The notes beneath the pieces are model-generated. The model saw nothing but the letters and a program-made list of their open reading frames with translations, searched no databases and was not told the origin of the DNA. Shown here one piece after another: positions 1 through 64,000 of a stretch of DNA of 64,000 nt. The DNA is from Proteiniborus sp. MB09-C3 (GTDB taxonomy: Bacteria; Bacillota; Clostridia; Tissierellales; Proteiniboraceae). The stretch spans positions 3,720,001-3,784,000 of the forward strand of contig NZ_CP127161.1 of NCBI RefSeq assembly GCF_030263895.1, given 5' to 3'. Each line of letters starts with the position of its first letter. Positions within the stretch are counted from its first letter, which is position 1. Made by a program: the position numbers and the translations under genes.

Positions 1-600
1 CATTATTAAATTGCTGACGTCTTGATAAGTCATTACAGAGTCTAAGGTCGCCATCTTGATTCCAACAACATTTTCTATCTTAAATAACTCCCTTAGCACC
101 TCTTTAGAATAAGTAATTCCTCCAGCAGCTTCATACAAGAAGAACAGAACCATAGGAAGTCCAACCTCTGCTATCCTCTTATGATACTTGATTATCATCT
201 CATCCTGATCTGGTCTGCCTCTAAATAGAGTCGGCGCATAAGGAAGTATTATATCTGCCCCTAACTTTCTTGCATGTACAGCCATTTCTACTGCTTTTTC
301 AATATAGCCTTCGTCATCTATTTGACCATCATTTTTAGCACCAACACCACATAAAATCAATTTTTCATCACTAAGGCCATTTCTCCAAGCATTAAAAACC
401 TCTTCTCTTTGCTCCTCTGAAAGATAAAGTCCTCTTCCTGTATGTGCCCACAATGCAACACATTTTATTGGCTGCTGATTCATCCATTTTACATAGGATT
501 GATGGGATTCGTAGTTTATAGAGCCATCTGTGTTAAATGGTACGGGTACTGCAGGAATTATTGAATTTTTAATATTGCCTTGAATCTCTTTAAATTTCAT
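1..600 (-). CDS. DapA/NanA-family aldolase (dihydrodipicolinate synthase family), partial at the window edge
   Basis: Only the first 200 codons are present; the 3' end lies outside the window on the left. The translation reads as the N-terminal two thirds of a class I aldolase TIM barrel of the DHDPS/N-acetylneuraminate lyase family, with the expected opening (NSIIPAVPVPFNTDGSI) and the motif VVGIKMAT, whose lysine aligns with the Schiff-base lysine. These enzymes make or cleave pyruvate aldols. The ATG at 600 is preceded by a good GGAGG site near 607-612. It is the last visible gene of a minus-strand cluster with a regulator and an enolase-superfamily enzyme, which suggests catabolism of a sugar acid or amino acid rather than lysine synthesis. 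The substrate cannot be read from this part. Confidence 0.8.
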   Translation of the reverse strand, partial: MKFKEIQGNIKNSIIPAVPVPFNTDGSINYESHQSYVKWMNQQPIKCVALWAHTGRGLYLSEEQREEVFNAWRNGLSDEKLILCGVGAKNDGQIDDEGYIEKAVEMAVHARKLGADIILPYAPTLFRGRPDQDEMIIKYHKRIAEVGLPMVLFFLYEAAGGITYSKEVLRELFKIENVVGIKMATLDSVMTYQDVSNLIM

Positions 601-745
601 TTTTTATCCTCCTTTTTAAAGACGTTTCTTTAATATGTCTCTAATTGCTTATATTTATATATTGAACATAAATCTAAAAATTCCTTCTTCTATATTAAAA
701 AAATTAGAATTTTTAGGTTTAATAACTAAAGAAATTTTTACAATA

Positions 746-2065
746 CTATTTTAGCTTATCCTCACTAAAATCAATTTTATATACTCTGCTTGGTCGTCCT
801 CTTCTTCCAGGCTGTTCAACTCCAACCTCTACTGCCGCTCCTCCATCTACCAGCTTATTCATTATTCTATTTGCTGATCTCAAGGTTATATCTAATCCTT
901 TCTGTATATCTGAAGCCGTAATGCTGTCTGTCTGTAGCTTTGATAATAAGCTTTTAATCATAGTCAGATTAGAAATGCTAATATCGGTTTTTTCTGTCCA
1001 TTTTAATAGTGTTTTATCTTGACTCTTTAATCTATACTCTAGGCTATTGGATGAACCTATTGGCCCAATTACAACCTTATCTTGATTTATCATATAAGCT
1101 AATGAATCCTTTTTTTCTTTAGACAATGCTAATGCTTTTCTCGCATTTTCCTCTGCCTCTAAGGCATTAGTTCCCATTCCAATTCCCATGTTTATAGACA
1201 TAGAAAACTTATCCTTGATTTCATTAACTATGGGAATACTCTCATATGAGTTAGTGTATTCTTGAAATATACCCTTAGTAATAAGAACTATAAATTCATC
1301 TCCATCTGTTGAAGAAAAAACAGATGCTTGATAAAGTCTGCTATAATTTAGTAGCTCTTGATATAGGGACAGCCTTTTCTCCTTCATCTCTAGGGCAGAT
1401 ATTCTGCTTCCATTTAAGCTATACTCTTTTATATCCACTATTATAATTAGTATTTGGTTGCTTTTAGCAATTCTAGTTTCACTAGCTGATGCTATTAGCT
1501 TGAAGGTTTCCTTCATTGTAAACCTTGTAGGAGTAACTTTAAAAACAGGCACCTTATACTCCTTAAGCTTTTTATATACAGAGTTAATAGAGGTTATGGC
1601 TGCCTCTGTCTTTCCTTCTTCATAAAGGCAGCGATGAAATTCTATATATTGCTCTCTAGAATAATTAGACAAATGCATATCATTTACATATAAGGAATCA
1701 TAAAACATCTCTAATTCCTTGTATACCTCTCCTATTTCTGACTCACTTAAAGTATCTATGCTGATTTTACTAATGTTAATATTGTTGTGAAATTTCATTT
1801 TAAATAATACCTTATACAAGGATGAACCAAGTATAGGATAGTAAAATAGCTGCTTGTCTGTTAATTGAGTTTGTCTCACATGATAATATGGTAAAAATCC
1901 TGTAAACAAAAATGCATCTACTTTATTTTCCCATGCCTTTACATTGCTTAAGGTATCGCTTTCATCTTCATAAGGAATACCGATGGTCTGAATGGATTTA
2001 TATCTTTTACCTATGTCAATGCTCTCATTGACCAAATCCTCTGGTCCTACAATCCCTACTCTCAC
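746..2065 (-). CDS. Regulator with GGDEF-like middle domain and C-terminal helix-turn-helix
   Basis: Three parts are visible in about 439 residues. The N-terminal ~200 residues (start VRVGIVGPEDLV) look like a PrpR_N or binding-protein-like sensor fold. The middle carries the motif STDGDEFIVL followed by SINMGIGMG and an alanine-rich helix, the pattern of a GGDEF domain in which the first glycine of GGDEF is aspartate. The last ~60 residues resemble a winged helix-turn-helix with a basic tail (QPGRRGRPSRVYKI). The open frame extends to 2110, but the GTG at 2065 has GGAGGG seven bases upstream and is the better start. It lies between an enolase-superfamily gene and a DapA-family gene on the same strand and probably regulates them. 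I do not recognise the exact family; whether the GGDEF-like part binds nucleotide is unknown. Confidence 0.65.
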   Translation of the reverse strand: MRVGIVGPEDLVNESIDIGKRYKSIQTIGIPYEDESDTLSNVKAWENKVDAFLFTGFLPYYHVRQTQLTDKQLFYYPILGSSLYKVLFKMKFHNNINISKISIDTLSESEIGEVYKELEMFYDSLYVNDMHLSNYSREQYIEFHRCLYEEGKTEAAITSINSVYKKLKEYKVPVFKVTPTRFTMKETFKLIASASETRIAKSNQILIIIVDIKEYSLNGSRISALEMKEKRLSLYQELLNYSRLYQASVFSSTDGDEFIVLITKGIFQEYTNSYESIPIVNEIKDKFSMSINMGIGMGTNALEAEENARKALALSKEKKDSLAYMINQDKVVIGPIGSSNSLEYRLKSQDKTLLKWTEKTDISISNLTMIKSLLSKLQTDSITASDIQKGLDITLRSANRIMNKLVDGGAAVEVGVEQPGRRGRPSRVYKIDFSEDKLK

Positions 2066-2158
2066 ATATAACCCTCCGATCAGAAAGGAAATCCATACCT
2101 TTCCATGCATTATGAGAACATTTATAGTATATATATCTATCTAAAATTTAATACTTCC

Positions 2159-3337
2159 TTAAAGTATGTTCTCATAAACTATTTTACCATATTTCTCATA
2201 ATTGTCTTTATTTATTTCCCCTATGCCTATCTCTTCTGTTAAATGTATTTTTCCGTCTTTGTCCATAACCATTTCCTTAATATCTTTTCCCTTGCCATAC
2301 CATCTGCTGCTAGGCTCTATACATGCAGGATATTTGAATCCAGCAAATGTAGATAAAGCTAATATACTGGCTCCACCAACTCCACTTTCAGGCATCGTGC
2401 CTCCCCATACCTCAATATTGTGTTTAGAAGCTAAACAATATATCTTTAGGGCTTCGTAGAGCCCACCTACTCTCTGTACTTTAATATTCCAAATTCTAGA
2501 ACCCTTTATCTCTATTGTTTGCTCCGCAATCCTTTCTGATTTTAATGACTCATCTAAGCAAATTGGAGTCTTAATCATTTTACTTAGCTTACAGTGGTCA
2601 AAAATATCATCATGATGAAGAGGCTGTTCGATAAAGGTACAATTATACCTGTCCATTTCTTTAAGAATATTTTCATGCTCCTTTAAATTAAATGAAGCAT
2701 TGGCATCAGGCCATAATATAAAATCATTTCCCACGACAGCTCTTGCAGTTTCCAAAGCCTTTAAGTCCCAGCCTGGTTTTACTTTAACTTTAATTCTTTT
2801 ATACCCTTCTTCTATGTATTCTTTAATCCATTTGGCTAATGTTTCATAGCTATTGTCTTCGGGTATTCCTACTGAAGCACCAGAATAAATATAGGATTCA
2901 TTCCTTAGATATTCTTCTGTAGTGCCTAATTCCTTTAGTTTATTGTATATAAGAGCTTTTAAGGAAATATTGTTTTTTCTTGCAACTAAATCCCAATAAG
3001 CAGTCTCTACTCCTGCTTTAGCAAAATTATTGCCTCTTATGCTATCGTTAATTATACGATTTATATCTTCAATAGATTGAATTTCTTTGCCAATAATTCT
3101 TGGGAGTATCCATTCCTCTAGCATAGCCTTTGCAGAAGAAATTGTCTCCGACGAATAAAAAGGCGCTTCAAAGGGTGCTGATTCTCCATATCCAACTATT
3201 CCATCTGACAATAATTCTATTATTAAAGATTTACGACTATAGCTTACTCCACCACTTATTTGAAATGGAATAGCATAAGGTATGTCAACCTCAACTATTC
3301 TCGCACCATCGATTTTAAATTTTTCATTTATGTCCAA
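2159..3337 (-). CDS. Enolase-superfamily enzyme of the OSBS / N-acylamino acid racemase / muconate cycloisomerase subgroup
   Basis: The ~392-residue protein has the MLE-subgroup layout: N-terminal capping domain, then a barrel with catalytic KxK (IKVKVKPGW), metal ligands in WPDANASF, FIEQPL and LDES, and the second catalytic lysine in NIKVQRVGG. Members include o-succinylbenzoate synthase (MenC), N-acylamino acid racemase and dipeptide epimerases. No other men gene is in the window and the neighbours are a regulator and a DapA-family aldolase, so racemisation or cycloisomerisation in catabolism is as likely as menaquinone synthesis. The open frame starts with a GTG at 3346 that lies inside the ribosome site AGAGGTGA; the TTG at 3337 has correct spacing and is preferred. 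Exact substrate not determinable. Confidence 0.8.
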   Translation of the reverse strand: MDINEKFKIDGARIVEVDIPYAIPFQISGGVSYSRKSLIIELLSDGIVGYGESAPFEAPFYSSETISSAKAMLEEWILPRIIGKEIQSIEDINRIINDSIRGNNFAKAGVETAYWDLVARKNNISLKALIYNKLKELGTTEEYLRNESYIYSGASVGIPEDNSYETLAKWIKEYIEEGYKRIKVKVKPGWDLKALETARAVVGNDFILWPDANASFNLKEHENILKEMDRYNCTFIEQPLHHDDIFDHCKLSKMIKTPICLDESLKSERIAEQTIEIKGSRIWNIKVQRVGGLYEALKIYCLASKHNIEVWGGTMPESGVGGASILALSTFAGFKYPACIEPSSRWYGKGKDIKEMVMDKDGKIHLTEEIGIGEINKDNYEKYGKIVYENIL

Positions 3338-3423
3338 AACTATCACCTCTGTAAGAAATATTGAGACATGTCTTTATATTGTCTTTATTTTATTCTACAC
3401 CATTATTTAATAAAAAGCAATAA

Positions 3424-3460
3424 CAAAAAAATCAGAGAAAAATAAAGTTTTCTCTGATTC
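3424..3460 (-). terminator. Intrinsic terminator of the spore protein gene
   Basis: On the minus strand AATCAGAGAAAA and TTTTCTCTGATT form a 12 bp stem followed by seven T, directly after the stop codon of the spore protein gene. Confidence 0.8.
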
Positions 3461-3467
3461 CTCATGC

Positions 3468-3644
3468 CTACTCTTTGTCTATTAACTGCTTTTCAGCCTT
3501 TGCTATCAGCTCTCTCACTATTACTCCAGTATGCTTTGCAGCTAAGTTTTTAGGGTCATCTACCCCGTATTCATTTGCTATCTCTGTCTTGAATTGTTCA
3601 AAAGCATTTCTAGCTTCAGGAACGACTAGTCTTCTTTTAGACAA
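3468..3644 (-). CDS. Alpha/beta-type small acid-soluble spore protein
   Basis: This 58-residue protein carries the family signature RLVVPEARNAFEQFKTEIANEYGV and a second conserved block around LAAKHTGVIVRELI. Such proteins coat and protect DNA in dormant spores; the glutamate-isoleucine-alanine site (TEIANEYG) is where the germination protease GPR cuts. The C-terminal half departs from the usual TAKQNGSVGG block, as in some clostridial members. The open frame starts at 3653, but that ATG is inside the ribosome site AAAGGAGATGG; the TTG at 3644, eight bases downstream of GGAG, gives the usual MSKRR-like start. It is single-gene with its own terminator. It shows that the organism makes endospores. 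Confidence 0.9.
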   Translation of the reverse strand: MSKRRLVVPEARNAFEQFKTEIANEYGVDDPKNLAAKHTGVIVRELIAKAEKQLIDKE

Positions 3645-3698
3645 AAATACCATCTCCTTTGGAATTATTGTCCCCTATATAGTATTTGCAAAGTGACT

Positions 3699-4145
3699 TT
3701 ATTTTACCCTCCACATAATAACTGCATCTTCTTTAGTGTCTGTATAATATCCTTTCCTAACTCCACAATCGATGAAATCATATTTTTTATATAGAGATTG
3801 AGCAATTAAATTAGATTTTCTAACCTCTAATGTCATGTTTTTTATTTCTCTTTCTTCACATATATCTATAAGCTTTTCAACAATCATATTTCCTATGCCT
3901 TGTCCTCTGTATGCAGAGCTTACGGCTATATTAGTTATATGCCCCTCATCAAGTATGAGCCATAGTCCGCCATAACCAGCTATTTTACCATCCTTTTCTG
4001 CTACAACATATCTAGCTAATTGGTTCTTAATCAATTCTAATACAAAAGCTTCTCTCGACCAAGGAGTTTCAAAAGCTTCTTTTTCTATTTCAATTACTTC
4101 ATCTATATCCTTTTCAGCCATTTCCCTAACTATTACATTACTCAT
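3699..4145 (-). CDS. rimI: Ribosomal protein S18 alanine N-acetyltransferase RimI
   Basis: A ~148-residue GNAT acetyltransferase with the acetyl-CoA loop SSAYRGQGIG and the RimI-typical ending VRKSNLIAQSLYKKYDF with a following GVRKGYYTD block. RimI acetylates the N-terminal alanine of S18. The ATG at 4145 follows AGGTGAC and overlaps the last eight bases of tsaB; the longer frame to 4154 has no ribosome site. tsaE-tsaB-rimI is a widely conserved order in Bacillota and supports the assignment. Confidence 0.9.
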   Translation of the reverse strand: MSNVIVREMAEKDIDEVIEIEKEAFETPWSREAFVLELIKNQLARYVVAEKDGKIAGYGGLWLILDEGHITNIAVSSAYRGQGIGNMIVEKLIDICEEREIKNMTLEVRKSNLIAQSLYKKYDFIDCGVRKGYYTDTKEDAVIMWRVK

Positions 4146-4860
4146 TATCGTCACCTGTCATACAATGCTTTTCATTATATTCTCTTTGCGCTTGAGATTC
4201 TCTTAAATAGTCTGGTACAAGTTCAAAAAAGCTTTCTGTCTTTCCCTCTATAGCTTTTGCCATTGCAAGCTCAGCTACAGAGGAGGCTCTTGCCATATTA
4301 ACACTCCTTGGAGCAAATATAGCCTTTTCTCCTAATGCTTCTGAGAAAGCATCCTTATACACTAGAGTTCCGTCCCCTGCAAATACTATTTTTTCAGGTC
4401 TTTCAATTAATATATCTATAAGCTCTTTAACCTCTAGAACTGTTTGTTCTTTAATTATATGTAGATTCCCACCTGTCCATTTATATATTCCTGTAAATAC
4501 TCTATCTCTCCTGGCATCCATCACAGGAACTATTATTCCTCCACAGTATGGCAAATTAAATGCAAGTGCATCAAGTGTGGATACTCCTACTACCTTTTTG
4601 TTTGTTGCCTGAGCAAGTCCATTTATGGTTGCCACTCCTATCCTTAAACCAGTAAATGAGCCTGGTCCCTTTGCTACTGCAAATATATCTATGTCTTCAG
4701 GCTTTAATCCACAGCTATCAAATGCCTCTTTTATTATTGGCATTATTTTTTGAGAATGAGTTAATTTATGATTAAGAGTATATTCCACCAGTAGTTTATC
4801 ATCGTCCATAATTGCACAGGTTGCAGACATACTAGAGGTATCTATGGCTAAGACTTTCAT
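4138..4860 (-). CDS. tsaB: tRNA threonylcarbamoyladenosine biosynthesis protein TsaB
   Basis: The 240-residue product begins LAIDTSSMSATCAI and contains KGPGSFTGLRIG near residue 70, both typical of TsaB (YeaZ), an inactive ASKHA-fold partner of TsaD. The TsaB-TsaD-TsaE complex moves threonylcarbamoyl onto A37 of ANN-decoding tRNAs in the cytosol. The ATG follows AAGGAG. It sits between tsaE (34 bp upstream) and rimI (overlapping); tsaD is not in the window. Length fits the family. Confidence 0.93.
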   Translation of the reverse strand: MKVLAIDTSSMSATCAIMDDDKLLVEYTLNHKLTHSQKIMPIIKEAFDSCGLKPEDIDIFAVAKGPGSFTGLRIGVATINGLAQATNKKVVGVSTLDALAFNLPYCGGIIVPVMDARRDRVFTGIYKWTGGNLHIIKEQTVLEVKELIDILIERPEKIVFAGDGTLVYKDAFSEALGEKAIFAPRSVNMARASSVAELAMAKAIEGKTESFFELVPDYLRESQAQREYNEKHCMTGDDNE

Positions 4861-4894
4861 CCTTCTTCAGCTCCTTTATATATAAAACAGTATA

Positions 4895-5368
4895 TTAGAT
4901 TTCTTCTGAAAGCAATTTGATAATATTTATATATTTTTCCCCATTTCCAGCTATAATTATCTCTCTGCCTTCTATATTATCTTTTTTATTAATCATTATA
5001 TCTAATCTTTCCTTCGGCAGTATTTCTTTTATTATATTTGCCCATTCTATAATAGATACTCCATCTGAATAAAAATATTCTTCATATCCCAGATCATACA
5101 TCTCGTCTACATCATTAATCCTATAGACGTCAAAATGATATAAGGGACATCTGCCTTTATATTCGTTAATTATTGTAAATGTAGGACTGGTCACATAGTC
5201 TTCCACATCTAGACCTTTTGCTATTGATTGGGTCATAGTAGTTTTCCCTGCTCCTAAATCCCCATTCATACATATTATTTCCCCACCAGTTAATAGCTTT
5301 CCAAGTGTATAGCCCAGCTTTTCTGTTTCTTTTATATCATCTACATTTATTTTAAGCAATTGCTTCAT
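4895..5368 (-). CDS. tsaE: tRNA threonylcarbamoyladenosine biosynthesis ATPase TsaE
   Basis: A 157-residue P-loop ATPase with Walker A GDLGAGKTT around residues 36-44, followed by SPTFTIINEY and LYHFDVYR, the conserved TsaE (YjeE) blocks, and ISIIEWAN-like segment VSIIEWANII. It drives the TsaB-TsaD complex in t6A synthesis. AAGGAAGG lies just before the ATG. It is the first gene of the tsaE-tsaB-rimI operon; the upstream 240 bases hold repeats rather than a gene. Confidence 0.93.
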   Translation of the reverse strand: MKQLLKINVDDIKETEKLGYTLGKLLTGGEIICMNGDLGAGKTTMTQSIAKGLDVEDYVTSPTFTIINEYKGRCPLYHFDVYRINDVDEMYDLGYEEYFYSDGVSIIEWANIIKEILPKERLDIMINKKDNIEGREIIIAGNGEKYINIIKLLSEEI

Positions 5369-5436
5369 CCTTCCTTAGCATATCCTAAAAATATTATATC
5401 CAGTTTGGGTATGATATACAAGTAGCAGTCTCGCAA

Positions 5437-5474
5437 CACAAATTTATCTGTTCGCTGTCGCTCACATAAATTTG
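5437..5474. repeat. Intergenic hairpin repeat, family 2, copy 1
   Basis: CAAATTTAT (5439-5447) and ATAAATTTG (5466-5474) are inverted around TGTTCGCTGTCGCTCAC. The first 35 bases recur with one mismatch at 14067-14101. No coding potential. Confidence 0.7.
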
Positions 5475-5530
5475 GTCCTAACGGACACTCCTATCATAAA
5501 CCTACAATATAGTTGGTGCTTGTTGCATTT

Positions 5531-5580
5531 GACCTACCATCGATTTTCTGACAAAAACATTCAGAAAATCGGGTTAGGTC
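5531..5580. repeat. Large imperfect inverted repeat downstream of ribU
   Basis: Arms of about 20 bases: CGATTTTCTGA (5541-5551) pairs perfectly with TCAGAAAATCG (5561-5571), and GACCTA (5531) with TAGGTC (5575), separated by a nine-base loop. It abuts the ribU terminator. It may be a second hairpin behind that gene or a degenerate mobile repeat. Confidence 0.6.
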
Positions 5581-5582
5581 AT

Positions 5583-5605
5583 AAAAAAGACACCATATGG
5601 TGTCT
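5583..5605 (-). terminator. Intrinsic terminator of ribU
   Basis: Minus strand GACACCATATGGTGTC is a perfect 16-base palindrome followed by TTTTTTAT, overlapping the end of the ribU stop region. Confidence 0.8.
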
Positions 5606-5606
5606 T

Positions 5607-6209
5607 CTATCTATGCAATATAGGTGATACTCTCTTATATAGCGGTATTGTTATAACTGATATCATTATTCCTTTTAAAAGGTTAAAGGGTACTATTCCA
5701 TATAGTATAAAGCTCTTATAGTCTGTGACAAATCTGTTTACCTGCGCACCCATCTCAACATATTGGTCTACTGATACTCCAAATAGCTTTGCATAGAAGG
5801 GTATAAGAAAATAATAGTTTAGTACAGAAACTGCAACAGTCATAGCTATAGTTGCTGCAACCATACCTAGTATAGCAGACTTAAAGGATTTTTTGTTTTG
5901 ATATATAATCCCAGCTACGAATACAAATATACTTCCTACAAAGAAGTTTGCCAGCTCTCCTACTGCTCCCGTAGTAGTACCCTCAATAGCCACATTTAAT
6001 ATATTTTTAAGTAATTCAATAACTACTCCAGCTACAGGGCCTAAAGAAAATGCACCTATTAAAGCTGGAATATCGCTTAAATCGACCTTTAAAAAAGGTG
6101 GAGTAAACCATAGAGGCACTTCAAAATACATTATTAAGAATGCCAATACTGATAATACTGCTGTTTTTACCATTGTTCTAGTGCTCATTTTTTCTCTTAC
6201 TATTAACAT
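5607..6209 (-). CDS. ribU: ECF transporter substrate-binding subunit for riboflavin, RibU
   Basis: A ~200-residue protein with about six hydrophobic segments and the S-component pattern around VLSVLAFLIMYFEVPL and PFLKVDLSDIPALIGAF, where LKxDxSDxPxL is typical of RibU. It binds riboflavin in the membrane and works with the shared energising module (EcfA, EcfA', EcfT), which is not encoded here. The ATG at 6209 follows GGAGGG by seven bases; the frame upstream to 6224 lacks a site. An FMN riboswitch with its own terminator precedes it, which independently fixes the substrate as a flavin. Confidence 0.93.
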   Translation of the reverse strand: MLIVREKMSTRTMVKTAVLSVLAFLIMYFEVPLWFTPPFLKVDLSDIPALIGAFSLGPVAGVVIELLKNILNVAIEGTTTGAVGELANFFVGSIFVFVAGIIYQNKKSFKSAILGMVAATIAMTVAVSVLNYYFLIPFYAKLFGVSVDQYVEMGAQVNRFVTDYKSFILYGIVPFNLLKGIMISVITIPLYKRVSPILHR

Positions 6210-6272
6210 ATACCATCCCTCCAAATTTTTATTTGCCTTCAGAGCATTGGTACTTTCTCGCAGTTAGGTCAT

Positions 6273-6302
6273 AAAAAAGCCCTGAAGAATGACATCAGGG
6301 CT
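6273..6302 (-). terminator. Riboswitch expression-platform terminator
   Basis: Minus strand AGCCCTGA and TTCAGGGCT enclose an eight-base loop and are followed by six T. It lies between the FMN aptamer and ribU and is the probable FMN-dependent attenuator. Confidence 0.85.
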
Positions 6303-6380
6303 AGATAGCTAATTTATATCCGATTTAATATCGCAGTCTTCGGATAAACTCGAATCTACGTTAAGTATGTGGATATTAGC

Positions 6381-6496
6381 AAAACCTTCTCTCATCCAGA
6401 CTTTACTGTCGGTCTTGGAATCTCACCAAGTCAACTGCATTAGCAGCTCGTGGACTATACCACCGGTCGGGAATTACACCCTGCCCTGAAGATTTT
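6381..6496 (-). ncRNA. FMN riboswitch (RFN element)
   Basis: Read on the minus strand it holds the conserved RFN segments: CAGGGCAGGGTG, TTCCCGACCGG, CACGAGC, TTGGTGAGATTCCAAGACCG, ACAGTA and TCTGGATGAGAGAAGG. The closing stem pairs AAAATCTTC with GAAGGTTTT. It binds FMN and should switch transcription of ribU off through the terminator at 6273-6302. Confidence 0.97.
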
Positions 6497-6521
6497 AATA
6501 TATTTTATTTTTAACAATTTC

Positions 6522-6550
6522 ATTATCTCACAGCAGTATTATTTTGTCAA
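6522..6550 (-). promoter_or_regulatory. Sigma-A promoter of the riboswitch-ribU transcript
   Basis: TTGACA (6545-6550), 17 bases, then GATAAT (6522-6527) on the minus strand, about 25 bases ahead of the aptamer. The stretch up to the amidohydrolase gene (6551-6709) also holds one hairpin repeat at 6647-6673 and nothing else that I can name. Confidence 0.8.
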
Positions 6551-6646
6551 TTATCTTTTAAACAATTTTTTAACGGTGATTACCCAGTATTAGACAATTG
6601 TTAAGCTGCTGTTACACTATTTCTAAATCATAATTAAATCACGCGA

Positions 6647-6673
6647 GATCCTTCACTATCGTTCAGGATGACA
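6647..6673 (+). repeat. Hairpin repeat family 1 (REP-like), copy a
   Basis: GATCCTTCACTATCG then TTCAGGATGACA; arms ATCCT and AGGAT. Same family as copies in the 51-64 kb region. Confidence 0.75.
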
Positions 6674-6709
6674 ATAAGAGTATGGAGCAATTCTCCTTTC
6701 TCAATTACA

Positions 6710-7867
6710 CTACTTCACTCTTTTTCCATCAATAATAGTAGCGAAAGTCTTGCAGCCTATATCTGTTAATGGATTCCCATCAAAAATCACTATGTCTGCA
6801 TCCTTACCTGTTTCAATACTTCCTACTCTATCTTGTATGCCTAATATTTCAGCTGGGTTAATTGTAATGGCTTTAAATGCTTCCATTTCCTCTAATCCTG
6901 CCCTTGCTGCCAATCCTGCACATATTGGAAGATACTGTAGTGGTATAACAGGAGAATCTGTCATTATAGCTATTTTTACTCCAGCATTGTGAAGTACTTT
7001 AGGAGTATCGAATGTAAGATTTCTAAGTTCAAATTTAGATCTATCAGAAAGAGTAGGCCCTACTATAGCTGGCTTTCCTTCCTTAGCAAGATAATCTGCT
7101 ATTAAATGTCCTTCTGTACAATGTTCAAGAGTTATGTCTACATCAAATTCCTTTGCTATTCTTATAGCAGTAAATATATCATCAGCTCTATGAGCATGTG
7201 CCTTTAGAGGAAGCTCTTTTCTAATAACCTTTGCCATTGCTTCCATTTTCATATCATATTCTGGAGCCTTTGTAGGGTCATCCTTTGATTTATCAAGCTT
7301 TTCCACATATTTTTTGGCTTTCATCAGTGTGTCCCTAAGTATGGCAGCAGTAGCCATTCTAGTAATTGGTGATTTTTTCAAGCCATTGTAAACTCTTTTT
7401 GGATTTTCTCCAAATGCAACCTTCATAGCTAGCGGCTCTTTTACTATCATATCATCTATTCTATCACCATATGTCTTTAGAGCTACAAACTGTCCACCTA
7501 CAACATTGGCACTCCCTGGACCTGTAGCTACACAAGTAACTCCGCCTTCTCTTGCTTCTTTAAATGTAACATCCATTGGATTTATTCCGTCTATTGCCCT
7601 TAGATGTGGTGTGACAGGATCAACCATTTCATTTCCATCGCTGCCCTCAAAGCCTATGCCGTCTTCCCACATTCCTAAATGGCAGTGAGCATCAATAAAT
7701 CCAGGTGTCACTAATCTGCCCTCTGCATCTATAATTTCTGAATCAAGAGGAGCAACTATATCTCTGCCCACTTCTTTTATCTTTCCGTCTTCAATTAGAA
7801 TGCTACCATTTTCTATTATTCCGTTTTCAGACATTGTATAAATTTTTGCATTTTTAATTAAAAGCAT
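6710..7867 (-). CDS. Amidohydrolase-family metal-dependent hydrolase (imidazolonepropionase-like)
   Basis: The 385-residue protein begins with the small beta domain (LLIKNAKIYTM, GRLVTPGFIDAHCHLG) whose HxH binds metal, followed by a TIM barrel with AHAHRADD and LEHCTEGH histidines and the catalytic aspartate in IAIMTDSPV; the C-terminal GSIETGKDADIVIFDG closes the composite domain. Members hydrolyse amide or imine bonds in cyclic or acylated amino acids; prolidase-like isoaspartyl or cyclic imidates are possible substrates. GGAGGAATAATA precedes the ATG. It stands alone between the ribU leader and a histidine kinase. Substrate unknown. Confidence 0.85.
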   Translation of the reverse strand: MLLIKNAKIYTMSENGIIENGSILIEDGKIKEVGRDIVAPLDSEIIDAEGRLVTPGFIDAHCHLGMWEDGIGFEGSDGNEMVDPVTPHLRAIDGINPMDVTFKEAREGGVTCVATGPGSANVVGGQFVALKTYGDRIDDMIVKEPLAMKVAFGENPKRVYNGLKKSPITRMATAAILRDTLMKAKKYVEKLDKSKDDPTKAPEYDMKMEAMAKVIRKELPLKAHAHRADDIFTAIRIAKEFDVDITLEHCTEGHLIADYLAKEGKPAIVGPTLSDRSKFELRNLTFDTPKVLHNAGVKIAIMTDSPVIPLQYLPICAGLAARAGLEEMEAFKAITINPAEILGIQDRVGSIETGKDADIVIFDGNPLTDIGCKTFATIIDGKRVK

Positions 7868-7886
7868 TATTATTCCTCCCTATGTA

Positions 7887-9515
7887 TTATAAGACACTTT
7901 TAATAGCCTTAGCTAATTCTTCAATTGTAAAAGGCTTTCTCATTATATAGTCTACGCTATCATAACCATCTTTCTTAAACCTTCCAGGCCAACCTGTTAT
8001 GATAATAAATTTTGTCTGATGATACTGTTCTTTTACTATCTTACTTAGATCTATACCATTTAATTCTGGCATAGCTAAATCACATATAATTATATCATAT
8101 TTTTTGTGAGATAATCTATTTATTACTTTCTCACTTTCAACCTCTATATCGGCGGATACTTCAATTGTCTTAAGCATCTGTACTACTGTTTCACCAACCT
8201 GTAGAATGTCGTCTACTACAAGGATATTTAGTTCTTTATCTATATCATAAGCATTTATATTAGATTCAAATATATCAATGGCTTCTGGCTCTTTAAGAAA
8301 TCTGTCAAAACTTAGATTGAAGGTTGTCCCCTCGCCAATCTTGCTTTCAAGTTTAATACTGCCATTATGATCCTCAATAATATTTTTTGCAATGCTAAGC
8401 CCCAATCCTGTTCCATTTATTCCTTTTGTGCTATAAAAAGGCTCAAAAACCTCTTCTTTTATTTCCTCGGGAATACCTACCCCTGTATCTCCTATTTCAA
8501 CTATTACCTTATCTTCATCATCATAGGTTCTAATAGTCAATATACCCCCATTTTCCATGGCATCCATAGCATTTGATAATAAATTAATAATTACTTCTCT
8601 TATTTCATGCTCCACACAATAAATATTACTATTCGAATAAAGTCCCTTTACTATCTTAAGATTGTTTCCATAAAATTCGTAAAAATTTTTCCATCTTGGT
8701 CTTGCCATCTCTATACTGCTTTCAACTATTGAGTTTATTGAACAAACTTCTTTTTTATTGCCAAACTTCTTGCGATTAAAGCCCTGTATTCTATCTACAA
8801 TTTCTTTCCCATCTAGGGCTGATTTATGGATGATATTCATGTACTCTCTTATATCTTCACTTAATTCTCGAGTTAATACAATCTGGGAAAACCCTAGTAT
8901 TGTTGTCAACAGATTATTAAAATCATGGGCAATTCCTCCTGCTAGCTCTCCCAATGCCCTAAGCTTTTCCGTTCTAATGATGTTGTTTTGATAATCCTCA
9001 TGTATCTTTTGCTTTTGTATAAGTATCCAAAGAGTGTTTCCTATAGTCTTTAAAAGGGGGACATATTCCAATATATCATCCTTTTCCTTATGGGAAAACA
9101 AGAGTATCAATTTAGCAGCAAAGGCATCATTAGAGCCTATAGGTACAGTTATTAGAGTCTTTAAGTCATACTTTTTAATCATATATTCTTGCTTAGGAGT
9201 ATTAAAATTCTCTTCATTTAATATAAATATTCTTTTCCCCATTTCATCCCTAATTATATCGTTTTTAAATCTAAAGTTTATTGCTTCTTCCAAAAAGCCC
9301 TCTGGTAAATTATATTGTCCCTCAGCATTTGTTAGGATTATTTCTTTATCATTATAGTTAACTATATATCCAAAGTCTATGTCAATTATTTCTGCAATTT
9401 TTCTTAATGATGTATTTAACATTTCATCATTAGTCTGTTTATACGATGCTTCTAGGATTAACTCATTTATAAATTCTAGCCTTTTATTTTCTTTATGTAA
9501 CAGAATCCTATCCAC
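7887..9515 (-). CDS. Hybrid sensor histidine kinase with GAF-like sensor and C-terminal receiver domain
   Basis: Order in about 542 residues: a GAF-like input domain (~10-170), HisKA with the phospho-acceptor in GELAGGIAHDFNNLLTTILG, HATPase_c with NLLSNAMDAM, GDTGVGIPEE and GTGLGLSIAKNI, then a receiver domain (NILVVDDI, DIIICDLAMPELNGIDL, FTIEEL) from about residue 425. There are no membrane segments, so it senses a cytosolic signal. HDFNNLL marks the group close to NtrB/FixL-like kinases. The frame reaches 9530, but that ATG is within the ribosome site GGAGGG; the GTG at 9515 has good spacing. No response regulator with an output domain is adjacent. It follows tex by 38 bases. Confidence 0.88.
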   Translation of the reverse strand: MDRILLHKENKRLEFINELILEASYKQTNDEMLNTSLRKIAEIIDIDFGYIVNYNDKEIILTNAEGQYNLPEGFLEEAINFRFKNDIIRDEMGKRIFILNEENFNTPKQEYMIKKYDLKTLITVPIGSNDAFAAKLILLFSHKEKDDILEYVPLLKTIGNTLWILIQKQKIHEDYQNNIIRTEKLRALGELAGGIAHDFNNLLTTILGFSQIVLTRELSEDIREYMNIIHKSALDGKEIVDRIQGFNRKKFGNKKEVCSINSIVESSIEMARPRWKNFYEFYGNNLKIVKGLYSNSNIYCVEHEIREVIINLLSNAMDAMENGGILTIRTYDDEDKVIVEIGDTGVGIPEEIKEEVFEPFYSTKGINGTGLGLSIAKNIIEDHNGSIKLESKIGEGTTFNLSFDRFLKEPEAIDIFESNINAYDIDKELNILVVDDILQVGETVVQMLKTIEVSADIEVESEKVINRLSHKKYDIIICDLAMPELNGIDLSKIVKEQYHQTKFIIITGWPGRFKKDGYDSVDYIMRKPFTIEELAKAIKSVL

Positions 9516-9553
9516 TTTATTGCCCTCCATATTTTTTCTGAGAGATATTATAG

Positions 9554-11707
9554 TTACACCTCTTTCATGCTAAGAGATATTCTCCCCTTTTCAACATCTA
9601 CATCAAGTATTTTCACATTTACAATGTCTCCTACAGAAACTACCTCCATTGGATTCTTCACAAATTTGTTAGATAAATGAGAAATATGGACTAAACCATC
9701 CTGCTTTACTCCAATGTCAACAAAGGCTCCAAAATCTACTACATTTCTTACTGTCCCTGTAAGTATCATATCAGGCTTTAAATCTTCCATCTTTAGTACA
9801 TCAGTCCTAAAAATTGGTTTAGGCATTTCTTCTCTAGGGTCTCTTGCTGGTTTTTTTAACTCTTTAATAATATCTCTCAGAGTTGGAACTCCTATCTGAA
9901 GCTCCTCTGCAAACTTTATAATATTTTTTTCATTTATAATAGAATCTATCTGCTTAAGCTTGCCTGCTTTAATATCATCTGTAGAAAATCCCAGCTTTTC
10001 AATAAGAGCCAATGCCACATCATAAGACTCTGGATGAACAGCTGTATTGTCTAAAGGATTGTCACCATCAGATATCCTTAAAAAACCTGCACATTGAACA
10101 AATGTTGCTTCCCCTAATCTTTTTACCTTAAGTAACTCCTTTCTATTATTGAATTTGCCCTTTTCTTCTCTAAAGCCTACTATATTCTTTGCAACACTTG
10201 AAGAAACTCCTGAAACGTAGCTGAGCAGTGATATAGAAGCAGTATTCAAATCAACTCCTACATTGTTTACACAATCCTCTACAACTCCTTTAAGAGTCTC
10301 GTCCAATCTTCCTTGATTTATATCATGCTGATACTGTCCTACTCCAACACTTTTGGGATCTATCTTTACTAGCTCTGCTAAAGGATCCTGAAGTCTCTTT
10401 CCTATAGAAATAGCACCTCTTATGGAAACATTTATATCAGGATACTCTTCATTTGCAACCTTAGAAGCTGAATACACAGATGCCCCCGCTTCGCTGACAA
10501 TAGTGTAGTATACCTTTCTGTCAAGGTCTCTTAGCATTTCTGCTACTATGGTTTCTGATTCTCTGGATGCTGTACCATTACCAATGGCGATAATATCTAC
10601 ATTGTATTTGTTGATGAGATTAATAAGCTCTTTTCTTGCTTCTTCTACCTTGTTCTGAGGCTCTGTAGGATAAACAGTAGTGAAATCTAAAAGTTTTCCT
10701 GTTTCGTCCACTACTGCAATCTTGCATCCAGTTCTAAAAGCAGGGTCAAATCCCATGACTACCTTACCTTTTACTGGCGCCTGCATTAAAAGAGGCTTTA
10801 AATTTACTCCAAAGACTTTTATGGCTTGTTCTTCTGCCTTTTCTGTAAGTGTATTTCTTATTTCTCTTTCAATTGAAGGTGAAATAAGCCTTTTATATCC
10901 GTCTTCAATACTTGAAATCAAATATGAAGTAGTTATTGCTTTATCATTATTTACTACCCTGGATTTCAAAACATCTATTATTTCGTCATCTGGACTCTCT
11001 ATCTTAACCTTTAGAAACTTTTCCTTTTCTCCTCTATTGATGGCTAATATCCTATGATTTGCAATTACTTTCACTGGCTCCTTATAGTCATAGTACATTT
11101 CATATACAGAATCAGCCTTATCATCTGATGCAGAGGTAATAACTATACCCTTATCAAATACTATCTTTCTAATTATTTCTCTAAACTCGGCGTTGTCAGA
11201 TACTACTTCTGCTATTATATCCATTGCTCCTTGATAAGCCTCTTCTACTGTATTAACTTCTTTTTCTGCGTCTATAAATGGAGCTGCTATTTCATCTAAG
11301 CTTCCTTGATTAATATTTTGAGACATTATTATCTCTGCCAATGGCTCTAATCCTTTTTCCTTAGCTATTGTAGCTCTGGTCCTTCTCTTAGGTTTATATG
11401 GCCTGTATAAATCCTCTATTCTTTGGAGGGTTTCAGAAGATAATATTTCTTTCTTTAATTCTGCTGTCAGCTTTCCCTGCTCCTCAATTAACCTTATTAC
11501 CTCATTTTGCCTGCCCTCAAGGTTTCTTAAGTAAATAAGTCTTTCATACAGATCTCTTAAGATAACATCGCTTAACTCTCCAGTCTGCTCTTTTCTATAT
11601 CTGGCAATAAAGGGTATTGTATTACCTTCATCTATAAGATTTACTGTGTTTTCCACCTGAAATTTTTTCAGCTTAAATTCTTCTGTCAATCTAGAAATTA
11701 TATTCAA
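9554..11707 (-). CDS. tex: Tex-family transcription accessory RNA-binding protein
   Basis: At 717 residues it has the full Tex layout: N-terminal helical part with IPFIARYRKEQTGELSD, a YqgF-like RNase-fold domain (VMGFDPAFRTGCKIAVVD), helix-hairpin-helix repeats (GVGQYQHDINQ, LNTASISLLSYVSGV) and a C-terminal S1 RNA-binding domain (LTGTVRNVVDFGAFVDIGV, DGLVHISHLS). Tex binds nucleic acid and influences transcription and RNA turnover. The start is a TTG eight bases after AAGGAG. It precedes the hybrid kinase on the same strand, possibly as one transcript. Confidence 0.95.
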   Translation of the reverse strand: MNIISRLTEEFKLKKFQVENTVNLIDEGNTIPFIARYRKEQTGELSDVILRDLYERLIYLRNLEGRQNEVIRLIEEQGKLTAELKKEILSSETLQRIEDLYRPYKPKRRTRATIAKEKGLEPLAEIIMSQNINQGSLDEIAAPFIDAEKEVNTVEEAYQGAMDIIAEVVSDNAEFREIIRKIVFDKGIVITSASDDKADSVYEMYYDYKEPVKVIANHRILAINRGEKEKFLKVKIESPDDEIIDVLKSRVVNNDKAITTSYLISSIEDGYKRLISPSIEREIRNTLTEKAEEQAIKVFGVNLKPLLMQAPVKGKVVMGFDPAFRTGCKIAVVDETGKLLDFTTVYPTEPQNKVEEARKELINLINKYNVDIIAIGNGTASRESETIVAEMLRDLDRKVYYTIVSEAGASVYSASKVANEEYPDINVSIRGAISIGKRLQDPLAELVKIDPKSVGVGQYQHDINQGRLDETLKGVVEDCVNNVGVDLNTASISLLSYVSGVSSSVAKNIVGFREEKGKFNNRKELLKVKRLGEATFVQCAGFLRISDGDNPLDNTAVHPESYDVALALIEKLGFSTDDIKAGKLKQIDSIINEKNIIKFAEELQIGVPTLRDIIKELKKPARDPREEMPKPIFRTDVLKMEDLKPDMILTGTVRNVVDFGAFVDIGVKQDGLVHISHLSNKFVKNPMEVVSVGDIVNVKILDVDVEKGRISLSMKEV

Positions 11708-11778
11708 TAGAATTCTCTCCTTTTTTATATAGCTTAATAACCATGTCTATTATTACATATATTTGCTCATTAAAGCAA

Positions 11779-11800
11779 GAATTCAGCCACAGCTGAATCC
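11779..11800 (-). terminator. Hairpin behind the chemotaxis receptor gene
   Basis: ATTCAGC (11781-11787) and GCTGAAT (11792-11798) pair around CACA; the T-run behind it is weak (TTCTTGCTTT), so termination is only likely. Confidence 0.5.
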
Positions 11801-11807
11801 CTATCGA

Positions 11808-13931
11808 CTAATTAATCTTAAATCCCTTTATCATTTCATTTAGATTATCTGTCATTTGATTAAGCTCTTCTATAGCCTGATTAATCTGGTGAATAGCAGA
11901 TTGCTGTTCTTCAGTACTTGCCATAATAGTCTGTGTTCCCGCCGCCGTCTGCTGTGATACTGCACTTACCTGTGCTATAGAGCCTTCGATTTTATGCATG
12001 TTGTCCGATAGCTCTTCAACTACTACGGCAAAATCCTCTACACCTTTAAATACCTTATCAGTTTCATCTGCTATTTTTTCAAAGGAACTTATTGTCTTCT
12101 CTATTGCAAAGCTACCTTTATCAACCTCTACAATTCCTTCCTCCATAGATTTAGATACTCTATCCATATCTTCTTGTATTTGGCTAATGAGATTTACTAT
12201 ATTATTTGAAGCATCACTAGTTTGTACTGCTAGATTTCTTACTTCTTCTGCTACCACTGTAAAGCCTCTGCCATATTCACCTGCTCTAGCAGCCTCAATA
12301 GCTGCATTCAATGCAAGAAGATTAGTCTGTTTTGAAATATTATCTATAAATGTTATGATATTACCTATTTCTTTAGTTCGGCCATTTAAGGTAGCAATTT
12401 GCTCAGCTGATTCCTTTACCTTTGAAGCTATCGAGTACATTGAAGCTCTTGTACTCTCAACATCCTTTGAGCCGTCTTTTGCTATGTGAGAAGCCTCGCT
12501 TGTTGCCATTAAAATCCCATGAGCATTATCATCTACGTTTTTTACATTTTTAGCTATTCCTTCTACTAGGCCTATAGTATCCTCTACATTTTTTAATTGA
12601 TCCTCTGCCCCAGAAGCAACCTGATCTACTACTCTAGTTATTTCAGTAGAGGCTCCCACAGTTAACTTGACACTCTGATTTAAGTTGTCTACATTTATTT
12701 TGAAATTAGCTATGGCTTTGTTTACATTAGATATAATATTATATAACGAATCTACCATTTTGTTAAATTCCTGTTGCAGCTTACCTATTTCATTATGGGA
12801 GTCAACCTTTGCTCTTTTTGTCAAATCTCCATTTCCTATTTCATCTACTACGTGGACAAGATTTACTATAGGAGCAGAAAATTTTCTTGCAATGATTGAG
12901 GTTAAAAGTATAATGATAAGTACTGCTATTAAAGTCACTGCTAAAGTTATTGTAAAGTTTACAACTGCTGATTTAGTTATCTCAGCCTTGTTTTGCTCTA
13001 CAATTATTCCAAAACCTGTCGAAGGCATATAGCTATATGCTCCTATTACAGTTTCATTATTTTCATTCTTATATGTACTTACATCTGAATTCCCCTCTAG
13101 TACTTTAAGTACGCCTTCTATCCCTGCTTCCTTAGCATTAAAAGATTTAAATACCTTATTTCTATAATCAATATGTACAATCATAACTCCGTTTCTATCT
13201 ACTATATAAGTATTGCCTGTTTCACCAGTTTTAAATTCCTCTGCTATAGAAGATAGGTTCTTTAGGCTTATATTTGCAGCAATAACTCCCTTCAAACTAC
13301 CTGATCTATTTTTTATTGGCATAGAAATTATTATTTCTGGTGTTGCATCTTCTATATATGAATCAGAAACATATCTTTCCTCTTCTAAAGCCTTTTTAAA
13401 CCATTCTTCACCTGCAACATTTATATCAGTTTTTGTGTTTTTACTTGATAAAATCTGGTTTCCTTTTGAATCATATATTTGAATAGCATTTATGCTATCA
13501 TATTCGCTAGCTATTTTAATGGGGATCCCTTTTAACGTATATGAATCTATATTTAAGAAATCATTAGTTAAATACAATGACTTTAGCATATCAAACAATC
13601 CATTAATTTGTGCTTCGACTTGATTAGATATGGATTTAGCCATATTTAAATTTGAGATCTCAATATTTTCTGTATTTCTTTTAGTCTCTATATAATAATT
13701 TATTATTCCGACAAATAACAATGGTACAATTGCAAGAATTAATACTACTCTAGATATCTGATTTCCTATCCTTCTCTTCGTCTTGAAGTCATTTATCCTG
13801 TTTTCATTTTTTGAGAACAGTTTTTTCTCGTTCGTGGTTACATTCTTATGATTTACTTCTTGTAATTTTTTACTTTTATTTTTTTTAAAGACCCCCTTAT
13901 TAGAAAAAATATTATCTTTTTCCTTTTTCAT
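11808..13931 (-). CDS. Methyl-accepting chemotaxis protein with extracellular dCache sensor
   Basis: In 707 residues: a long basic cytosolic leader (~1-55), a membrane segment near 60-80 ([19 protein letters not shown]), a dCache-type extracellular domain to ~325 (with [17 protein letters not shown]), a second membrane segment near 330-350, HAMP, and a signalling domain whose hairpin tip reads [32 protein letters not shown] in the expected place. It senses a small-molecule ligand outside and controls CheA. AAAGGGAGTGGGAG precedes the ATG. It is monocistronic. The 55-residue N-terminal extension is longer than usual for the family. Confidence 0.95.
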
Positions 13932-14066
13932 TTTCTCCCACTCCCTTTGTAAGAAAAATAATCCCCTTAGTCCATATACCTCTATATATTAATAAATACA
14001 TTATTCTACATCATATTGTTTTTTCCTCTATTTCAACAAAAATTGTAAAAAGTTAATCAATTACTT

Positions 14067-14101
14067 CACAAATTTATTTGTTCGCTGTCGCTCACATAAA
14101 T
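14067..14101. repeat. Intergenic hairpin repeat, family 2, copy 2
   Basis: 34 of 35 bases match 5437-5471, including TGTTCGCTGTCGCTCAC in the loop. It is followed directly by GGTCATAAAAAA and the prfB terminator. Confidence 0.7.
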
Positions 14102-14104
14102 CGG

Positions 14105-14142
14105 TCATAAAAAAAATAGCCATCATTTTGATGACTATTTTG
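14105..14142 (-). terminator. Intrinsic terminator of prfB
   Basis: Minus strand AATAGTCATC and GATGGCTATT pair around an AAAAT loop and are followed by eight T; it overlaps the prfB stop region. Confidence 0.85.
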
Positions 14143-15239
14143 CTTTGCATTTTAAATATTCGTTCATAAACATATCTAAGCTTCCATCCATTACACTTGA
14201 TATATTGCCTGTTTCTGCATTTGTTCTATGGTCCTTGACTAGGCTGTATGGATGAAATACATATGATCTTATTTGAGAGCCCCAGCCTATTTGATTATAC
14301 TGTCCTTGAATATCTTCTATTTTCTCTTTTTGCTCAAGCTCTTTAATTTCAATTAGCTTTGCCATAAGCATTCTCATGGCTGTAGCCTTGTTACTGTGCT
14401 GAGATCTTTCATTTTGACATTGAACTACTATACCAGTAGGAATATGTGTAATCCTTATGGCTGAGTCGGTGGTATTTACGTGCTGCCCTCCGGCTCCTCC
14501 TGATCTATATGTGTCTATTTTTAAATCATTCGGATTAATGTCTATTTCCATATTTTCGTCTAGCTCTGGAAATACATCTACAGATGCAAATGATGTATGT
14601 CTTCTACCTGATGAATCAAAGGGTGAAATCCTAACTAGTCTATGAACACCCTTTTCTGATTTAAGGTATCCATAGGCATTTATTCCTCTTATTGAAAGAG
14701 TTACACTTTTTATTCCTCCTTCTGTATCAGAGAGAATATCCAGAATTTCTGTGGAGTAGTCTTTTCTTTCAGACCATCTCTTGTACATTCTTAAAAGCAT
14801 CTCTGCCCAATCCTGAGCTTCTAAACCACCTGCTCCTGCATGAATAGACAGTATTGCACCATTTTTATCATACTCACCACTAAGCAATGTCTTTATTTTC
14901 AGATTTTCAATCTTTTCTTCAACGGATTCTGTACCTTTTCGTAAGTCATTCTCAGTTGCAATATCCTCTTCTTCTTCTAAAAGCTGAAGAAGTACTTCTA
15001 CGTCTTCTAGTTCTGTTGATATTTCTTCATATTCACTTATTTTATCTTTTATAAAGGTAATTTCCTGCATTGTCTTCTGAGCCTGCTGTACATCTCCCCA
15101 GAAGTCTGACTCATAGGTCTTTTCTTCTAGTTTTTTTACTGTTTCTCTAAGACTTTCTAAGTCAAAGAGAAACACCGACCTCTGCTAATTCCTCTCTTAG
15201 TTTAGATATTCGCTCTTTATATATCTCAAATTCTACCAA
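14135..15239 (-). CDS. prfB: Peptide chain release factor 2, with programmed +1 frameshift
   Basis: RF2 releases peptides at UAA and UGA. The main frame (from 15163) holds the GGQ motif in [16 protein letters not shown] near residue 250 and the SPF codon-recognition tripeptide in [10 protein letters not shown]. The first 25 codons lie in another frame: a TTG at 15239 with AAGGAG eight bases upstream is read to CTT TGA C at 15161-15167, the classic autoregulatory frameshift site where RF2 shortage allows +1 slippage past the in-frame UGA at 15162-15164. Coding parts are therefore 15239-15165 and 15163-14135, giving about 367 residues, the normal length. It follows secA by 16 bases, the order seen in Bacillus. 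Confidence 0.97.
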
Positions 15240-15255
15240 TTAATCATCTCCTTCA

Positions 15256-17997
15256 TTATTCATTCTGTCCACAGCATTTTTTGTACTTTTTACCGCTGCC
15301 ACATGGACAGGGGTCATTTCTGCCTATTTTTTCGCCTTTTACTACGGGTTTAGCCTTTTTCTCTGATTCGCCGTGACTTGCTCCTGTCACCTTAGCTACT
15401 CTTTCTCTTTCAACCTTTTCAGGTCTTTCAAGATGGTACAATGCTTTTACAGTATCTTCTTGAATGCTCTTAGTCATTTCTTCAAACATATCAAAGCCTT
15501 CTACCTGATAAGCTATTACAGGGTCCTCATTACCCATTGCTCTTAAGCCTATACCTTGTTTTAACTGATCCATTGCGTCAATGTGATCCATCCATTTTGT
15601 ATCGACTATTCTGAGTAATATGACTCTTTCAATATCTCTTATAACTTCTTCTCCAATTTCTTTTTCTTTGTTTTCATATAATCCAGTAACAGTATCTACT
15701 AATATATCCTTTAGACTTTCTTTTGTAAGCTCCTCAGGTTTTTCAAATGTTACCATTCCCTTTATAGGCATATATCCTGAAATATTATCTAAAAGTCCGT
15801 TTAGATCCCACTCTTCTGGATATTTCAAACCTTCAGTAGAGGTTGCTATGGCACTGTCAATTATACCCTCAGCCATTGAAAGTATATATTCTCTCAGGTT
15901 TTCTCCTTCAAGAACCTTTCTTCTTTCAGCGTAGATTACCTCTCTTTGCTTATTCATGACATCGTCATATTGAAGAACATGCTTTCTGATGCCAAAGTTG
16001 CGGCCTTCTATTCTTCTTTGAGCACCTTCTATGGATTTTGATAGAAGATTATGTTCTAATGGCTCATCATCTGGCATACCAAGGGTTTCTATCATTCCTT
16101 TAATTTTATCACTGCCAAATAGCCTCATCAAATCATCTTCTAGTGATACATAAAATCTCGATGAACCAGGGTCTCCTTGACGTCCAGCACGACCTCTAAG
16201 CTGATTATCTATACGTCTAGACTCGTGTCTTTCTGTGCCGATTATATGGAGTCCTCCTGCCTGTATTACCTTTTCATTCTCTAAGGTTGTACTTTTTTTA
16301 GCATCCTCTAATAATTCTCTATAGACTTTTCTTGCTTCAAGTATCTCCTGATCATCAGTGTCTGCAAAGCTATCTACTACAGAAATCATCTCTTCTGTAT
16401 ATCCTTTTTTCTTCATTTCACTCTTTGCTATAAACTCAGGATTTCCTCCAAGCACTATGTCAGTACCACGACCAGCCATATTGGTAGCTATGGTCACAAC
16501 GCCAAATCTACCTGCTTGTGCTACTATTTCGGCTTCTCTCTCATGATGCTTAGCATTTAAAACCTCATGCTTTATTCCTTCTTTTTTAAGCATTTTACTT
16601 AATAATTCAGATCTTTCAATTGAAATAGTACCTACAAGAACTGGCTGCCCCTTGCTATTTTTCTCTTTTATTTCATCTACTACTGCTTTAAACTTAAACT
16701 CTTCATTTTTATATACAGAATCAGGATAATCGCTTCTAACAACTGGTTTATTAGTTGGAATCTCTATAACGTCCACATTATATATTTCCCTAAATTCCTC
16801 TTCCTCAGTTTTTGCAGTACCTGTCATACCTGAAAGCTTTTTATACATTCTAAAGTAATTTTGGAATGTAATAGTTGCAAGTGTTTTTGATTCTCTCCTT
16901 ACATCAAGGTTTTCCTTAGCTTCTATGGCTTGATGAAGTCCTTCACTATATCTTCTACCAAACATAAGTCTTCCGGTAAACTCGTCTACTATAATGACTT
17001 CCCCATCTTTAACTACATAATCTATATCTCTCTTCATTAAGTTATTAGCCTTTAACGCTTGATTGATATGGTGAGATAATTCCATATTTGAAGGGTCAGC
17101 TAGATTCTCTATGCCAAAGGCTCTTTCTGCCTTTGCTACCCCCTTCTCAGTAATAGTTACATTTCTAGATTTTTCGTCAACAACAAAGTCTACTGTTTCT
17201 TCCTTATATTCTCTATCTAATTTGCTTACCTTTTCTTCATTAGGGTCTATTATTCTCCCTTTTAGAGTCTGTACAAAAGCATTGGCAGCATAATAAAGCT
17301 TGGTCGATTTGTCACCTTCACCAGATATGATAAGAGGTGTTCTTGCTTCGTCAATTAATATACTATCTACCTCGTCAACTATTGCAAAATTTAGCTCTCT
17401 TTGAACCATTTCATGCTTATATATAACCATATTATCTCTTAGATAATCGAATCCATATTCATTGTTAGTACCATAAGTAATATCACAGTTGTAGGCTGCT
17501 CTTCTTGCAGTATTGTCTATATCATGTAATATGCATCCTACAGATAAGCCTAAAAATTCATATACCTTACCCATCCAATCCCTATCTCTTTGAGCAAGAT
17601 AATCGTTTACTGTAACAACATGAACTCCCTTTCCAGTAAGTGCATTCAGATAAGCAGGTAATGTTGCAGCAAGTGTCTTACCTTCACCTGTTTTCATCTC
17701 AGCTATTCTTCCTTGGTGGAGAACAATTCCTCCTATTAACTGCGCTCTATAATGCTTCGTGCCTAAAACCCTATGGGCTGCTTCCCTAACTGTGGCAAAT
17801 GCCTCTGGTAATATATTGTCTAATTCTTCGCCGTCATTTAATCTATTCTTAAATTCCTGTGTTTTCGCCTTTAATTCGTCATCAGTAAGCTTTTGCATCT
17901 TTTCATCTAATTCTTCGATTTGTTCTACTATAGGCTCTATTCTTTTTATCTCTCTCTCACTGTGAGTACCAAAAAATTTCTCGAAAAACCTCTTCAT
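15256..17997 (-). CDS. secA: Preprotein translocase ATPase SecA
   Basis: About 913 residues with the complete SecA plan: Walker A in [36 protein letters not shown], the helicase motifs ([30 protein letters not shown]), the wing and scaffold domains, and a C-terminal zinc-binding SEC-C tail with [13 protein letters not shown]. It powers protein export through SecYEG. The ATG at 17997 follows GAGGTGAG; the frame to 18030 is an artefact of the open leader. A candidate promoter (TTGTAA, 17 bases, TAAAAT) lies upstream. secA-prfB form an operon. Confidence 0.98.
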
Positions 17998-18190
17998 AAA
18001 TCTCACCTCTCTAATTTTTTGCCTTATCAATTTATTTTATCACTAGTGACAAATAATTACAAGTAGACAAAGTTCAGATACACAAAAGAAATATAATAGA
18101 AATATTTAGTTAGCATTTGCAGAGTAGGATTCTAATTTTGGTGAATTAAAATTAAAGATTACTCTCTTAATTTAGTCCAATCTACGCTTA

Positions 18191-18231
18191 ATGGAGTTAC
18201 AACGAAATCAAAGATTTCTTCGTAACTCCAT
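18191..18231. repeat. Strong inverted repeat between secA and the DUF5317 gene
   Basis: ATGGAGTTAC, ACGAAATC, AAA, GATTTC, TTCGTAACTCCAT form a near-perfect ~19 bp stem with a T-run on the plus-strand side. The orientation does not fit the minus-strand genes on either side. The rest of 17998-18264 contains only the secA leader and promoter candidate. Confidence 0.6.
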
Positions 18232-18264
18232 TTTTCTCGAGGCTATGAGCTTTTCTATTGTATT

Positions 18265-18858
18265 TTAAATCCTGCTTTTATAATTGAACCTAACCATGCT
18301 AGTCTTGTCAAAGCCCTCATCAGTCATAACGCTCTGTATGAATAAAAACAATCCTAAGGATATAAAAATGTCTCCTATACTAAGAATCTGTGGAAAAAAA
18401 TAAGGTGGTGGAACGGTGATTATTTTACCTAAAAGTCCGTACTTTGAAGCCTCATCTAAAGGTATATAAAAAGCAAGTTTTCCCGATAAAGTCAAGTCTG
18501 CCAATTCTGAATATCCCGCTAACATTAGTCCATCAATAGATACAGGTGTTCTCCATCCGTTAGAAAACATTACAAAAACATTCATTAACATCCCAAATAA
18601 TATTATAGTAAGGGTCCTTTGTTTTATATTTATTATAATACCTAGAAATAGAAAAACGTAGGAAAGTATATTGATCTCTCTTATATACTTAAGAACAAAC
18701 TTATTTCCACTGACACCAAATAATATCACTCCTACTTGAATAATCAACGCTAAAATAAAAATCCAAATTTTTTTAAATTCTAATTTCGACAGTCTAGAAA
18801 ACTTTCCTCCTCTTATCTTGCCAAAGAAGATCGCCACAATCATGCTTTCTAAAAGCAA
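18265..18858 (-). CDS. DUF5317 family membrane protein
   Basis: A 197-residue protein with four or five membrane segments, opening LLESMIVAIFFGKIRGGKFS and continuing IWIFILALIIQVGVILFGV, as in DUF5317 proteins of clostridia. The glycine-rich PPPYFFPQILSIGDIFISLGLFLFIQ near the C-terminus is also family-like. The start is a TTG with a weak purine-rich site; the ATG at 18843 would remove the conserved beginning. Function unknown. It lies between hpf and secA but is not part of the usual Bacillus order. Confidence 0.7.
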   Translation of the reverse strand: MLLESMIVAIFFGKIRGGKFSRLSKLEFKKIWIFILALIIQVGVILFGVSGNKFVLKYIREINILSYVFLFLGIIINIKQRTLTIILFGMLMNVFVMFSNGWRTPVSIDGLMLAGYSELADLTLSGKLAFYIPLDEASKYGLLGKIITVPPPYFFPQILSIGDIFISLGLFLFIQSVMTDEGFDKTSMVRFNYKSRI

Positions 18859-18956
18859 AGTCCTTCCCCCCTAATCACTCATATAAAGTAAATATTCTAT
18901 ATTTTTAGACAAATACCTTTTAATATTAATAAAAAATTCTGTTACAAAAATGCCAA

Positions 18957-18981
18957 AAGCGACAGAGAGCCTCTGTCGCTT
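18957..18981 (-). terminator. Intrinsic terminator of hpf
   Basis: AAGCGACAGA and TCTGTCGCTT pair almost without a loop and are followed by TTGGCATTTTTG on the minus strand. Confidence 0.7.
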
Positions 18982-18998
18982 GTATAAGTAATATTTTA

Positions 18999-19532
18999 TT
19001 AGTATTCTGGTTCAATCAATCCATAATTTCCATCTTTTCTTCTATATACTATATTTACCTCATCTGACTCAGCATTTCTAAATACATAAAAAGCATGTCT
19101 AAGTAATTCCATTTGCAGCACTGCTTCCTCAGCATCCATAGGCTTCATTGCAAATCTCTTTGTTCTTACTATACTAGCCTCTTTTCCATTTTCCCCTGCT
19201 GGAAGTGCCTGAACGTTTTCAAATCTAATAGTTTCAAGTCCCTTATTTTTCTTTTGAAGCTTTGTCTTATGCTTTCTTACTTGTCTTTCTAAAACATCAA
19301 CAACCCTGTCTATTGATTGATACATGTCATCAGTAGACTCTTCTGCCCTAATAATAGCACCTGAAAAAGGAATTGTAACTTCAATAATCTGCCTATTCTT
19401 CTCAACACTTAGCGTAATGTAAACTGGAACGTCTTCATAAAAATACTTATCTAGCTTACCCATCTTTTTTTCTATTACATCTCTTAAAGCATCTGTTACC
19501 ACCATGTTTTTGCCACTGATAGTAATTTTCAT
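18999..19532 (-). CDS. hpf: Ribosome hibernation promoting factor, long form
   Basis: 177 residues: an N-terminal S30AE domain (MKITISGKNMVVTDALRDVI, KLDKYF, TIPFSGAIIRAEESTDDMY) and a C-terminal dimerisation domain (VRTKRFAMKPMDAEEAVLQM, FRNAESDEVNIVYRRKDGNY). Long HPF joins two ribosomes into inactive 100S dimers in stationary phase. The ATG at 19532 lies nine bases after GAGGAG; the frame start at 19541 (a TTG touching that site) is unlikely. hpf-secA-prfB next to fliT matches Bacillus yvyD-secA-prfB. Confidence 0.96.
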   Translation of the reverse strand: MKITISGKNMVVTDALRDVIEKKMGKLDKYFYEDVPVYITLSVEKNRQIIEVTIPFSGAIIRAEESTDDMYQSIDRVVDVLERQVRKHKTKLQKKNKGLETIRFENVQALPAGENGKEASIVRTKRFAMKPMDAEEAVLQMELLRHAFYVFRNAESDEVNIVYRRKDGNYGLIEPEY

Positions 19533-19742
19533 ATACTCCAACTCCTCTCAGTTTAAATATTTAGTTATAAAATCTATATTCAGTTGTTAAATATAAAATT
19601 CTACATAAAATTTATTAATCCTTTTTATATTCTAAATTTTCTAAAATATTATGTAGTTTTAAAATTTATTGATTATATTTATATAATACCCATTGTCCAT
19701 GCTAATTAACATTTTTTTAATTAAAACAATTTATCGTCCTAG

Positions 19743-19860
19743 TTAATGTAGCATTAATGTCTTTCGACTTAATGTAGAATCATTAACTCCTGCTCAATTA
19801 AAGCGCCTGTCCATATTTATATATTATAGAAAAACATTAATATATAAAAAAGGTTAATGT
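19743..19860. repeat. Cluster of five TTAATGT heptamers
   Basis: TTAATGT occurs at 19743, 19754, 19769 and 19854 and inverted (ACATTAA) at 19834, within 118 bases of AT-rich non-coding DNA. The first three are 11 and 15 bases apart. They lie beside the DnaA-box cluster. Could be a regulator or iteron-like binding array; chance in AT-rich DNA is not excluded. Confidence 0.45.
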
Positions 19861-19946
19861 AATATGATGTTTTTTTATATGTTTCAACATATTTTCTATT
19901 TATTCGCCTTTTAAACATACTTATGGTAGAATAATTATTCAGTATT

Positions 19947-20080
19947 ATATCCACAGCTATCTTGTTGCTTAAATGTGGATAAATAATATGCTATTTTGTG
20001 GATAATGTGTATAAGTCTGTGGAAAACTGTTCATTTGTACAAATATTGTTGTGTATAACTTGTGAATATTCAGTGGAAAA
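19947..20080. promoter_or_regulatory. Cluster of DnaA-box-like 9-mers
   Basis: Eight 9-mers fit TTATCCACA (or TTWTNCACA) or miss it by one base: ATATCCACA 19947; inverted TGTGGATAA 19974 and 19997; TGTGTATAA 20006 and 20050; TGTGGAAAA 20018; TGTGAATAT 20061; AGTGGAAAA 20072. Seven share one orientation. A perfect palindrome ATTTGTACAAAT is at 20033-20044. The intergenic region 19533-20348 contains this cluster, the TTAATGT array and no gene that I can support. Confidence 0.7.
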
Positions 20081-20348
20081 CTCAATATTCCATAATTTAC
20101 TACTATATATTAATAATTTTGCCAATTTAATATACAATTATTCTTATTCTTTTTCTTGTGGTCAAACTAATATATATACACTATATATTGAATTGACTAA
20201 ATTCATCTGATGTACGAGTTTATTAAAGGCAGTTTCTCAAATTCATATTACATAAAGTATAGACATTTATTGCTGATAATAATAAAATATATGTAAGCAA
20301 GGATCAATAATAGCAACTACAAATACTGTTTTGATAAGGATGATTTCT

Positions 20349-21230
20349 TTGAAAATAGGAATGAGAACAATTAAAACATCAATCGCTGTAACAATAGGCA
20401 TCACTTTAGCTTATATACTTAAGCTTAACTCTCCATTTTTTGTAGGGGTTGCAGCAATAATAGCCATGCAGGGTAACTTGGTAGATTCATATAGAATGGG
20501 AAGAGACAGAGTTCTAGGAACCATTTTAGGTGCAGCAGTTGGCCTTCTAGGCTCTTTTATATCCATAGGAAATCCTATAATTATCGGTATAGGTATAATA
20601 ATAATAATATCTCTTTGTAACAAGCTGGGATGGAGTAAGTCCATATCTATAGCCACAATAGTATTTATTTCAATAATCATAAGTGTGGAAAAAGGTCAGG
20701 AGCTATCTTATAGCTTAAATCGAATTCTAGATACTATAGTAGGAATTATTGTAGCTGTTATAGTTAACTTTGTAATCTCCCCTCCCTTAGCTAAGGACAA
20801 AATATATTCAGAATCCTTAAATATAATTGATGAATTTTCACGAGCTTTAAAAGCAATCATCATAAAAGAAGAACCTGGAAAGAAAAAAGAACATCTAGCA
20901 GATATCGAAGACAAGCTTGATGTAATAGATAAGGAGTATCCAATTTTAATAAAGGAAATAAATATTAAGCTTTATAAGAGAAGTTTAGGTGATGTGAACC
21001 TTCAGCATTCAAGAATCCTGCTAAAGAAACTTTACTACAATTTAAACTTATTAGCAGAAATGGGATCAGGTTTTAATTTAAGCCCCGAAAATTCTAGTAT
21101 TGTAAATAATAAGTACAACTTAAATATAGTAGGAACTGATAACTTGACTGATTTAGATATTGTGTATAATTATCACTTGAAAACCTCACTAGGCGTGCTT
21201 CAAGAGCTTAGGGGTATGTTTAAACTATAG
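20349..21230 (+). CDS. Aromatic acid exporter (ArAE_1/FUSC-like) family membrane protein
   Basis: About 293 residues. The N-terminal half is hydrophobic with about six membrane segments and family blocks IKTSIAVTIGITLAYIL, FVGVAAIIAMQ and RVLGTILGAAVGLLGS, the signature of DUF939/ArAE_1 proteins; RILDTIVGIIVAVIVNFVISPP ends the membrane part. The C-terminal half is a charged helical cytosolic domain. Possibly exports aromatic or other small acids; the substrate is unknown. The frame opens at 20331, but AAGGATGA there is the ribosome site for the TTG at 20349. It is one of the few plus-strand genes and converges on fliT. Confidence 0.75.
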   Translation: MKIGMRTIKTSIAVTIGITLAYILKLNSPFFVGVAAIIAMQGNLVDSYRMGRDRVLGTILGAAVGLLGSFISIGNPIIIGIGIIIIISLCNKLGWSKSISIATIVFISIIISVEKGQELSYSLNRILDTIVGIIVAVIVNFVISPPLAKDKIYSESLNIIDEFSRALKAIIIKEEPGKKKEHLADIEDKLDVIDKEYPILIKEINIKLYKRSLGDVNLQHSRILLKKLYYNLNLLAEMGSGFNLSPENSSIVNNKYNLNIVGTDNLTDLDIVYNYHLKTSLGVLQELRGMFKL

Positions 21231-21242
21231 CTTATAATAGCA

Positions 21243-21280
21243 AAGAGAGATTGTGCTGCTAAGAATGCACAATCTCTCTT
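21243..21280. terminator. Bidirectional terminator between convergent genes
   Basis: AAGAGAGATTGTGC (21243-21256) and GCACAATCTCTCTT (21267-21280) form a perfect 14 bp stem with a ten-base loop, between the plus-strand exporter gene and the minus-strand fliT-like gene. Confidence 0.8.
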
Positions 21281-21296
21281 ATGTAATTAATTCAAT

Positions 21297-21767
21297 TTAA
21301 TTTCTTTCATCTATAAACATGGTTCCGCTATGCTCTACAAAATAACCCTTCGCCATTTTTTGACCTTGTCTAAGGTTTTTCAGCCTTTCTTTTGTTTCTG
21401 CAAATTTTTCGCTCATCAGAAGATTATTATCATCATCAAGAACTTTAATTTGCTGTAGTAAAGACTTTATTTCAGCTAATTTATCCTTTAGGATTATGGC
21501 TCTAGGATATTTTATATCATTTAACTGAGCTATATCTTCTATATCAGTGTATGATTTTAATTCATTTAGCTTTAACATATACATAGAATCTATTTCATTT
21601 ACTATATTAATTTGGCTTTGTATCCCATCAATAGCTGATTCTATGCCTTCCATATTTTCTTCTTCAATTGCTTCTTTTTGCTTTGGCTTTAAGCCCAAAA
21701 TATGTTTTAGACTTATAAGCTTTTTTTCAATTAATTCTATCATTTCGCTTATGATATTCTCTACCAT
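21297..21767 (-). CDS. fliT: FliT/FlgN-like flagellar export chaperone (putative)
   Basis: A 156-residue, almost entirely helical, charged protein (EMIELIEKKLISLKHILGL, KAEIKS-like coiled regions) without catalytic motifs. It directly follows fliS, overlapping its end by 15 bases when the ATG at 21767 (after GGGGGAT) is used, which is the place of fliT in Bacillus. FliT-type proteins hold the cap protein FliD before export. Sequence similarity alone is weak; the name rests on position, size and helix content. Confidence 0.6.
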   Translation of the reverse strand: MVENIISEMIELIEKKLISLKHILGLKPKQKEAIEEENMEGIESAIDGIQSQINIVNEIDSMYMLKLNELKSYTDIEDIAQLNDIKYPRAIILKDKLAEIKSLLQQIKVLDDDNNLLMSEKFAETKERLKNLRQGQKMAKGYFVEHSGTMFIDERN

Positions 21768-21780
21768 ATTATCCCCCATT

Positions 21781-22173
21781 CTAAAGGGCACCGTATTTTA
21801 TTTTCCTAGCTTCTCTCATGGCTTCCTTCCATGTGTCCCGTATTCCTTCTATTAGTGGCAAAATCTCATCTAAAATTTTCACATCTTTTTTTATATTTGC
21901 ATCTACTAATCTTTCAATTATAAAGGTATATATGCTTCTAAGGTTGCTAGAAACTGGGTAGCTCATGTCTAATGTATTATTTAGCTCATAGATAATATCC
22001 TGCGCTCTTTTAATGGCATTATTGGCTTTCTCTATTTCTTTGCTTTCTATATGGAGCTTTCCTAGATTAATAAATTTAATAGCTCCATTATAAAGCATTA
22101 AAGTCAATTCTTCAGGAGATGCGGTAGTTATTGAATTTTGCTGATACTGTTGATATAAATTGTTATAGGCCAT
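21781..22173 (-). CDS. fliS: Flagellin export chaperone FliS
   Basis: 130 residues with the family opening MAYNNLYQQYQQNSITTASPEELTLMLYNGAIKF in place (YxxNsvxTAsPeeLxxMLYdGAIrF pattern). FliS binds the C-terminus of flagellin in the cytosol, keeps it from polymerising and delivers it to FlhA. The site AAAGGTGAG precedes the ATG. Second to last gene of the flaG-fliD-fliS-fliT operon. Confidence 0.96.
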   Translation of the reverse strand: MAYNNLYQQYQQNSITTASPEELTLMLYNGAIKFINLGKLHIESKEIEKANNAIKRAQDIIYELNNTLDMSYPVSSNLRSIYTFIIERLVDANIKKDVKILDEILPLIEGIRDTWKEAMREARKIKYGAL

Positions 22174-22199
22174 TGCCCTATCTCACCTTTCAATTGATT

Positions 22200-23870
22200 T
22201 TACATGCCAAGCTGCTGCATCATCCAAGAGCCTTGGTTATTCATCTGCTGTACAAATCTTTCCATAGCAGAAAACTTACTGTAATATGATTCTTCTTTTC
22301 TTAGCAGCTGTGCGTTAAGATCACTAATTCTACGATCTAAACTAGTCAAGTCCTTATCTAGCAAGCTAATGCTGCTGTGTTCTGTAACAAAGTCTAACAT
22401 TAGCCTTGTATTTATACTTCTATACAGACTGGAATCTTCCCCCGGTCCTGCTTTGCCTATTATATCTTCCATTCCATCTATCATGTTATTGAATACTCTA
22501 GTTATGACTCCACCTGAATTCTTCACAGGGACTGTTTTTCCATTCTTTGTAGTAGTATCTGCTTCTTTAAACAATACTTCCAATACTCCATTTGCATCTT
22601 CAGATATGGCTTTTCTTAGCTTTTCTTCATCTATTTTTAATTTACCACCTACTTCGCCTGGTACATATCCTTCTGTTTCTATGCCAAGCTGATAAAGTGA
22701 ATTAAACGGATTATCTTCAAGTCCTTCAACCTTATGATATAATGAGCCTCTTACATTTTGCATAATACTTGAGATTATAGAGTCATTTCTGAGAAGTCCA
22801 CTCTTTGCTTTTTCTTCCCATAATTCGACTTCTTTTTCTTTCATGGCTTCTTTTTGTTCAGATGTTAGTGGTTTAAAATCTCTGTATTTCTTTTCTCCAA
22901 GAAGCTTGCCCATTTTGTCTACAAGTTCATTATACTTGTCCACAAAGCCTTTAATCTTATCATATACTGCATCTGTGTCTGTGTCTACTCTTATTGTTGT
23001 GCTACCTGTAGTTCTTAAATCTAGATTTATTCCGTTTATGGTGAATTGATTAGATTGTTGCTCTATGCCTGTGGCACCGTTAAAGTCTATTAGAGCATTT
23101 ACACCATTATACGGAGAATCTTCAAATTTGAAAGCAGCAGTTTTTTGTGTTCCATCTGCATTATATGATGTAACATTTAGGCTTAAAGCATTGATAAATT
23201 CTTCTCCTTTAGAACCTTGAGCAGCTTCTATTTTAAGTTCTGCATCCTTACCTGTAGCTGTTGTCTGTATAAAAAACCTGCCTATAGCAGCATCATAAGA
23301 TGCCTGTACTCCTGCACCAGAAGAATTAATATTCTTAACTATAGAACTCATAGTGTCACCTTTTTTTACAGTAATGGTTTCACCATTTATTTTAATGTCA
23401 AAAGTTTCAGAAGGACTTATAACTTCCCCATCTTCTATCACTGCATCACTTAAATTAGATAATATATCTTTTATAGCTTCATCAGCATTTACACTACTAG
23501 CCCCCTTCACTCCATCAGCCAATCTATGTACAGTTACATCATAGCTTCCATTAACAGCCTGAGAAGTAGTACTTGCCTTAACTGCACCTTCGTTAGAAGA
23601 AATTGCCCTTTTAACCCAGCTTAAGCTGCTTAGGGATTTGCTGTCTATGCTTCCAGTAGATGTAATAACACTTAATCCAAATTCTTTTCTAGAATTTAAT
23701 ATAAAATTAGCAAAATCCTTGTTTATTGAATTATACAGTTCCTGTCTCCACTGTACTATTTGTCTGTCCTGCTGTACATTGTCTACTTTTACTCTTTCTG
23801 CCTTCATAATGTCCGTAATCATTTTTTCAGTATCTATTCCAGACATCCCAGTTATTCTTATACTGCTCAT
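22200..23870 (-). CDS. fliD: Flagellar hook-associated protein 2 (filament cap) FliD
   Basis: 556 residues. The N-terminal block IRITGMSGIDTEKMITDIMKAE and the following WRQELYNSINKDF are diagnostic of FliD_N; the C-terminal FliD_C block includes NELVDKMGKLLGEKKYRDFKPLT and ends in a coiled coil (LDRRISDLNAQLLRKEESYYSKFSAME) with QMNNQGSWMMQQLGM. FliD pentamers or so cap the growing filament and fold flagellin. Downstream of flaG by 13 bases; site GAGGTGATTTA. Confidence 0.97.
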   Translation of the reverse strand: MSSIRITGMSGIDTEKMITDIMKAERVKVDNVQQDRQIVQWRQELYNSINKDFANFILNSRKEFGLSVITSTGSIDSKSLSSLSWVKRAISSNEGAVKASTTSQAVNGSYDVTVHRLADGVKGASSVNADEAIKDILSNLSDAVIEDGEVISPSETFDIKINGETITVKKGDTMSSIVKNINSSGAGVQASYDAAIGRFFIQTTATGKDAELKIEAAQGSKGEEFINALSLNVTSYNADGTQKTAAFKFEDSPYNGVNALIDFNGATGIEQQSNQFTINGINLDLRTTGSTTIRVDTDTDAVYDKIKGFVDKYNELVDKMGKLLGEKKYRDFKPLTSEQKEAMKEKEVELWEEKAKSGLLRNDSIISSIMQNVRGSLYHKVEGLEDNPFNSLYQLGIETEGYVPGEVGGKLKIDEEKLRKAISEDANGVLEVLFKEADTTTKNGKTVPVKNSGGVITRVFNNMIDGMEDIIGKAGPGEDSSLYRSINTRLMLDFVTEHSSISLLDKDLTSLDRRISDLNAQLLRKEESYYSKFSAMERFVQQMNNQGSWMMQQLGM

Positions 23871-23883
23871 TAAATCACCTCAT

Positions 23884-24243
23884 TTAAATTTTCTGATCTA
23901 CAATTATCCCTGCAATTTCCCATAGTTTAGCCACCATATCAAGTATCTTCTCAGGAGGAATTTCTCTGATTACCTCATCCGTATTTGTATCTATTACCTT
24001 AACAGATATTAATCTAGTGGCCTCATGTATTGAGAATTCTAGTTTCCTATCATATGGATTTATAGCCTTGTTTACACTAGTGATAGCTGATTTTAGCTCT
24101 TCTTCTGTATATTTTTTTTGAGGCATTACCTCTTTGCTTTCTATTTCTCTGTTTCCTGGTAATTCATTTTGTCTGTTTTCACCTGTACTCAAACGCTGTG
24201 AGCTATACTGTATATCATTTGTCTTTATACTTTCTACTCGCAT
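23884..24243 (-). CDS. flaG: FlaG family flagellar protein
   Basis: 119 residues with an unstructured, polar N-terminal half and the FlaG domain in the C-terminal half: KLEFSIHEATRLISVKVID, DEVIREIPPEKILDM. FlaG proteins influence filament length and sit next to fliD in many species (Bacillus yvyC). GGGGGG lies before the ATG. First gene of its operon, behind a sigma-D-type promoter. Confidence 0.93.
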   Translation of the reverse strand: MRVESIKTNDIQYSSQRLSTGENRQNELPGNREIESKEVMPQKKYTEEELKSAITSVNKAINPYDRKLEFSIHEATRLISVKVIDTNTDEVIREIPPEKILDMVAKLWEIAGIIVDQKI

Positions 24244-24279
24244 GTTTTTCCCCCCATACCTAATGATTATCTATATTTT

Positions 24280-24307
24280 ATATCGGCAAACAGAGGATAA
24301 AACTTTA
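24280..24307 (-). promoter_or_regulatory. Sigma-D (FliA)-type promoter of flaG-fliD-fliS-fliT
   Basis: On the minus strand TAAA (24304-24307), 16 bases, then GCCGATAT (24280-24287), which equals the Bacillus sigma-D consensus. The flaG ATG is 37 bases downstream. Confidence 0.85.
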
Positions 24308-24310
24308 ATT

Positions 24311-24344
24311 TTAAAGGCTAAGAAACTAACAAGTCTCTTAGCCT
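24311..24344 (-). terminator. Intrinsic terminator of the two-component operon
   Basis: Minus strand GGCTAAGAGAC and GTTTCTTAGCC pair around a short loop, then TTTAAAATT. It separates the kinase gene from the sigma-D promoter. Confidence 0.7.
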
Positions 24345-26278
24345 AATCTCATCTTTTTAAAATATACTATTGATTTAAATAAATCACCGTCAATTTCTAT
24401 ATCAAGTCTTCCGCCCTGAAGCTCTACTATACTCTTAGCTATGGCAAGCCCTAGCCCGGAGCCTTCGGTATTTCTTGACTTGTCGCCACGAATAAATCTT
24501 TCGAATAACTCATCTGAGTCAAAATCTAGTTCATGGTTTGAAATGTTTTTCATAGTAACCATAACATAGCTTTCACTCTCAGCTATGTCAACATACACTC
24601 TTGTATTTGGCATTGAATATTTTAATATATTGCTAATTAGATTTTCGAAAACTCTCCAGGTCTTTTTACCATCAAGCTCGGCATATACTGGATTCTTTGG
24701 AGTGCTTATCTTAAAATCAAGAGTAGAGTTTTCAATTTTTTCATCATACTCAGCTAATGACTGATTTAAAAGTGAAATAACATCTAATTTTTCCATATCT
24801 AATTCAATTGCTCCGCTAGTCATTTTAGATGCTTCGAATAAATCATCTATCAAAGCCCTTAGTCTCTGAGCCTTTCGTTCTAGGACCTCTACATAATCCT
24901 TTGCATCTTCTGGAATATCCTTCTTTTTTAATAAATCAATGTAGTTTATTATCGATGTCAATGGAGTTTTTAAATCATGAGAAACATTAGTTATTAGCTC
25001 TGTCTTCAGTCTTTCACTTCTAACTTGATTTTCTACGGATTTTTTATAACCTAAACTCATATTGTTAATATTATTCGCTAGTCTTGATAAGACGCTCTTA
25101 CCTCTTTCCTCTATTACATAATTAAAGTTTCCTGATGCCATCTCCTCTGCTCCTATGATTATTTTGTTTAGATGGCTAACACGCTTAATGACATAATAAG
25201 GTACAAAAATGAGGTACAACACCATGTATCCTACACATAACATTGATATTAAATCACCATAGGCGACAAAAGCTAGAACAAAGAAAAAGCCTGTAAAAGC
25301 TGTCAACCAGACTACTACAAGAATCTTGATCCCTACAGATTTAACTGCAAAGCTATCTATTAGCATAACTACAGTTGTATACACAATGCTTTTTTTAATT
25401 TCTTCTCTAAGATAACCACTAATGGTCAACATTTTATATAATTCCCAAGCATTCAATATAAAATAAACTACATAAATACTTGCAAAGGTTAAAATAATGA
25501 ACTGTCTAATGGTTATAGCCTTATAAAACACATTTATACTTGTAGAAAACGACATCATAAAAAATGAATATACCAAGAATAACCCAAATCTAAAATCTAA
25601 GGGCAATTTTCTATACAATTTGATAGGTTTTTCTAAATCATCTATTATCATGTCTTTTTTCTTTATAGTATATATAAGTAATCCCATTCCTATAATAAAA
25701 GAAATTATCAATATGACGATTTCCTTTGTTACTCTGCTCTTTATGGATTCAAAATAAGTATAATCCAAGTATATTCTACTAGATGTATTTATATCCTTCG
25801 GTATAATTATATAGCCATCAAGGCCATTGTCATTGAAAATTCTAGATACTGAAGCAAATCTATTATTGCTGCTAAGTGGGAACTTAATACTATATAAAGT
25901 TTCTGTATTTATATACTTTTCTAAATCAATATTCTTATCTAGATTAGTAAATATACTATTGTTTTTATCCTTTATATAATATTTGATATACGCTTTGCTC
26001 TGCATGTAGTTTTTTACATCGTCATGCTCATCTACAGCTATTTTTAAGTCTTCATCAGAATAATCAAAATTATTATCTATTTTATAATAATAAATCAGTG
26101 CATCTACATATTCTCGTATTTCACCGCTAAATTGCCAGCTGTTAAAGTACGGCTTCGTAGTAAGCATGTCTCTATTATTATAAATATCAACCGCAGCTAA
26201 AGCAGATATAGAAAGGATGTATACAGATAGAATCAGGATAAGAAAACATGTGCTCTTATTTTTCAATTTTGTATCCAA
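24338..26278 (-). CDS. Multi-membrane-span sensor histidine kinase
   Basis: 646 residues. A membrane anchor near 10-30 is followed by an extracytoplasmic region to ~180, then about six hydrophobic segments (185-205, 235-375), a HAMP-like stretch, HisKA with phospho-acceptor histidine in ELITNVSHDLKTPLTSI near residue 433, and HATPase_c (NLISNILKYS, GSGLGLAIAKSI). The seven-span layout resembles kinases that sense envelope stress in clostridia. It overlaps the 3' end of the regulator gene by 23 bases; start is a TTG at 26278 with an alternative TTG at 26266. Target genes are not apparent. Confidence 0.9.
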   Translation of the reverse strand: MDTKLKNKSTCFLILILSVYILSISALAAVDIYNNRDMLTTKPYFNSWQFSGEIREYVDALIYYYKIDNNFDYSDEDLKIAVDEHDDVKNYMQSKAYIKYYIKDKNNSIFTNLDKNIDLEKYINTETLYSIKFPLSSNNRFASVSRIFNDNGLDGYIIIPKDINTSSRIYLDYTYFESIKSRVTKEIVILIISFIIGMGLLIYTIKKKDMIIDDLEKPIKLYRKLPLDFRFGLFLVYSFFMMSFSTSINVFYKAITIRQFIILTFASIYVVYFILNAWELYKMLTISGYLREEIKKSIVYTTVVMLIDSFAVKSVGIKILVVVWLTAFTGFFFVLAFVAYGDLISMLCVGYMVLYLIFVPYYVIKRVSHLNKIIIGAEEMASGNFNYVIEERGKSVLSRLANNINNMSLGYKKSVENQVRSERLKTELITNVSHDLKTPLTSIINYIDLLKKKDIPEDAKDYVEVLERKAQRLRALIDDLFEASKMTSGAIELDMEKLDVISLLNQSLAEYDEKIENSTLDFKISTPKNPVYAELDGKKTWRVFENLISNILKYSMPNTRVYVDIAESESYVMVTMKNISNHELDFDSDELFERFIRGDKSRNTEGSGLGLAIAKSIVELQGGRLDIEIDGDLFKSIVYFKKMRLG

Positions 26279-26948
26279 TTCCCCACACCACCTTTAGGTA
26301 TTCAGGCTCTTTAGGATTGATTTCTATCTTTTCTCGTATTCTCCTAATGTGTACTGCTACTGTATTATCTGCATTAAAGTAGGGTTCTTTCCAAACACGT
26401 TCATATATTTCTTCAATAGAGAAAACTCTTCCACGGTTCTCCATTAATAGTTCAAGTATTTTGTATTCTATAGGTGTAAGTCTTATTTCTTCTCCATCTA
26501 CTGTAACCATCTTGGTATCTTTATTTAGTATGAGTCCATTTACATTTATTTCTTCACTGCTGTGTTTGTAATTACCAAGGTTAATATACCTTCTCAGCTG
26601 TGACTTTACCCTGGCCACAAGCTCCATAGGATTAAAGGGCTTAGTAATATAATCATCCGCGCCTACATTTAAGCCTAATATTTTATCAGTATCCTCAGAT
26701 TTTGCTGAAAGCATAATTATGGGGATATTCTTGCTTTCTCTTATTTTGAATGTAGCCTTTATTCCGTCCATTCTAGGCATCATTATGTCCATTAATATAA
26801 GGTGTATATCCTCCTCTTCTAATACCATAAGTCCATCTAATCCATCCTTTGCTTTAAATACCTTAATTCCCTCGTTTTTAAGATATATTTCTATGGCATC
26901 CCTTATTTCATCTTCATCGTCTACTACAAGCACATTGTATTGTGTCAT
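26256..26948 (-). CDS. OmpR/PhoB-family response regulator
   Basis: 230 residues: receiver domain with acidic pocket VVDDEDE, phospho-acceptor aspartate in LILMDIMMPRMDG, threonine/serine in IIMLSAKS and lysine in DDYITKPFNP; then a winged-helix DNA-binding domain (IRLTPIEYKILELLMENRG, NTVAVHIRRIREKIE, VWGIGYKIEK). Paired with the overlapping kinase gene. GAGGGATAAC precedes the ATG. Confidence 0.95.
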   Translation of the reverse strand: MTQYNVLVVDDEDEIRDAIEIYLKNEGIKVFKAKDGLDGLMVLEEEDIHLILMDIMMPRMDGIKATFKIRESKNIPIIMLSAKSEDTDKILGLNVGADDYITKPFNPMELVARVKSQLRRYINLGNYKHSSEEINVNGLILNKDTKMVTVDGEEIRLTPIEYKILELLMENRGRVFSIEEIYERVWKEPYFNADNTVAVHIRRIREKIEINPKEPEYLKVVWGIGYKIEK

Positions 26949-27099
26949 TGTTATCCCTCACTTCTTTTGAAAATCAAATACATTATACCATCTTTTAAAA
27001 AATTGTTCCTATCTACTTCAATTTTACATTAAATTTTTGTAAAATAAACTGTTCAATTTCTTATATTTTTCTTAAGAAAAGCTTTTATTGAATATTATT

Positions 27100-27142
27100 A
27101 AAAATAAACCCCTTAAATAGATTCTCTCTATCCAAGGGGGAT
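27100..27142 (-). terminator. Probable terminator of the papain-like protein gene
   Basis: CCCCTTAAATAG (27109-27120) and CTATCCAAGGGG (27128-27139) pair around TTCTCTC, followed on the minus strand by TTTATTTTT. Confidence 0.6.
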
Positions 27143-27748
27143 TTATACTTCGTTTGTTACTGGAATAAAATTTTTATAATTGCTTAAGTTAGCTTCCTTT
27201 GAATAGTCAGAAAGTTTACCTGTGTAGATATGATTGAGCTCCTTTAGATTCATAAAATCATTTGGAGTTACTAATCCAGGTCGTTTATTGAATAGATTTA
27301 ATCCACTTTTTTCAAGGACTGTAGCTACAAATTGCGAACAAAAATAGCCATATTCCCTTTCAATTGGGACCTTCACGATTACACCTAATAATCCAATAAA
27401 GCTATATACATATTTGTCCCTTTCCTTTTCAAATCGTTTGATTACTTTTCTCATTCGGGAATAAACACCTAATTCTACTTCAAGTGAAAAAATAGAGCAG
27501 GTGGTCTCACTGAAATATTCGTATATTTTACTGTCTATACCTTCAATAACAAAGCCGCCCCATAAAGGATTATTATATTTTTTTCTCCCAAAGCTATAGA
27601 ACTGCCTTAAATCTTTGGTAAAAGAGATAGCAACATGATTATATGGTGCCTTGGTATACACTTGTATAATCTTTGTTGGAACTGAGCCCGTATTGGTCAG
27701 TAATATATATATTGTTCTTTTTTTGCTCTTAACCTTAAGACCTTCCAT
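27143..27748 (-). CDS. YiiX/NlpC-P60-like permuted papain-fold hydrolase
   Basis: 201 residues. Conserved histidine in APYNHVAISF near residue 45 and cysteine in EYGYFCSQFVATVLEKSG near 140 fit the circularly permuted NlpC/P60 superfamily (YiiX/C92-like), in which His precedes Cys. No signal peptide, so it may act on cytosolic or membrane lipids or peptides rather than the cell wall. The site AGGAGA precedes the ATG. It is the first accessory gene on the island side of the two-component system. The substrate is unknown. Confidence 0.65.
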   Translation of the reverse strand: MEGLKVKSKKRTIYILLTNTGSVPTKIIQVYTKAPYNHVAISFTKDLRQFYSFGRKKYNNPLWGGFVIEGIDSKIYEYFSETTCSIFSLEVELGVYSRMRKVIKRFEKERDKYVYSFIGLLGVIVKVPIEREYGYFCSQFVATVLEKSGLNLFNKRPGLVTPNDFMNLKELNHIYTGKLSDYSKEANLSNYKNFIPVTNEV

Positions 27749-27893
27749 AAGAAACTCTCCTACTTCTTTTATCAGATATATTATAATATTGTATCATATT
27801 TTAGGTATAAAAGTAATGTCAAAAAATGAGTTAAGAAAATTCCTAACTCATAAGTTAAAAAGCAATATTTATTTTTTGTCCACATTATATCAC

Positions 27894-28271
27894 CTACACT
27901 TCGCTGCGCCTAATAACTTCAAATCCATTCATAGCTTCCAGCATGACGTAGTATGAGCGTAGGCCACATTCTGCTGCTTTTTCAATAGTAATTCTGTCCA
28001 TGTTGAATATTCCTGAAACGTCTCCTTTTTTGAGTAACGAAATAATCTCATCGTCAAACTCTTCACCATAAGGACTGTAGCCATAGGGCCCATCCTCAGT
28101 CAGCATATGGGATAAATCTCCACTGGCAATAAACACTGCATCAGTATTGCTGTCTTCTACTGCCTTTTTTATACACATACCAAATCTGTACAGCTGCATT
28201 TTAGGCAGCATACCATTAACTACCCTAATTAAATGTTTGCGAAATGATAATATATGTAATACTATTATCAT
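27894..28271 (-). pseudogene. Remnant of a Memo/LigB-like domain of the AmmeMemoRadiSam system
   Basis: The 125 codons contain VFIASGDLSHMLTEDGPYGYSPYGEEFDDEI, here read as SGDLSHMLTED and GPYGYSP..EFDD, the C-terminal part of the class III extradiol-dioxygenase-like Memo domain, followed by AAECGLRSYYVMLEAMNG. Intact proteins continue with a conserved segment and often an AMMECR1 domain, and have about 130 more residues at the N-terminus including metal histidines. Here both ends are missing and the first ~25 codons look unrelated, so this is most likely a decayed gene. It begins 16 bases from a plus-strand methyltransferase gene. Confidence 0.65.
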
Positions 28272-28295
28272 AGAACATTTTAAGGGGTGAACTTT

Positions 28296-29033
28296 ATGGG
28301 CTTTTATGAAGAGCTTAGCAGATACTATGATATTATATTTCCAGCTACATCAGATAAGATTGACTTCATAGAAAAAGCAGCTGATAATGGGAAATACGTT
28401 CTTGACATTGCCTGTGGAACAGGAAACTATGCAATTGAGCTAGCTAAGAAAGGATATATAGTAGACGGAATAGATCTTGATGCTGCGATGATTGAAGCTG
28501 GGAAGAAGAAAGCAAAGAAAGAAGATTTAGATATTAATCTTGTTCAAGGAGATATGAAAGACATTAATGCCTTATTTTCTGAGAAAAAATATGATTTAGC
28601 ATATTGTATAGGAAATTCATTAGTCCATTTAGACAATGAAGCAGAGATTCAGCACATGATTGATGATATAGGTAAAATCATAGATAATGGCGGAAAACTG
28701 CTCATTCAAATAATTAATTATGACAGAATATTAGATTTTGATATAGATCATTTGCCTACAATAAGCAAAAAAGAATTAGGGGTAGAATTTGTCAGAAATT
28801 ATATCCTTGATAGAGAATCTAGAAAAATATTGTTTAATACTGAAATACATATATCTAATGAAACAGGACGACAGAAATATGAGAACTCTGTAGCTTTACT
28901 TCCTTTAAGGAAAGAAGCTTTAGTTAATATAGTGAAGAAGGCTGGATTCAATAATATTAAGGTTTACGGTGGATTTAATGAAGAAGAGTATACAGAAAAT
29001 TCTTTTGCTACTGTATTAATAGCTGAGAAATAA
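28296..29033 (+). CDS. Class I SAM-dependent methyltransferase
   Basis: 245 residues with motif I VLDIACGTGNYAIELAKKG, motif II acidic DGIDLD and the post-motif LVQGDMKDI, a standard Rossmann-fold methyltransferase of the Methyltransf_25 group. The ATG at 28296 follows AAGGGG by eight bases; the GTG at 28287 is inside that site. It stands alone on the plus strand with its own terminator. Substrate unknown; the sequence has no extra domain that would point to one. Confidence 0.85.
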   Translation: MGFYEELSRYYDIIFPATSDKIDFIEKAADNGKYVLDIACGTGNYAIELAKKGYIVDGIDLDAAMIEAGKKKAKKEDLDINLVQGDMKDINALFSEKKYDLAYCIGNSLVHLDNEAEIQHMIDDIGKIIDNGGKLLIQIINYDRILDFDIDHLPTISKKELGVEFVRNYILDRESRKILFNTEIHISNETGRQKYENSVALLPLRKEALVNIVKKAGFNNIKVYGGFNEEEYTENSFATVLIAEK

Positions 29034-29111
29034 TAAGAACAATGAGCTTTAAAATATGGTTTATGTCTCAAAATTATTTAATAATTACCGATATAACGAA
29101 TAATATTTTTC

Positions 29112-29150
29112 AAAAAACAGAAAACTCTAATAAGAGGCTTTCTGTTTTTT
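29112..29150 (+). terminator. Intrinsic terminator behind the methyltransferase gene
   Basis: AAAAAACAGAAA, then CTCT AATA AGAG, then TTTCTGTTTTTT: a symmetric stem with T-run that can work on both strands. Confidence 0.8.
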
Positions 29151-29283
29151 GTCTATGTTCATTTTCAAAAATCAATATGTCTTTTAGCTTTTTATGAACC
29201 TCTATCATCGTCTTACGTTTCATTTTGTAATCTTTTGCAATTATGATATAATGAGTTAACTATTAATTCGGAAGGGTAATTTT

Positions 29284-30291
29284 ATGATTATTGACTATTC
29301 CTACACTAAAAGAAAAATCGATAATATTTCTGGACATATATTTAAAGGGAGAAATTATAGATGTAATTACGTCAGATACAAATCTCTATATAGAAACTGT
29401 TCCCCTGGAACTGAAAATGTTGAACTATATTTTTTTGAACCTAAAAAAGAGGTTCGAGCTTCTGCCTTAATTCTTCACGGGTTAGGCAGCAAGAACATAA
29501 AATATCTTTTATGGCTTGGTCCTCACTTAGCTAGTGCTGGTGTAAGCACTAGTGTATTAATATTGCCTGGTAATTATACTAGAGTGGAAAACAACTCTAT
29601 TAGTGGCCGTAGCTATCTTTATCCTGATATTAATACAATGTACCAATTTTGGGAGCATGGAGTAATAGATACCCTTAGTACTATTGATTTATTAGAACAA
29701 TTAAATTCTTGGAACAAAAATAACATTATTGCTGGATATTGTTTAGGTGGTATGATATCCACAATTGTCGGTGCCATAGATAATAGAATTAACCATTTAT
29801 TATTTATGACAACAGGAGGTCATATACCTCGTATTTTACATCAATCACCTGCTACTGTGTTTGCAAGAAAAATGTTTGAAAAAGGCTATGGTACGGATTA
29901 TCATTTAAAGGACGAAAAAATACTTTATGATATTTATGAAGAGCAATTTCCAGAAATAAAGAAAATGTCTTTTGAAGATATAGTATCTAGTGAATATATC
30001 CATCCTTTATTTAAAATAGATCCTATTTCCTATGCTCATTTATTAGACATGAAAAAGGTAACATTTATTGATGCATACTTTGATTCTACCTTACCTGTGC
30101 AATCACGCAAGATACTCTATAATGAAATGTCTGAGGCAAATACTAAGATATTACCCATAAGTCATGTGAATTGGCTTCCTTTTGGATATTTTTTAGCTAA
30201 ATATATACTCCATAAGCTAAACTTCAATTCTAAGGAAGCAAAAAAAGCTCTATTGATCAAAGAAATAATACGAAATCCATTAGAAAAATAA
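29284..30291 (+). CDS. Alpha/beta hydrolase with cysteine in the nucleophile position
   Basis: 335 residues. ALILHGLGSKN gives the oxyanion-hole HG, GYCLGG (near residue 160) is the nucleophile elbow with cysteine instead of serine, as in PHA synthase and dienelactone hydrolase types, and DAYFDSTLPV and SHVNWLP supply acid and histidine. No membrane segment is seen. GGAAGG precedes the ATG. It is followed 17 bases later by a second alpha/beta hydrolase, so both probably act on the same kind of ester. Substrate unknown. Confidence 0.75.
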   Translation: MIIDYSYTKRKIDNISGHIFKGRNYRCNYVRYKSLYRNCSPGTENVELYFFEPKKEVRASALILHGLGSKNIKYLLWLGPHLASAGVSTSVLILPGNYTRVENNSISGRSYLYPDINTMYQFWEHGVIDTLSTIDLLEQLNSWNKNNIIAGYCLGGMISTIVGAIDNRINHLLFMTTGGHIPRILHQSPATVFARKMFEKGYGTDYHLKDEKILYDIYEEQFPEIKKMSFEDIVSSEYIHPLFKIDPISYAHLLDMKKVTFIDAYFDSTLPVQSRKILYNEMSEANTKILPISHVNWLPFGYFLAKYILHKLNFNSKEAKKALLIKEIIRNPLEK

Positions 30292-30308
30292 ACTATGGCA
30301 GGTCATTT

Positions 30309-31286
30309 ATGGATAAATTAAAAGAAAAATTTAGAACTTCTTTTTTTATAGTAAATAAGCTATATTTAGTACTAATATTTATTGTTCTTGCCGTAGAAAA
30401 TCTAACCTTAGGATTCTATTATTTCCTCATATCTATTTTTATTTATACCTGGAAAATATTAAATTCAAGGATTCCTATAAATGTAAGTAAGAAACTTGAA
30501 CCCAAAACATTTATCTATAAAAAAACTAAAAATAAAGACCTTAAATTAGATATTTGGCTTCCATCAAAAAATAAAACAACCACTCCTTTAGTGTTTTTTT
30601 GCCATGGTGGAGGATGGATTTCTGGGTCTAGAAATCAGCCTAATAATGTTTCTTGGTGTAAATATCTTGCAGCAAAGGGCTTTGCTGTTGCTAGCATTGA
30701 CTACAGGTATGGCTATAGAAATACTATGGATGATATCCTTTTAGATTATAGAGATGCATTAAATTATGTAATAAAAAACAGTAAAAGACTGTCTGTTAAC
30801 AAGGATAATATAGTACTAATGGGATTATCTGCAGGCGGTCATCTTTCTTTATTGTATTCTACTTATCATACATATAATAAAAATAAAGAATCAATGTCTG
30901 GCATAAAAGGGGTAGTAGCTTACTATGCTCCTTCTGATATAAATGACATCTTTGTTTCTGAAAACAAGTCTATATTTGCAAGGTTTGCGACTAGTCAAAC
31001 ATTAAAGGGAATTGCAGCTCCAAAAGAAGAAATATTTAATTATTATTCTCCCATCACATGGATTAGTGAAAACATGATTCCCTGTTTAATAGTTCATGGA
31101 AAACTAGACACTACTGTGCCATTTAAATCTTCTGTAAAATTTGTTTCAAAATTAAAAGAATATAATATCAAGCATACTTTTATGGTTCATAAAAAAGGTG
31201 GACATTCCTTTGATACTAAGCTTAAGGACATGACCACCGTAAATATATTGGAGAAAACAGCTAGGTTTATTAGAAAGGTTATGTAA
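30309..31286 (+). CDS. Membrane-anchored alpha/beta hydrolase (esterase/lipase, HSL/BD-FAE-like)
   Basis: 325 residues: one or two hydrophobic segments near 12-50 (LVLIFIVLAVENLTLGFYYF), then a catalytic domain with HGGGWISGSR oxyanion motif, GLSAGGHLSLLY nucleophile elbow, aspartate in GKLDTTVPF and histidine in KKGGHSFD. This is the esterase/lipase COG0657 pattern. Second gene of a two-gene plus-strand operon. Its stop is directly followed, in another frame, by the remains of a HEPN gene. Confidence 0.85.
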   Translation: MDKLKEKFRTSFFIVNKLYLVLIFIVLAVENLTLGFYYFLISIFIYTWKILNSRIPINVSKKLEPKTFIYKKTKNKDLKLDIWLPSKNKTTTPLVFFCHGGGWISGSRNQPNNVSWCKYLAAKGFAVASIDYRYGYRNTMDDILLDYRDALNYVIKNSKRLSVNKDNIVLMGLSAGGHLSLLYSTYHTYNKNKESMSGIKGVVAYYAPSDINDIFVSENKSIFARFATSQTLKGIAAPKEEIFNYYSPITWISENMIPCLIVHGKLDTTVPFKSSVKFVSKLKEYNIKHTFMVHKKGGHSFDTKLKDMTTVNILEKTARFIRKVM

Positions 31287-31471
31287 AAAAAGCTACAGAA
31301 TTTAATAATGATTTTAAGGGACTTCTAAAAGACTGCGCCTTTGTAAATGCGTTTTATATTGAAACAAGATATCCGACAGAAGATCCTCTTGCAGTTGAAA
31401 AGGAAGAGGTTCTAATGTGTTTTGAAATTACAGAGAATATAATAGATTTTATTGATGGACTCATAAAATGA
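31286..31471 (+). pseudogene. 3' remnant of a HEPN-domain gene
   Basis: About 61 codons without a start read LKDCAFVNAFYIETRYPTED followed by an alternation of E, A-type helix residues to a TGA at 31469. The block YIETRYP(x)DP is a hallmark of the HEPN domain C-terminal half. A stop in frame just upstream (TAG at 31271) and the end of the hydrolase gene show that the 5' part was lost. Confidence 0.65.
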
Positions 31472-31472
31472 G

Positions 31473-31527
31473 ATTAGATGGACAGGTTCCTTGGCTTTTG
31501 CAAGATTAAGAAATCTGTCCATCTAAT
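31473..31527. repeat. 13 bp inverted repeat
   Basis: ATTAGATGGACAG (31473-31485) and CTGTCCATCTAAT (31515-31527) pair perfectly across a 29-base loop, between the HEPN remnant and the transposase remnant. Could be a terminator for the plus-strand genes or an end of a lost mobile element. Confidence 0.55.
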
Positions 31528-31531
31528 TATA

Positions 31532-31679
31532 TTACTTAATTTGCTCAAACCTCTTAACCATTTTCCCATCGACTTCAAGCTGTTCAGTTAATTGGGAGAA
31601 TGAAGGTTTCTACCCATCTTCTAGCTTCAAAAATTAACTGCCTAAAGGACTTTGGAAATTGAATTTTACTTTCACAATA
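31532..31679 (-). pseudogene. Frameshifted C-terminal fragment of a DDE transposase
   Basis: Minus-strand translation gives FPKSFRQLIFEARRWVET in one frame and, after a one-base shift, SFSQLTEQLEVDGKMVKRFEQ in the next, ending at a TAA (31532-31534). An R-R-x-V/I-E-T-x-F-S-Q-L motif is typical of the catalytic glutamate region of DDE transposases (IS4/IS5/IS982-like). No inverted terminal repeats for the element are evident. Fragment only. Confidence 0.5.
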
Positions 31680-31742
31680 CTAATGGTGATGATTTCGTGG
31701 TGGCTATCAATGATAGTTAACATAATTGTCAGAGTTTTTTTA

Positions 31743-32204
31743 TTAGTAAGTTTTACTAGCACAACAGGTTAATTTAAGATTACTTAAGCTTTCTGATATG
31801 AGACTACCTAGCGTCCCTAAAAATATCAGTAGCGATTTGTAATTTTTATGTATTCTTTCCTTCTGCCTCATATCAAAAGCAATTATTCCTATGACACCTA
31901 TGAGCTTGTCAGAATCTATTATTGGATATCCGATTGTAGACATTACATCACATTTACCTTTTACACTACAATTCGAACAAGCTTTAATAGAGCCTGGATT
32001 CTCTATATACATTGGCTCTTTATTCTTCTCCACCATTTCAAAGGCACAATTTTCTGGTAGTCTTTCACCTATTTTGTTTTTATTCCTGCCTGTTGCAGCC
32101 ACTCTGTATAACTTTTCATCTACTATAGAAACATCTACATCTAAAACTGCAGCAATTGCATCTGCCACTTTTTGAGTGGTTTTTTGTATTCTTATTAATC
32201 CCAT
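31743..32204 (-). CDS. Stand-alone sensor domain related to PrdR-type sigma-54 activators (truncated)
   Basis: 153 residues. KVADAIAAVLDVDVSIVDE, a CxxCxxxxxC cluster (KACSNCSVKGKCDV) and IGYPIIDSDKLIGVIGIIAFD match the N-terminal input domain of sigma-54-dependent regulators such as PrdR; the AAA+ and HTH domains that follow in those proteins are absent, and the last ~15 residues (LKLTCCASKTY) look unrelated. The ATG at 32204 follows AAAGGAGG. Next to the transposase fragment, so loss of the 3' part by rearrangement is likely. The four cysteines may bind a metal cluster or zinc. It may be a pseudogene. Confidence 0.6.
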   Translation of the reverse strand: MGLIRIQKTTQKVADAIAAVLDVDVSIVDEKLYRVAATGRNKNKIGERLPENCAFEMVEKNKEPMYIENPGSIKACSNCSVKGKCDVMSTIGYPIIDSDKLIGVIGIIAFDMRQKERIHKNYKSLLIFLGTLGSLISESLSNLKLTCCASKTY

Positions 32205-32360
32205 TATCCTCAGCCTCCTTTCTAAGTAATCCTTGTATATTCCTTGTCTTTTAAACAATTTTTACTGTATATAGTTCATACAATTCCATATGCTTTTGAA
32301 AATTCCTTTTTATTAAGCTGTAATATAGAGAGCTACAAAGATAAAAATAATAATTCTAAA

Positions 32361-32393
32361 AAAGCAGAAACCCGATAAAATGGTTTCTGCTTT
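32361..32393 (-). terminator. Intrinsic terminator of hepT-mntA
   Basis: AAGCAGAAACC (32362-32372) and GGTTTCTGCTT (32382-32392) pair perfectly and are followed on the minus strand by TTTTTT. Confidence 0.85.
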
Positions 32394-32698
32394 TACTCTC
32401 TTTCATATATTTCTATCCCAACTCTGTTAATATGATTAATTAAATCTTTATTCTGTATCTTATCAAATATTGATATATCAAAACTATATGGCAAATATAG
32501 TTCATCTAACTCTAAATAAATTTTATTTAAGTCTTTTATATCTATATCGTTGCCTACTAAAGTCAAATCTATGTCAGAACCATTTTTAAAATTACCTTTT
32601 GCTCTTGAACCATAAAGTAATACTTTTTCAATTTTAGAATACCTAGCAAAAATGCTGATTATGCTCTCTAAGATACTATCTTTTAGACCATATCTCAT
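32393..32698 (-). CDS. mntA: MNT-type minimal nucleotidyltransferase, antitoxin MntA-like
   Basis: 101 residues with GSRAKGNFKNGSDIDLTL near residue 30, the GSx10-12DxD active site of minimal nucleotidyltransferases. In type VII toxin-antitoxin systems MntA adds AMP to a tyrosine of the HEPN toxin HepT and silences it. It overlaps the partner gene by four bases (ATGA), so both are made together. Third catalytic acid appears in FDISIFD. A nucleotidyltransferase of other use is possible. Confidence 0.8.
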   Translation of the reverse strand: MRYGLKDSILESIISIFARYSKIEKVLLYGSRAKGNFKNGSDIDLTLVGNDIDIKDLNKIYLELDELYLPYSFDISIFDKIQNKDLINHINRVGIEIYERE

Positions 32699-33126
32699 AT
32701 ATCATTATCCTCTTCTTCCAGAATTTCTTCCATTTTAATTCTTAGCCTATTGAACTCTGCAAAATACATGTCTTCTATAAGCATAATAATGCCATCTGCT
32801 GTATTTTCATCATATGTATGACTGGTTAAGTTACGATTTTTTATCATTTGCATCCATACTTCGCCATTCTCTATAATACCTAGCTTAAAGGCTTCTTTAA
32901 CTGCATCTCTTGCGCCATAAATATCTGTATTCCCTTTACTTTCTAGAAAATCTCTCAAGGTCTTCCAAGCTAACTCATATGTATATTCGAACGCTTGTAT
33001 TAACCCTTGCTTTTCAAGTTTCGAAAGATTTCTAGTCTCCATTAATTCTAATGCTTCTTTGACTTGAATAAATGCCTTTTTATAGTTGCTAAACCTCTGA
33101 ATCCAACGGATATCTTTATGCTCCAT
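32695..33126 (-). CDS. hepT: HepT-like / HI0074-family nucleotidyltransferase partner
   Basis: 143 residues, all helical, of the HI0074 (nucleotidyltransferase substrate-binding) group: WIQRFSNYKKAFIQVKEALEL, FEYTYELAWKTLRDFL and RNLTSHTYDE, the last holding the RxxxxH motif that in HEPN toxins forms the RNase site. GGGAG precedes the ATG. First gene of the hepT-mntA pair. The HI0074 group is structurally HEPN-like, but toxicity has been shown only for relatives. Confidence 0.78.
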   Translation of the reverse strand: MEHKDIRWIQRFSNYKKAFIQVKEALELMETRNLSKLEKQGLIQAFEYTYELAWKTLRDFLESKGNTDIYGARDAVKEAFKLGIIENGEVWMQMIKNRNLTSHTYDENTADGIIMLIEDMYFAEFNRLRIKMEEILEEEDNDI

Positions 33127-33222
33127 GGCGCTCTCCCTTCATTGTTCAAAATTATAGCAAAAATTGATTCCACTCTTTTGATTATATTATATCATAGCAA
33201 ACTGTTTTCACTATAATTTATT

Positions 33223-34650
33223 CTACATCTTATGCTCGGACTGTTTCTCTGTAGTCTCAATACCAATTTCCTTAAAATCTACCAGTATAATTTTCTCATT
33301 ATATTTTGCAAAATTAATAACGTCATCTGTAAATCCTGATTTTGAGAAAAATACATAGTGTTTATTTTTATAGCTCAGGGCTTGTGATTTTTCTAATAGC
33401 GAGTTAATAACCCCCATATCTAAAAGCTGGTTTCTCCATTTGCATTCACCAAGCAAGGCATTATCCTTAGAAATTGCCAATATCTCTATTTCTTCCTCTC
33501 TCTTCATAATAGGATTATTTCCCCACCATTGCCCTATCCTTTCAAAAATAAATGGCAGTTCCATTCTTTTATTCTTATGCTTTAGAAAATCTACACAAAT
33601 CCTTTTAAAAGTACTTCCTAAGAAATCATTTAATTCAAGTAATATCTTTTTTTCATATACATAGTCAATCATTTCTTGTTCAATAAGTCCTATGTTAGTA
33701 AAAATAAATCTATACCAGAATCTAAACAGAGGATTTTTTATGGAGTAAGTAGTTTTCTTGCTGTTTTCCTTTTCCCCTATAGGGATTTGTTTTTCTAAAA
33801 TCTCCAATTCTATAAGAGATTTTATATAGTTGGAGGACTTTGAGCTATCTTCACCCACTTTTGTAGCTATTTCATTTAACTTAGAGCTTCCCGTAGCAAT
33901 AGCTTCAATAATCGAGTTATATAGAGCTAGTTCTCTAAGCTCCTGCTTTAATAAAGTAGCTGGTTCTTCGAAAAGGTAGCTTGACTTGTTTAATATTTGA
34001 TTCTTTATATTTTCTTCAATAGAAAATACATCTTTAAATTTTAATAAATACTGAGGTATTCCCCCTACAATTCCATATGCTGTTACTTTATCTTCTAAGC
34101 TATAATTAGGAAAAAACTTTATACTATCAAAAAAATCAAATGGTTCTATTTTCATTTGAGCAGTTCTTCTACCATAGAGAGGGCTCTTATAAGAAAGAAT
34201 TTCTTTTTCCATAAAGCTCATAGAAGAACCACATACAACTATAAATAGCTTGCTAGCCTTTAATTGATGATCTATTAGATTTTGCATAAGAGAAGGAATA
34301 GAAGGATTGGCAGAAACTATATATGGAAATTCATCTATTACTAATATTAGAGGTTCTTTTTCAGCTTTTTGATTAAGGAACAAAAAAGCCTTCTCCCAAG
34401 AATCAAATTTTTGAATCCATTCATCCATATGGAAATGTTCTAATATTTTTCTAGAAAACTTTTCAAGTGCCATTTTATCATTATACTCTTCTGCTACAAA
34501 AAATATTGCATTTTTGCCTTTACAAAATTCACTTAACAATCTAGTTTTTCCTACTCTCCTTCTTCCGTACATAACCACAAACTGAAATGCATCTTCATTA
34601 TACAATTTTTCAAGAACATTTAGTTCATATTCTCTACCTACAAACTTCAC
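33223..34650 (-). CDS. DUF234-type ATPase (archaeal-like AAA/STAND ATPase)
   Basis: 475 residues: GREYELNVL opening, Walker A VMYGRRRVGKTRLLSEF near 28-45, Walker B PLILVIDEFPYI near 100, sensor VVCGSSMSFM, a winged-helix region ~260-310, and a C-terminal DUF234 domain (NPLFRFWYRFIF) ending in a restriction-like fold (LLGECKWRNQLLDMGVI). The start is GTG with AAGGTG five bases upstream. Found scattered in mobile and accessory regions; function unknown, perhaps defence or regulation. It is next to the HepT/MntA pair but transcribed separately. Confidence 0.85.
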   Translation of the reverse strand: MKFVGREYELNVLEKLYNEDAFQFVVMYGRRRVGKTRLLSEFCKGKNAIFFVAEEYNDKMALEKFSRKILEHFHMDEWIQKFDSWEKAFLFLNQKAEKEPLILVIDEFPYIVSANPSIPSLMQNLIDHQLKASKLFIVVCGSSMSFMEKEILSYKSPLYGRRTAQMKIEPFDFFDSIKFFPNYSLEDKVTAYGIVGGIPQYLLKFKDVFSIEENIKNQILNKSSYLFEEPATLLKQELRELALYNSIIEAIATGSSKLNEIATKVGEDSSKSSNYIKSLIELEILEKQIPIGEKENSKKTTYSIKNPLFRFWYRFIFTNIGLIEQEMIDYVYEKKILLELNDFLGSTFKRICVDFLKHKNKRMELPFIFERIGQWWGNNPIMKREEEIEILAISKDNALLGECKWRNQLLDMGVINSLLEKSQALSYKNKHYVFFSKSGFTDDVINFAKYNEKIILVDFKEIGIETTEKQSEHKM

Positions 34651-34774
34651 ATTTTCACCTTCTTTTTGCCCTTACATATATTATATCCCAAATAGAATAA
34701 CTTAATCAAGATTAAGTTATTCTAAATAAACTTAATGATAAGTTCTAAAGTCAATCAAGCTATTCCCTCAATAG

Positions 34775-34812
34775 AAAAAGAATCAGAAATATTAATTTTC
34801 TGATTCTTTTTC
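34775..34812 (-). terminator. Intrinsic terminator of the yjfB gene
   Basis: AAAAAGAATCAGAAA and TTTCTGATTCTTTTT form a 15 bp stem with an eight-base loop and T-runs on both sides. Confidence 0.8.
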
Positions 34813-34848
34813 TTTTAATTCAATTTTCTATTTCTTTTTTTATTAGTC

Positions 34849-35046
34849 CTACAATTTGATATCCACATTTCCACCTAAATGTGGATTTATGGACGTCTCC
34901 ATTGCTTTTGTTGACTGCTGAAGCATATCTGCTAAGTTAGCAGATTGTACATTTGCAGAATCCATTGACAGCTTTAAAACTGCTAAACTAGCCTGTTGTT
35001 GTATACTGGATTTACTAATCGCAGTTGACATTGCTGCTACATCCAT
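34849..35046 (-). CDS. YjfB-family putative motility protein
   Basis: 65 residues: MDVAAMSTAISKSSIQQQAS, ALAVLKLSMDSA-like middle and MLQQSTKAME with a C-terminal PHLGGNVDIKL, the pattern of the YjfB_motility family. In Bacillus relatives the gene is in the sigma-D regulon. AAAGGAGCTGA precedes the ATG. It lies 52 bases behind rfbB at the end of the flagellin-glycosylation island. No clear sigma-D promoter fits in that gap, so it may be transcribed with the sugar genes. Confidence 0.8.
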   Translation of the reverse strand: MDVAAMSTAISKSSIQQQASLAVLKLSMDSANVQSANLADMLQQSTKAMETSINPHLGGNVDIKL

Positions 35047-35098
35047 ATTATCAGCTCCTTTGATTGATTTATATAATATTTTATATGGAACTATTTTA

Positions 35099-36217
35099 TT
35101 ACTGTTCTTCTTTAGTTACTGCAACTTCACCTTGTAATGTATCAACTAAGGTTCTTTCCATATTTAATACACTATTTGAATACATTCCTTCATAATACTT
35201 CAAATATTCACCTGATATAATTTCTTTTAGCCATTCTCTATTATCTAAGTACCACTTAATAGTCTTGTCCATACCTTCTTCAAAAGTATAGGATGGACTC
35301 CATCCTAATTCCTTAGTTATTTTCGAGTTATCTATGGCATACCTTCTATCATGCCCAGGTCTATCTTTTACGTATTCAATTAAATCATCTGATTTTCCTA
35401 AAGCTTTTATAATAAGTTTAACTATTTCAATGTTAGCTTTTTCGTTGTTCCCGCCTATATTATAGACTTCTCCTATCTTGCCTTTATGTAATACTATATC
35501 TATGGCCGTACAATGGTCCTTAACATATAACCAATCTCTTACTTGCTTACCATCTCCATATATAGGAAGGTATTTATCCTGCAACGCATTATTTATCATA
35601 AGCGGTATTAACTTTTCTGGGAATTGATATGGTCCATAGTTATTAGAACAACGAGTAATATTTACAGGAAGTCCATAAGTTTCACCGTAAGCTCTTACCA
35701 ACATATCTGCTGAAGCTTTTGAAGCTGAATATGGACTATTAGGTGATATATTTGTTTTCTCAGTAAAATATCCTTCTGTTCCCAGTGTTCCATATACTTC
35801 ATCAGTAGAAACTTGTATGTATTTAACTTCTTCCTCAAACGTTCTGCTATATTTATCATTAGGTTCTAGCTTCCAATAACTTTTAGCAGTATCTAACAAA
35901 GCTTGAGTCCCTAAAACATTAGTTCTTAGAAAAACCTCTGGTTCTTCTATACTTCTATCCACATGTGATTCTGCTGCAAAATTGATTACTACATTGATAT
36001 CAAATTTCCTAAATATTTTCTCAAGCAAGCTTCTATCGCAAATATCACCTTTTATAAAATAATATCTACTATCATCAGAGATATCGTCTAGGTTTTTTAG
36101 ATTTCCTGCATAGGTTAATAAATCTAAATTAACTATTTTATAATTATAATTTTCAAGCATGTACCTAATAAAATTTGATCCAATAAACCCTGCTCCACCT
36201 GTTACTAAAATATTCAT
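35099..36217 (-). CDS. rfbB: dTDP-glucose 4,6-dehydratase
   Basis: 372 residues of the extended short-chain dehydrogenase type: NAD-binding MNILVTGGAGFIGSNFI, NFAAESHVDRSI, STDEVYG, catalytic YSASKASADMLVRAY and NITRCSNNYGPYQFPEKLIP. It turns dTDP-glucose into dTDP-4-keto-6-deoxyglucose. The ATG at 36217 follows GGAGG by eight bases. Its last ~35 residues (TLVDTLQGEVAVTKEEQ) extend beyond the usual end. It directly follows rfbA. Confidence 0.97.
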   Translation of the reverse strand: MNILVTGGAGFIGSNFIRYMLENYNYKIVNLDLLTYAGNLKNLDDISDDSRYYFIKGDICDRSLLEKIFRKFDINVVINFAAESHVDRSIEEPEVFLRTNVLGTQALLDTAKSYWKLEPNDKYSRTFEEEVKYIQVSTDEVYGTLGTEGYFTEKTNISPNSPYSASKASADMLVRAYGETYGLPVNITRCSNNYGPYQFPEKLIPLMINNALQDKYLPIYGDGKQVRDWLYVKDHCTAIDIVLHKGKIGEVYNIGGNNEKANIEIVKLIIKALGKSDDLIEYVKDRPGHDRRYAIDNSKITKELGWSPSYTFEEGMDKTIKWYLDNREWLKEIISGEYLKYYEGMYSNSVLNMERTLVDTLQGEVAVTKEEQ

Positions 36218-36244
36218 AGTATATTCCTCCAAAATACTCAGAAG

Positions 36245-37114
36245 CTAGATTTCTCCTGCAATACTTAGCAGATACTTACCATATTCAGTTTTCTCGTATT
36301 CTCTTCCTAAAGATATCATTTCTTCTTTAGTTATCCACTTGTTTCTATAGGCTATCTCTTCCAAGCAGCTAATATAGAGGCCTGTCCTCTCTTGCATTGT
36401 CCTTACAAAGTTAGATGCATTTGCAAGACCTTCATATGTACCTGTATCAAGCCATGCAAATCCTCTTCCTAATAATTCAACTTTGAGCTTACCTTCATTG
36501 AGATACTCCCTATTTAAATCTGTGATTTCTATTTCTCCACGAGCAGAAGGCTTAAGATTTTTGGCTCTCTCTATTACACTGTTATCATAATAATAAAGTC
36601 CTGGAACAGCATAATGAGACTTAGGCCTGTCCGGTTTTTCTTCTATAGATAATACATTATAGCTTTCATCAAATTCAACAACACCAAATTCTTTAGGATC
36701 AGGTACATAATACCCAAAAATAATAGCACCTTCTTTTATTTGAGAGGCATTCAATAATTTAGGCACAAAGCCTTGTCCATAGAATATATTGTCTCCCAGT
36801 ATAAGACAGACACTATCATTACCTATGAACTCTTCTCCAACTATAAAGGCATCTGCTAGTCCCCTAGGATTTTCTTGAATCTTATACTCAAATCTCATGC
36901 CTAAACTAGAACCATCTCCTAGTAAAACTTTATAAAAATCTATATATTCAGGGTTTGAAATAATAAGAACTTCTGTAATTTTGGATAACATTAATACGGA
37001 TAATGGATAATATATCATTGGCTTATCGTATATAGGTAAAAGCTGTTTACTTATACCTTTTGTTATTGGGTAGAGTCTTGAACCAGAGCCACCTGCTAGG
37101 ATTATGCCTTTCAT
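36245..37114 (-). CDS. rfbA: Glucose-1-phosphate thymidylyltransferase
   Basis: 289 residues: [36 protein letters not shown] is the textbook RmlA opening, with [26 protein letters not shown] and [10 protein letters not shown]. It makes dTDP-glucose from glucose 1-phosphate and dTTP. First step of the dTDP-sugar branch, 27 bases upstream of rfbB. The rhamnose genes rmlC and rmlD are absent, so the sugar is not rhamnose. Confidence 0.97.
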
Positions 37115-37195
37115 TTATTTTTCCTCCAATAAACTAATGAATCTAAGCATTAATATTTATTTCATGCTTTAAAATATAACCACTATTCATCTATT

Positions 37196-38290
37196 CTATT
37201 TTAAAATAATGTCACATATCCTATCTACATCCTCTAATGCAAGATCTGCATAAAGTGGTAGGCATATAATACTATCTGATATATGCTTCGCAACAGGTGT
37301 TTCAGTAATATTAAATCTTCCTTTATAGCACTCAAAATCACTAACGAGTGGGTAAAAGTACTTTCGAGCATAGATATTTTGAGTCTTTAATCTCTCAAAC
37401 ACTTCATCTCGCATTAATCTGTATCCATCAAATACAACAGGAAAATAAGCATAGTTACCTTTAACATTTGCTTGTGGTTTACATAGTTTAATCCCCTTGG
37501 TATTGTATAGCCTATCTTGATACCTATCTACAATAGCTTTTCTCCTTACTATTTCCTTATCTACATGTCTAAGATTGCATATTCCCATAGCTGCTTGAAA
37601 TTCATTCATTTTTGCATTGCCACCAACATATTCAACTGCATCAGATTGCGTAATCCCAAAGTTTTTTAAAGCGTCGAGCTTTCTCTTGAGTTTTTCATCT
37701 CGAAATACAACTGCTCCTCCCTCAATGGTATTGAAAACCTTTGTAGCATGAAAGCTAAACATAGAAGCATCTCCAAAGGTTCCTACTCCCTTTCCATTCA
37801 CTGTGACACCAAAAGCATGGGCTGCATCATAAATTACTTTGAGATTATGTTTCCTAGCTATTTCATCAATTCTATCTACGTCACACACATTACCATATAC
37901 ATGAACAGGTATAATGGCAGATGTCTTGTCGGTAATCAAATTCTCTATTTTATCTACATCAATTGTATAATCTTTTGGATTTATATCACAGAATATAGGG
38001 TTAATACCGTTTCTTACTATTGCATGAGTTGTAGACGCAAACGTGAACGGAGTAGTTATTACTTCTCCCATTAATCCCGTAGCTGCAATTATGGATTCAA
38101 GGGCAAAATGACCATTTGTAAACAATGTAATATCGGACACCTGTAAATAATCAACTAGTTTTAATTCTAATTCTTTATGTTTTATTCCCATATTGGTCAG
38201 CCAATGGCTTTCCCATAAGCCTCTAATCTCCTCTGTATATTCCTCAAAGTCTGGCATTGAAGAACAAGCTATTTGGATTGTTTTATTCAT
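37196..38290 (-). CDS. DegT/DnrJ/EryC1/StrS-family sugar aminotransferase
   Basis: 364 residues with PLP lysine in FSFHATKVFNTIEGGAV, preceded by DAAHAFGVTVNG, and GGNAKMNEFQAAMGI, typical of VioA/WecE/FdtB-like enzymes that add an amino group to keto-deoxy sugars. With rfbA and rfbB it probably gives a dTDP-amino-dideoxyhexose such as viosamine (Qui4N) or Fuc3N/Qui3N; no 3,4-keto-isomerase (FdtA) is seen here, which favours the 4-amino product. Site AGAGGTG. Next gene is a GNAT acyltransferase. Confidence 0.88.
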   Translation of the reverse strand: MNKTIQIACSSMPDFEEYTEEIRGLWESHWLTNMGIKHKELELKLVDYLQVSDITLFTNGHFALESIIAATGLMGEVITTPFTFASTTHAIVRNGINPIFCDINPKDYTIDVDKIENLITDKTSAIIPVHVYGNVCDVDRIDEIARKHNLKVIYDAAHAFGVTVNGKGVGTFGDASMFSFHATKVFNTIEGGAVVFRDEKLKRKLDALKNFGITQSDAVEYVGGNAKMNEFQAAMGICNLRHVDKEIVRRKAIVDRYQDRLYNTKGIKLCKPQANVKGNYAYFPVVFDGYRLMRDEVFERLKTQNIYARKYFYPLVSDFECYKGRFNITETPVAKHISDSIICLPLYADLALEDVDRICDIILK

Positions 38291-38308
38291 AATTTATTTG
38301 CACCTCTA

Positions 38309-38785
38309 TTATAATTTCTTCATCATGTATATTGATTTCGAAGACGATTTCCCACAAAAATAAAATCCATATTTTTTATAAAATTCTATAGCTATAACGT
38401 TTTGGTTGAAAACTTCTAACTTAATAGCTTTCATATTATTAGTTTCTGAAGTTTTAATGCATAAATCTAATAATGATTTACCAACGTCTCTATTTTGTGA
38501 TTTGTCCTTCACCCCAATTTGTGTTAAATACGCTACATTATTATCTTTATCATTGGCATAAAAAGCTATAAAACCTATGAAATCATTTTTTTCAATTGCA
38601 GCAAACACGATAGCATTTTTATATAATTTTTCTGCATAAGTATTTAAATCTATTACTCTTTCTGATAGAGGTGGATCAAATACTTTATCAAAATTGTGAA
38701 CAATCTTACGTATTTCATCAATATTTTCTACTCGTAAAATTTCATAATTTTTTACTTGATAACTTCTCCTAATATTTTCATACAT
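38309..38785 (-). CDS. GNAT-family N-acyltransferase, probably sugar amine acylating
   Basis: 158 residues with the acetyl-CoA loop KDKSQNRDVGKSLL and the C-terminal VFNQNVIAIEFYKKYGF typical of GNAT enzymes. Placed between the aminotransferase and wbqC, it likely acylates the new amino sugar (as WecD does), though protein acetylation cannot be excluded. AGAGGCA six bases before ATG; 11-base gap from wbqC end. Confidence 0.8.
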   Translation of the reverse strand: MYENIRRSYQVKNYEILRVENIDEIRKIVHNFDKVFDPPLSERVIDLNTYAEKLYKNAIVFAAIEKNDFIGFIAFYANDKDNNVAYLTQIGVKDKSQNRDVGKSLLDLCIKTSETNNMKAIKLEVFNQNVIAIEFYKKYGFYFCGKSSSKSIYMMKKL

Positions 38786-38796
38786 ATGTATTGCCT

Positions 38797-39507
38797 CTAC
38801 ATAAACTCATAATCATCTAGCATCTTATTTATCATATTCGGCTCGTTAAACATCATTACATCAATAATAGATAAGCCAGCTTCAAATTCAGGCCTCTTTT
38901 GAGAATATCTAGGAAGATTCATTTTTAAGAAATTTATCTTAATTCCCTCTTTTTCGTATTTTTCACGATTGAAGAACCCTATTCCACCTTCGGGATTCCA
39001 ATACTCTTCAATGTTTCCTATTGTCCTACAAATATTAAGTGCCCATTCGTCTGGAGCGTTGGGTTTTTCAATTTCTAGTTTTTTTTCAGAAAAAATATCA
39101 ATATCTACATCTACATTAATATAGTTACAAACAACTTTTATAATATTCTCATTTAATTTCACTATGCTTTGTGTTTCAATATCAAGAGCTAGTTTAATTA
39201 TTTCAACCGCCTGTCTATAAAAAGGAGCTAGTTTTTTATAATGTTCTAATTGACGAAATATTTTATCACGCCAATCAGAACTATTATTAATTAATATATC
39301 TTTAATTCTAGTCTCTCTACTATGTTTAATTAATGGAACCGATACATATTGCCATCCATAACTTGGTTTTAGTATTCTATTTCTTTCAATCCATCCATGT
39401 TTAATAAATTGAACTGCATCAAGTAAAATAAATTTATCAGTGTACTTTATTAAACTAAAATATCCTAAATATGGGAAAAAATATGGTTGCATTATTGCAA
39501 TTTTCAA
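38797..39507 (-). CDS. WbqC-family protein
   Basis: 236 residues opening MKIAIMQPYFFPYLGYFSLI, with DAVQFIKHGWIERNRI, the WbqC family signature. Family members sit in O-antigen and flagellar glycan clusters; in some they act with aminotransferases on dTDP sugars, but the biochemistry is not established. Start is TTG after GAGTGAT. Part of the sugar operon. Confidence 0.88.
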   Translation of the reverse strand: MKIAIMQPYFFPYLGYFSLIKYTDKFILLDAVQFIKHGWIERNRILKPSYGWQYVSVPLIKHSRETRIKDILINNSSDWRDKIFRQLEHYKKLAPFYRQAVEIIKLALDIETQSIVKLNENIIKVVCNYINVDVDIDIFSEKKLEIEKPNAPDEWALNICRTIGNIEEYWNPEGGIGFFNREKYEKEGIKINFLKMNLPRYSQKRPEFEAGLSIIDVMMFNEPNMINKMLDDYEFM

Positions 39508-39572
39508 TTTATATCACTCTTTTTCTTTTATTATAATGTATTTATATTAGTCTATCACTCTATTTTATTTTT

Positions 39573-40709
39573 CTATCTATCTTTCTCTTTGTAAAAACTC
39601 ATCTCATTAATTTCAAATCTATTATAAATATCTTTAAGTGATGCCTGTGATACTAATGCTCTTAGCAAGTCTTTTCTATAATCTGGTATAGGAAATTTAT
39701 TGAACCTTTGGGATTTTTTTAATTCACAAGGATCATTTTCTTCAAAAATAAATTCTTTAGAAATTTTTTGCCATATTTCTAACCCTTTTTCTGAGTATAT
39801 TGAAACAAGGCTAACTCCTTCATCATGACTATAATATTTTGTTCCCCAAAAATCTCCTAATCTTATGTCTGCAAAAACCCTATTATGCCTAAACTCACAC
39901 TCATAGCAGCTTTCTTTAAAACATGTGTTTTTTAAATAAAAAGAGAAAAATATGTCATCGTATACAGTCTTTGAATATTCTTTTCCGTCTTTGTCTTGTA
40001 TAACTACTGAAAATTTATGCCATCCAATTCTTTTTGAGCGAAAATTTAACTTAACAAATTCTCCTAATCCATATTCTGATTTTAAGTATTCTTTATATTT
40101 GAGAAATAAGTTAATAGGTGTAGTACCTCGGCAAAACAAATCTACTAATATAAAGTTTTTCTCAATACCAACTTGATAAATATATTTTCTTATTCCATAT
40201 ATTTGACATGGTAATCCTATTATTAATGTTTTTTTATTTGAATCGATTTTTGAAAAAGCATCTATAATATAGCTTTGAACATATTTTGAACTTTTCATTT
40301 TTTCTAAATCTTCTTCACAATTAGCAACTATATGTTTAGCATAATCATCCTCTGGATTCATAATAGCTCCAATAACATTGTAATTTTGTTTATAGCAATA
40401 TTTAGATAACTCACTTGCAACACCCCCGGACGAGACAGATTTTAACTCTGATTCATCTCTATGAATAGCAGAATATACTTTGCAATTCTCTAGTCCTTTA
40501 CCTTCAGTAGAGTTATTAATATCAAAAACTCTATAACAAACTTTAACACACAGTCCACAATGTGTACACTCATGTTCATTAACAAATGGGATGAGAAAAG
40601 ATTCTGAATTCAACTGTAAATCAATACACTTATTTGGACAAATAACTGCACAAATTCCACATCCTGTACATTGGTTAAGGGTATTTTTGAGAGTTGAAAT
40701 ATTATACAT
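39573..40709 (-). CDS. Coenzyme F420 hydrogenase/dehydrogenase beta-subunit-like iron-sulfur protein
   Basis: 378 residues. Two N-terminal 4Fe-4S motifs (CTGCGICAVICPNKC and CTHCGLCVKVC), then a FrhB-type domain with SSGGVASELSKY, LPCQIYG, DLFCRGTTP and ESCYECEFRHN. Such proteins are common partners of pyruvyl transferases in polysaccharide loci and may reduce or modify a sugar. It overlaps the end of the pyruvyl transferase gene by eight bases. Electron donor and product unknown. Confidence 0.88.
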   Translation of the reverse strand: MYNISTLKNTLNQCTGCGICAVICPNKCIDLQLNSESFLIPFVNEHECTHCGLCVKVCYRVFDINNSTEGKGLENCKVYSAIHRDESELKSVSSGGVASELSKYCYKQNYNVIGAIMNPEDDYAKHIVANCEEDLEKMKSSKYVQSYIIDAFSKIDSNKKTLIIGLPCQIYGIRKYIYQVGIEKNFILVDLFCRGTTPINLFLKYKEYLKSEYGLGEFVKLNFRSKRIGWHKFSVVIQDKDGKEYSKTVYDDIFFSFYLKNTCFKESCYECEFRHNRVFADIRLGDFWGTKYYSHDEGVSLVSIYSEKGLEIWQKISKEFIFEENDPCELKKSQRFNKFPIPDYRKDLLRALVSQASLKDIYNRFEINEMSFYKEKDR

Positions 40710-42024
40710 TTGTCTTTGTCTCCATTAGCTCTTTCAAAGCGTCTGTCCCTCTTCTAACCATGTTTTGGACTTGTGGTATATGTTCTTCTAAATGCTTTCG
40801 AATAAATAATCGATTTTCAAAACACAAGTTAATTTTCCGAATCATGTCATCTGAAGTTGGTTCGCATACATATTCTGGTAATCCTAATATTGAAGCAAAT
40901 CCTATAATTTTTGTACTCTTAGAGCCTTGTCCATGCATAATAAAAACAGTAGGAACAAATTGTGAAACAGACCCCACTGAAGCATGCATTCTGCCTGTAA
41001 CAAAAACATCAAATTGACTAATAATAGCTTTAGTTTTTGCAGGGACATATGCATTATCTATGCATAAAACATCATCCATATTCCTCACTATTCCACGTTT
41101 TGCTATTACCTGTTGCAATTGTTTTACAATAAAATAGTCTCGTCCAGGCTTAAGCTTAAAATTGGGAGGTAAATCAAAACCATTGCTATGTGACATTAGT
41201 ATAACTCTAGCACCTAAATTATTTACGACATGCTCAACAGCAATGGCAAATTCTGTATATTCCTCGTCGCTTCTTGGCCACTTATCATAAGGAGGAGTAG
41301 CCATATTGAAACCACAAACAACCATACCAACTATCGGTTTTGTTGATTTAATGACATGTTCTCTTTCAAATATGTCTTGCATTTCACTAATTTTTGCTGG
41401 CTCAAATAAAAACGAAGGGCAAGGAAATTCTTTCACATTATCGGTTTTAAAACCAATATCTTTTACCATACAAGTTGCTTCATGCTCGCGATGAGTAACC
41501 AAACTGAAGTTTTCAAAAGTAATCCTTGCCAATTCATTAGTTTTCCGATCGCTAAATGGCCCAACCGTAGCAGCAAATAACACTGTACGTTTCTTGAGCA
41601 ATTGTGCAACTCGCATCTTAAGTAAATTAACTAACATTCTGTTATTTCCTACAGGATTAGCTTTGTCCCCCCACATTTCGCCACTAATATCTATAATCAA
41701 ATCACTAGACATTACTTGTTCCAAATAAGGCGTGGTTTCCACAATTTGTCCTGTTTGATTATAAATCTCTGCAATTCCATACTCCTTTAAAGCAATATTA
41801 ACATCATGATCAGACCAAGAATAATAGATATCCATTGGTAAGCAAACTACTTCCTCTCTTTCACAAAATTCTTCTGTCATCTGAAAAGTAGTTACTATTT
41901 CTGCCTCTGGAAATACACGATGAAGTTCTCTGAAAAATGGTTCTATAATGTAATAATTACCTACATTTCCATATTCAAGCCTGCCCCAATGTAATGTACA
42001 TAATCCTGTCACTAATATCTTCAT
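40702..42024 (-). CDS. Polysaccharide pyruvyl transferase family protein
   Basis: 440 residues with GRLEYGNVGNYYIIEPF opening, DLIIDISGEMWGDKA, VLFAATVGPFSDRKTN, LMSHSNGFDLPPN, FVTGRMHASVGSVSQFVPT, the CsaB/PS_pyruv_trans pattern. These enzymes add a pyruvate ketal from PEP to a sugar. Paired with the overlapping F420H2-dehydrogenase-like gene. GGGGGAACAGTAAGG precedes the ATG. Bases 42025-42306 carry no supported gene. Confidence 0.88.
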   Translation of the reverse strand: MKILVTGLCTLHWGRLEYGNVGNYYIIEPFFRELHRVFPEAEIVTTFQMTEEFCEREEVVCLPMDIYYSWSDHDVNIALKEYGIAEIYNQTGQIVETTPYLEQVMSSDLIIDISGEMWGDKANPVGNNRMLVNLLKMRVAQLLKKRTVLFAATVGPFSDRKTNELARITFENFSLVTHREHEATCMVKDIGFKTDNVKEFPCPSFLFEPAKISEMQDIFEREHVIKSTKPIVGMVVCGFNMATPPYDKWPRSDEEYTEFAIAVEHVVNNLGARVILMSHSNGFDLPPNFKLKPGRDYFIVKQLQQVIAKRGIVRNMDDVLCIDNAYVPAKTKAIISQFDVFVTGRMHASVGSVSQFVPTVFIMHGQGSKSTKIIGFASILGLPEYVCEPTSDDMIRKINLCFENRLFIRKHLEEHIPQVQNMVRRGTDALKELMETKTNV

Positions 42025-42306
42025 CCTTACTGTTCCCCCTATCTTTTACTATAGTAAACTTATAAAATAAATTATCGTTTTTTATCTTTTGCCCTAACTA
42101 CCCTTAGGCTATTGTTATAATTCTATAGTGTACTATTTGTTCTATACAGTAGTTATATCAAAATATATGTATATATAATAAGTTTTTCATAAAATCTATC
42201 AGTTTATTATTTCCTATAATCCTAGATTCTAAATGAAATCTTTTATTTATTTTTAAATAAGCCTCCATAATTTTCAGCTCAATATTATATATACTTGAAA
42301 ACATAA

Positions 42307-44043
42307 CTATAATGATTTCATATGCCTTATAAATGTACAAATACTTATTCTATAATCATACTTGTTCATAGCTTCTCTTTGTCCATTTAAAGCTATCTTT
42401 TCTAACTCATTAATATTTTTCTGATAGTATTTAATTTTATCAATAACTGTATCAAGGTCATATAATATTATATTTTCCCCATCTTTAAAATATTTGTTTG
42501 TAAATCTATCCTTTTCAGTTACAGCTACTGCTCCATTAATCATAGCAGATAATACTCTCTCTGTAACTCCATTGTATAAATGTCCAGTAATATTTAAAAC
42601 CATTTTACTATTATTCATCATTTCAAGTAATGATTTGTAATCTACTTTGCTTTTTATTATTAACTTACCAGATTTGTTTAATTTATTATACTCTTCAACA
42701 TTACCTAAACAAACAATATTCAGATCAGATTCTCCTATTTTCTTAACTAACTCATATCGTTTATAAACTCTAACATATCTTTCAACTTGTGAATGAATTA
42801 AAGCTCTACAACCAAAATCATCATTTATTATGTTATGTTTTAAAAGAAATTTAGATATTTCATCATCAATATTTATAAGAAATTTTTCTTTTATAGCTAA
42901 ATCTGATAAATAATTTATAATTAATCTAAACTTTTCATCTAGTTTATCCCAAGACTTCTTTATTTCAACTGGATCTATTAAGGAGCCTGCAAATAATACA
43001 TCGATTTCTCTTTCATTAAATTTCTTTTCTGCATAATTAGCAGCAGGATAGCCACTACAATTGCTTAAAATTATTTTTTTACTAGGAAAATACTTTTTAA
43101 AATATTCAATATTTTCTTCGTCTATACACGTAAACAATGTTTTTTGTGGGGAGTTAATAATTCTACTAAGTTGGTTTACAGGATGGTCTCCTAGTGTTCC
43201 TAAAAAAGGTATGTCTAATGTATCATATAGGTTTCTACCATCACTTAATTTTATATCTATTCCTATACAATTAGATGAATATATAAAATCACATTTTTTA
43301 TTTATTATATCTGTATTTATTTTACTAACAACGTTAGGCTCTAAGAGATCTAAAATATATACTTCAAATCCTAACTGTTTATAAAACTTAGCTCTGTAAT
43401 CAGTTCCAACTCTTAATACATCATATTGAGATTGCCCTTTAAAGAATACTATTCTCTTGTTAATTTTACCTATTTCAATATTTTCCCATCGATCTCCTTT
43501 GTTAGAATTAAAGCAATATTCAAAACCACTATATGTATATTTTTTATTCAAGGACTTCTTTTCAATTTTATTGAAAAGGTCAATTTCCGAAAAAAAATCA
43601 AAATATTTTTGCTCATAATATATAGGTAAAACTTTCTCATCTTCCTTATTCAAATATATCTTTCCTTCAATAGTCTCCTTTTCTACGTAATTAAACTCAT
43701 ATAAATTATAATAAAAATCAAAATGTCTATCATTAATATCAAAATAATTATTTCCTTCTTCATCAATAAAATAAACAAAATCGTCAACAATAGAATTATA
43801 GCATCTATACCATGCAAATGTTAGATCTCTCAAGTTTGATAAAATCACTATCTTATTAACGTTATTATGTTGTTTTTTGTAGTACTCAACAATATCTGGT
43901 AATTGACTGAAATCAAAATCTTCACTTCTTATATTATCGTAAAGATACATCTTATACTCTCTTCTATCAAACTCATTAATGATCTTATTAAATTCATCTA
44001 TTCTTTGTAAATCATTTAAAAAAATTAATAAGATGTTATCCAA
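42307..44043 (-). CDS. CgeB-like family 1 glycosyltransferase
   Basis: 578 residues. The N-terminal third is unlike known folds to my reading; the middle and end have VLRVGTDYRAKFYKQLGFEVY, FLGTLGDHPVNQL and the GT-B nucleotide-sugar site ITGHLYNGVTERVLSAMINGAVAVTEKD in the CgeB/Glyco_trans_1_2 style. Probably transfers a sugar in the flagellar or surface glycan. Start is TTG after GGGAGG. Acceptors unknown. Confidence 0.75.
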   Translation of the reverse strand: MDNILLIFLNDLQRIDEFNKIINEFDRREYKMYLYDNIRSEDFDFSQLPDIVEYYKKQHNNVNKIVILSNLRDLTFAWYRCYNSIVDDFVYFIDEEGNNYFDINDRHFDFYYNLYEFNYVEKETIEGKIYLNKEDEKVLPIYYEQKYFDFFSEIDLFNKIEKKSLNKKYTYSGFEYCFNSNKGDRWENIEIGKINKRIVFFKGQSQYDVLRVGTDYRAKFYKQLGFEVYILDLLEPNVVSKINTDIINKKCDFIYSSNCIGIDIKLSDGRNLYDTLDIPFLGTLGDHPVNQLSRIINSPQKTLFTCIDEENIEYFKKYFPSKKIILSNCSGYPAANYAEKKFNEREIDVLFAGSLIDPVEIKKSWDKLDEKFRLIINYLSDLAIKEKFLINIDDEISKFLLKHNIINDDFGCRALIHSQVERYVRVYKRYELVKKIGESDLNIVCLGNVEEYNKLNKSGKLIIKSKVDYKSLLEMMNNSKMVLNITGHLYNGVTERVLSAMINGAVAVTEKDRFTNKYFKDGENIILYDLDTVIDKIKYYQKNINELEKIALNGQREAMNKYDYRISICTFIRHMKSL

Positions 44044-44160
44044 TAATCTGGCCTCCCTATCTTTAAGAGAAGTAAAACATTCAAAATCGCTGAAAAAGCC
44101 TAAATTAATTTACTATTATTTTGATACTTTAGCTGAAAAATCTCGTATTTTCAAAAAAAC

Positions 44161-44436
44161 AAGATTCTTCGCTAACGCTCTATACATTGCACACAACTTT
44201 GGAAACTAATTGGTAACTAAGCAAATCCTGATATATCAAGGGTTTAGAGGATATGGAGTACAAGTTAATTCATAAACTCTAAAATAATGAGTCCCTCTTA
44301 ACAAAAAATAACAAAACATTAATTTCCAAACTCCTATCCTTTTTCGGGATAAAAAGCTTGTTTCTTATGAATCTTGGATATTTGCCAAATTTTTACCAAA
44401 GATGTGTGTCATGTATAGCGCTAACGCTCAGGATCA
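44161..44436. repeat. Hairpin repeat family 1, copy b, split by an insertion
   Basis: GATTCTTCGCTAACGCT (to 44179) and CAGGATCAC (from 44429) are the two halves of a repeat copy. CGCTAACGCT is present on both sides of the insert (44170-44179 and 44419-44428). Confidence 0.7.
44180..44418. mobile_element. MITE-like non-coding insertion of 239 bp
   Basis: Both ends begin CTATACAT and share CACACA, CTTTGG and TTGG over ~38 bases as imperfect inverted repeats (44180-44217 against 44418-44381, about 29 matches). It is flanked by the perfect 10 bp direct repeat CGCTAACGCT, as expected of target duplication by an IS4-type transposase. No open frame inside. The rest of 44044-44546 shows nothing I can name. 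Confidence 0.75.
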
Positions 44437-44546
44437 CTAAAAGACTTTTTTCAATGGTTATGAATATTTTCTTTCCCCTAATTTGCTTTTGTCTCATTTA
44501 AAGTCATTATTACTTATTAACAATGATAACAGCCTTCTTTTTAAAT

Positions 44547-45299
44547 CTATACTCTCCCATACTTATCCTCATATCTTATTATGTCATCTTCTCCAAAATA
44601 CTCTCCTAATTGAACTTCAGCAACCATCAAAGAATCTTCTTCTGATTTGTTTATTAATTTATGCTTACATCCTTTAGGTATATAAATAAAACTACCTGAC
44701 GATACGGATTTAACAGATTCTCCTATAATTATTTCTCCTAGCCCCTTTATAACTACCCAATACTCTTCTCTTTTTTTGTGTTCTTGAAGACTTAGTTCCT
44801 CTAACGGATTTATTTTTATTATCTTTGATTGAGAATAAGGATTTAAAAAAGTAGTTTTATAGAACCCCCAAGGTTTATTATATATCTCGTGTTCTAAAAT
44901 GGAATCGTCAAGAGATAAGAAATCATATGTCATATCAAATTCTATATTTTCTAATAAAAGAACATGCATATTCTTTTTAGTTATTATATTCATTAGTGTA
45001 TAATCCTCATTTAGTATAGGTATAAAATTGATTCTTGTAGATTTGAATATTTCTATTATATCTCCAAAATCATCATTTCGATAAATGTATTTAAAATTTT
45101 TATTATAGATATGTTTTATATCTGATTCTAATTTTTCACCTGATAATAATGCTCTCCTAATATCACCATCAGTCATTGTTCCAATAATTCTTTTATTATC
45201 ATCATTTATTATTAAAAAACCTTTTTTATTTTTCTCAATCTTTTCTAAAGCATTAAAAATAGTTCCACTTGAATTAAAAATATAATTTCCAAAACTCAT
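44547..45299 (-). CDS. CBS-pair domain fused to a type II phosphomannose isomerase cupin
   Basis: 250 residues. Residues ~1-120 form two CBS motifs (IIGTMTDGDIRRALLSGE, FIPILNEDYTLMNIITKKN), residues ~140-248 a cupin with QEHKKREEYWVVIKG, IYIPKGCKHKLIN and EVQLGEYFGEDDIIRYEDKYGR, the C-terminal PMI domain of ManC/AlgA-type enzymes. The nucleotidyltransferase part usual in those enzymes is missing. It may interconvert fructose 6-phosphate and mannose 6-phosphate under control of an adenine-nucleotide-binding CBS pair. Site GAGGG. Lies upstream of none, in the middle of the nonulosonate genes. Confidence 0.82.
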   Translation of the reverse strand: MSFGNYIFNSSGTIFNALEKIEKNKKGFLIINDDNKRIIGTMTDGDIRRALLSGEKLESDIKHIYNKNFKYIYRNDDFGDIIEIFKSTRINFIPILNEDYTLMNIITKKNMHVLLLENIEFDMTYDFLSLDDSILEHEIYNKPWGFYKTTFLNPYSQSKIIKINPLEELSLQEHKKREEYWVVIKGLGEIIIGESVKSVSSGSFIYIPKGCKHKLINKSEEDSLMVAEVQLGEYFGEDDIIRYEDKYGRV

Positions 45300-45323
45300 A
45301 ATTTCATTCCCTCATTTGTTTTT

Positions 45324-46202
45324 CTATTTGCAATATGCAATTAAAGTATCACAACTTAGTTCAGTAACTAATCTTTCTCTATAAAAATCTTCTACCCATT
45401 CGAGGGTATCTAACTTCCTGTTTTCTAGTTCAGGTTTTCCTTTTATAATCCAATTCAATGCATTATATAAATCATATCTCTGAATCCCTTTAAATTCATA
45501 AATTAGCCATCCAGATGTTTTAAGTAATTTCTCAAGAGATTCCTTATTAAAATAAGTAATATGAGCTCGTTGGAAATAAAAGTCATAATAGGTTTCAGAT
45601 ATATTCAACATATGATCATCAAAATTTGGTACTTCTATTATTAAGAGTCCATCTTTTTTTAGCATTTTTCTTATTTTCTTTAAAAATTCTTCAGGTTCAC
45701 TAATATGTTCCAAAACATGCAATAAAAATATTACATCATACTTCTCATAAAAAGATTTTGGCAAATCTTCATTTATTAAATTAACATTAAATATTTTACA
45801 TCCTAAATTAGTTGTTCCATATTCACGTCTAATATCACTTATCTCTATTCCTTGAATACTATACCCATGCATCTCCATATATTTGATAAAAAATCCATAC
45901 CCACATCCAACTTCAAGCATGTCATCAGTTCTTTTTAATTTATTCTGAAAAGCTGCTAATCGTCTTCTGCTTTCTATAGTTGATCTCTCTTTTATACTGT
46001 TCATATCTATACTTTTAAAAGTATCTATAGCTTGACTATCCTTATCGTAGTATTTTTTATCCTCTATTATTGACGGTCTTGGATAAATCTGAACTTGTCC
46101 ACAACTGGAGCATTTAACAACCTTATGCTGATTACTATCCCTTAAATTATCCTTTATAATTTTTGATTTAGATGACCCACACATTATACAATTAAATAGC
46201 AA
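45324..46202 (-). CDS. SAM-dependent methyltransferase with N-terminal zinc ribbon
   Basis: About 292 residues: CIMCGSSKSKI and CSSCGQVQIYPRP give a CxxC...CxxC zinc ribbon, followed by Methyltransf_23-type DMLEVGCGYGFFIKYME, GIEIS and FLLHVLEHISEPEEFL. This zinc-ribbon methyltransferase type is frequent in sugar loci as C-, N- or O-methyltransferase. The GTG at 46211 lies in the AAGGTGA site; the TTG at 46202 is better spaced. Target sugar unknown. Confidence 0.83.
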   Translation of the reverse strand: MLFNCIMCGSSKSKIIKDNLRDSNQHKVVKCSSCGQVQIYPRPSIIEDKKYYDKDSQAIDTFKSIDMNSIKERSTIESRRRLAAFQNKLKRTDDMLEVGCGYGFFIKYMEMHGYSIQGIEISDIRREYGTTNLGCKIFNVNLINEDLPKSFYEKYDVIFLLHVLEHISEPEEFLKKIRKMLKKDGLLIIEVPNFDDHMLNISETYYDFYFQRAHITYFNKESLEKLLKTSGWLIYEFKGIQRYDLYNALNWIIKGKPELENRKLDTLEWVEDFYRERLVTELSCDTLIAYCK

Positions 46203-46225
46203 TTCTATCACCTTCCCGTATTAGC

Positions 46226-47395
46226 CTACCTATATTTAATAATCAAATCAGCTACTTCTCTTAGAGCTCCTTGTCCACCTTTTACTGAAGTAATATATTT
46301 TGAATTTTCTTTAACAATACTTATTGCATCAGCAACACAACAACCTAATCCTACTATTTTTATAGAATCTAAATCGTTAATATCGTCACCTAGATATGCA
46401 ATCTCTTCTAATTTTAAGTTATGCTTTTTTGCTATTTCTCTAACCAATGGCGCTTTTTCTTTTATTCCCATATAGATTTCATCAATTCCGAGTTTTTCAG
46501 CTCTTCTTTTTACTAAATCAACCTTTTCTCCAGTAATTATTACAGTCTTGATTCCCACTTCTCTTAACAATTGAACACCCATACCATCTTTAGTGTTAAA
46601 TCTTTTTAGCTCATCTCCTACTTCAGAATAATACATTCCACCATCTGTTAAAACACCATCACTATCTGTAATAAGAAGCTTAATATTCTTAAATACTTGT
46701 TTTAATTTGAAATAGTCATTCTTTTTCTTTCTTTCCAATAATTTTTCAACTATTATCCAATCACTAAGTTCATCTATTTCAAAATAGCTATCTTCGTCCA
46801 TTTCTACTATTCCTATGTTACCAGATATTCTATTTTTAGATTTTAGCAAGCTTTCCTTACTAGTTATATAAAAGGCACCATTCTCTACAAGAAAGCCTTC
46901 AAAACTTTGTCTCATTGGTCTATTCATATAGTTATAGTTAACAGGATAATATTCTTTTTCATTTCTCGACCAAATAAATCTTTTCTGTCTAACTACTGAA
47001 AGAACACTATCAAATTTATTTTCTAGCACCATTTTAAATCCGTTCTCTAGATCTTCAATCTGTAACAATGGTGACGTAGCTTGAATTAATACAATATTTA
47101 CAAAGTCATATTTTGAGGCAAATTCTAGCATAGCAGACTCTGTAGTAGAGTTATCTCTAGCAGTAGACTCATCACGATCAATTACTATTATTTTTTCAGA
47201 ATTATATGATTCAACAACATCTTTTATACTCTGACTATCAGTAGATACAAATACTTTATCTATATACTTACAACTTGTAGCCATATCTAATACCCAATAA
47301 ACTAAAGGTCGACCATTAATGGGCTTAATATTCTTTAATGGAATTGATTTACTACCACCTCTCAATGGTATAAAAGCAACATTTCTATATTTCAT
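46226..47395 (-). CDS. Acylneuraminate cytidylyltransferase fused to a KdsC-like HAD phosphatase
   Basis: 389 residues. The first ~225 are a CMP-nonulosonate synthetase (FIPLRGGSKSIPLKNIKPING, VSTDSQSI, IQATSPLLQ); the rest is a HAD phosphatase of the KdsC/NeuA-CTD type with motif I LITDSDGVLTDGGMYY, VIITGEK, KEKAPLVREI and LGDDINDLD. All HAD catalytic residues seem intact, unlike the inactive vertebrate CMAS tail, so it may both dephosphorylate a nonulosonate 9-phosphate and activate the free acid with CTP. It abuts the synthase gene (1-base gap). Confidence 0.88.
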   Translation of the reverse strand: MKYRNVAFIPLRGGSKSIPLKNIKPINGRPLVYWVLDMATSCKYIDKVFVSTDSQSIKDVVESYNSEKIIVIDRDESTARDNSTTESAMLEFASKYDFVNIVLIQATSPLLQIEDLENGFKMVLENKFDSVLSVVRQKRFIWSRNEKEYYPVNYNYMNRPMRQSFEGFLVENGAFYITSKESLLKSKNRISGNIGIVEMDEDSYFEIDELSDWIIVEKLLERKKKNDYFKLKQVFKNIKLLITDSDGVLTDGGMYYSEVGDELKRFNTKDGMGVQLLREVGIKTVIITGEKVDLVKRRAEKLGIDEIYMGIKEKAPLVREIAKKHNLKLEEIAYLGDDINDLDSIKIVGLGCCVADAISIVKENSKYITSVKGGQGALREVADLIIKYR

Positions 47396-47396
47396 C

Positions 47397-48263
47397 TTAT
47401 TTCCCCTTATACTTTAATTTTTTCCTTTGTACTTTTTCTATATCTAATATTTCTTCACTTTTATAAGATAGTGCGCTTGATACATTATCCAAGTTAATCA
47501 CCAATTTTCTCATATCATCAGGTTCTAAAGAAGCTGCATGATCTGTCCCTTTCCAAGTTCTATCTAGTGTATAATGTCTTTCTATATATTCAGCTCCTAG
47601 AGTAAAAGCTGATATATCAACAGATGTACCTAAATGGTGCCCTGAAAAGCCAATAGCTTTAACTATACTTTTATATCTTTCATTCAAATTATTTATTTCT
47701 AAAAGGCATATATCTTCATATGGAACTGGGTATCCCGATGTACAGTTATACAGTATAATATCTTTATTTCTTGATTTTTCAATAGCCATATTAATTAATT
47801 TTTCTAACTCTATACTTGTAGTCATGCCTGTAGATATATGTATTTCTCCTTTATAATGCTTGAATAAATAGTCTAACATTTCAAAATGTGTATTCATAGC
47901 AGATGGAATTTTAATAAATTTAGGGTTCAAGGAAGCTATTTCCTTTGCTGACGTCATATCCCATACAGAAGTACTATATATTACTCCGTATTCCTCACAT
48001 AATTCCTTAAGTTCTCTGTGTTGCTCTAATGTAAACTCTAAAAACTCCCTATGCTCACCATAAGTTTTACCATATGAATTAGCTGGATTTGGATGTGGAG
48101 TATTATATTCTTCTTCTGATAATAACTCTCTATTATTTCTTTTTTGAAATTTAATAGCATCTACTTTACAGTATAATGCAGCTATCTTAATCATTTCTTT
48201 AGCTATATTCATATCTCCTTTATGATTACATCCTATTTCTGCTATTATTATTGGTTTATTCAT
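47397..48263 (-). CDS. neuB: NeuB-family nonulosonate (9-phosphate) synthase lacking the SAF domain
   Basis: 288 residues covering only the NeuB barrel: IIAEIGCNHKGDMNIAKEM, IKFQKRNNRELLS, YSTSVWDM, IKIPSAMN, STGMTTSIE, GFSGHHLG and WKGTDHAASLEPD. The ~60-residue C-terminal SAF (antifreeze-like) domain of most NeuB, SpsE and Legionaminic/pseudaminic synthases is absent. The enzyme condenses PEP with a six-carbon aldose (N-acetylmannosamine, a bacillosamine derivative, or mannose 6-phosphate). Site GGGGAGG. Followed by the cytidylyltransferase-phosphatase fusion. Confidence 0.88.
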   Translation of the reverse strand: MNKPIIIAEIGCNHKGDMNIAKEMIKIAALYCKVDAIKFQKRNNRELLSEEEYNTPHPNPANSYGKTYGEHREFLEFTLEQHRELKELCEEYGVIYSTSVWDMTSAKEIASLNPKFIKIPSAMNTHFEMLDYLFKHYKGEIHISTGMTTSIELEKLINMAIEKSRNKDIILYNCTSGYPVPYEDICLLEINNLNERYKSIVKAIGFSGHHLGTSVDISAFTLGAEYIERHYTLDRTWKGTDHAASLEPDDMRKLVINLDNVSSALSYKSEEILDIEKVQRKKLKYKGK

Positions 48264-48384
48264 ATAATTTTTACCTCCCCAAGTTTTTACATATTTTAAA
48301 ATATTCTTTTTTATATTTTTATGTATTGATTCTACTAACTCTATATCTAAATTAACTTTAAATGTTTTTTAATAATCATTTAAA

Positions 48385-50247
48385 CTAGCTATCTAATTTA
48401 AAACTATCTATAGCTTTCTTCATCTCGGTATATACATCATAAATGGTTTCTATATCCTCTTTACACTTGTCCATAAACTGCCTAAAGCTATTTGAAATTC
48501 GTTCACCTTTTAAAGCCTTATCTTTTTCTTCATTCAAGCCATCTATGCTATCTGCTAAAGTTTTATAGCTTACTCTGTTCATAGGTAGAATAAAAGTTTG
48601 AAAGAACTTGTTTTTCTCTACCTTACTTAAAACTCTATCTAGCTTTACGTACATTTTTTCAGCTTGATTAAAATTCCTATTTTTAGTAAATGTATCTATA
48701 CTCTCTAAGATTCTATAGTATTCTTTTATTATTTTAGATGTTTCTTGATACTCTCTATCCATTTTCTTAGACTGTGATAACAAATGGTCTTCACTATAAC
48801 TATTTTTTTGAAAGACTAGCCAGTTTTCTTCTACTATACTTTCTTTTAGATATTCTCTTATTATTTCTTCTAGTTCTATAAAAGTAGTTCCTTCTATATG
48901 AGCTCCACCTTTAGTACTATTTATAACCTTTGTGTTTTCAAAACTTCCTATATATAATTCCATTTGTTGTCTCATCCTATTGAATCCTTCATCTGTCAGT
49001 ACTTCATTACCATATACATCTTTTGTCCATATACCTTTTTTAATTTCTTCTTCAGTTACATCGGTACTATAGTCAATCCCTTCAGAATGCCTTTTTTTAT
49101 CTCTATAAGCTAAGTTTTGACCAGCAAGTATTATAGTACTAAAGCCTAATTTATATAAAAGCTGCAATGTAACTACAGCAATAGATGGAGCATCAAATAC
49201 AAAATCTATACTTGTATTCTCTTCAGCTTTTAAATAATAAGCTGCTATAGTATCCTGACTGGTTAGCATATGGTATTTGTCACCTTTATAATTTTCTAAT
49301 GTCTCATAGCCTACACTTGAACCAAATATCATAGGTATATTCGCTATACCCATTTCCTTAACCTTTTCAAATACTATTTGATTTCTTTCTGTAGGGTCAT
49401 ATGTACAAGCCGCATCAGGGTATATTTTGTTATGGATCAAAGTATTTATAGCTGAACCTACGCTAAATATATAGGCTAACTTATTTTCTTTAATATATCG
49501 TATATTCTCTATTTCTTCGTTTAATGAAGGGCCTGCTGCAACTAGCAAAGCAGTTTTACCTTTAAACTGTCCTCTTTTCTCTATAAGTATATTAGGTGTA
49601 AATAAAACTTCATTAAAATTCTTCATGCTGTTTAGTATCCAGCGCTTTTGAAAAGCATGCTCTGTTAAAATACCACTTTTTTTATTTTTAGCTACTTCTC
49701 TGTAAATACTTAAGAAGTTTTTATAATCTTCTTCAAACAAATTTTTATGCTGAGGAAGTACAACCATGACAGTTTTACCAGTTGATTTGCTTAAGTATTT
49801 ATTTAGGAAATTATATATGTTTTCTTTATCTGTTCCAGTAACCATACCCTTCAGTTTCTTTGATGGAAGGTCTTTTATATCTTTATTCGATAAATAAGCA
49901 TATAATATTTCTGGTACAGGTTCATATATATAGTAACTCACATCTGTATACTTTTCTAAGAATATGTCTATATGGTATCCCAATCCAGTACCATAAAATA
50001 TTACACTACTATTCGGCTGAATAACCTTATATTCTTCTATAATTGCTTCGGCTTCCCTAATAGGGTTATATTTACTATGTAAATATATGCTTTTATTTTC
50101 TTTTTTTATTGATAAAGTTTTATGTCCGTTTTTTGTATCTTCTATTTTTATATACTCTTCGTCTATATTATTTTCTATTTCTTTTAATTTCGACAGAGTT
50201 GTAGGAAAAAGCTCTTTCAATATTACTATATTGTCAACCAATAGCAT
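48385..50247 (-). CDS. Maf-type flagellin glycosyltransferase (DUF115 family)
   Basis: 620 residues. Core includes KGKTALLVAAGPSLNEEIEN, YIFSVGSAINTLI, AACTYDPTERNQIVFE and IILAGQNLAYRDKKRHSEG, the DUF115 / MptE-like motif set of motility-associated factors that load nonulosonic acids on flagellin. The C-terminal 200 residues are helical. The ATG follows GGGGGATAATTAGT. One base separates it from the preceding small gene. Position between flagellin and the sugar genes strongly supports a flagellin substrate. Confidence 0.92.
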   Translation of the reverse strand: MLLVDNIVILKELFPTTLSKLKEIENNIDEEYIKIEDTKNGHKTLSIKKENKSIYLHSKYNPIREAEAIIEEYKVIQPNSSVIFYGTGLGYHIDIFLEKYTDVSYYIYEPVPEILYAYLSNKDIKDLPSKKLKGMVTGTDKENIYNFLNKYLSKSTGKTVMVVLPQHKNLFEEDYKNFLSIYREVAKNKKSGILTEHAFQKRWILNSMKNFNEVLFTPNILIEKRGQFKGKTALLVAAGPSLNEEIENIRYIKENKLAYIFSVGSAINTLIHNKIYPDAACTYDPTERNQIVFEKVKEMGIANIPMIFGSSVGYETLENYKGDKYHMLTSQDTIAAYYLKAEENTSIDFVFDAPSIAVVTLQLLYKLGFSTIILAGQNLAYRDKKRHSEGIDYSTDVTEEEIKKGIWTKDVYGNEVLTDEGFNRMRQQMELYIGSFENTKVINSTKGGAHIEGTTFIELEEIIREYLKESIVEENWLVFQKNSYSEDHLLSQSKKMDREYQETSKIIKEYYRILESIDTFTKNRNFNQAEKMYVKLDRVLSKVEKNKFFQTFILPMNRVSYKTLADSIDGLNEEKDKALKGERISNSFRQFMDKCKEDIETIYDVYTEMKKAIDSFKLDS

Positions 50248-50248
50248 A

Positions 50249-50860
50249 CTAATTATCCCCCTTAGAGACCAATCCTTCTAGTTTTTCTTTCATTCCATTA
50301 AATAATGGAGTTAATTCATAAGATAGTATATCTGCTATAGAGATTAAGTCTTGATTTCTAAGTATTTCTTCTAATTCTTCAATTAGTTCTTGAAGTGTAT
50401 ATATATCTTTAGCATAGTAATTCCAATCTTCATAACTAGATACTATATCCTTCAATCTTTCATTTGTATCTATAGAAGCAAATGAATCTATAATCCATGC
50501 AATACCTTCTAAAAGGTCTGAAAATTTATCCCAGGATTGCTCAGTTGGAGTTTTGTAGAATTCATTCGAAAGAATATTTAACTCTGGAATAGCCCTATTA
50601 AAATAATCTATTGTCGTAATCATTATATTTTCTGCTAATTCCTTCAGTGTACTAGATACTACATTAACTTCTCTTATGCTTCTAATGTTATCTAAAAAAT
50701 AATCATGATAATCTTCGTATATTTCTAAGTCATCTATTACTAAATGACTAAAATAATAGTCTGATTTTTCTAATATACTATCTATTTTTTGAAATAAGCC
50801 ATCTATAATGCTCTTATCATTGCTATATTCTAATACCTTATCTAATATGTAAACCTTCAT
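50249..50860 (-). CDS. Unknown acidic helical protein co-transcribed with Maf
   Basis: 203 residues, rich in Glu, Asp, Ile and Leu, mostly predicted helix from its composition; no signal peptide, membrane segment or known motif seen. It lies between flagellin and maf, one base before maf, behind a candidate sigma-D promoter and with GGAGG before its ATG. The tight coupling suggests a partner or chaperone of Maf or of flagellin during glycosylation. I do not recognise the family. Confidence 0.6.
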   Translation of the reverse strand: MKVYILDKVLEYSNDKSIIDGLFQKIDSILEKSDYYFSHLVIDDLEIYEDYHDYFLDNIRSIREVNVVSSTLKELAENIMITTIDYFNRAIPELNILSNEFYKTPTEQSWDKFSDLLEGIAWIIDSFASIDTNERLKDIVSSYEDWNYYAKDIYTLQELIEELEEILRNQDLISIADILSYELTPLFNGMKEKLEGLVSKGDN

Positions 50861-50905
50861 CTTCTACCTCCAAATTTATTGTCTTTTAGACAATCTTCTT
50901 AAGTA

Positions 50906-50932
50906 TTATCGACAAATAGTAGAAAAATCTTA
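50906..50932 (-). promoter_or_regulatory. Candidate sigma-D promoter for the Maf operon
   Basis: Minus strand TAAG (50929-50932), 15 bases, GTCGATAA (50906-50913); each element is one base off the consensus. Confidence 0.5.
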
Positions 50933-50945
50933 AATCTTTGCATGC

Positions 50946-50980
50946 AAAAAGAGCTAGGAAATTTTTCCCTAACTCTTTTA
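50946..50980 (-). terminator. Intrinsic terminator of flagellin
   Basis: AAAGAGTTAGGGAA and TTTCCTAGCTCTTT pair on the minus strand, with a T-run. A further inverted pair, CAATTTTAG and CTAAAATTG, lies near 51040-51070. Confidence 0.75.
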
Positions 50981-51002
50981 TGCTTATCTTTATTTAAGCT
51001 TA

Positions 51003-51030
51003 AGACCCTTCTTCACTTCGTTCATCAGGG
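51003..51030 (+). repeat. Hairpin repeat family 1, divergent copy
   Basis: GACCCTTCTTCACTTCG then TTCATCAGGGT; arms ACCCT and AGGGT, again covarying with the other copies. Confidence 0.5.
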
Positions 51031-51077
51031 TAAGCGATTCACTCAATTTTAGAAAAGCACTAAAATTGGTTCACTGC

Positions 51078-51923
51078 TTATCTTAATAATTGAAGTACTC
51101 CTTGCGGAGCTTGGTTTGCCTGCGCTAGCATGGCCTGAGCTGCTTGTTGTAGAATGTTTTGTTTAGTGAATTCTACCATTTCTTTAGCCATGTCTGTATC
51201 TCTAATTCTTGCTTCTGCTGATTGTAGGTTTTCAGCAGCATTGTCTAAATTCTTGATAGTGTATTCAAGTCTGTTTTGGTTAGCACCTAATCTAGAACGT
51301 AAACTAGAAACTTGACCTATAGCATCATCCACCATTTTAAGCTCAGCATCAATAGACCCTGAAGCTGTTAAAGATGTAACATCAAGACCACTTACTCCTA
51401 AATCACTAGCTGATACCCCTTTGCCTCCTGATGTTTGTATAGCTAATTTCATTGTTTGTCCGCTGTTAGCACCTATTTGAAAAACTCCAATGCCACTATT
51501 AAAATCTCCATTTAGTAGTTGCTTACCATTGAATTGAGTACGGTCTGCTATACCAGTTAATTCTTTATTTAATTCTTTTATTTCGTCTTGAATTGCACTA
51601 ATATCTTCGTCTTGTAATGTTCCTGCATTACCAGCTTTAACTACTAGTTCTCTCATTCTCTTAAGAATGTTATGGGTTTCAGTTAATGCACCTTCAGCTG
51701 TTTGAATTAATGATATAGCATCTTGTGAGTTAGCTGATGCTTGATTTAATCCTCTGATTTGGTTTCTCATCTTTTCAGAGATTGATAGACCAGCTGCGTC
51801 ATCTCCAGCTCTGTTAATTTTTAATCCTGATGATAATTTTTCCATTGATTTTGCTTGGTATCCAGTTGTGATACCCAATTGTCTGTGAGTATTAACTGCC
51901 ATTAAGTTGTTATTAATTCTCAT
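51078..51923 (-). CDS. hag: Flagellin
   Basis: 281 residues: conserved D0/D1 N-terminal part (MRINNNLMAVNTHRQL, SSGLKINRAGDDAAGLSISE) and C-terminal part (SRLGANQNRLEYTIKNLDN, MAKEMVEFTKQNILQQAAQ, PQGVLQLL), with a short variable centre at ~140-200 rich in Ser, Thr and Gly, a likely place for sugar attachment. It is the filament subunit, exported with FliS. The leader has AAGGAGGA, a CsrA-type hairpin and a sigma-D promoter. Only one flagellin gene is in the window. Confidence 0.98.
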   Translation of the reverse strand: MRINNNLMAVNTHRQLGITTGYQAKSMEKLSSGLKINRAGDDAAGLSISEKMRNQIRGLNQASANSQDAISLIQTAEGALTETHNILKRMRELVVKAGNAGTLQDEDISAIQDEIKELNKELTGIADRTQFNGKQLLNGDFNSGIGVFQIGANSGQTMKLAIQTSGGKGVSASDLGVSGLDVTSLTASGSIDAELKMVDDAIGQVSSLRSRLGANQNRLEYTIKNLDNAAENLQSAEARIRDTDMAKEMVEFTKQNILQQAAQAMLAQANQAPQGVLQLLR

Positions 51924-51930
51924 TTAATAT

Positions 51931-51969
51931 TCCTCCTTGAATTATGTTTTTGATTTGGCATCCCTGCCA
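51931..51969 (-). promoter_or_regulatory. CsrA-type binding sites in the flagellin leader
   Basis: TGGCA-GGGA-TGCCA (51956-51969) forms a hairpin with AGGGA (ANGGA) presenting GGA in the loop; a second GGA lies in the ribosome site AAGGAGGA (51931-51938). This is the two-site plan by which CsrA blocks hag translation in Bacillus. Confidence 0.65.
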
Positions 51970-51979
51970 TGTTCAGTAA

Positions 51980-52007
51980 GATCCTTCGACTTCGTCTCAG
52001 GATGACA
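51980..52007 (+). repeat. Hairpin repeat family 1, copy c, in the flagellin leader
   Basis: GATCCTTCGACTTCG then TCTCAGGATGACA; arms ATCCT and AGGAT. Lies inside the transcribed leader. Confidence 0.7.
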
Positions 52008-52017
52008 TTTTTGTGTT

Positions 52018-52033
52018 AACTCTGGCCAGAGTT
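52018..52033. repeat. 16 bp perfect palindrome in the flagellin leader
   Basis: AACTCTGGCCAGAGTT, located between the sigma-D promoter and the repeat copy. Could be an RNA stem or a regulator site. Confidence 0.6.
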
Positions 52034-52062
52034 ATAAACTTTTAATTTTGTCTTCACATTAT

Positions 52063-52090
52063 TTATCGGACAAACAGTTTAAAAACTTTA
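52063..52090 (-). promoter_or_regulatory. Sigma-D (FliA)-type promoter of flagellin
   Basis: TAAA (52087-52090), 15-16 bases, GTCCGATAA (52063-52071) on the minus strand; leader of about 130 bases. Confidence 0.85.
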
Positions 52091-52168
52091 GCGTTTTTAC
52101 AAATTATTTTTTTCTGATTTGATTTATTTATCTCCAGTGAAATAGTTAATATGAATTGTGAATGTTTG

Positions 52169-52405
52169 CTAAAATTTAGACTTTTTCAGCAAATCTTCTA
52201 GTACTGATAAGTCTATTGATTTAGGCTGTGCAGCATACTTATTTTCAGCCTTGATGTTTTCATATATCTCTTTTCTATGTATATCTATATTCTTTGGTGC
52301 ATTTATACCCAATTTTACTTTGCCATCCTCTATTCCCACTACAATTATTTCTATATTGTTATTTATGACTATACTCTCATTAGTTTTTCTGGTAAGTATT
52401 AGCAT
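52169..52405 (-). CDS. csrA: Carbon storage regulator CsrA
   Basis: 78 residues, MLILTRKTNESIVINNNIEI, GKVKLGINAPKNIDIHRKEIYE, the full CsrA core with a somewhat long C-terminal tail. The dimer binds ANGGA in hairpins; in Gram-positive flagellates it represses flagellin translation and is itself held by FliW. AAGGAGGAATAG precedes the ATG; it starts 3 bases after fliW ends. Confidence 0.97.
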   Translation of the reverse strand: MLILTRKTNESIVINNNIEIIVVGIEDGKVKLGINAPKNIDIHRKEIYENIKAENKYAAQPKSIDLSVLEDLLKKSKF

Positions 52406-52408
52406 GTG

Positions 52409-52861
52409 CTATTCCTCCTTACCTTTAGCTTTTGCATTTTCTAAAATATAATGCTTAGTTGTGTATCTATTGTCATCTAATACTATTTGCTTTCCTAGCT
52501 TTTCTCTTGTATTTATGATAATAGGGCCTGCCAGATTTGCTGTCATCTTGGTAATATCTTCTGGTATAACTACTACAGAATAAACTAAAACATCTTTTTC
52601 ATCTTTTATATTTAGTTTTTCTAGAATATGCTCTGGTATGTTGAACTCATAGTCTTCTTTAAATAAAAACGGGTTTGTAATTATAAATGCCAGCTCTGGT
52701 TGTTCTACTGATTGGAGCCACTTGAATGGTATATCCATATCTGGATTAGCTATTATGATAAATCTTTCAAGATCGTCAAAGCCTGGAATACCATCTTTGA
52801 AGTTGATTATGTTTTTTTCGTCTATTTCTATTTCGTTGAAGTCTCTTGTTAATAGCTTCAT
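52409..52861 (-). CDS. fliW: Flagellar assembly factor FliW
   Basis: 150 residues: IINFKDGIPGFDDLERFIII, IPFKWLQSVEQPELAFIITNPF, VVIPEDITKMTANLAGPIIINT, the FliW family pattern. FliW binds flagellin or CsrA; when flagellin is secreted, free FliW sequesters CsrA so that hag mRNA is translated. GGAGGTT precedes the ATG. Translationally coupled with csrA. Confidence 0.97.
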   Translation of the reverse strand: MKLLTRDFNEIEIDEKNIINFKDGIPGFDDLERFIIIANPDMDIPFKWLQSVEQPELAFIITNPFLFKEDYEFNIPEHILEKLNIKDEKDVLVYSVVVIPEDITKMTANLAGPIIINTREKLGKQIVLDDNRYTTKHYILENAKAKGKEE

Positions 52862-52882
52862 TGTTTAACCTCCTCATTTTGG

Positions 52883-52909
52883 GATTCTTCGCTAGCGCTC
52901 AGAATGACA
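52883..52909 (+). repeat. Hairpin repeat family 1, copy d
   Basis: GATTCTTCGCTAGCG then CTCAGAATGACA; a degenerate second copy follows at 52922-52948 (ATTCTTTG ... TTTAGAATAG). Confidence 0.75.
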
Positions 52910-52991
52910 TTATTGTTATGATATTCTTTGCTATTGTTTAGAATAGCATACTCATCTTTAAAGCAATTTGGGAATGGCTATTAGCCATTCC

Positions 52992-53543
52992 CTATGCTTT
53001 ATTATCTATGTATCTAATTTCTGTTTTTGGATATTGCTTCATATATATGTCCACTTTGCCTGGTCTATAGTCTGCCTCTGGTCTTCTCGGTGTATAGCTA
53101 TGCTCTACTCCACCCAGCTGCCATTGTATATTTAAATATCCTGTTACATCTATTTTAGGCCTGCTAGTTGGTATGAGAGCAAAGTCAAATTCATGCTGCT
53201 TTGGCATAGAATTTTTGAAGGCTATTTCGGGTATAGCTTCAGGCATTTTTCTTTGTATCATAGCCATTCTGTTACCATCATCTACTATTCTAGCTATGCC
53301 TTCTAAGGCTTGCTGTCTACCTAGCTGTGCATATTCAGCAGCTACCTGAGACCAAGGCTTTCTTCCTGCTTCTGCAAAAGGTTGAGACTGATCTATAAGT
53401 ACTTTAGGCAATTTCCTGTCTATTATCATCTGTGGCTTTATTTGCCTTATAGATTGTTCTCCCTTAGGCTGTCTCATGTCTAAATATGCATTTGTGGTTT
53501 CGATGCCTATTTGGCCTTTTACTGTTGTTATGCTTAGTGGCAT
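52992..53543 (-). CDS. DUF6470 (YviE-like) flagellar-locus protein
   Basis: 183 residues: LSITTVKGQIGIETTNAYLDMRQPKGE, PQMIIDRKLPKVLIDQSQ, and a C-terminal TGYLNIQWQLGGVEHSYTP. It is the DUF6470 family, found between flgL and fliW as yviE in Bacillus. Function unknown; no signal or membrane segment. GAGGTGATAAA precedes the ATG. Length matches the family. Confidence 0.85.
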   Translation of the reverse strand: MPLSITTVKGQIGIETTNAYLDMRQPKGEQSIRQIKPQMIIDRKLPKVLIDQSQPFAEAGRKPWSQVAAEYAQLGRQQALEGIARIVDDGNRMAMIQRKMPEAIPEIAFKNSMPKQHEFDFALIPTSRPKIDVTGYLNIQWQLGGVEHSYTPRRPEADYRPGKVDIYMKQYPKTEIRYIDNKA

Positions 53544-53556
53544 TTTATCACCTCGA

Positions 53557-53649
53557 GATTCTTCACTATCGTTCAGAATGACAATATAAGATTCTTCGCT
53601 AACGTTCAGAATGACAACATAAGATTCTTTGCTAATGCTCAGAATGACT
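53557..53649 (+). repeat. Three tandem copies of hairpin repeat family 1
   Basis: Copies at 53557-53583, 53590-53616 and 53623-53649, each 33 bases apart, GATTCTTCRCTAWCGTTCAG type, between flgL and the DUF6470 gene. Confidence 0.8.
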
Positions 53650-53678
53650 TGTGTTATTGATAAGCAATGGCCTTCCTA

Positions 53679-54635
53679 CTATCTTAAGAAATCTACTAGA
53701 CTAGGCTGGATAATTCTTGCTCCTGCTGACATAGATGCTAGATATACGCTTTCTGCCATTTTAAAGTTCATAATTACCTCTGCTAAGTCTGCATCCTCAT
53801 TTTCTGATAGCAGTCTTTTAAAGTTTACGGCATCTGAGTCTAGTCTTTTTTGAGTCATTTCCAGTCTATTAGTCTTAGCTCCTATTTCGGCTTTTACTTC
53901 AAGTGTATTGCTAATTGAAGCATCTATAGTGCCTAAGCTATTACTTAATGCAGTAAAATCTTCATCTTCCAAATATTGCTCTATTTCTTCAAACATTTTT
54001 ACAAGATAAGAATCATCTCCAGTACTCGCAGAAGCTGCACCATAGTCAGGAGTAGTTCCTACACCGAAAACTCTCATTCCTACTACATTTACATCAATAT
54101 TTTCAGAAACTCCAACATTATAAGAAGATATTTCATTATTTTTCAATGTTTGATTTGGTTCTGAAGGGTCATTTTTAAGATAATATTTACCATTTTCATC
54201 TAGTAAAGGTCTATCTGTCTTAAACCCTGTAAATATTGATCTACCTGCATGTGTTGTGTTAGCAACTTGAACCACTTGATTTTTTAGTTCTGTTATTTCT
54301 TTTTTTATCATTTCCAGGTCTTCTTTATTTTTTGTACCATTTGCTGCATCTTCTGCAAGATATCTTGTTCTATTGAGCACTTCTCCAAGATGGGTTAGTG
54401 CATCCTCTGTAGTATACATCCAAGCAACAGCATCTCTCAGATTATTCTTATACTGTTCTATTTTTGATTGATCTGTATATAGCTTTAAGCTCTTTGATAC
54501 TCCTATAGGATTATCTGAAGGAACTTGAAATAATTTACCTGATTGATATTGAGTTTGAAGCTTTTCCATTCTTCTTAAGTTTTTATTTAAGTTACCCATC
54601 ATGTTTCTTACAAGCATACTGTTTGTTATTCTCAA
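53679..54635 (-). CDS. flgL: Flagellar hook-associated protein 3 FlgL
   Basis: 318 residues, RITNSMLVRNMMGNLNKN opening, QSGKLFQVPSDNPIGVSKSL, AGRSIFTGFKTDRP, and the flagellin-like C-terminal helix (AEIGAKTNRLEMTQKRL, EDADLAEVIMNFKMAESVYLAS). Joins the hook to the filament with FlgK. The GTG at 54644 lies within GAGGTG; the TTG at 54635 is the probable start, giving the usual MRITN beginning. Confidence 0.95.
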   Translation of the reverse strand: MRITNSMLVRNMMGNLNKNLRRMEKLQTQYQSGKLFQVPSDNPIGVSKSLKLYTDQSKIEQYKNNLRDAVAWMYTTEDALTHLGEVLNRTRYLAEDAANGTKNKEDLEMIKKEITELKNQVVQVANTTHAGRSIFTGFKTDRPLLDENGKYYLKNDPSEPNQTLKNNEISSYNVGVSENIDVNVVGMRVFGVGTTPDYGAASASTGDDSYLVKMFEEIEQYLEDEDFTALSNSLGTIDASISNTLEVKAEIGAKTNRLEMTQKRLDSDAVNFKRLLSENEDADLAEVIMNFKMAESVYLASMSAGARIIQPSLVDFLR

Positions 54636-54694
54636 TTTATTCACCTCTTTTTATGGACGCCTGAGGCGCTCCTACTGTACTACTATAAATGCGA

Positions 54695-54721
54695 GATTCT
54701 TCGCTGACGCTCAGAATGACA
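54695..54721 (+). repeat. Hairpin repeat family 1, copy f
   Basis: GATTCTTCGCTGACG then CTCAGAATGACA, between flgL and flgK. Confidence 0.75.
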
Positions 54722-54753
54722 ACTTTAATTAATTCTCAATCCTCAATTCTCTT

Positions 54754-56226
54754 CTATCTTCCCACTAATCCCAATCTGTTTACAGTTATGTCATATAGTG
54801 CATCTAATGTACTTATCATCTTTGCTGATGCTGTATATGTTTTCATAAACCTAACCATATCTGCCATTTCTTCATCTGGGTCTACTGAAGATACTGAATC
54901 TATTCTTGTTTCAACACTTCCTACTATAAGTGCTTGGTTATCCTTCATTCTTATTGCGTATTGGCTAGATACCCCTAGGGTAGATATTATAGATGTTGCA
55001 TAGTCCTCAGGTGTTCCTTGGGAATATGTGCTTCCACTAAAGAAAGTCTTACTTTCTCTTAGTTTTATGAGCTCTAATATGTTTTTATTGTTCTCAATGC
55101 CATTAGGATCAGTTGGTAAAGAAGGATCATCTGGGTTTCGACCTGCCGCTATGTTATCTAAGCTATCTTTTATCGACTGTGCTATAGATATGTTATCAGC
55201 CCTAATGTCTCCACCGCCTAGTGCTTCAAAGAAGTCTCCTCCTGCAACACCATTAGCATTGTAACCTTCTTTATGTACCTTATTTATTTGTTCAGCGAAT
55301 ATTTTAGCAAACTCATCAAGTCTCTTTACATAATATGGTATGCCACCATATTCACCATTTACTCCAGTCCCATCTCTTACATCTAGTAATCCTTTAAGCT
55401 CTCCACTTTTCAAAGCTACCTTATTTCCATTTTCCCATTCAACTTGTGCCAGTTCTTCACCTGTTATTTCGCTAACCTCTGTTCTTGGTGGATGTTTTAG
55501 CTTACTAAGGTTTGAATGCTCTACTAGAGAGGCTCCTCCTATAGATACCTTGTACTTTCCGTCTTGTTCGCTTACCTGCACATTTACTATCTTGGATAGT
55601 TCACTTACTAGTAAATCTCTCTGGTCCCTTAAATCATTAGCCTTGTTTCCATCTAGCTCAAGCCTGTATATTTGCTCATTTAAGTTTTTTATTTGAGAGC
55701 CTATATCATTTACCTTCTTGATTTGAGCACCTATCTGATAATTCGTATCCTTTTCAAGATTATATAGCTTAGTAGCAGTTTCATTAAGATGGTTTGTCAT
55801 AGCTACAGCCTTTTCTCTAACTGCTACTCTATAGGAATCATCACCAGGATTTTTACTTAAGTCTTCTAAGGCGCCAAAGAATTGGTCCACATATTTGCTT
55901 AAGCCTTCTTCCCCATTTTCCTTTAAGATATGCTCTATATCCACTAAAGTGTTTCGCTTTATTTCCCATTCGCCTAAAGGTGCATTTTCTGTCCTAAACT
56001 TATAATCTAGATATGAATCCCGCACTCTTTCTACTGATGTTATATTAGTACCTGTCCCCACAAAGCCAATACCTGGCAAGCGATGTGGTGATGTAGCGTT
56101 TTGTGTAGCTACCTGTCTTGAGTAGCCTTCTGCATTTGCATTTGCTATATTGTGATTTGTAACATATAATCTTCTTTGACTAGCAAGTAGTCCTGAAACT
56201 GCTGTATTAAAACCTAACCAACTCAT
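54754..56226 (-). CDS. flgK: Flagellar hook-associated protein 1 FlgK (copy 1)
   Basis: 490 residues: FNTAVSGLLASQRRLYVTNH with the canonical NIANANAEGYSRQ, HAP1 core ELDGNKANDLRDQRDLLVSEL, and C-terminal DEEMADMVRFMKTYTASAKM with VNRLGLVGR. Forms the first junction ring on the hook. GAGGTGACTAA precedes the ATG. It is the copy closer to the consensus of the two tandem flgK genes. Confidence 0.96.
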   Translation of the reverse strand: MSWLGFNTAVSGLLASQRRLYVTNHNIANANAEGYSRQVATQNATSPHRLPGIGFVGTGTNITSVERVRDSYLDYKFRTENAPLGEWEIKRNTLVDIEHILKENGEEGLSKYVDQFFGALEDLSKNPGDDSYRVAVREKAVAMTNHLNETATKLYNLEKDTNYQIGAQIKKVNDIGSQIKNLNEQIYRLELDGNKANDLRDQRDLLVSELSKIVNVQVSEQDGKYKVSIGGASLVEHSNLSKLKHPPRTEVSEITGEELAQVEWENGNKVALKSGELKGLLDVRDGTGVNGEYGGIPYYVKRLDEFAKIFAEQINKVHKEGYNANGVAGGDFFEALGGGDIRADNISIAQSIKDSLDNIAAGRNPDDPSLPTDPNGIENNKNILELIKLRESKTFFSGSTYSQGTPEDYATSIISTLGVSSQYAIRMKDNQALIVGSVETRIDSVSSVDPDEEMADMVRFMKTYTASAKMISTLDALYDITVNRLGLVGR

Positions 56227-56265
56227 TTAGTCACCTCATTCGATTCATAATTCTTTTAAATACTA

Positions 56266-56292
56266 GATCCTTCGCTAGCGCTCAGGATGACA
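56266..56292 (+). repeat. Hairpin repeat family 1, copy g
   Basis: GATCCTTCGCTAGCG then CTCAGGATGACA, between the two flgK genes. Confidence 0.75.
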
Positions 56293-56330
56293 ACTCTCCG
56301 TTTTCTATTCTCAGTTTCAAATTGTTATTC

Positions 56331-57782
56331 CTATCTTCCCACTATCCCCATCTTGTTTACTATTTGTTCAATCATCTCATCTATGGCATTTATTAACCTT
56401 GCATTTGCATTGTATGCATGTTGGAATTTAATCATTTCAGTCATTTCTTCGTCTAAGGAAACCCCTGACAATGAACTCCTTCTATCGTCAATTTGGTTTA
56501 CTACCATTTCATGTGCATTGCTCATAGTTATAGCTTCATTGCCAGCTATACCAAAGTCAGTAATTATATCTCTATAGAAATTATCAGGATTTGTTTTACC
56601 GTCATTGAATATTCCGGTATATCTCAATTTTGCTATAGCTTCTGCTATTTTACCATCTCCAATATCTCCTGACTCTGAAGCTGCTATTTCATCTAATGAA
56701 TCTAAGACATCATTTAACTTTATATTTCCTGCCCAATGTTCATTACTTGGATCTTGTTTAACAAAAAAGTCTATTCCTGTGTTTCCAGTAAGTGTCTTTC
56801 CTGTACTGTGTATTTCATTAATGGCCTCTGATAACCCTTTGACATACTCATCCAGCTGTTTTTTCATAGTAGGTATTATATATTTATATTCAGTTGTATC
56901 TGTTATTTCAGACTCCTGACCATAGTATCCTCTAGCATATAATAAACCTATCAATTCTCCGCTTTTTAAATCTCTTTCTGGTAAAAGCTCTTCGCCTGTA
57001 TCCTTCCAAAATACATCTACAAAAGGACTTCCATTATTTTTAGCCTCAATTTCTCTATGTATGCCATCTGACACAATATGTGCGCCGCCAACGGCTACAT
57101 TAATGGCTCCATTGTTGCTTGTATAGTAATCAACCTTTACTATCTGAGATAATCTATCTAAATAACCGTTTCTAGTGTCTCTATAGTCATTTGCAGTAAC
57201 TCCCATGGCTTCCGCAGACATTATTTTAGTATTTAATTCAGCTATGCCATTTGTCAGATAGTTAACTTCATCTACTATATTTTTTATATTATTATCTAGA
57301 TTAAACTGTAAGGATTCTAGCTGTGTGTACATATGATTTACTGAGCCTACAAACTCTATGGCTCTTTCTCTCAAAAGTCCTCTAGCAGTTTGACTACCAG
57401 GAGTTTTATACACTTCCTCCCATGAGCCCCAAAACTTATCCATCAAGCCTTGCATTGCATCTTCCGAAAGCTCTCGAACTATACCTTCTACTTGATCGAA
57501 AACATTGGACCTTGAAACCCAGTACCCAAGCTCTGAAGCTTCTTTCCTGACCTTTGTATCTAAAAATTCATCTCTTATCTGTCTAATCTGCTGAACATCT
57601 ACCCCTGTTCCAATATAATTAGTTAAACTAATTCTAGAGTACCTTGAATCGGCGTGTAACGCCTGCTGTCTTACATACAAAGGGTTGTCTGAGTTTGCTA
57701 TATTATGTGAAATTGTATCTAGGGATCTTTTATTTGCATATAATCCCGATATTCCAATGGATAATCCTCTAAAAGAAGACAT
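56331..57782 (-). CDS. flgK: Second FlgK-like hook-associated protein
   Basis: 483 residues with the FlgK plan (SFRGLSIGISGLYANKRSL, MGVTANDYRDTRNGYLDRLS, EEMTEMIKFQHAYNANARLI, VNKMGIVGR), but the N-terminal heptad reads NIANSDNPLYVRQ instead of NIANxxTPGYSRQ. It is clearly divergent from copy 1 over its whole length, so this is an old paralogue rather than a recent copy. It probably makes a second or specialised junction protein. 16 bases downstream of flgN. Confidence 0.92.
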   Translation of the reverse strand: MSSFRGLSIGISGLYANKRSLDTISHNIANSDNPLYVRQQALHADSRYSRISLTNYIGTGVDVQQIRQIRDEFLDTKVRKEASELGYWVSRSNVFDQVEGIVRELSEDAMQGLMDKFWGSWEEVYKTPGSQTARGLLRERAIEFVGSVNHMYTQLESLQFNLDNNIKNIVDEVNYLTNGIAELNTKIMSAEAMGVTANDYRDTRNGYLDRLSQIVKVDYYTSNNGAINVAVGGAHIVSDGIHREIEAKNNGSPFVDVFWKDTGEELLPERDLKSGELIGLLYARGYYGQESEITDTTEYKYIIPTMKKQLDEYVKGLSEAINEIHSTGKTLTGNTGIDFFVKQDPSNEHWAGNIKLNDVLDSLDEIAASESGDIGDGKIAEAIAKLRYTGIFNDGKTNPDNFYRDIITDFGIAGNEAITMSNAHEMVVNQIDDRRSSLSGVSLDEEMTEMIKFQHAYNANARLINAIDEMIEQIVNKMGIVGR

Positions 57783-57798
57783 TTAATCTCCTGCCTTT

Positions 57799-58299
57799 CT
57801 ATGCTTTAGTATCAAATAAGCTGATTTTTTGTGAAGTCTGCTCCTTCTGAACCTTATTATTATATATTCCTCGATCTGATGTATTTGTCAAAAGGTTAAT
57901 ATTCACTTCTATATACTCTAGAGTGTCTTTAATGAGCAAACTATTTAAATCATTTTTTTCTTTTAAGGAATTAAGCACCTTAGAAAACTTTTTAGTAATG
58001 CTCTCTATTTCCTGCTTTATTCCATCAGAATTGTCAATATGATTTAATAAATCCGTTACAGTCGAATCTTCTTTGATGCCTAAATGTTTGTGAATATTAT
58101 TAATTACCTTTTCTCTTCTTTCTTCAAGCTGTCCTAGTTTTAATATAAGGCTGTTCTCCACTTGTGTAATATTATCTAAATCATTAATTCTTCCACTCGT
58201 AATAATCTCTGTTTTTTTTACTGTCAATTCATGCATTTCTTCATATACCTTTAATTCATCTAATAAAACATCCTTTAGTTCTTCCGTGAGGACTTTCAT
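57799..58299 (-). CDS. flgN: FlgN-family flagellar chaperone
   Basis: 166 residues, helical: LTEELKDVLLDELKVYEEMHEL, LDNITQVENSLILKLGQLE, LIKDTLEYIEVNINLL, as expected of FlgN, chaperone of FlgK and FlgL. The ATG at 58299 follows GGCGGTGATTTG; the TTG at 58302 is an alternative. It sits between flgM and flgK as in Bacillus. Confidence 0.9.
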   Translation of the reverse strand: MKVLTEELKDVLLDELKVYEEMHELTVKKTEIITSGRINDLDNITQVENSLILKLGQLEERREKVINNIHKHLGIKEDSTVTDLLNHIDNSDGIKQEIESITKKFSKVLNSLKEKNDLNSLLIKDTLEYIEVNINLLTNTSDRGIYNNKVQKEQTSQKISLFDTKA

Positions 58300-58315
58300 C
58301 AAATCACCGCCTGTC

Positions 58316-58609
58316 CTATGCTTTTTTATCGAAGCTTACATTTTCTAATATTTTTTCAGCAATCTTACCTGCATCTATTACATATGTTCCTGTTCGAATC
58401 TGCTCTTTAATAGCTTCTACCTTTTCTTTTCTTATATCTGGAACATTTTTTATTGCATTCATAGCAATCTGATAATCTTTGGCAGTATCCGATAAACTAA
58501 GCTGGTCGTTTTTACTTACTTTATTAGCCTTAGAAGATTCTTTGCTAATTTCCTGCTTTCTATAAGCCTGCATTATTTTATTTATGTTATTGTTATTGAA
58601 AATTTTCAT
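58316..58609 (-). CDS. flgM: Anti-sigma-D (anti-sigma-28) factor FlgM
   Basis: 97 residues: an unfolded N-terminal half (KIFNNNNINKIMQAYRKQE) and the sigma-binding C-terminal half (QLSLSDTAKDYQIAMNAI, RKEKVEAIKEQIRTGTYVID, KIAEKIL). It holds sigma-D until the hook is complete. First gene of flgM-flgN-flgK-flgK-flgL-DUF6470-fliW-csrA, behind a sigma-D promoter, so part of a feedback loop. Confidence 0.95.
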   Translation of the reverse strand: MKIFNNNNINKIMQAYRKQEISKESSKANKVSKNDQLSLSDTAKDYQIAMNAIKNVPDIRKEKVEAIKEQIRTGTYVIDAGKIAEKILENVSFDKKA

Positions 58610-58644
58610 AAAAACACCCCATTCATATCCGTCATCTAAATATA

Positions 58645-58672
58645 TTATCGGTAGGAATGGGGTATAACTTTA
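58645..58672 (-). promoter_or_regulatory. Sigma-D (FliA)-type promoter of the flgM operon
   Basis: TAAA (58669-58672), 15-16 bases, TACCGATAA (58645-58653) on the minus strand, 36 bases ahead of the flgM start. Confidence 0.8.
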
Positions 58673-58680
58673 ATTTTTTA

Positions 58681-59094
58681 TTATTTTTTGCGTCTTTCAG
58701 CAATATACATCCTATCGCTACTCTTTCCTAGGTCTTTTCTAGATCCAGGAATATTGCCTGATACTGCACCTCTAAACTCTCTCTCCATTTCAGAAATGCA
58801 TTTGTTGCAGAATTTTCCCGTTTTAATAGGTGCCCCACATCTTTCACAGTCTAATATTAAATTCGGGCTGCTATCTGTTATTTCCAGCTTACCTTCTCTT
58901 AAAAATTTCAATATTTTCTTTGTATCTACACCAGTTACCTCTGATACCGTCTGAATATCGGCACCTGGATTATCGTAAAGGAAATCTTTAACTGCTTTAA
59001 ATTCTTCTACATCACTATTTCTGCATATTGGGCACAAATCAAAACTATCGTTCGCAAAAATTCTATTACATTTTTTACAGTTTTTTATATTCAT
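58681..59094 (-). CDS. yvyF: YvyF-like flagellar-operon zinc-ribbon protein
   Basis: 137 residues: N-terminal CKKCNRIF...CPICR, a middle helix-turn-helix-like DIQTVSEVTGVDTKKILKFLREG, and a second CERCGAPIKTGKFCNKC ribbon: the YvyF (TIGR03826) pattern. The place between comF and flgM equals that in Bacillus. It is thought to regulate flagellar genes; mode unknown. The ATG at 59094 follows GGGGGTG. Confidence 0.9.
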   Translation of the reverse strand: MNIKNCKKCNRIFANDSFDLCPICRNSDVEEFKAVKDFLYDNPGADIQTVSEVTGVDTKKILKFLREGKLEITDSSPNLILDCERCGAPIKTGKFCNKCISEMEREFRGAVSGNIPGSRKDLGKSSDRMYIAERRKK

Positions 59095-59211
59095 ATGTTT
59101 CACCCCCGAACAACAAATAAATTCTCTGCTACGTCTTTAAGAATAGTTTTCGATACTTTATGATAAAATCCTTCTTTTTCTTACCTAATTTTTAGGATTG
59201 ATAATTTAGTC

Positions 59212-59961
59212 CTATAAATGTCTTCCTGTAGCAATGGTAAGCACTATTATTTCCGCCGCACCACTTTCTATGAGAGTTCTCGAACATTCATTTACTGTAG
59301 CGCCTGTAGTGAATATATCGTCAACTAAAAGAATCCTTTTTTCTTTAAATACCCTGTTATTCTTGGTTTTAAAAGCCCCTTTTATATTTTGCTGTCTTTC
59401 ATATCTATCTAGCTTGTTTTGTATTTTAGTGGCTCTTATTCTTATGAGATTGTTATTGTCTAGTGGTACATCTAGCTTTGATGAGATGTATCTAGCTAAA
59501 AGCTCGGATTGGTTGTAGCCTCTTTCTGCTTTCCTAGATCTGTGAAGAGGCACTGGAACTATAAGGTCGATATGGCCTATATTTTCTTTTTCTAACTCAT
59601 ATAGCATTAGCTCACCAAAGGATTTGTACATATATGGCTTTGATTCATATTTGAACCTGTAGATAGCCTTTCTTAAAATCCCTGAAAACTCCAAGGGAGA
59701 AATGGCTCTTGTAAAATAAAACGTCTTATTTGCACAATAGCTGCATCTGTCTGAGATATTTCCCTCATAGGTAGGCTTGCCGCAGGTAGAGCATTTATCC
59801 TCGTTAATGAAGGAAAGCTTGTCCCTGCAATCACTGCATAGATGATCTTCCTTTACGTCCTCATCATAATGGTCGCAGTAAAAGCATACTCCTTCTTCTG
59901 GAAACAAGAGATCTAATGCAGAATTGTATAATTTCTTTAGTAGGTTTTCTTTGTTAGACAT
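59212..59961 (-). CDS. comF: ComF family protein (phosphoribosyltransferase fold)
   Basis: 249 residues: an N-terminal double zinc ribbon (CFYCDHYD, CSDCRDKL, CSTCGKP, CSYC), then the PRTase domain with LIVPVPLHRSRKAERGYNQSELLA and ILLVDDIFTTGATVNEC, the PRPP loop. Late competence protein needed for ssDNA uptake (Bacillus ComFC). The ATG at 59961 follows GGAGG by five bases; the frame extends to 60066 without a site. comFA is absent next to it; recD2 is there instead. Confidence 0.93.
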   Translation of the reverse strand: MSNKENLLKKLYNSALDLLFPEEGVCFYCDHYDEDVKEDHLCSDCRDKLSFINEDKCSTCGKPTYEGNISDRCSYCANKTFYFTRAISPLEFSGILRKAIYRFKYESKPYMYKSFGELMLYELEKENIGHIDLIVPVPLHRSRKAERGYNQSELLARYISSKLDVPLDNNNLIRIRATKIQNKLDRYERQQNIKGAFKTKNNRVFKEKRILLVDDIFTTGATVNECSRTLIESGAAEIIVLTIATGRHL

Positions 59962-59995
59962 GACAACCTCCATAAACTTAAATCCATCGCTAGTA

Positions 59996-60078
59996 GATCC
60001 TTCGTGAGTAAGGTTTATACTGTCAGTCTCAGGATGACAAAATACTTGTCGGCTTATATGGTCCATCTCAGGATGACA
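59996..60078 (+). repeat. Hairpin repeat family 1, copy h and a half copy
   Basis: GATCCTTCGTGAG ... CTCAGGATGACA at 59996-60039 has an enlarged loop; CTCAGGATGACA recurs alone at 60067-60078. Confidence 0.6.
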
Positions 60079-60109
60079 ATTCTCAATTATAAAACAGCCA
60101 ATAGCCGTT

Positions 60110-62341
60110 TTACTCCCTCATCATCATGTCGAAGACTTTCAAAAGTCTTTTATCAAGACCTGAGTACCTTTTTAATATTCTATTATTATTTATCATCATA
60201 TGCATATATTTTTCCATGCCTACTAATACTACTAACTCTTTTGCTCTTGTAATAGCTGTATATAGCAGATTTCTTGTAAGAAGCATAGGAGGCCCCCAGC
60301 ATACTGGCATGATCACTACAGGAAATTCACTTCCTTGGCTTTTATGGATTGTTGTAGCATAGGCAAGTCTTAGCTCATCAAGCTGATTAAAGCTATATAT
60401 TACTTCCTTATTATCGTCAAATAGTACTGTAAGCTCGCTTTCCTCTTCATCAATAGCAGTTATAAATCCAAAATCTCCATTAAAAACTCCTTCACCTTCA
60501 GTAATGCTTCCATCCTTTTCCTCAAGAATCCATTTAGTCTTATAATTGTTCTTTATCTGCATTACCTTATCCCCTACTCTAAACAGCATGTCTCCAGATT
60601 TCTTTTCTGCTTTTAGGTGATGCTTAGGATTTAATGCTTGCTGGAGCTTTTCATTTAATGCATTTACACCTGCATCTCCTTTTTTCATAGATGTAAGTAT
60701 CTGAATATCTCTAGCTGGATCGTATCCGTTAAATTTAGGCAGTCTCTCTTGGCTTAGTTCAATTATTGTATCTACTATGCTTTCAGAGCTTAATCTAGTC
60801 ATAAAGAAGAAATCCTTATCCTTTACATTTAGGTATGGAGCTTCCCCTTTATTGATTCTATGTGCATTTACTACTATCATACTTTCTCTTGCCTGTCTAA
60901 AAATCTCGTCTAGCTTTACTACTTTAACAATTTTACTATTTATAATATCCCTAAGAACATTTCCTGCCCCTACTGATGGCAGCTGATCTGTATCACCTAC
61001 TAATATTAGTCTGGTTCCCGGCAGTATTGCCTTTGTAAGATTGTTCATTAGAAGTATATCTACCATTGACATCTCGTCTATAATGACAACATCAGCTTCT
61101 ATTGGAGTTCCTTCATCTTTTGCAAAGTCCATTCCAAGCTCATCATCTACAAAGCCATATTCCAGAAGTCTATGGATGGTCTTGGCTTCTTTTCCCGATG
61201 CTTCACTCATTCTTTTAGCTGCTCTTCCAGTTGGTGCAGCCAATGTAACTGTAAGGCCCTTCTTTTCAAAAAGCTTTATAATGCTATTAATAGTAGTAGT
61301 CTTTCCGGTACCTGGCCCCCCTGTAACTACTAATAGTCCATTTTCTATGGCCTGTCTTATGGCTTCCTTCTGCTTTTCTGCAAATTTTATATTATCCTCT
61401 TCTTCAATATCTTCTATGACTCTATTTAAATCTATATCAAGGCTCTTTACCTCTGATCTCGATAGCTCAATTATTTTTTTACATACATTAGTCTCCGCAA
61501 AATAAAATGGCATATAGTATACGCATATTTCATCTCCATCTAGTCTTTCTAGCTGTATTTCCTGCTTTATGGCTAGACTTTTTATTCCATCAGCTACTAG
61601 TTCCCTTTCAACATTTAGCAGCTCTGATGTCAGCCTTATTAAGAGCTCCTGCGGTGCATAGGTATGGCCTTCTGCCGAAAACTCCATTAGCCTAAATTTA
61701 ATTCCAGCATTTATTCTATATGGTGATCTAAAATCTACTCCCATGCTTTGAGCTATTTTATCTGCCATTTTAAAGCCTATACCAACTATATCCTCTGATA
61801 ATCTGTAAGGATTTTCTTTTATTTTTATTATGGCTTCATTTCCATATTTTTTATATATTCTTATACCATAATTAGGTCCTATGCCGTAGTTTTGAAGGAA
61901 TATCATTATATCTCTCAGTTCTCTTTGTTCAATAAATGCCTCTGCAATCTTTTCAATCTTTTTTTCTCCTAAGCCTGGGATTTCTTTTAGTCTATCCGGA
62001 TTGTATTGCAGAATATCTAATGAATCTAAACCAAATTTTTCAGCTATTTTTTCTGCTGTCTTAGGTCCTATGCCTGGAATGAGGCCAGAAGAGAGATATT
62101 TGACTATACCATTTAATGTGGCAGGTACTACTGTAGAATATGTATCTACCTTTAGCTGTTGACCATAATTGACATGATACGTCCACTCTCCCTGCACATT
62201 AAGAGTTTCTCCTAAGCTAATAATAGGTATATATCCTACAATAGTGACTACATCATCGTCAGTTTCTAGTATTGCGATGGTGTAGCCATTAGATTCATTA
62301 TGAAATATGATTTCTTCGATAGTTCCTTGAAGAGTTACCAT
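60110..62341 (-). CDS. recD2: ATP-dependent DNA helicase RecD2
   Basis: 743 residues: N-terminal OB-like part and helix-hairpin-helix motifs (LIPGIGPKTAEKIAEKF, IPGLGEKKIEKIAEAF), then SF1B helicase domains with Walker A VVTGGPGTGKTTTINS, LAAPTGRAAKRM, Walker B VIIDEMSMVD, GDTDQLPSVGAGNVL and the C-terminal UvrD-like YATTIHKSQGSEFPVV and LLYTAITRAKELVVL. RecD2 is a 5'-3' helicase used in repair and fork handling without RecBC. GGGGG-rich site before ATG. Confidence 0.97.
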   Translation of the reverse strand: MVTLQGTIEEIIFHNESNGYTIAILETDDDVVTIVGYIPIISLGETLNVQGEWTYHVNYGQQLKVDTYSTVVPATLNGIVKYLSSGLIPGIGPKTAEKIAEKFGLDSLDILQYNPDRLKEIPGLGEKKIEKIAEAFIEQRELRDIMIFLQNYGIGPNYGIRIYKKYGNEAIIKIKENPYRLSEDIVGIGFKMADKIAQSMGVDFRSPYRINAGIKFRLMEFSAEGHTYAPQELLIRLTSELLNVERELVADGIKSLAIKQEIQLERLDGDEICVYYMPFYFAETNVCKKIIELSRSEVKSLDIDLNRVIEDIEEEDNIKFAEKQKEAIRQAIENGLLVVTGGPGTGKTTTINSIIKLFEKKGLTVTLAAPTGRAAKRMSEASGKEAKTIHRLLEYGFVDDELGMDFAKDEGTPIEADVVIIDEMSMVDILLMNNLTKAILPGTRLILVGDTDQLPSVGAGNVLRDIINSKIVKVVKLDEIFRQARESMIVVNAHRINKGEAPYLNVKDKDFFFMTRLSSESIVDTIIELSQERLPKFNGYDPARDIQILTSMKKGDAGVNALNEKLQQALNPKHHLKAEKKSGDMLFRVGDKVMQIKNNYKTKWILEEKDGSITEGEGVFNGDFGFITAIDEEESELTVLFDDNKEVIYSFNQLDELRLAYATTIHKSQGSEFPVVIMPVCWGPPMLLTRNLLYTAITRAKELVVLVGMEKYMHMMINNNRILKRYSGLDKRLLKVFDMMMRE

Positions 62342-62485
62342 TGCAAGTACCCCCAGTAAGTTTAATTAAAAATGGATCACGTTCTCCATCAAAATCTTAT
62401 TATAATAAGCTCATGTAGATTTGCTAAAAATGCATAGTAATAATTTTACTATCACTTAGCTATCGTATAGATATCTCTACATTAA

Positions 62486-63091
62486 TTATACACTAGAATG
62501 AGAAGACTTCAACAAGTTAATCTTGATATCCATCAATTCATTCCTGAGTGCAGCAATATCTCCTTTTGTTGCAGGCTTACTTAATTCGCTATAAAATCCT
62601 TGACCTTCCATAATAGTCACCCCAGTTCTTTTACAATAAGCATCCTTCACAATATGTGCATTTCTTATATTTCTTCTTGCAGACTCCATTCCTTGTAGTA
62701 CTTCTATGTAAAGCTCTTTATCTAGAGAAATATATATCCTGTTATTTTTCTTAATAATATCTTTTATAAAACCTATATTGAAATATCCAAGAGAGCCGTC
62801 ATTTTTGGATATGGGCTTTCTGACCTTTAGCGGTACAAATATATTATCCTTATTAAAGGGTAAAGGAACTATGTTTGCTGAACCAATAAGCTTTCCATAG
62901 TATTGCCTTGTAGAGCTAAGGTCAATCATAAAATGTTTTGCTAGTAATGTTATAAATGTTTTGATGCTTTTATTTATGTATTTTTCATCTTGATTTTTGG
63001 TGATTACCTTTGTGGAATTGCCTTCCATATCTATATACAATGGTAAAATAGCTATAATCTCGTTTGAAACTAGTTCTTCTACACTTATCAT
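62486..63091 (-). CDS. ComK-like competence transcription factor family (tentative)
   Basis: 201 residues. NEIIAILPLYIDMEGNSTKV, NKSIKTFITLLAKHF, TRQYYGKLIGSANIVPLP, FVPLKVRKPISKNDGSLGY and NIGFIKDII follow the ComK family outline, and length is close to Bacillus ComK (192). ComK activates DNA-uptake genes. The ATG at 63091 follows AAGGAG by nine bases; the longer frame to 63184 lies within the leader and starts at an unsupported TTG. A consensus promoter with an SOS box lies ~100 bases upstream, and recD2 and comF follow, all pointing to DNA uptake or repair. The family call is moderate. Confidence 0.5.
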   Translation of the reverse strand: MISVEELVSNEIIAILPLYIDMEGNSTKVITKNQDEKYINKSIKTFITLLAKHFMIDLSSTRQYYGKLIGSANIVPLPFNKDNIFVPLKVRKPISKNDGSLGYFNIGFIKDIIKKNNRIYISLDKELYIEVLQGMESARRNIRNAHIVKDAYCKRTGVTIMEGQGFYSELSKPATKGDIAALRNELMDIKINLLKSSHSSV

Positions 63092-63198
63092 TTTCTTCAA
63101 CTCCTTTCTTACATAGCAGGTTGACTTGAAAGTCAGCCTCAGTTTCTGTTCGTAGGACAATATTGAAAGTGTTCTGTGAACCAACCTATTTTTATATT

Positions 63199-63227
63199 AT
63201 TATATCCGAACGTACGTTCTGTGTCAA
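63199..63227 (-). promoter_or_regulatory. Perfect sigma-A promoter with an SOS (LexA/DinR) box in its spacer
   Basis: TTGACA (63222-63227), 17 bases, TATAAT (63199-63204) on the minus strand. CGAACGTACGTTCT (63207-63220) lies in the spacer; 13 of 14 positions fit CGAACRNRYGTTYC and GAACGTACGTTC is a perfect palindrome. Confidence 0.85.
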
Positions 63228-63286
63228 TAGATGGAATAAATTTGTGGTTAAGTAAAAGATTAAATTCCAGTTGGTAAGACTAAGGC

Positions 63287-63307
63287 TTTGGCTGGCATGG
63301 AAGCCAG
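63287..63307. terminator. Hairpin behind the yvrJ-like gene
   Basis: GGCTGGC and GCCAGCC pair around ATGGAA; no strong T-run, so a weak terminator or processing site. Confidence 0.45.
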
Positions 63308-63310
63308 CCT

Positions 63311-63454
63311 CTACTTCTTAGCAGCTATAACCTTTGAAAGCTCTGTTATACTTTCAGTTAGCTTGTTCAGCTTTCCTTCTATCCGTACAAGCAAATATAC
63401 TGATACGGCAATTGGAAAACCTAAATTGGCTATTTGAGAGTAAACCTCTTCCAT
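63311..63454 (-). CDS. yvrJ: YvrJ family small membrane protein
   Basis: 47 residues: EEVYSQIANLGFPIAVSVYLLVRIEGKLNKLTESI in place, with one membrane segment near residues 9-24 and a charged helix behind it, the YvrJ family pattern. AAAGGAGGCATTATC precedes the ATG at 63454. Follows the DUF2922 gene on the same strand. Function unknown; the hydrophobic helix plus coiled tail resembles small holin-like proteins, which is only a thought. Confidence 0.8.
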   Translation of the reverse strand: MEEVYSQIANLGFPIAVSVYLLVRIEGKLNKLTESITELSKVIAAKK

Positions 63455-63487
63455 GATAATGCCTCCTTTCGCAAAATAAATAATAAT

Positions 63488-63514
63488 TGTCATACTGAGT
63501 GCAGTCGAAGTATC
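63488..63514 (-). repeat. Hairpin repeat family 1, copy j (inverted)
   Basis: On the minus strand GATACTTCGACTGCACTCAG then TATGACA; arms ATACT and AGTAT, a third covarying pair. A poor further copy is at 63561-63588. Confidence 0.65.
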
Positions 63515-63607
63515 TCTCATAATTTGGTGATAGTTTAATTGCTGCTTAACCATTGTGTATAAGCTTCTTCGTTTTACTCAAGATGACAAGAAAACTTCAT
63601 GATAATA

Positions 63608-63645
63608 CTAAGTCGGGAACAATCCTTAGTTTGCCCCCGACTTAG
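63608..63645. terminator. Hairpin behind the DUF2922 gene
   Basis: CTAAGTCGGG (63608-63617) and CCCGACTTAG (63636-63645) form a perfect 10 bp stem; T-run weak. Confidence 0.55.
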
Positions 63646-63660
63646 TTTGCTGGTTTCTAA

Positions 63661-63879
63661 TTATAGTACTATCTCTTCTACATCTGTGCTTACTATTCTT
63701 GCTGACACTACTGAAACTAAATCACCATCTGCTGTTTCAAATATATTCGCCGCTACTATATTTTCCATAGCAGTCTTGATATCTGCCTCAGCAACATCTT
63801 CTTTTGGATTGTCTAGAGATAATTTGCTTGTTTTATCTTTTTGGTTTTTGAAAACCATCTCAAGTCTTTTCTTAGCCAT
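63661..63879 (-). CDS. DUF2922 family protein
   Basis: 72 residues: KRLEMVFKNQKDKTSKLSLDNPKED and FETADGDLVSVVSARIVST, matching DUF2922. These small proteins occur with DUF1659 and YvrJ genes across Bacillota; role unknown. The GTG at 63888 lies inside GGAGGTGA, so the ATG at 63879 is used. A hairpin (GATGTGTCTCC / GGAGACACGTC) near 63908-63935 separates it from the upstream gene. Confidence 0.85.
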   Translation of the reverse strand: MAKKRLEMVFKNQKDKTSKLSLDNPKEDVAEADIKTAMENIVAANIFETADGDLVSVVSARIVSTDVEEIVL

Positions 63880-63938
63880 GAATTTCACCTCCTTTTTCTA
63901 TTGATTTAGATGTGTCTCCAGTTAAGGAGACACGTCTA

Positions 63939-64000
63939 CTACTCTTGTTGAAGATCAATTTCGTCTACTCTTTTTATACCTATAAGAGGCATTTCTTGTA
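63939..64000 (-). CDS. 3' end of a small protein gene, probably DUF1659 family (partial)
   Basis: The minus strand reads QEMPLIGIKRVDEIDLQQE to a TAG at 63939-63941; the 5' part lies beyond the window. A KRVDxxDL-type ending and the position upstream of DUF2922 and yvrJ fit DUF1659, but too little is visible to be sure. Confidence 0.5.
   Translation of the reverse strand, partial: QEMPLIGIKRVDEIDLQQE

Follow-up and report, generated by a model that had tools for sequence, protein, structure and literature searches.

A tight array of predicted DnaA-binding sites, located about 652 kb from dnaA and the replication origin and adjacent to the ribosome hibernation gene hpf, recurs with the same internal spacing in many related bacteria, and is therefore probably a real but undescribed control site for DnaA. 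We analyzed a 64,000-nucleotide stretch of the Proteiniborus sp. MB09-C3 chromosome ("the window", bases 3,720,001-3,784,000 of a single-contig 3.88-Mb genome). The array lies at positions 19947-20080 of the window, in a non-coding 789-bp gap (19542-20330, 22% GC) whose longest ATG open reading frame is 33 amino acids. On one side of the gap is hpf (18999-19541, minus strand; PF02482 and PF16321), the closest named relatives of which are from Thermohalobacter and Anaerosalibacter, followed by a DUF5317 gene, secA and prfB. On the other side is a divergent aromatic-acid exporter gene of the ArAE/FUSC type (20331-21230, plus strand), beyond which are a FlgN/FliT-like gene, fliS and fliD. An earlier note had drawn attention to eight DnaA-box-like 9-mers in these 134 bases, and this observation was confirmed. 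The same note stated that the genes on both sides run the same way, which is incorrect: they are divergent.

Five of the eight 9-mers fit TTWTNCACA, and all five are on the minus strand. Numbered in the direction of hpf transcription, they are box1 (20050-20058, TTATACACA), box2 (20018-20026, TTTTCCACA), box3 (20006-20014, TTATACACA), box4 (19997-20005, TTATCCACA) and box5 (19974-19982, TTATCCACA). Box1 lies 32 bp before box2, box2 lies 12 bp before box3, and boxes 3 and 4 abut; boxes 2 to 4 are referred to here as the triple core. The remaining three 9-mers deviate from the consensus at one position: the inverted box6 (19947-19955, plus strand, ATATCCACA), and two weaker boxes within 20061-20080 on the minus strand, ATATTCACA at 20061 and TTTTCCACT at 20072, so that seven of the eight share one orientation. 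TTTTCCACT is also kept in two related genomes (G001 and the same-genus genome G002).

The clustering exceeds chance. TTWTNCACA is not over-represented in the window as a whole (11 occurrences against 8.1 expected), but five of the eleven lie within 85 bp. When the gap itself was resampled 20,000 times with a first-order Markov model, the largest cluster in 134 bp was three. Genome-wide, direct TTATNCACA pairs within 30 bp occur at only five places, at 417.6 kb, oriC (510.2 kb), 1241.2 kb, 3709.1 kb and the site described here, while the reversed-pattern control gave none. The 417.6-kb site (417611-417650) has two exact TTATCCACA boxes 31 bp apart in a short gap close to a tRNA-like stretch. 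The 1241.2-kb site (1241183-1241323) is another DnaA-box cluster with an abutting TTATCCACA pair, between the end of a cwlD-like amidase gene and a PAP2-like gene, both read by eye. The 3709.1-kb site (3709132-3709271) lies between the 3' end of tsaD (gcp) and the end of an ABC-F-like gene, the latter read by eye.

The array is not peculiar to one species. Eighty hpf loci from other species were collected, a sample biased toward proteins close to the query. In these loci perfect TTATNCACA boxes have a density of 4.5 per kb at -500 to -250 from the hpf start, 0.7-0.9 per kb in the two neighboring bins, and about 0.05 per kb elsewhere in the same 10-kb loci, a difference of roughly 100-fold between the peak and the background. 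Of the 84 boxes in the peak bin, 71 are on the hpf strand. Thirty-six of 71 loci have at least two perfect boxes within 650 bp, whereas none of 13,578 control windows from the same loci do.

The spacing of the boxes follows a fixed plan. Box2, box3 and box4 start 12 and 9 bp apart, box1 precedes box2 by 30-32 or 41-42 bp (-51 to -53 or -62/-63 from box4, two distances that are one helical turn apart), box5 is found at +23 from box4 (in 17 loci), and an inverted box6 recurs in relatives at about +50 from box4. Seventy-five of 132 hpf loci exceeded the 99.9% null score for this arrangement, compared to 4 of 584 real control windows. In an alignment with two same-genus genomes and one same-order genome the whole array appears as one conserved island. 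A second conserved island at 19686-19710 (minus strand), about 265 bp downstream of the array, is a probable hpf promoter with the sigma-B-like sequence GTTAAT-N13-GGGTAT. GGGTAT with a GTT-type -35 element at a spacing of N13-14 was found in most of the Tissierellales-order loci examined, 56-291 bp before hpf.

The five TTAATGT heptamers at 19743-19860, which the earlier note described as an adjoining array, are real (one is inverted) and locally clustered, since none of 20,000 resamples reached five. However, they are not part of the conserved element. They lie in a spacer that is present in this genome and partly in G001 but absent from G002 and from a further genome (G013), although both of the latter keep the array and the promoter. 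We regard them as a separate, lineage-specific insertion.

To determine where else the arrangement occurs, we searched 199 genomes drawn from the phylum with a pattern for the triple core, allowing up to two mismatches. The pattern matched 102 genomes and the reversed control matched none. These are counts of related genomes, uncorrected for phylogeny, and should not be read as counts of independent events. Of 150 listed matches, 51 lie within 8 kb of hpf (50 of them upstream, and all 51 in hpf orientation), 57 lie 0.07-3.2 kb downstream of tsaD (all opposite to tsaD), and 42 were elsewhere or could not be placed because contigs differ; 27 genomes have both arrays. The tsaD arrays share the core and, in part, the -52/-53 outer box. 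The genome studied here also has a sister array at tsaD, the 3709.1-kb site, but its spacing deviates (11/9/12), whereas the tsaD-side array has the same triple core in most relatives; the triple-core pattern has a single match in this genome, in the hpf-side array, and the genome's own oriC therefore does not carry the core. In a class sample around one genome (G045), 53 of 121 genomes matched, and the loci read there again lie mostly at tsaD/ABC-F or at fliS/hpf. The exceptions include three genomes in which the same 12/9 core occurs twice, about 2 kb apart, flanking dnaA, so the core can also serve at oriC. In these surveys neighboring genes were identified by eye or by tblastn with a few query proteins rather than by full annotation.

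The distance between the array and hpf is not conserved. Over 50 genomes it ranges from 0.1 to 7.9 kb, and in several an amino-acid ABC transporter, in some cases with a cold-shock gene, lies between. In at least one genome (G071) the array stays beside fliD-fliS-fliT while hpf is 340 kb away. A strict linkage to hpf-secA synteny was also rejected, because 8 loci keep the array by hpf although secA is not downstream.

An Rfam scan of the window returned only an FMN riboswitch (RF00050; 6380-6497, minus strand). The raiA structured RNA (RF03072) was found upstream of hpf in the loci of two relatives, Geosporobacter (locus positions 3168-3412) and an Alkaliphilus MAG (4265-4467), but not at the array, and there is none in the window. 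Six Lachnospiraceae-type loci share a LexA-like near-palindrome (such as TTCGAATATGTGTTTTG) about 40-70 bp downstream of the array, and often a TTGACAATATTGTC palindrome between the array and hpf, which may hint at SOS control of this region. Seven near-identical 249-amino-acid ATPase frames (at genome positions 769879, 815636, 1220999, 2659045, 2721161, 2953516 and 3299774) match Bac_DnaA weakly and are probably IstB-type helper ATPases of an insertion sequence. GC skew reverses locally at window positions 28001-32000 (+0.06 against about -0.2 around it), perhaps because of a block of genes on the other strand or acquired DNA.

We favor, with moderate confidence, the explanation that the array is a chromosomal DnaA-box cluster outside oriC that is kept for its own sake in the fliT/comFC-hpf interval of many Bacillota. 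Fixed internal spacing combined with variable distance to the gene points to a DnaA complex whose geometry matters but whose place relative to a promoter does not. In this view DnaA would bind the head-to-tail triple core cooperatively, with helically phased outer boxes extending the complex, and the likely effect would be to hold or modulate DnaA away from oriC and so help time initiation; a secondary effect on hpf transcription is possible. While the boxes, their fixed geometry, their conservation and the sister array at tsaD are established by the sequence data, the occupancy of the array by DnaA, the cooperativity of binding and any effect on initiation are inferred. The DnaA of this genome, encoded at 510.6 kb, has the canonical box-reading motif GGRDHTTVIHA of a standard 9-mer-reading domain IV.

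The closest described systems are the DnaA-box clusters of B. subtilis, above all the gcp(tsaD)/ydiF cluster (PMC4447404; Okumura 2012 as cited in PMC5295017). These also consist of several TTWTNCACA boxes close together outside oriC in a non-coding gap, and the tsaD sister arrays of many relatives correspond in chromosomal site to the strong gcp/ydiF DnaA-binding region. Deletion of the six B. subtilis clusters causes early initiation (PMC5295017), though the clusters are not all linked to one function and their effect is modest unless all six are removed. The hpf-side array differs in its stereotyped six-box plan with 12/9 core spacing, and in its location: neither hpf/yvyD nor fliT is among the top 20 B. 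subtilis sites (PMC4447404), although a matching site is not required of such a cluster. No paper linking DnaA boxes and hpf was found in a search restricted to open-licence literature, which is weak evidence of novelty. The E. coli elements datA, DARS1 and DARS2 are likewise non-coding DnaA-box groups of set geometry outside oriC, kept at characteristic chromosome positions; they need IHF or Fis sites and change the nucleotide state of DnaA, and we claim no sequence kinship with them.

The most serious alternative, which we consider possible but unlikely, is that the array is mainly a transcriptional operator through which bound DnaA would activate or repress hpf, tying ribosome hibernation to the replication state. 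DnaA is a known transcription factor at sda and other B. subtilis genes (PMC4447404), and sda-type promoters also have arrays of boxes upstream of a gene. The constant orientation of the array relative to hpf, its upstream position in 50 of 51 placed cases, its retention with hpf when the upstream neighbor differs, and its retention in the 8 loci without secA downstream would all be explained by such an operator. On the other hand, boxes at a constant place relative to promoter or gene are not observed, whole genes intervene in some lineages, the probable promoter in the window is about 265 bp away, the same core occurs downstream of tsaD, and genomes G071, G031 and G195 weaken a strict operator. 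A structural or segregation site, where DnaA or another protein reading the same 9-mer organizes the chromosome without titrating DnaA or controlling hpf, is less likely still. Two arrays per chromosome are found in 27 genomes, and the arrays tend to lie in the origin-proximal part of the arms (median 0.29 of the half chromosome for hpf arrays and 0.42 for tsaD arrays), but the positions vary widely (0.11-0.77), only 11 and 9 genomes, respectively, could be placed, the genes themselves may explain the tendency, and there is no direct evidence of such a role.

The earlier note proposed either a regulatory DnaA sink or a relic or integrated-replicon origin, and its interpretation is only partly supported. 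The first idea, including the comparison with the Bacillus clusters, is largely borne out, but the second and any link to the TTAATGT repeats are not supported. Many DnaA boxes in AT-rich DNA are indeed a property of origins, but a relic, integrated or secondary origin is very improbable here. Locating dnaA and GC skew, as the note had suggested, placed dnaA, with its own boxes on both sides, 652 kb away, and showed that skew keeps its sign across the site (-0.27 and -0.14 in the 4-kb blocks on either side of position 20000). No replication gene lies beside the array, no DnaA-trio was seen when the sequence was inspected by eye alone, and conservation in place across the phylum is unlike an integrated replicon. 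Chance clustering of AT-rich 9-mers would agree with the near-expected number of boxes in the window, but is refuted by the conservation of spacing across species, and is contradicted by the resampling and the genome-wide pair search.

B. subtilis lacks Hda, datA and DARS, and how such bacteria balance DnaA outside oriC is an open question (PMC13220808). A more speculative reading, which we advance only tentatively, is that many Bacillota carry one or two copies of a stereotyped DnaA nucleoprotein element, at hpf/fliT and at tsaD, that would be a Gram-positive counterpart of datA/DARS acting on DnaA itself, and that the hpf-side copy would also tie initiation to ribosome hibernation. A predicted DnaA array of fixed geometry, kept at the same two places over much of a phylum, is a concrete element that can be deleted, moved and re-spaced, and it makes titration versus active regulation testable in clostridia. 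Its place beside hpf also raises a testable link between replication control and ribosome hibernation.
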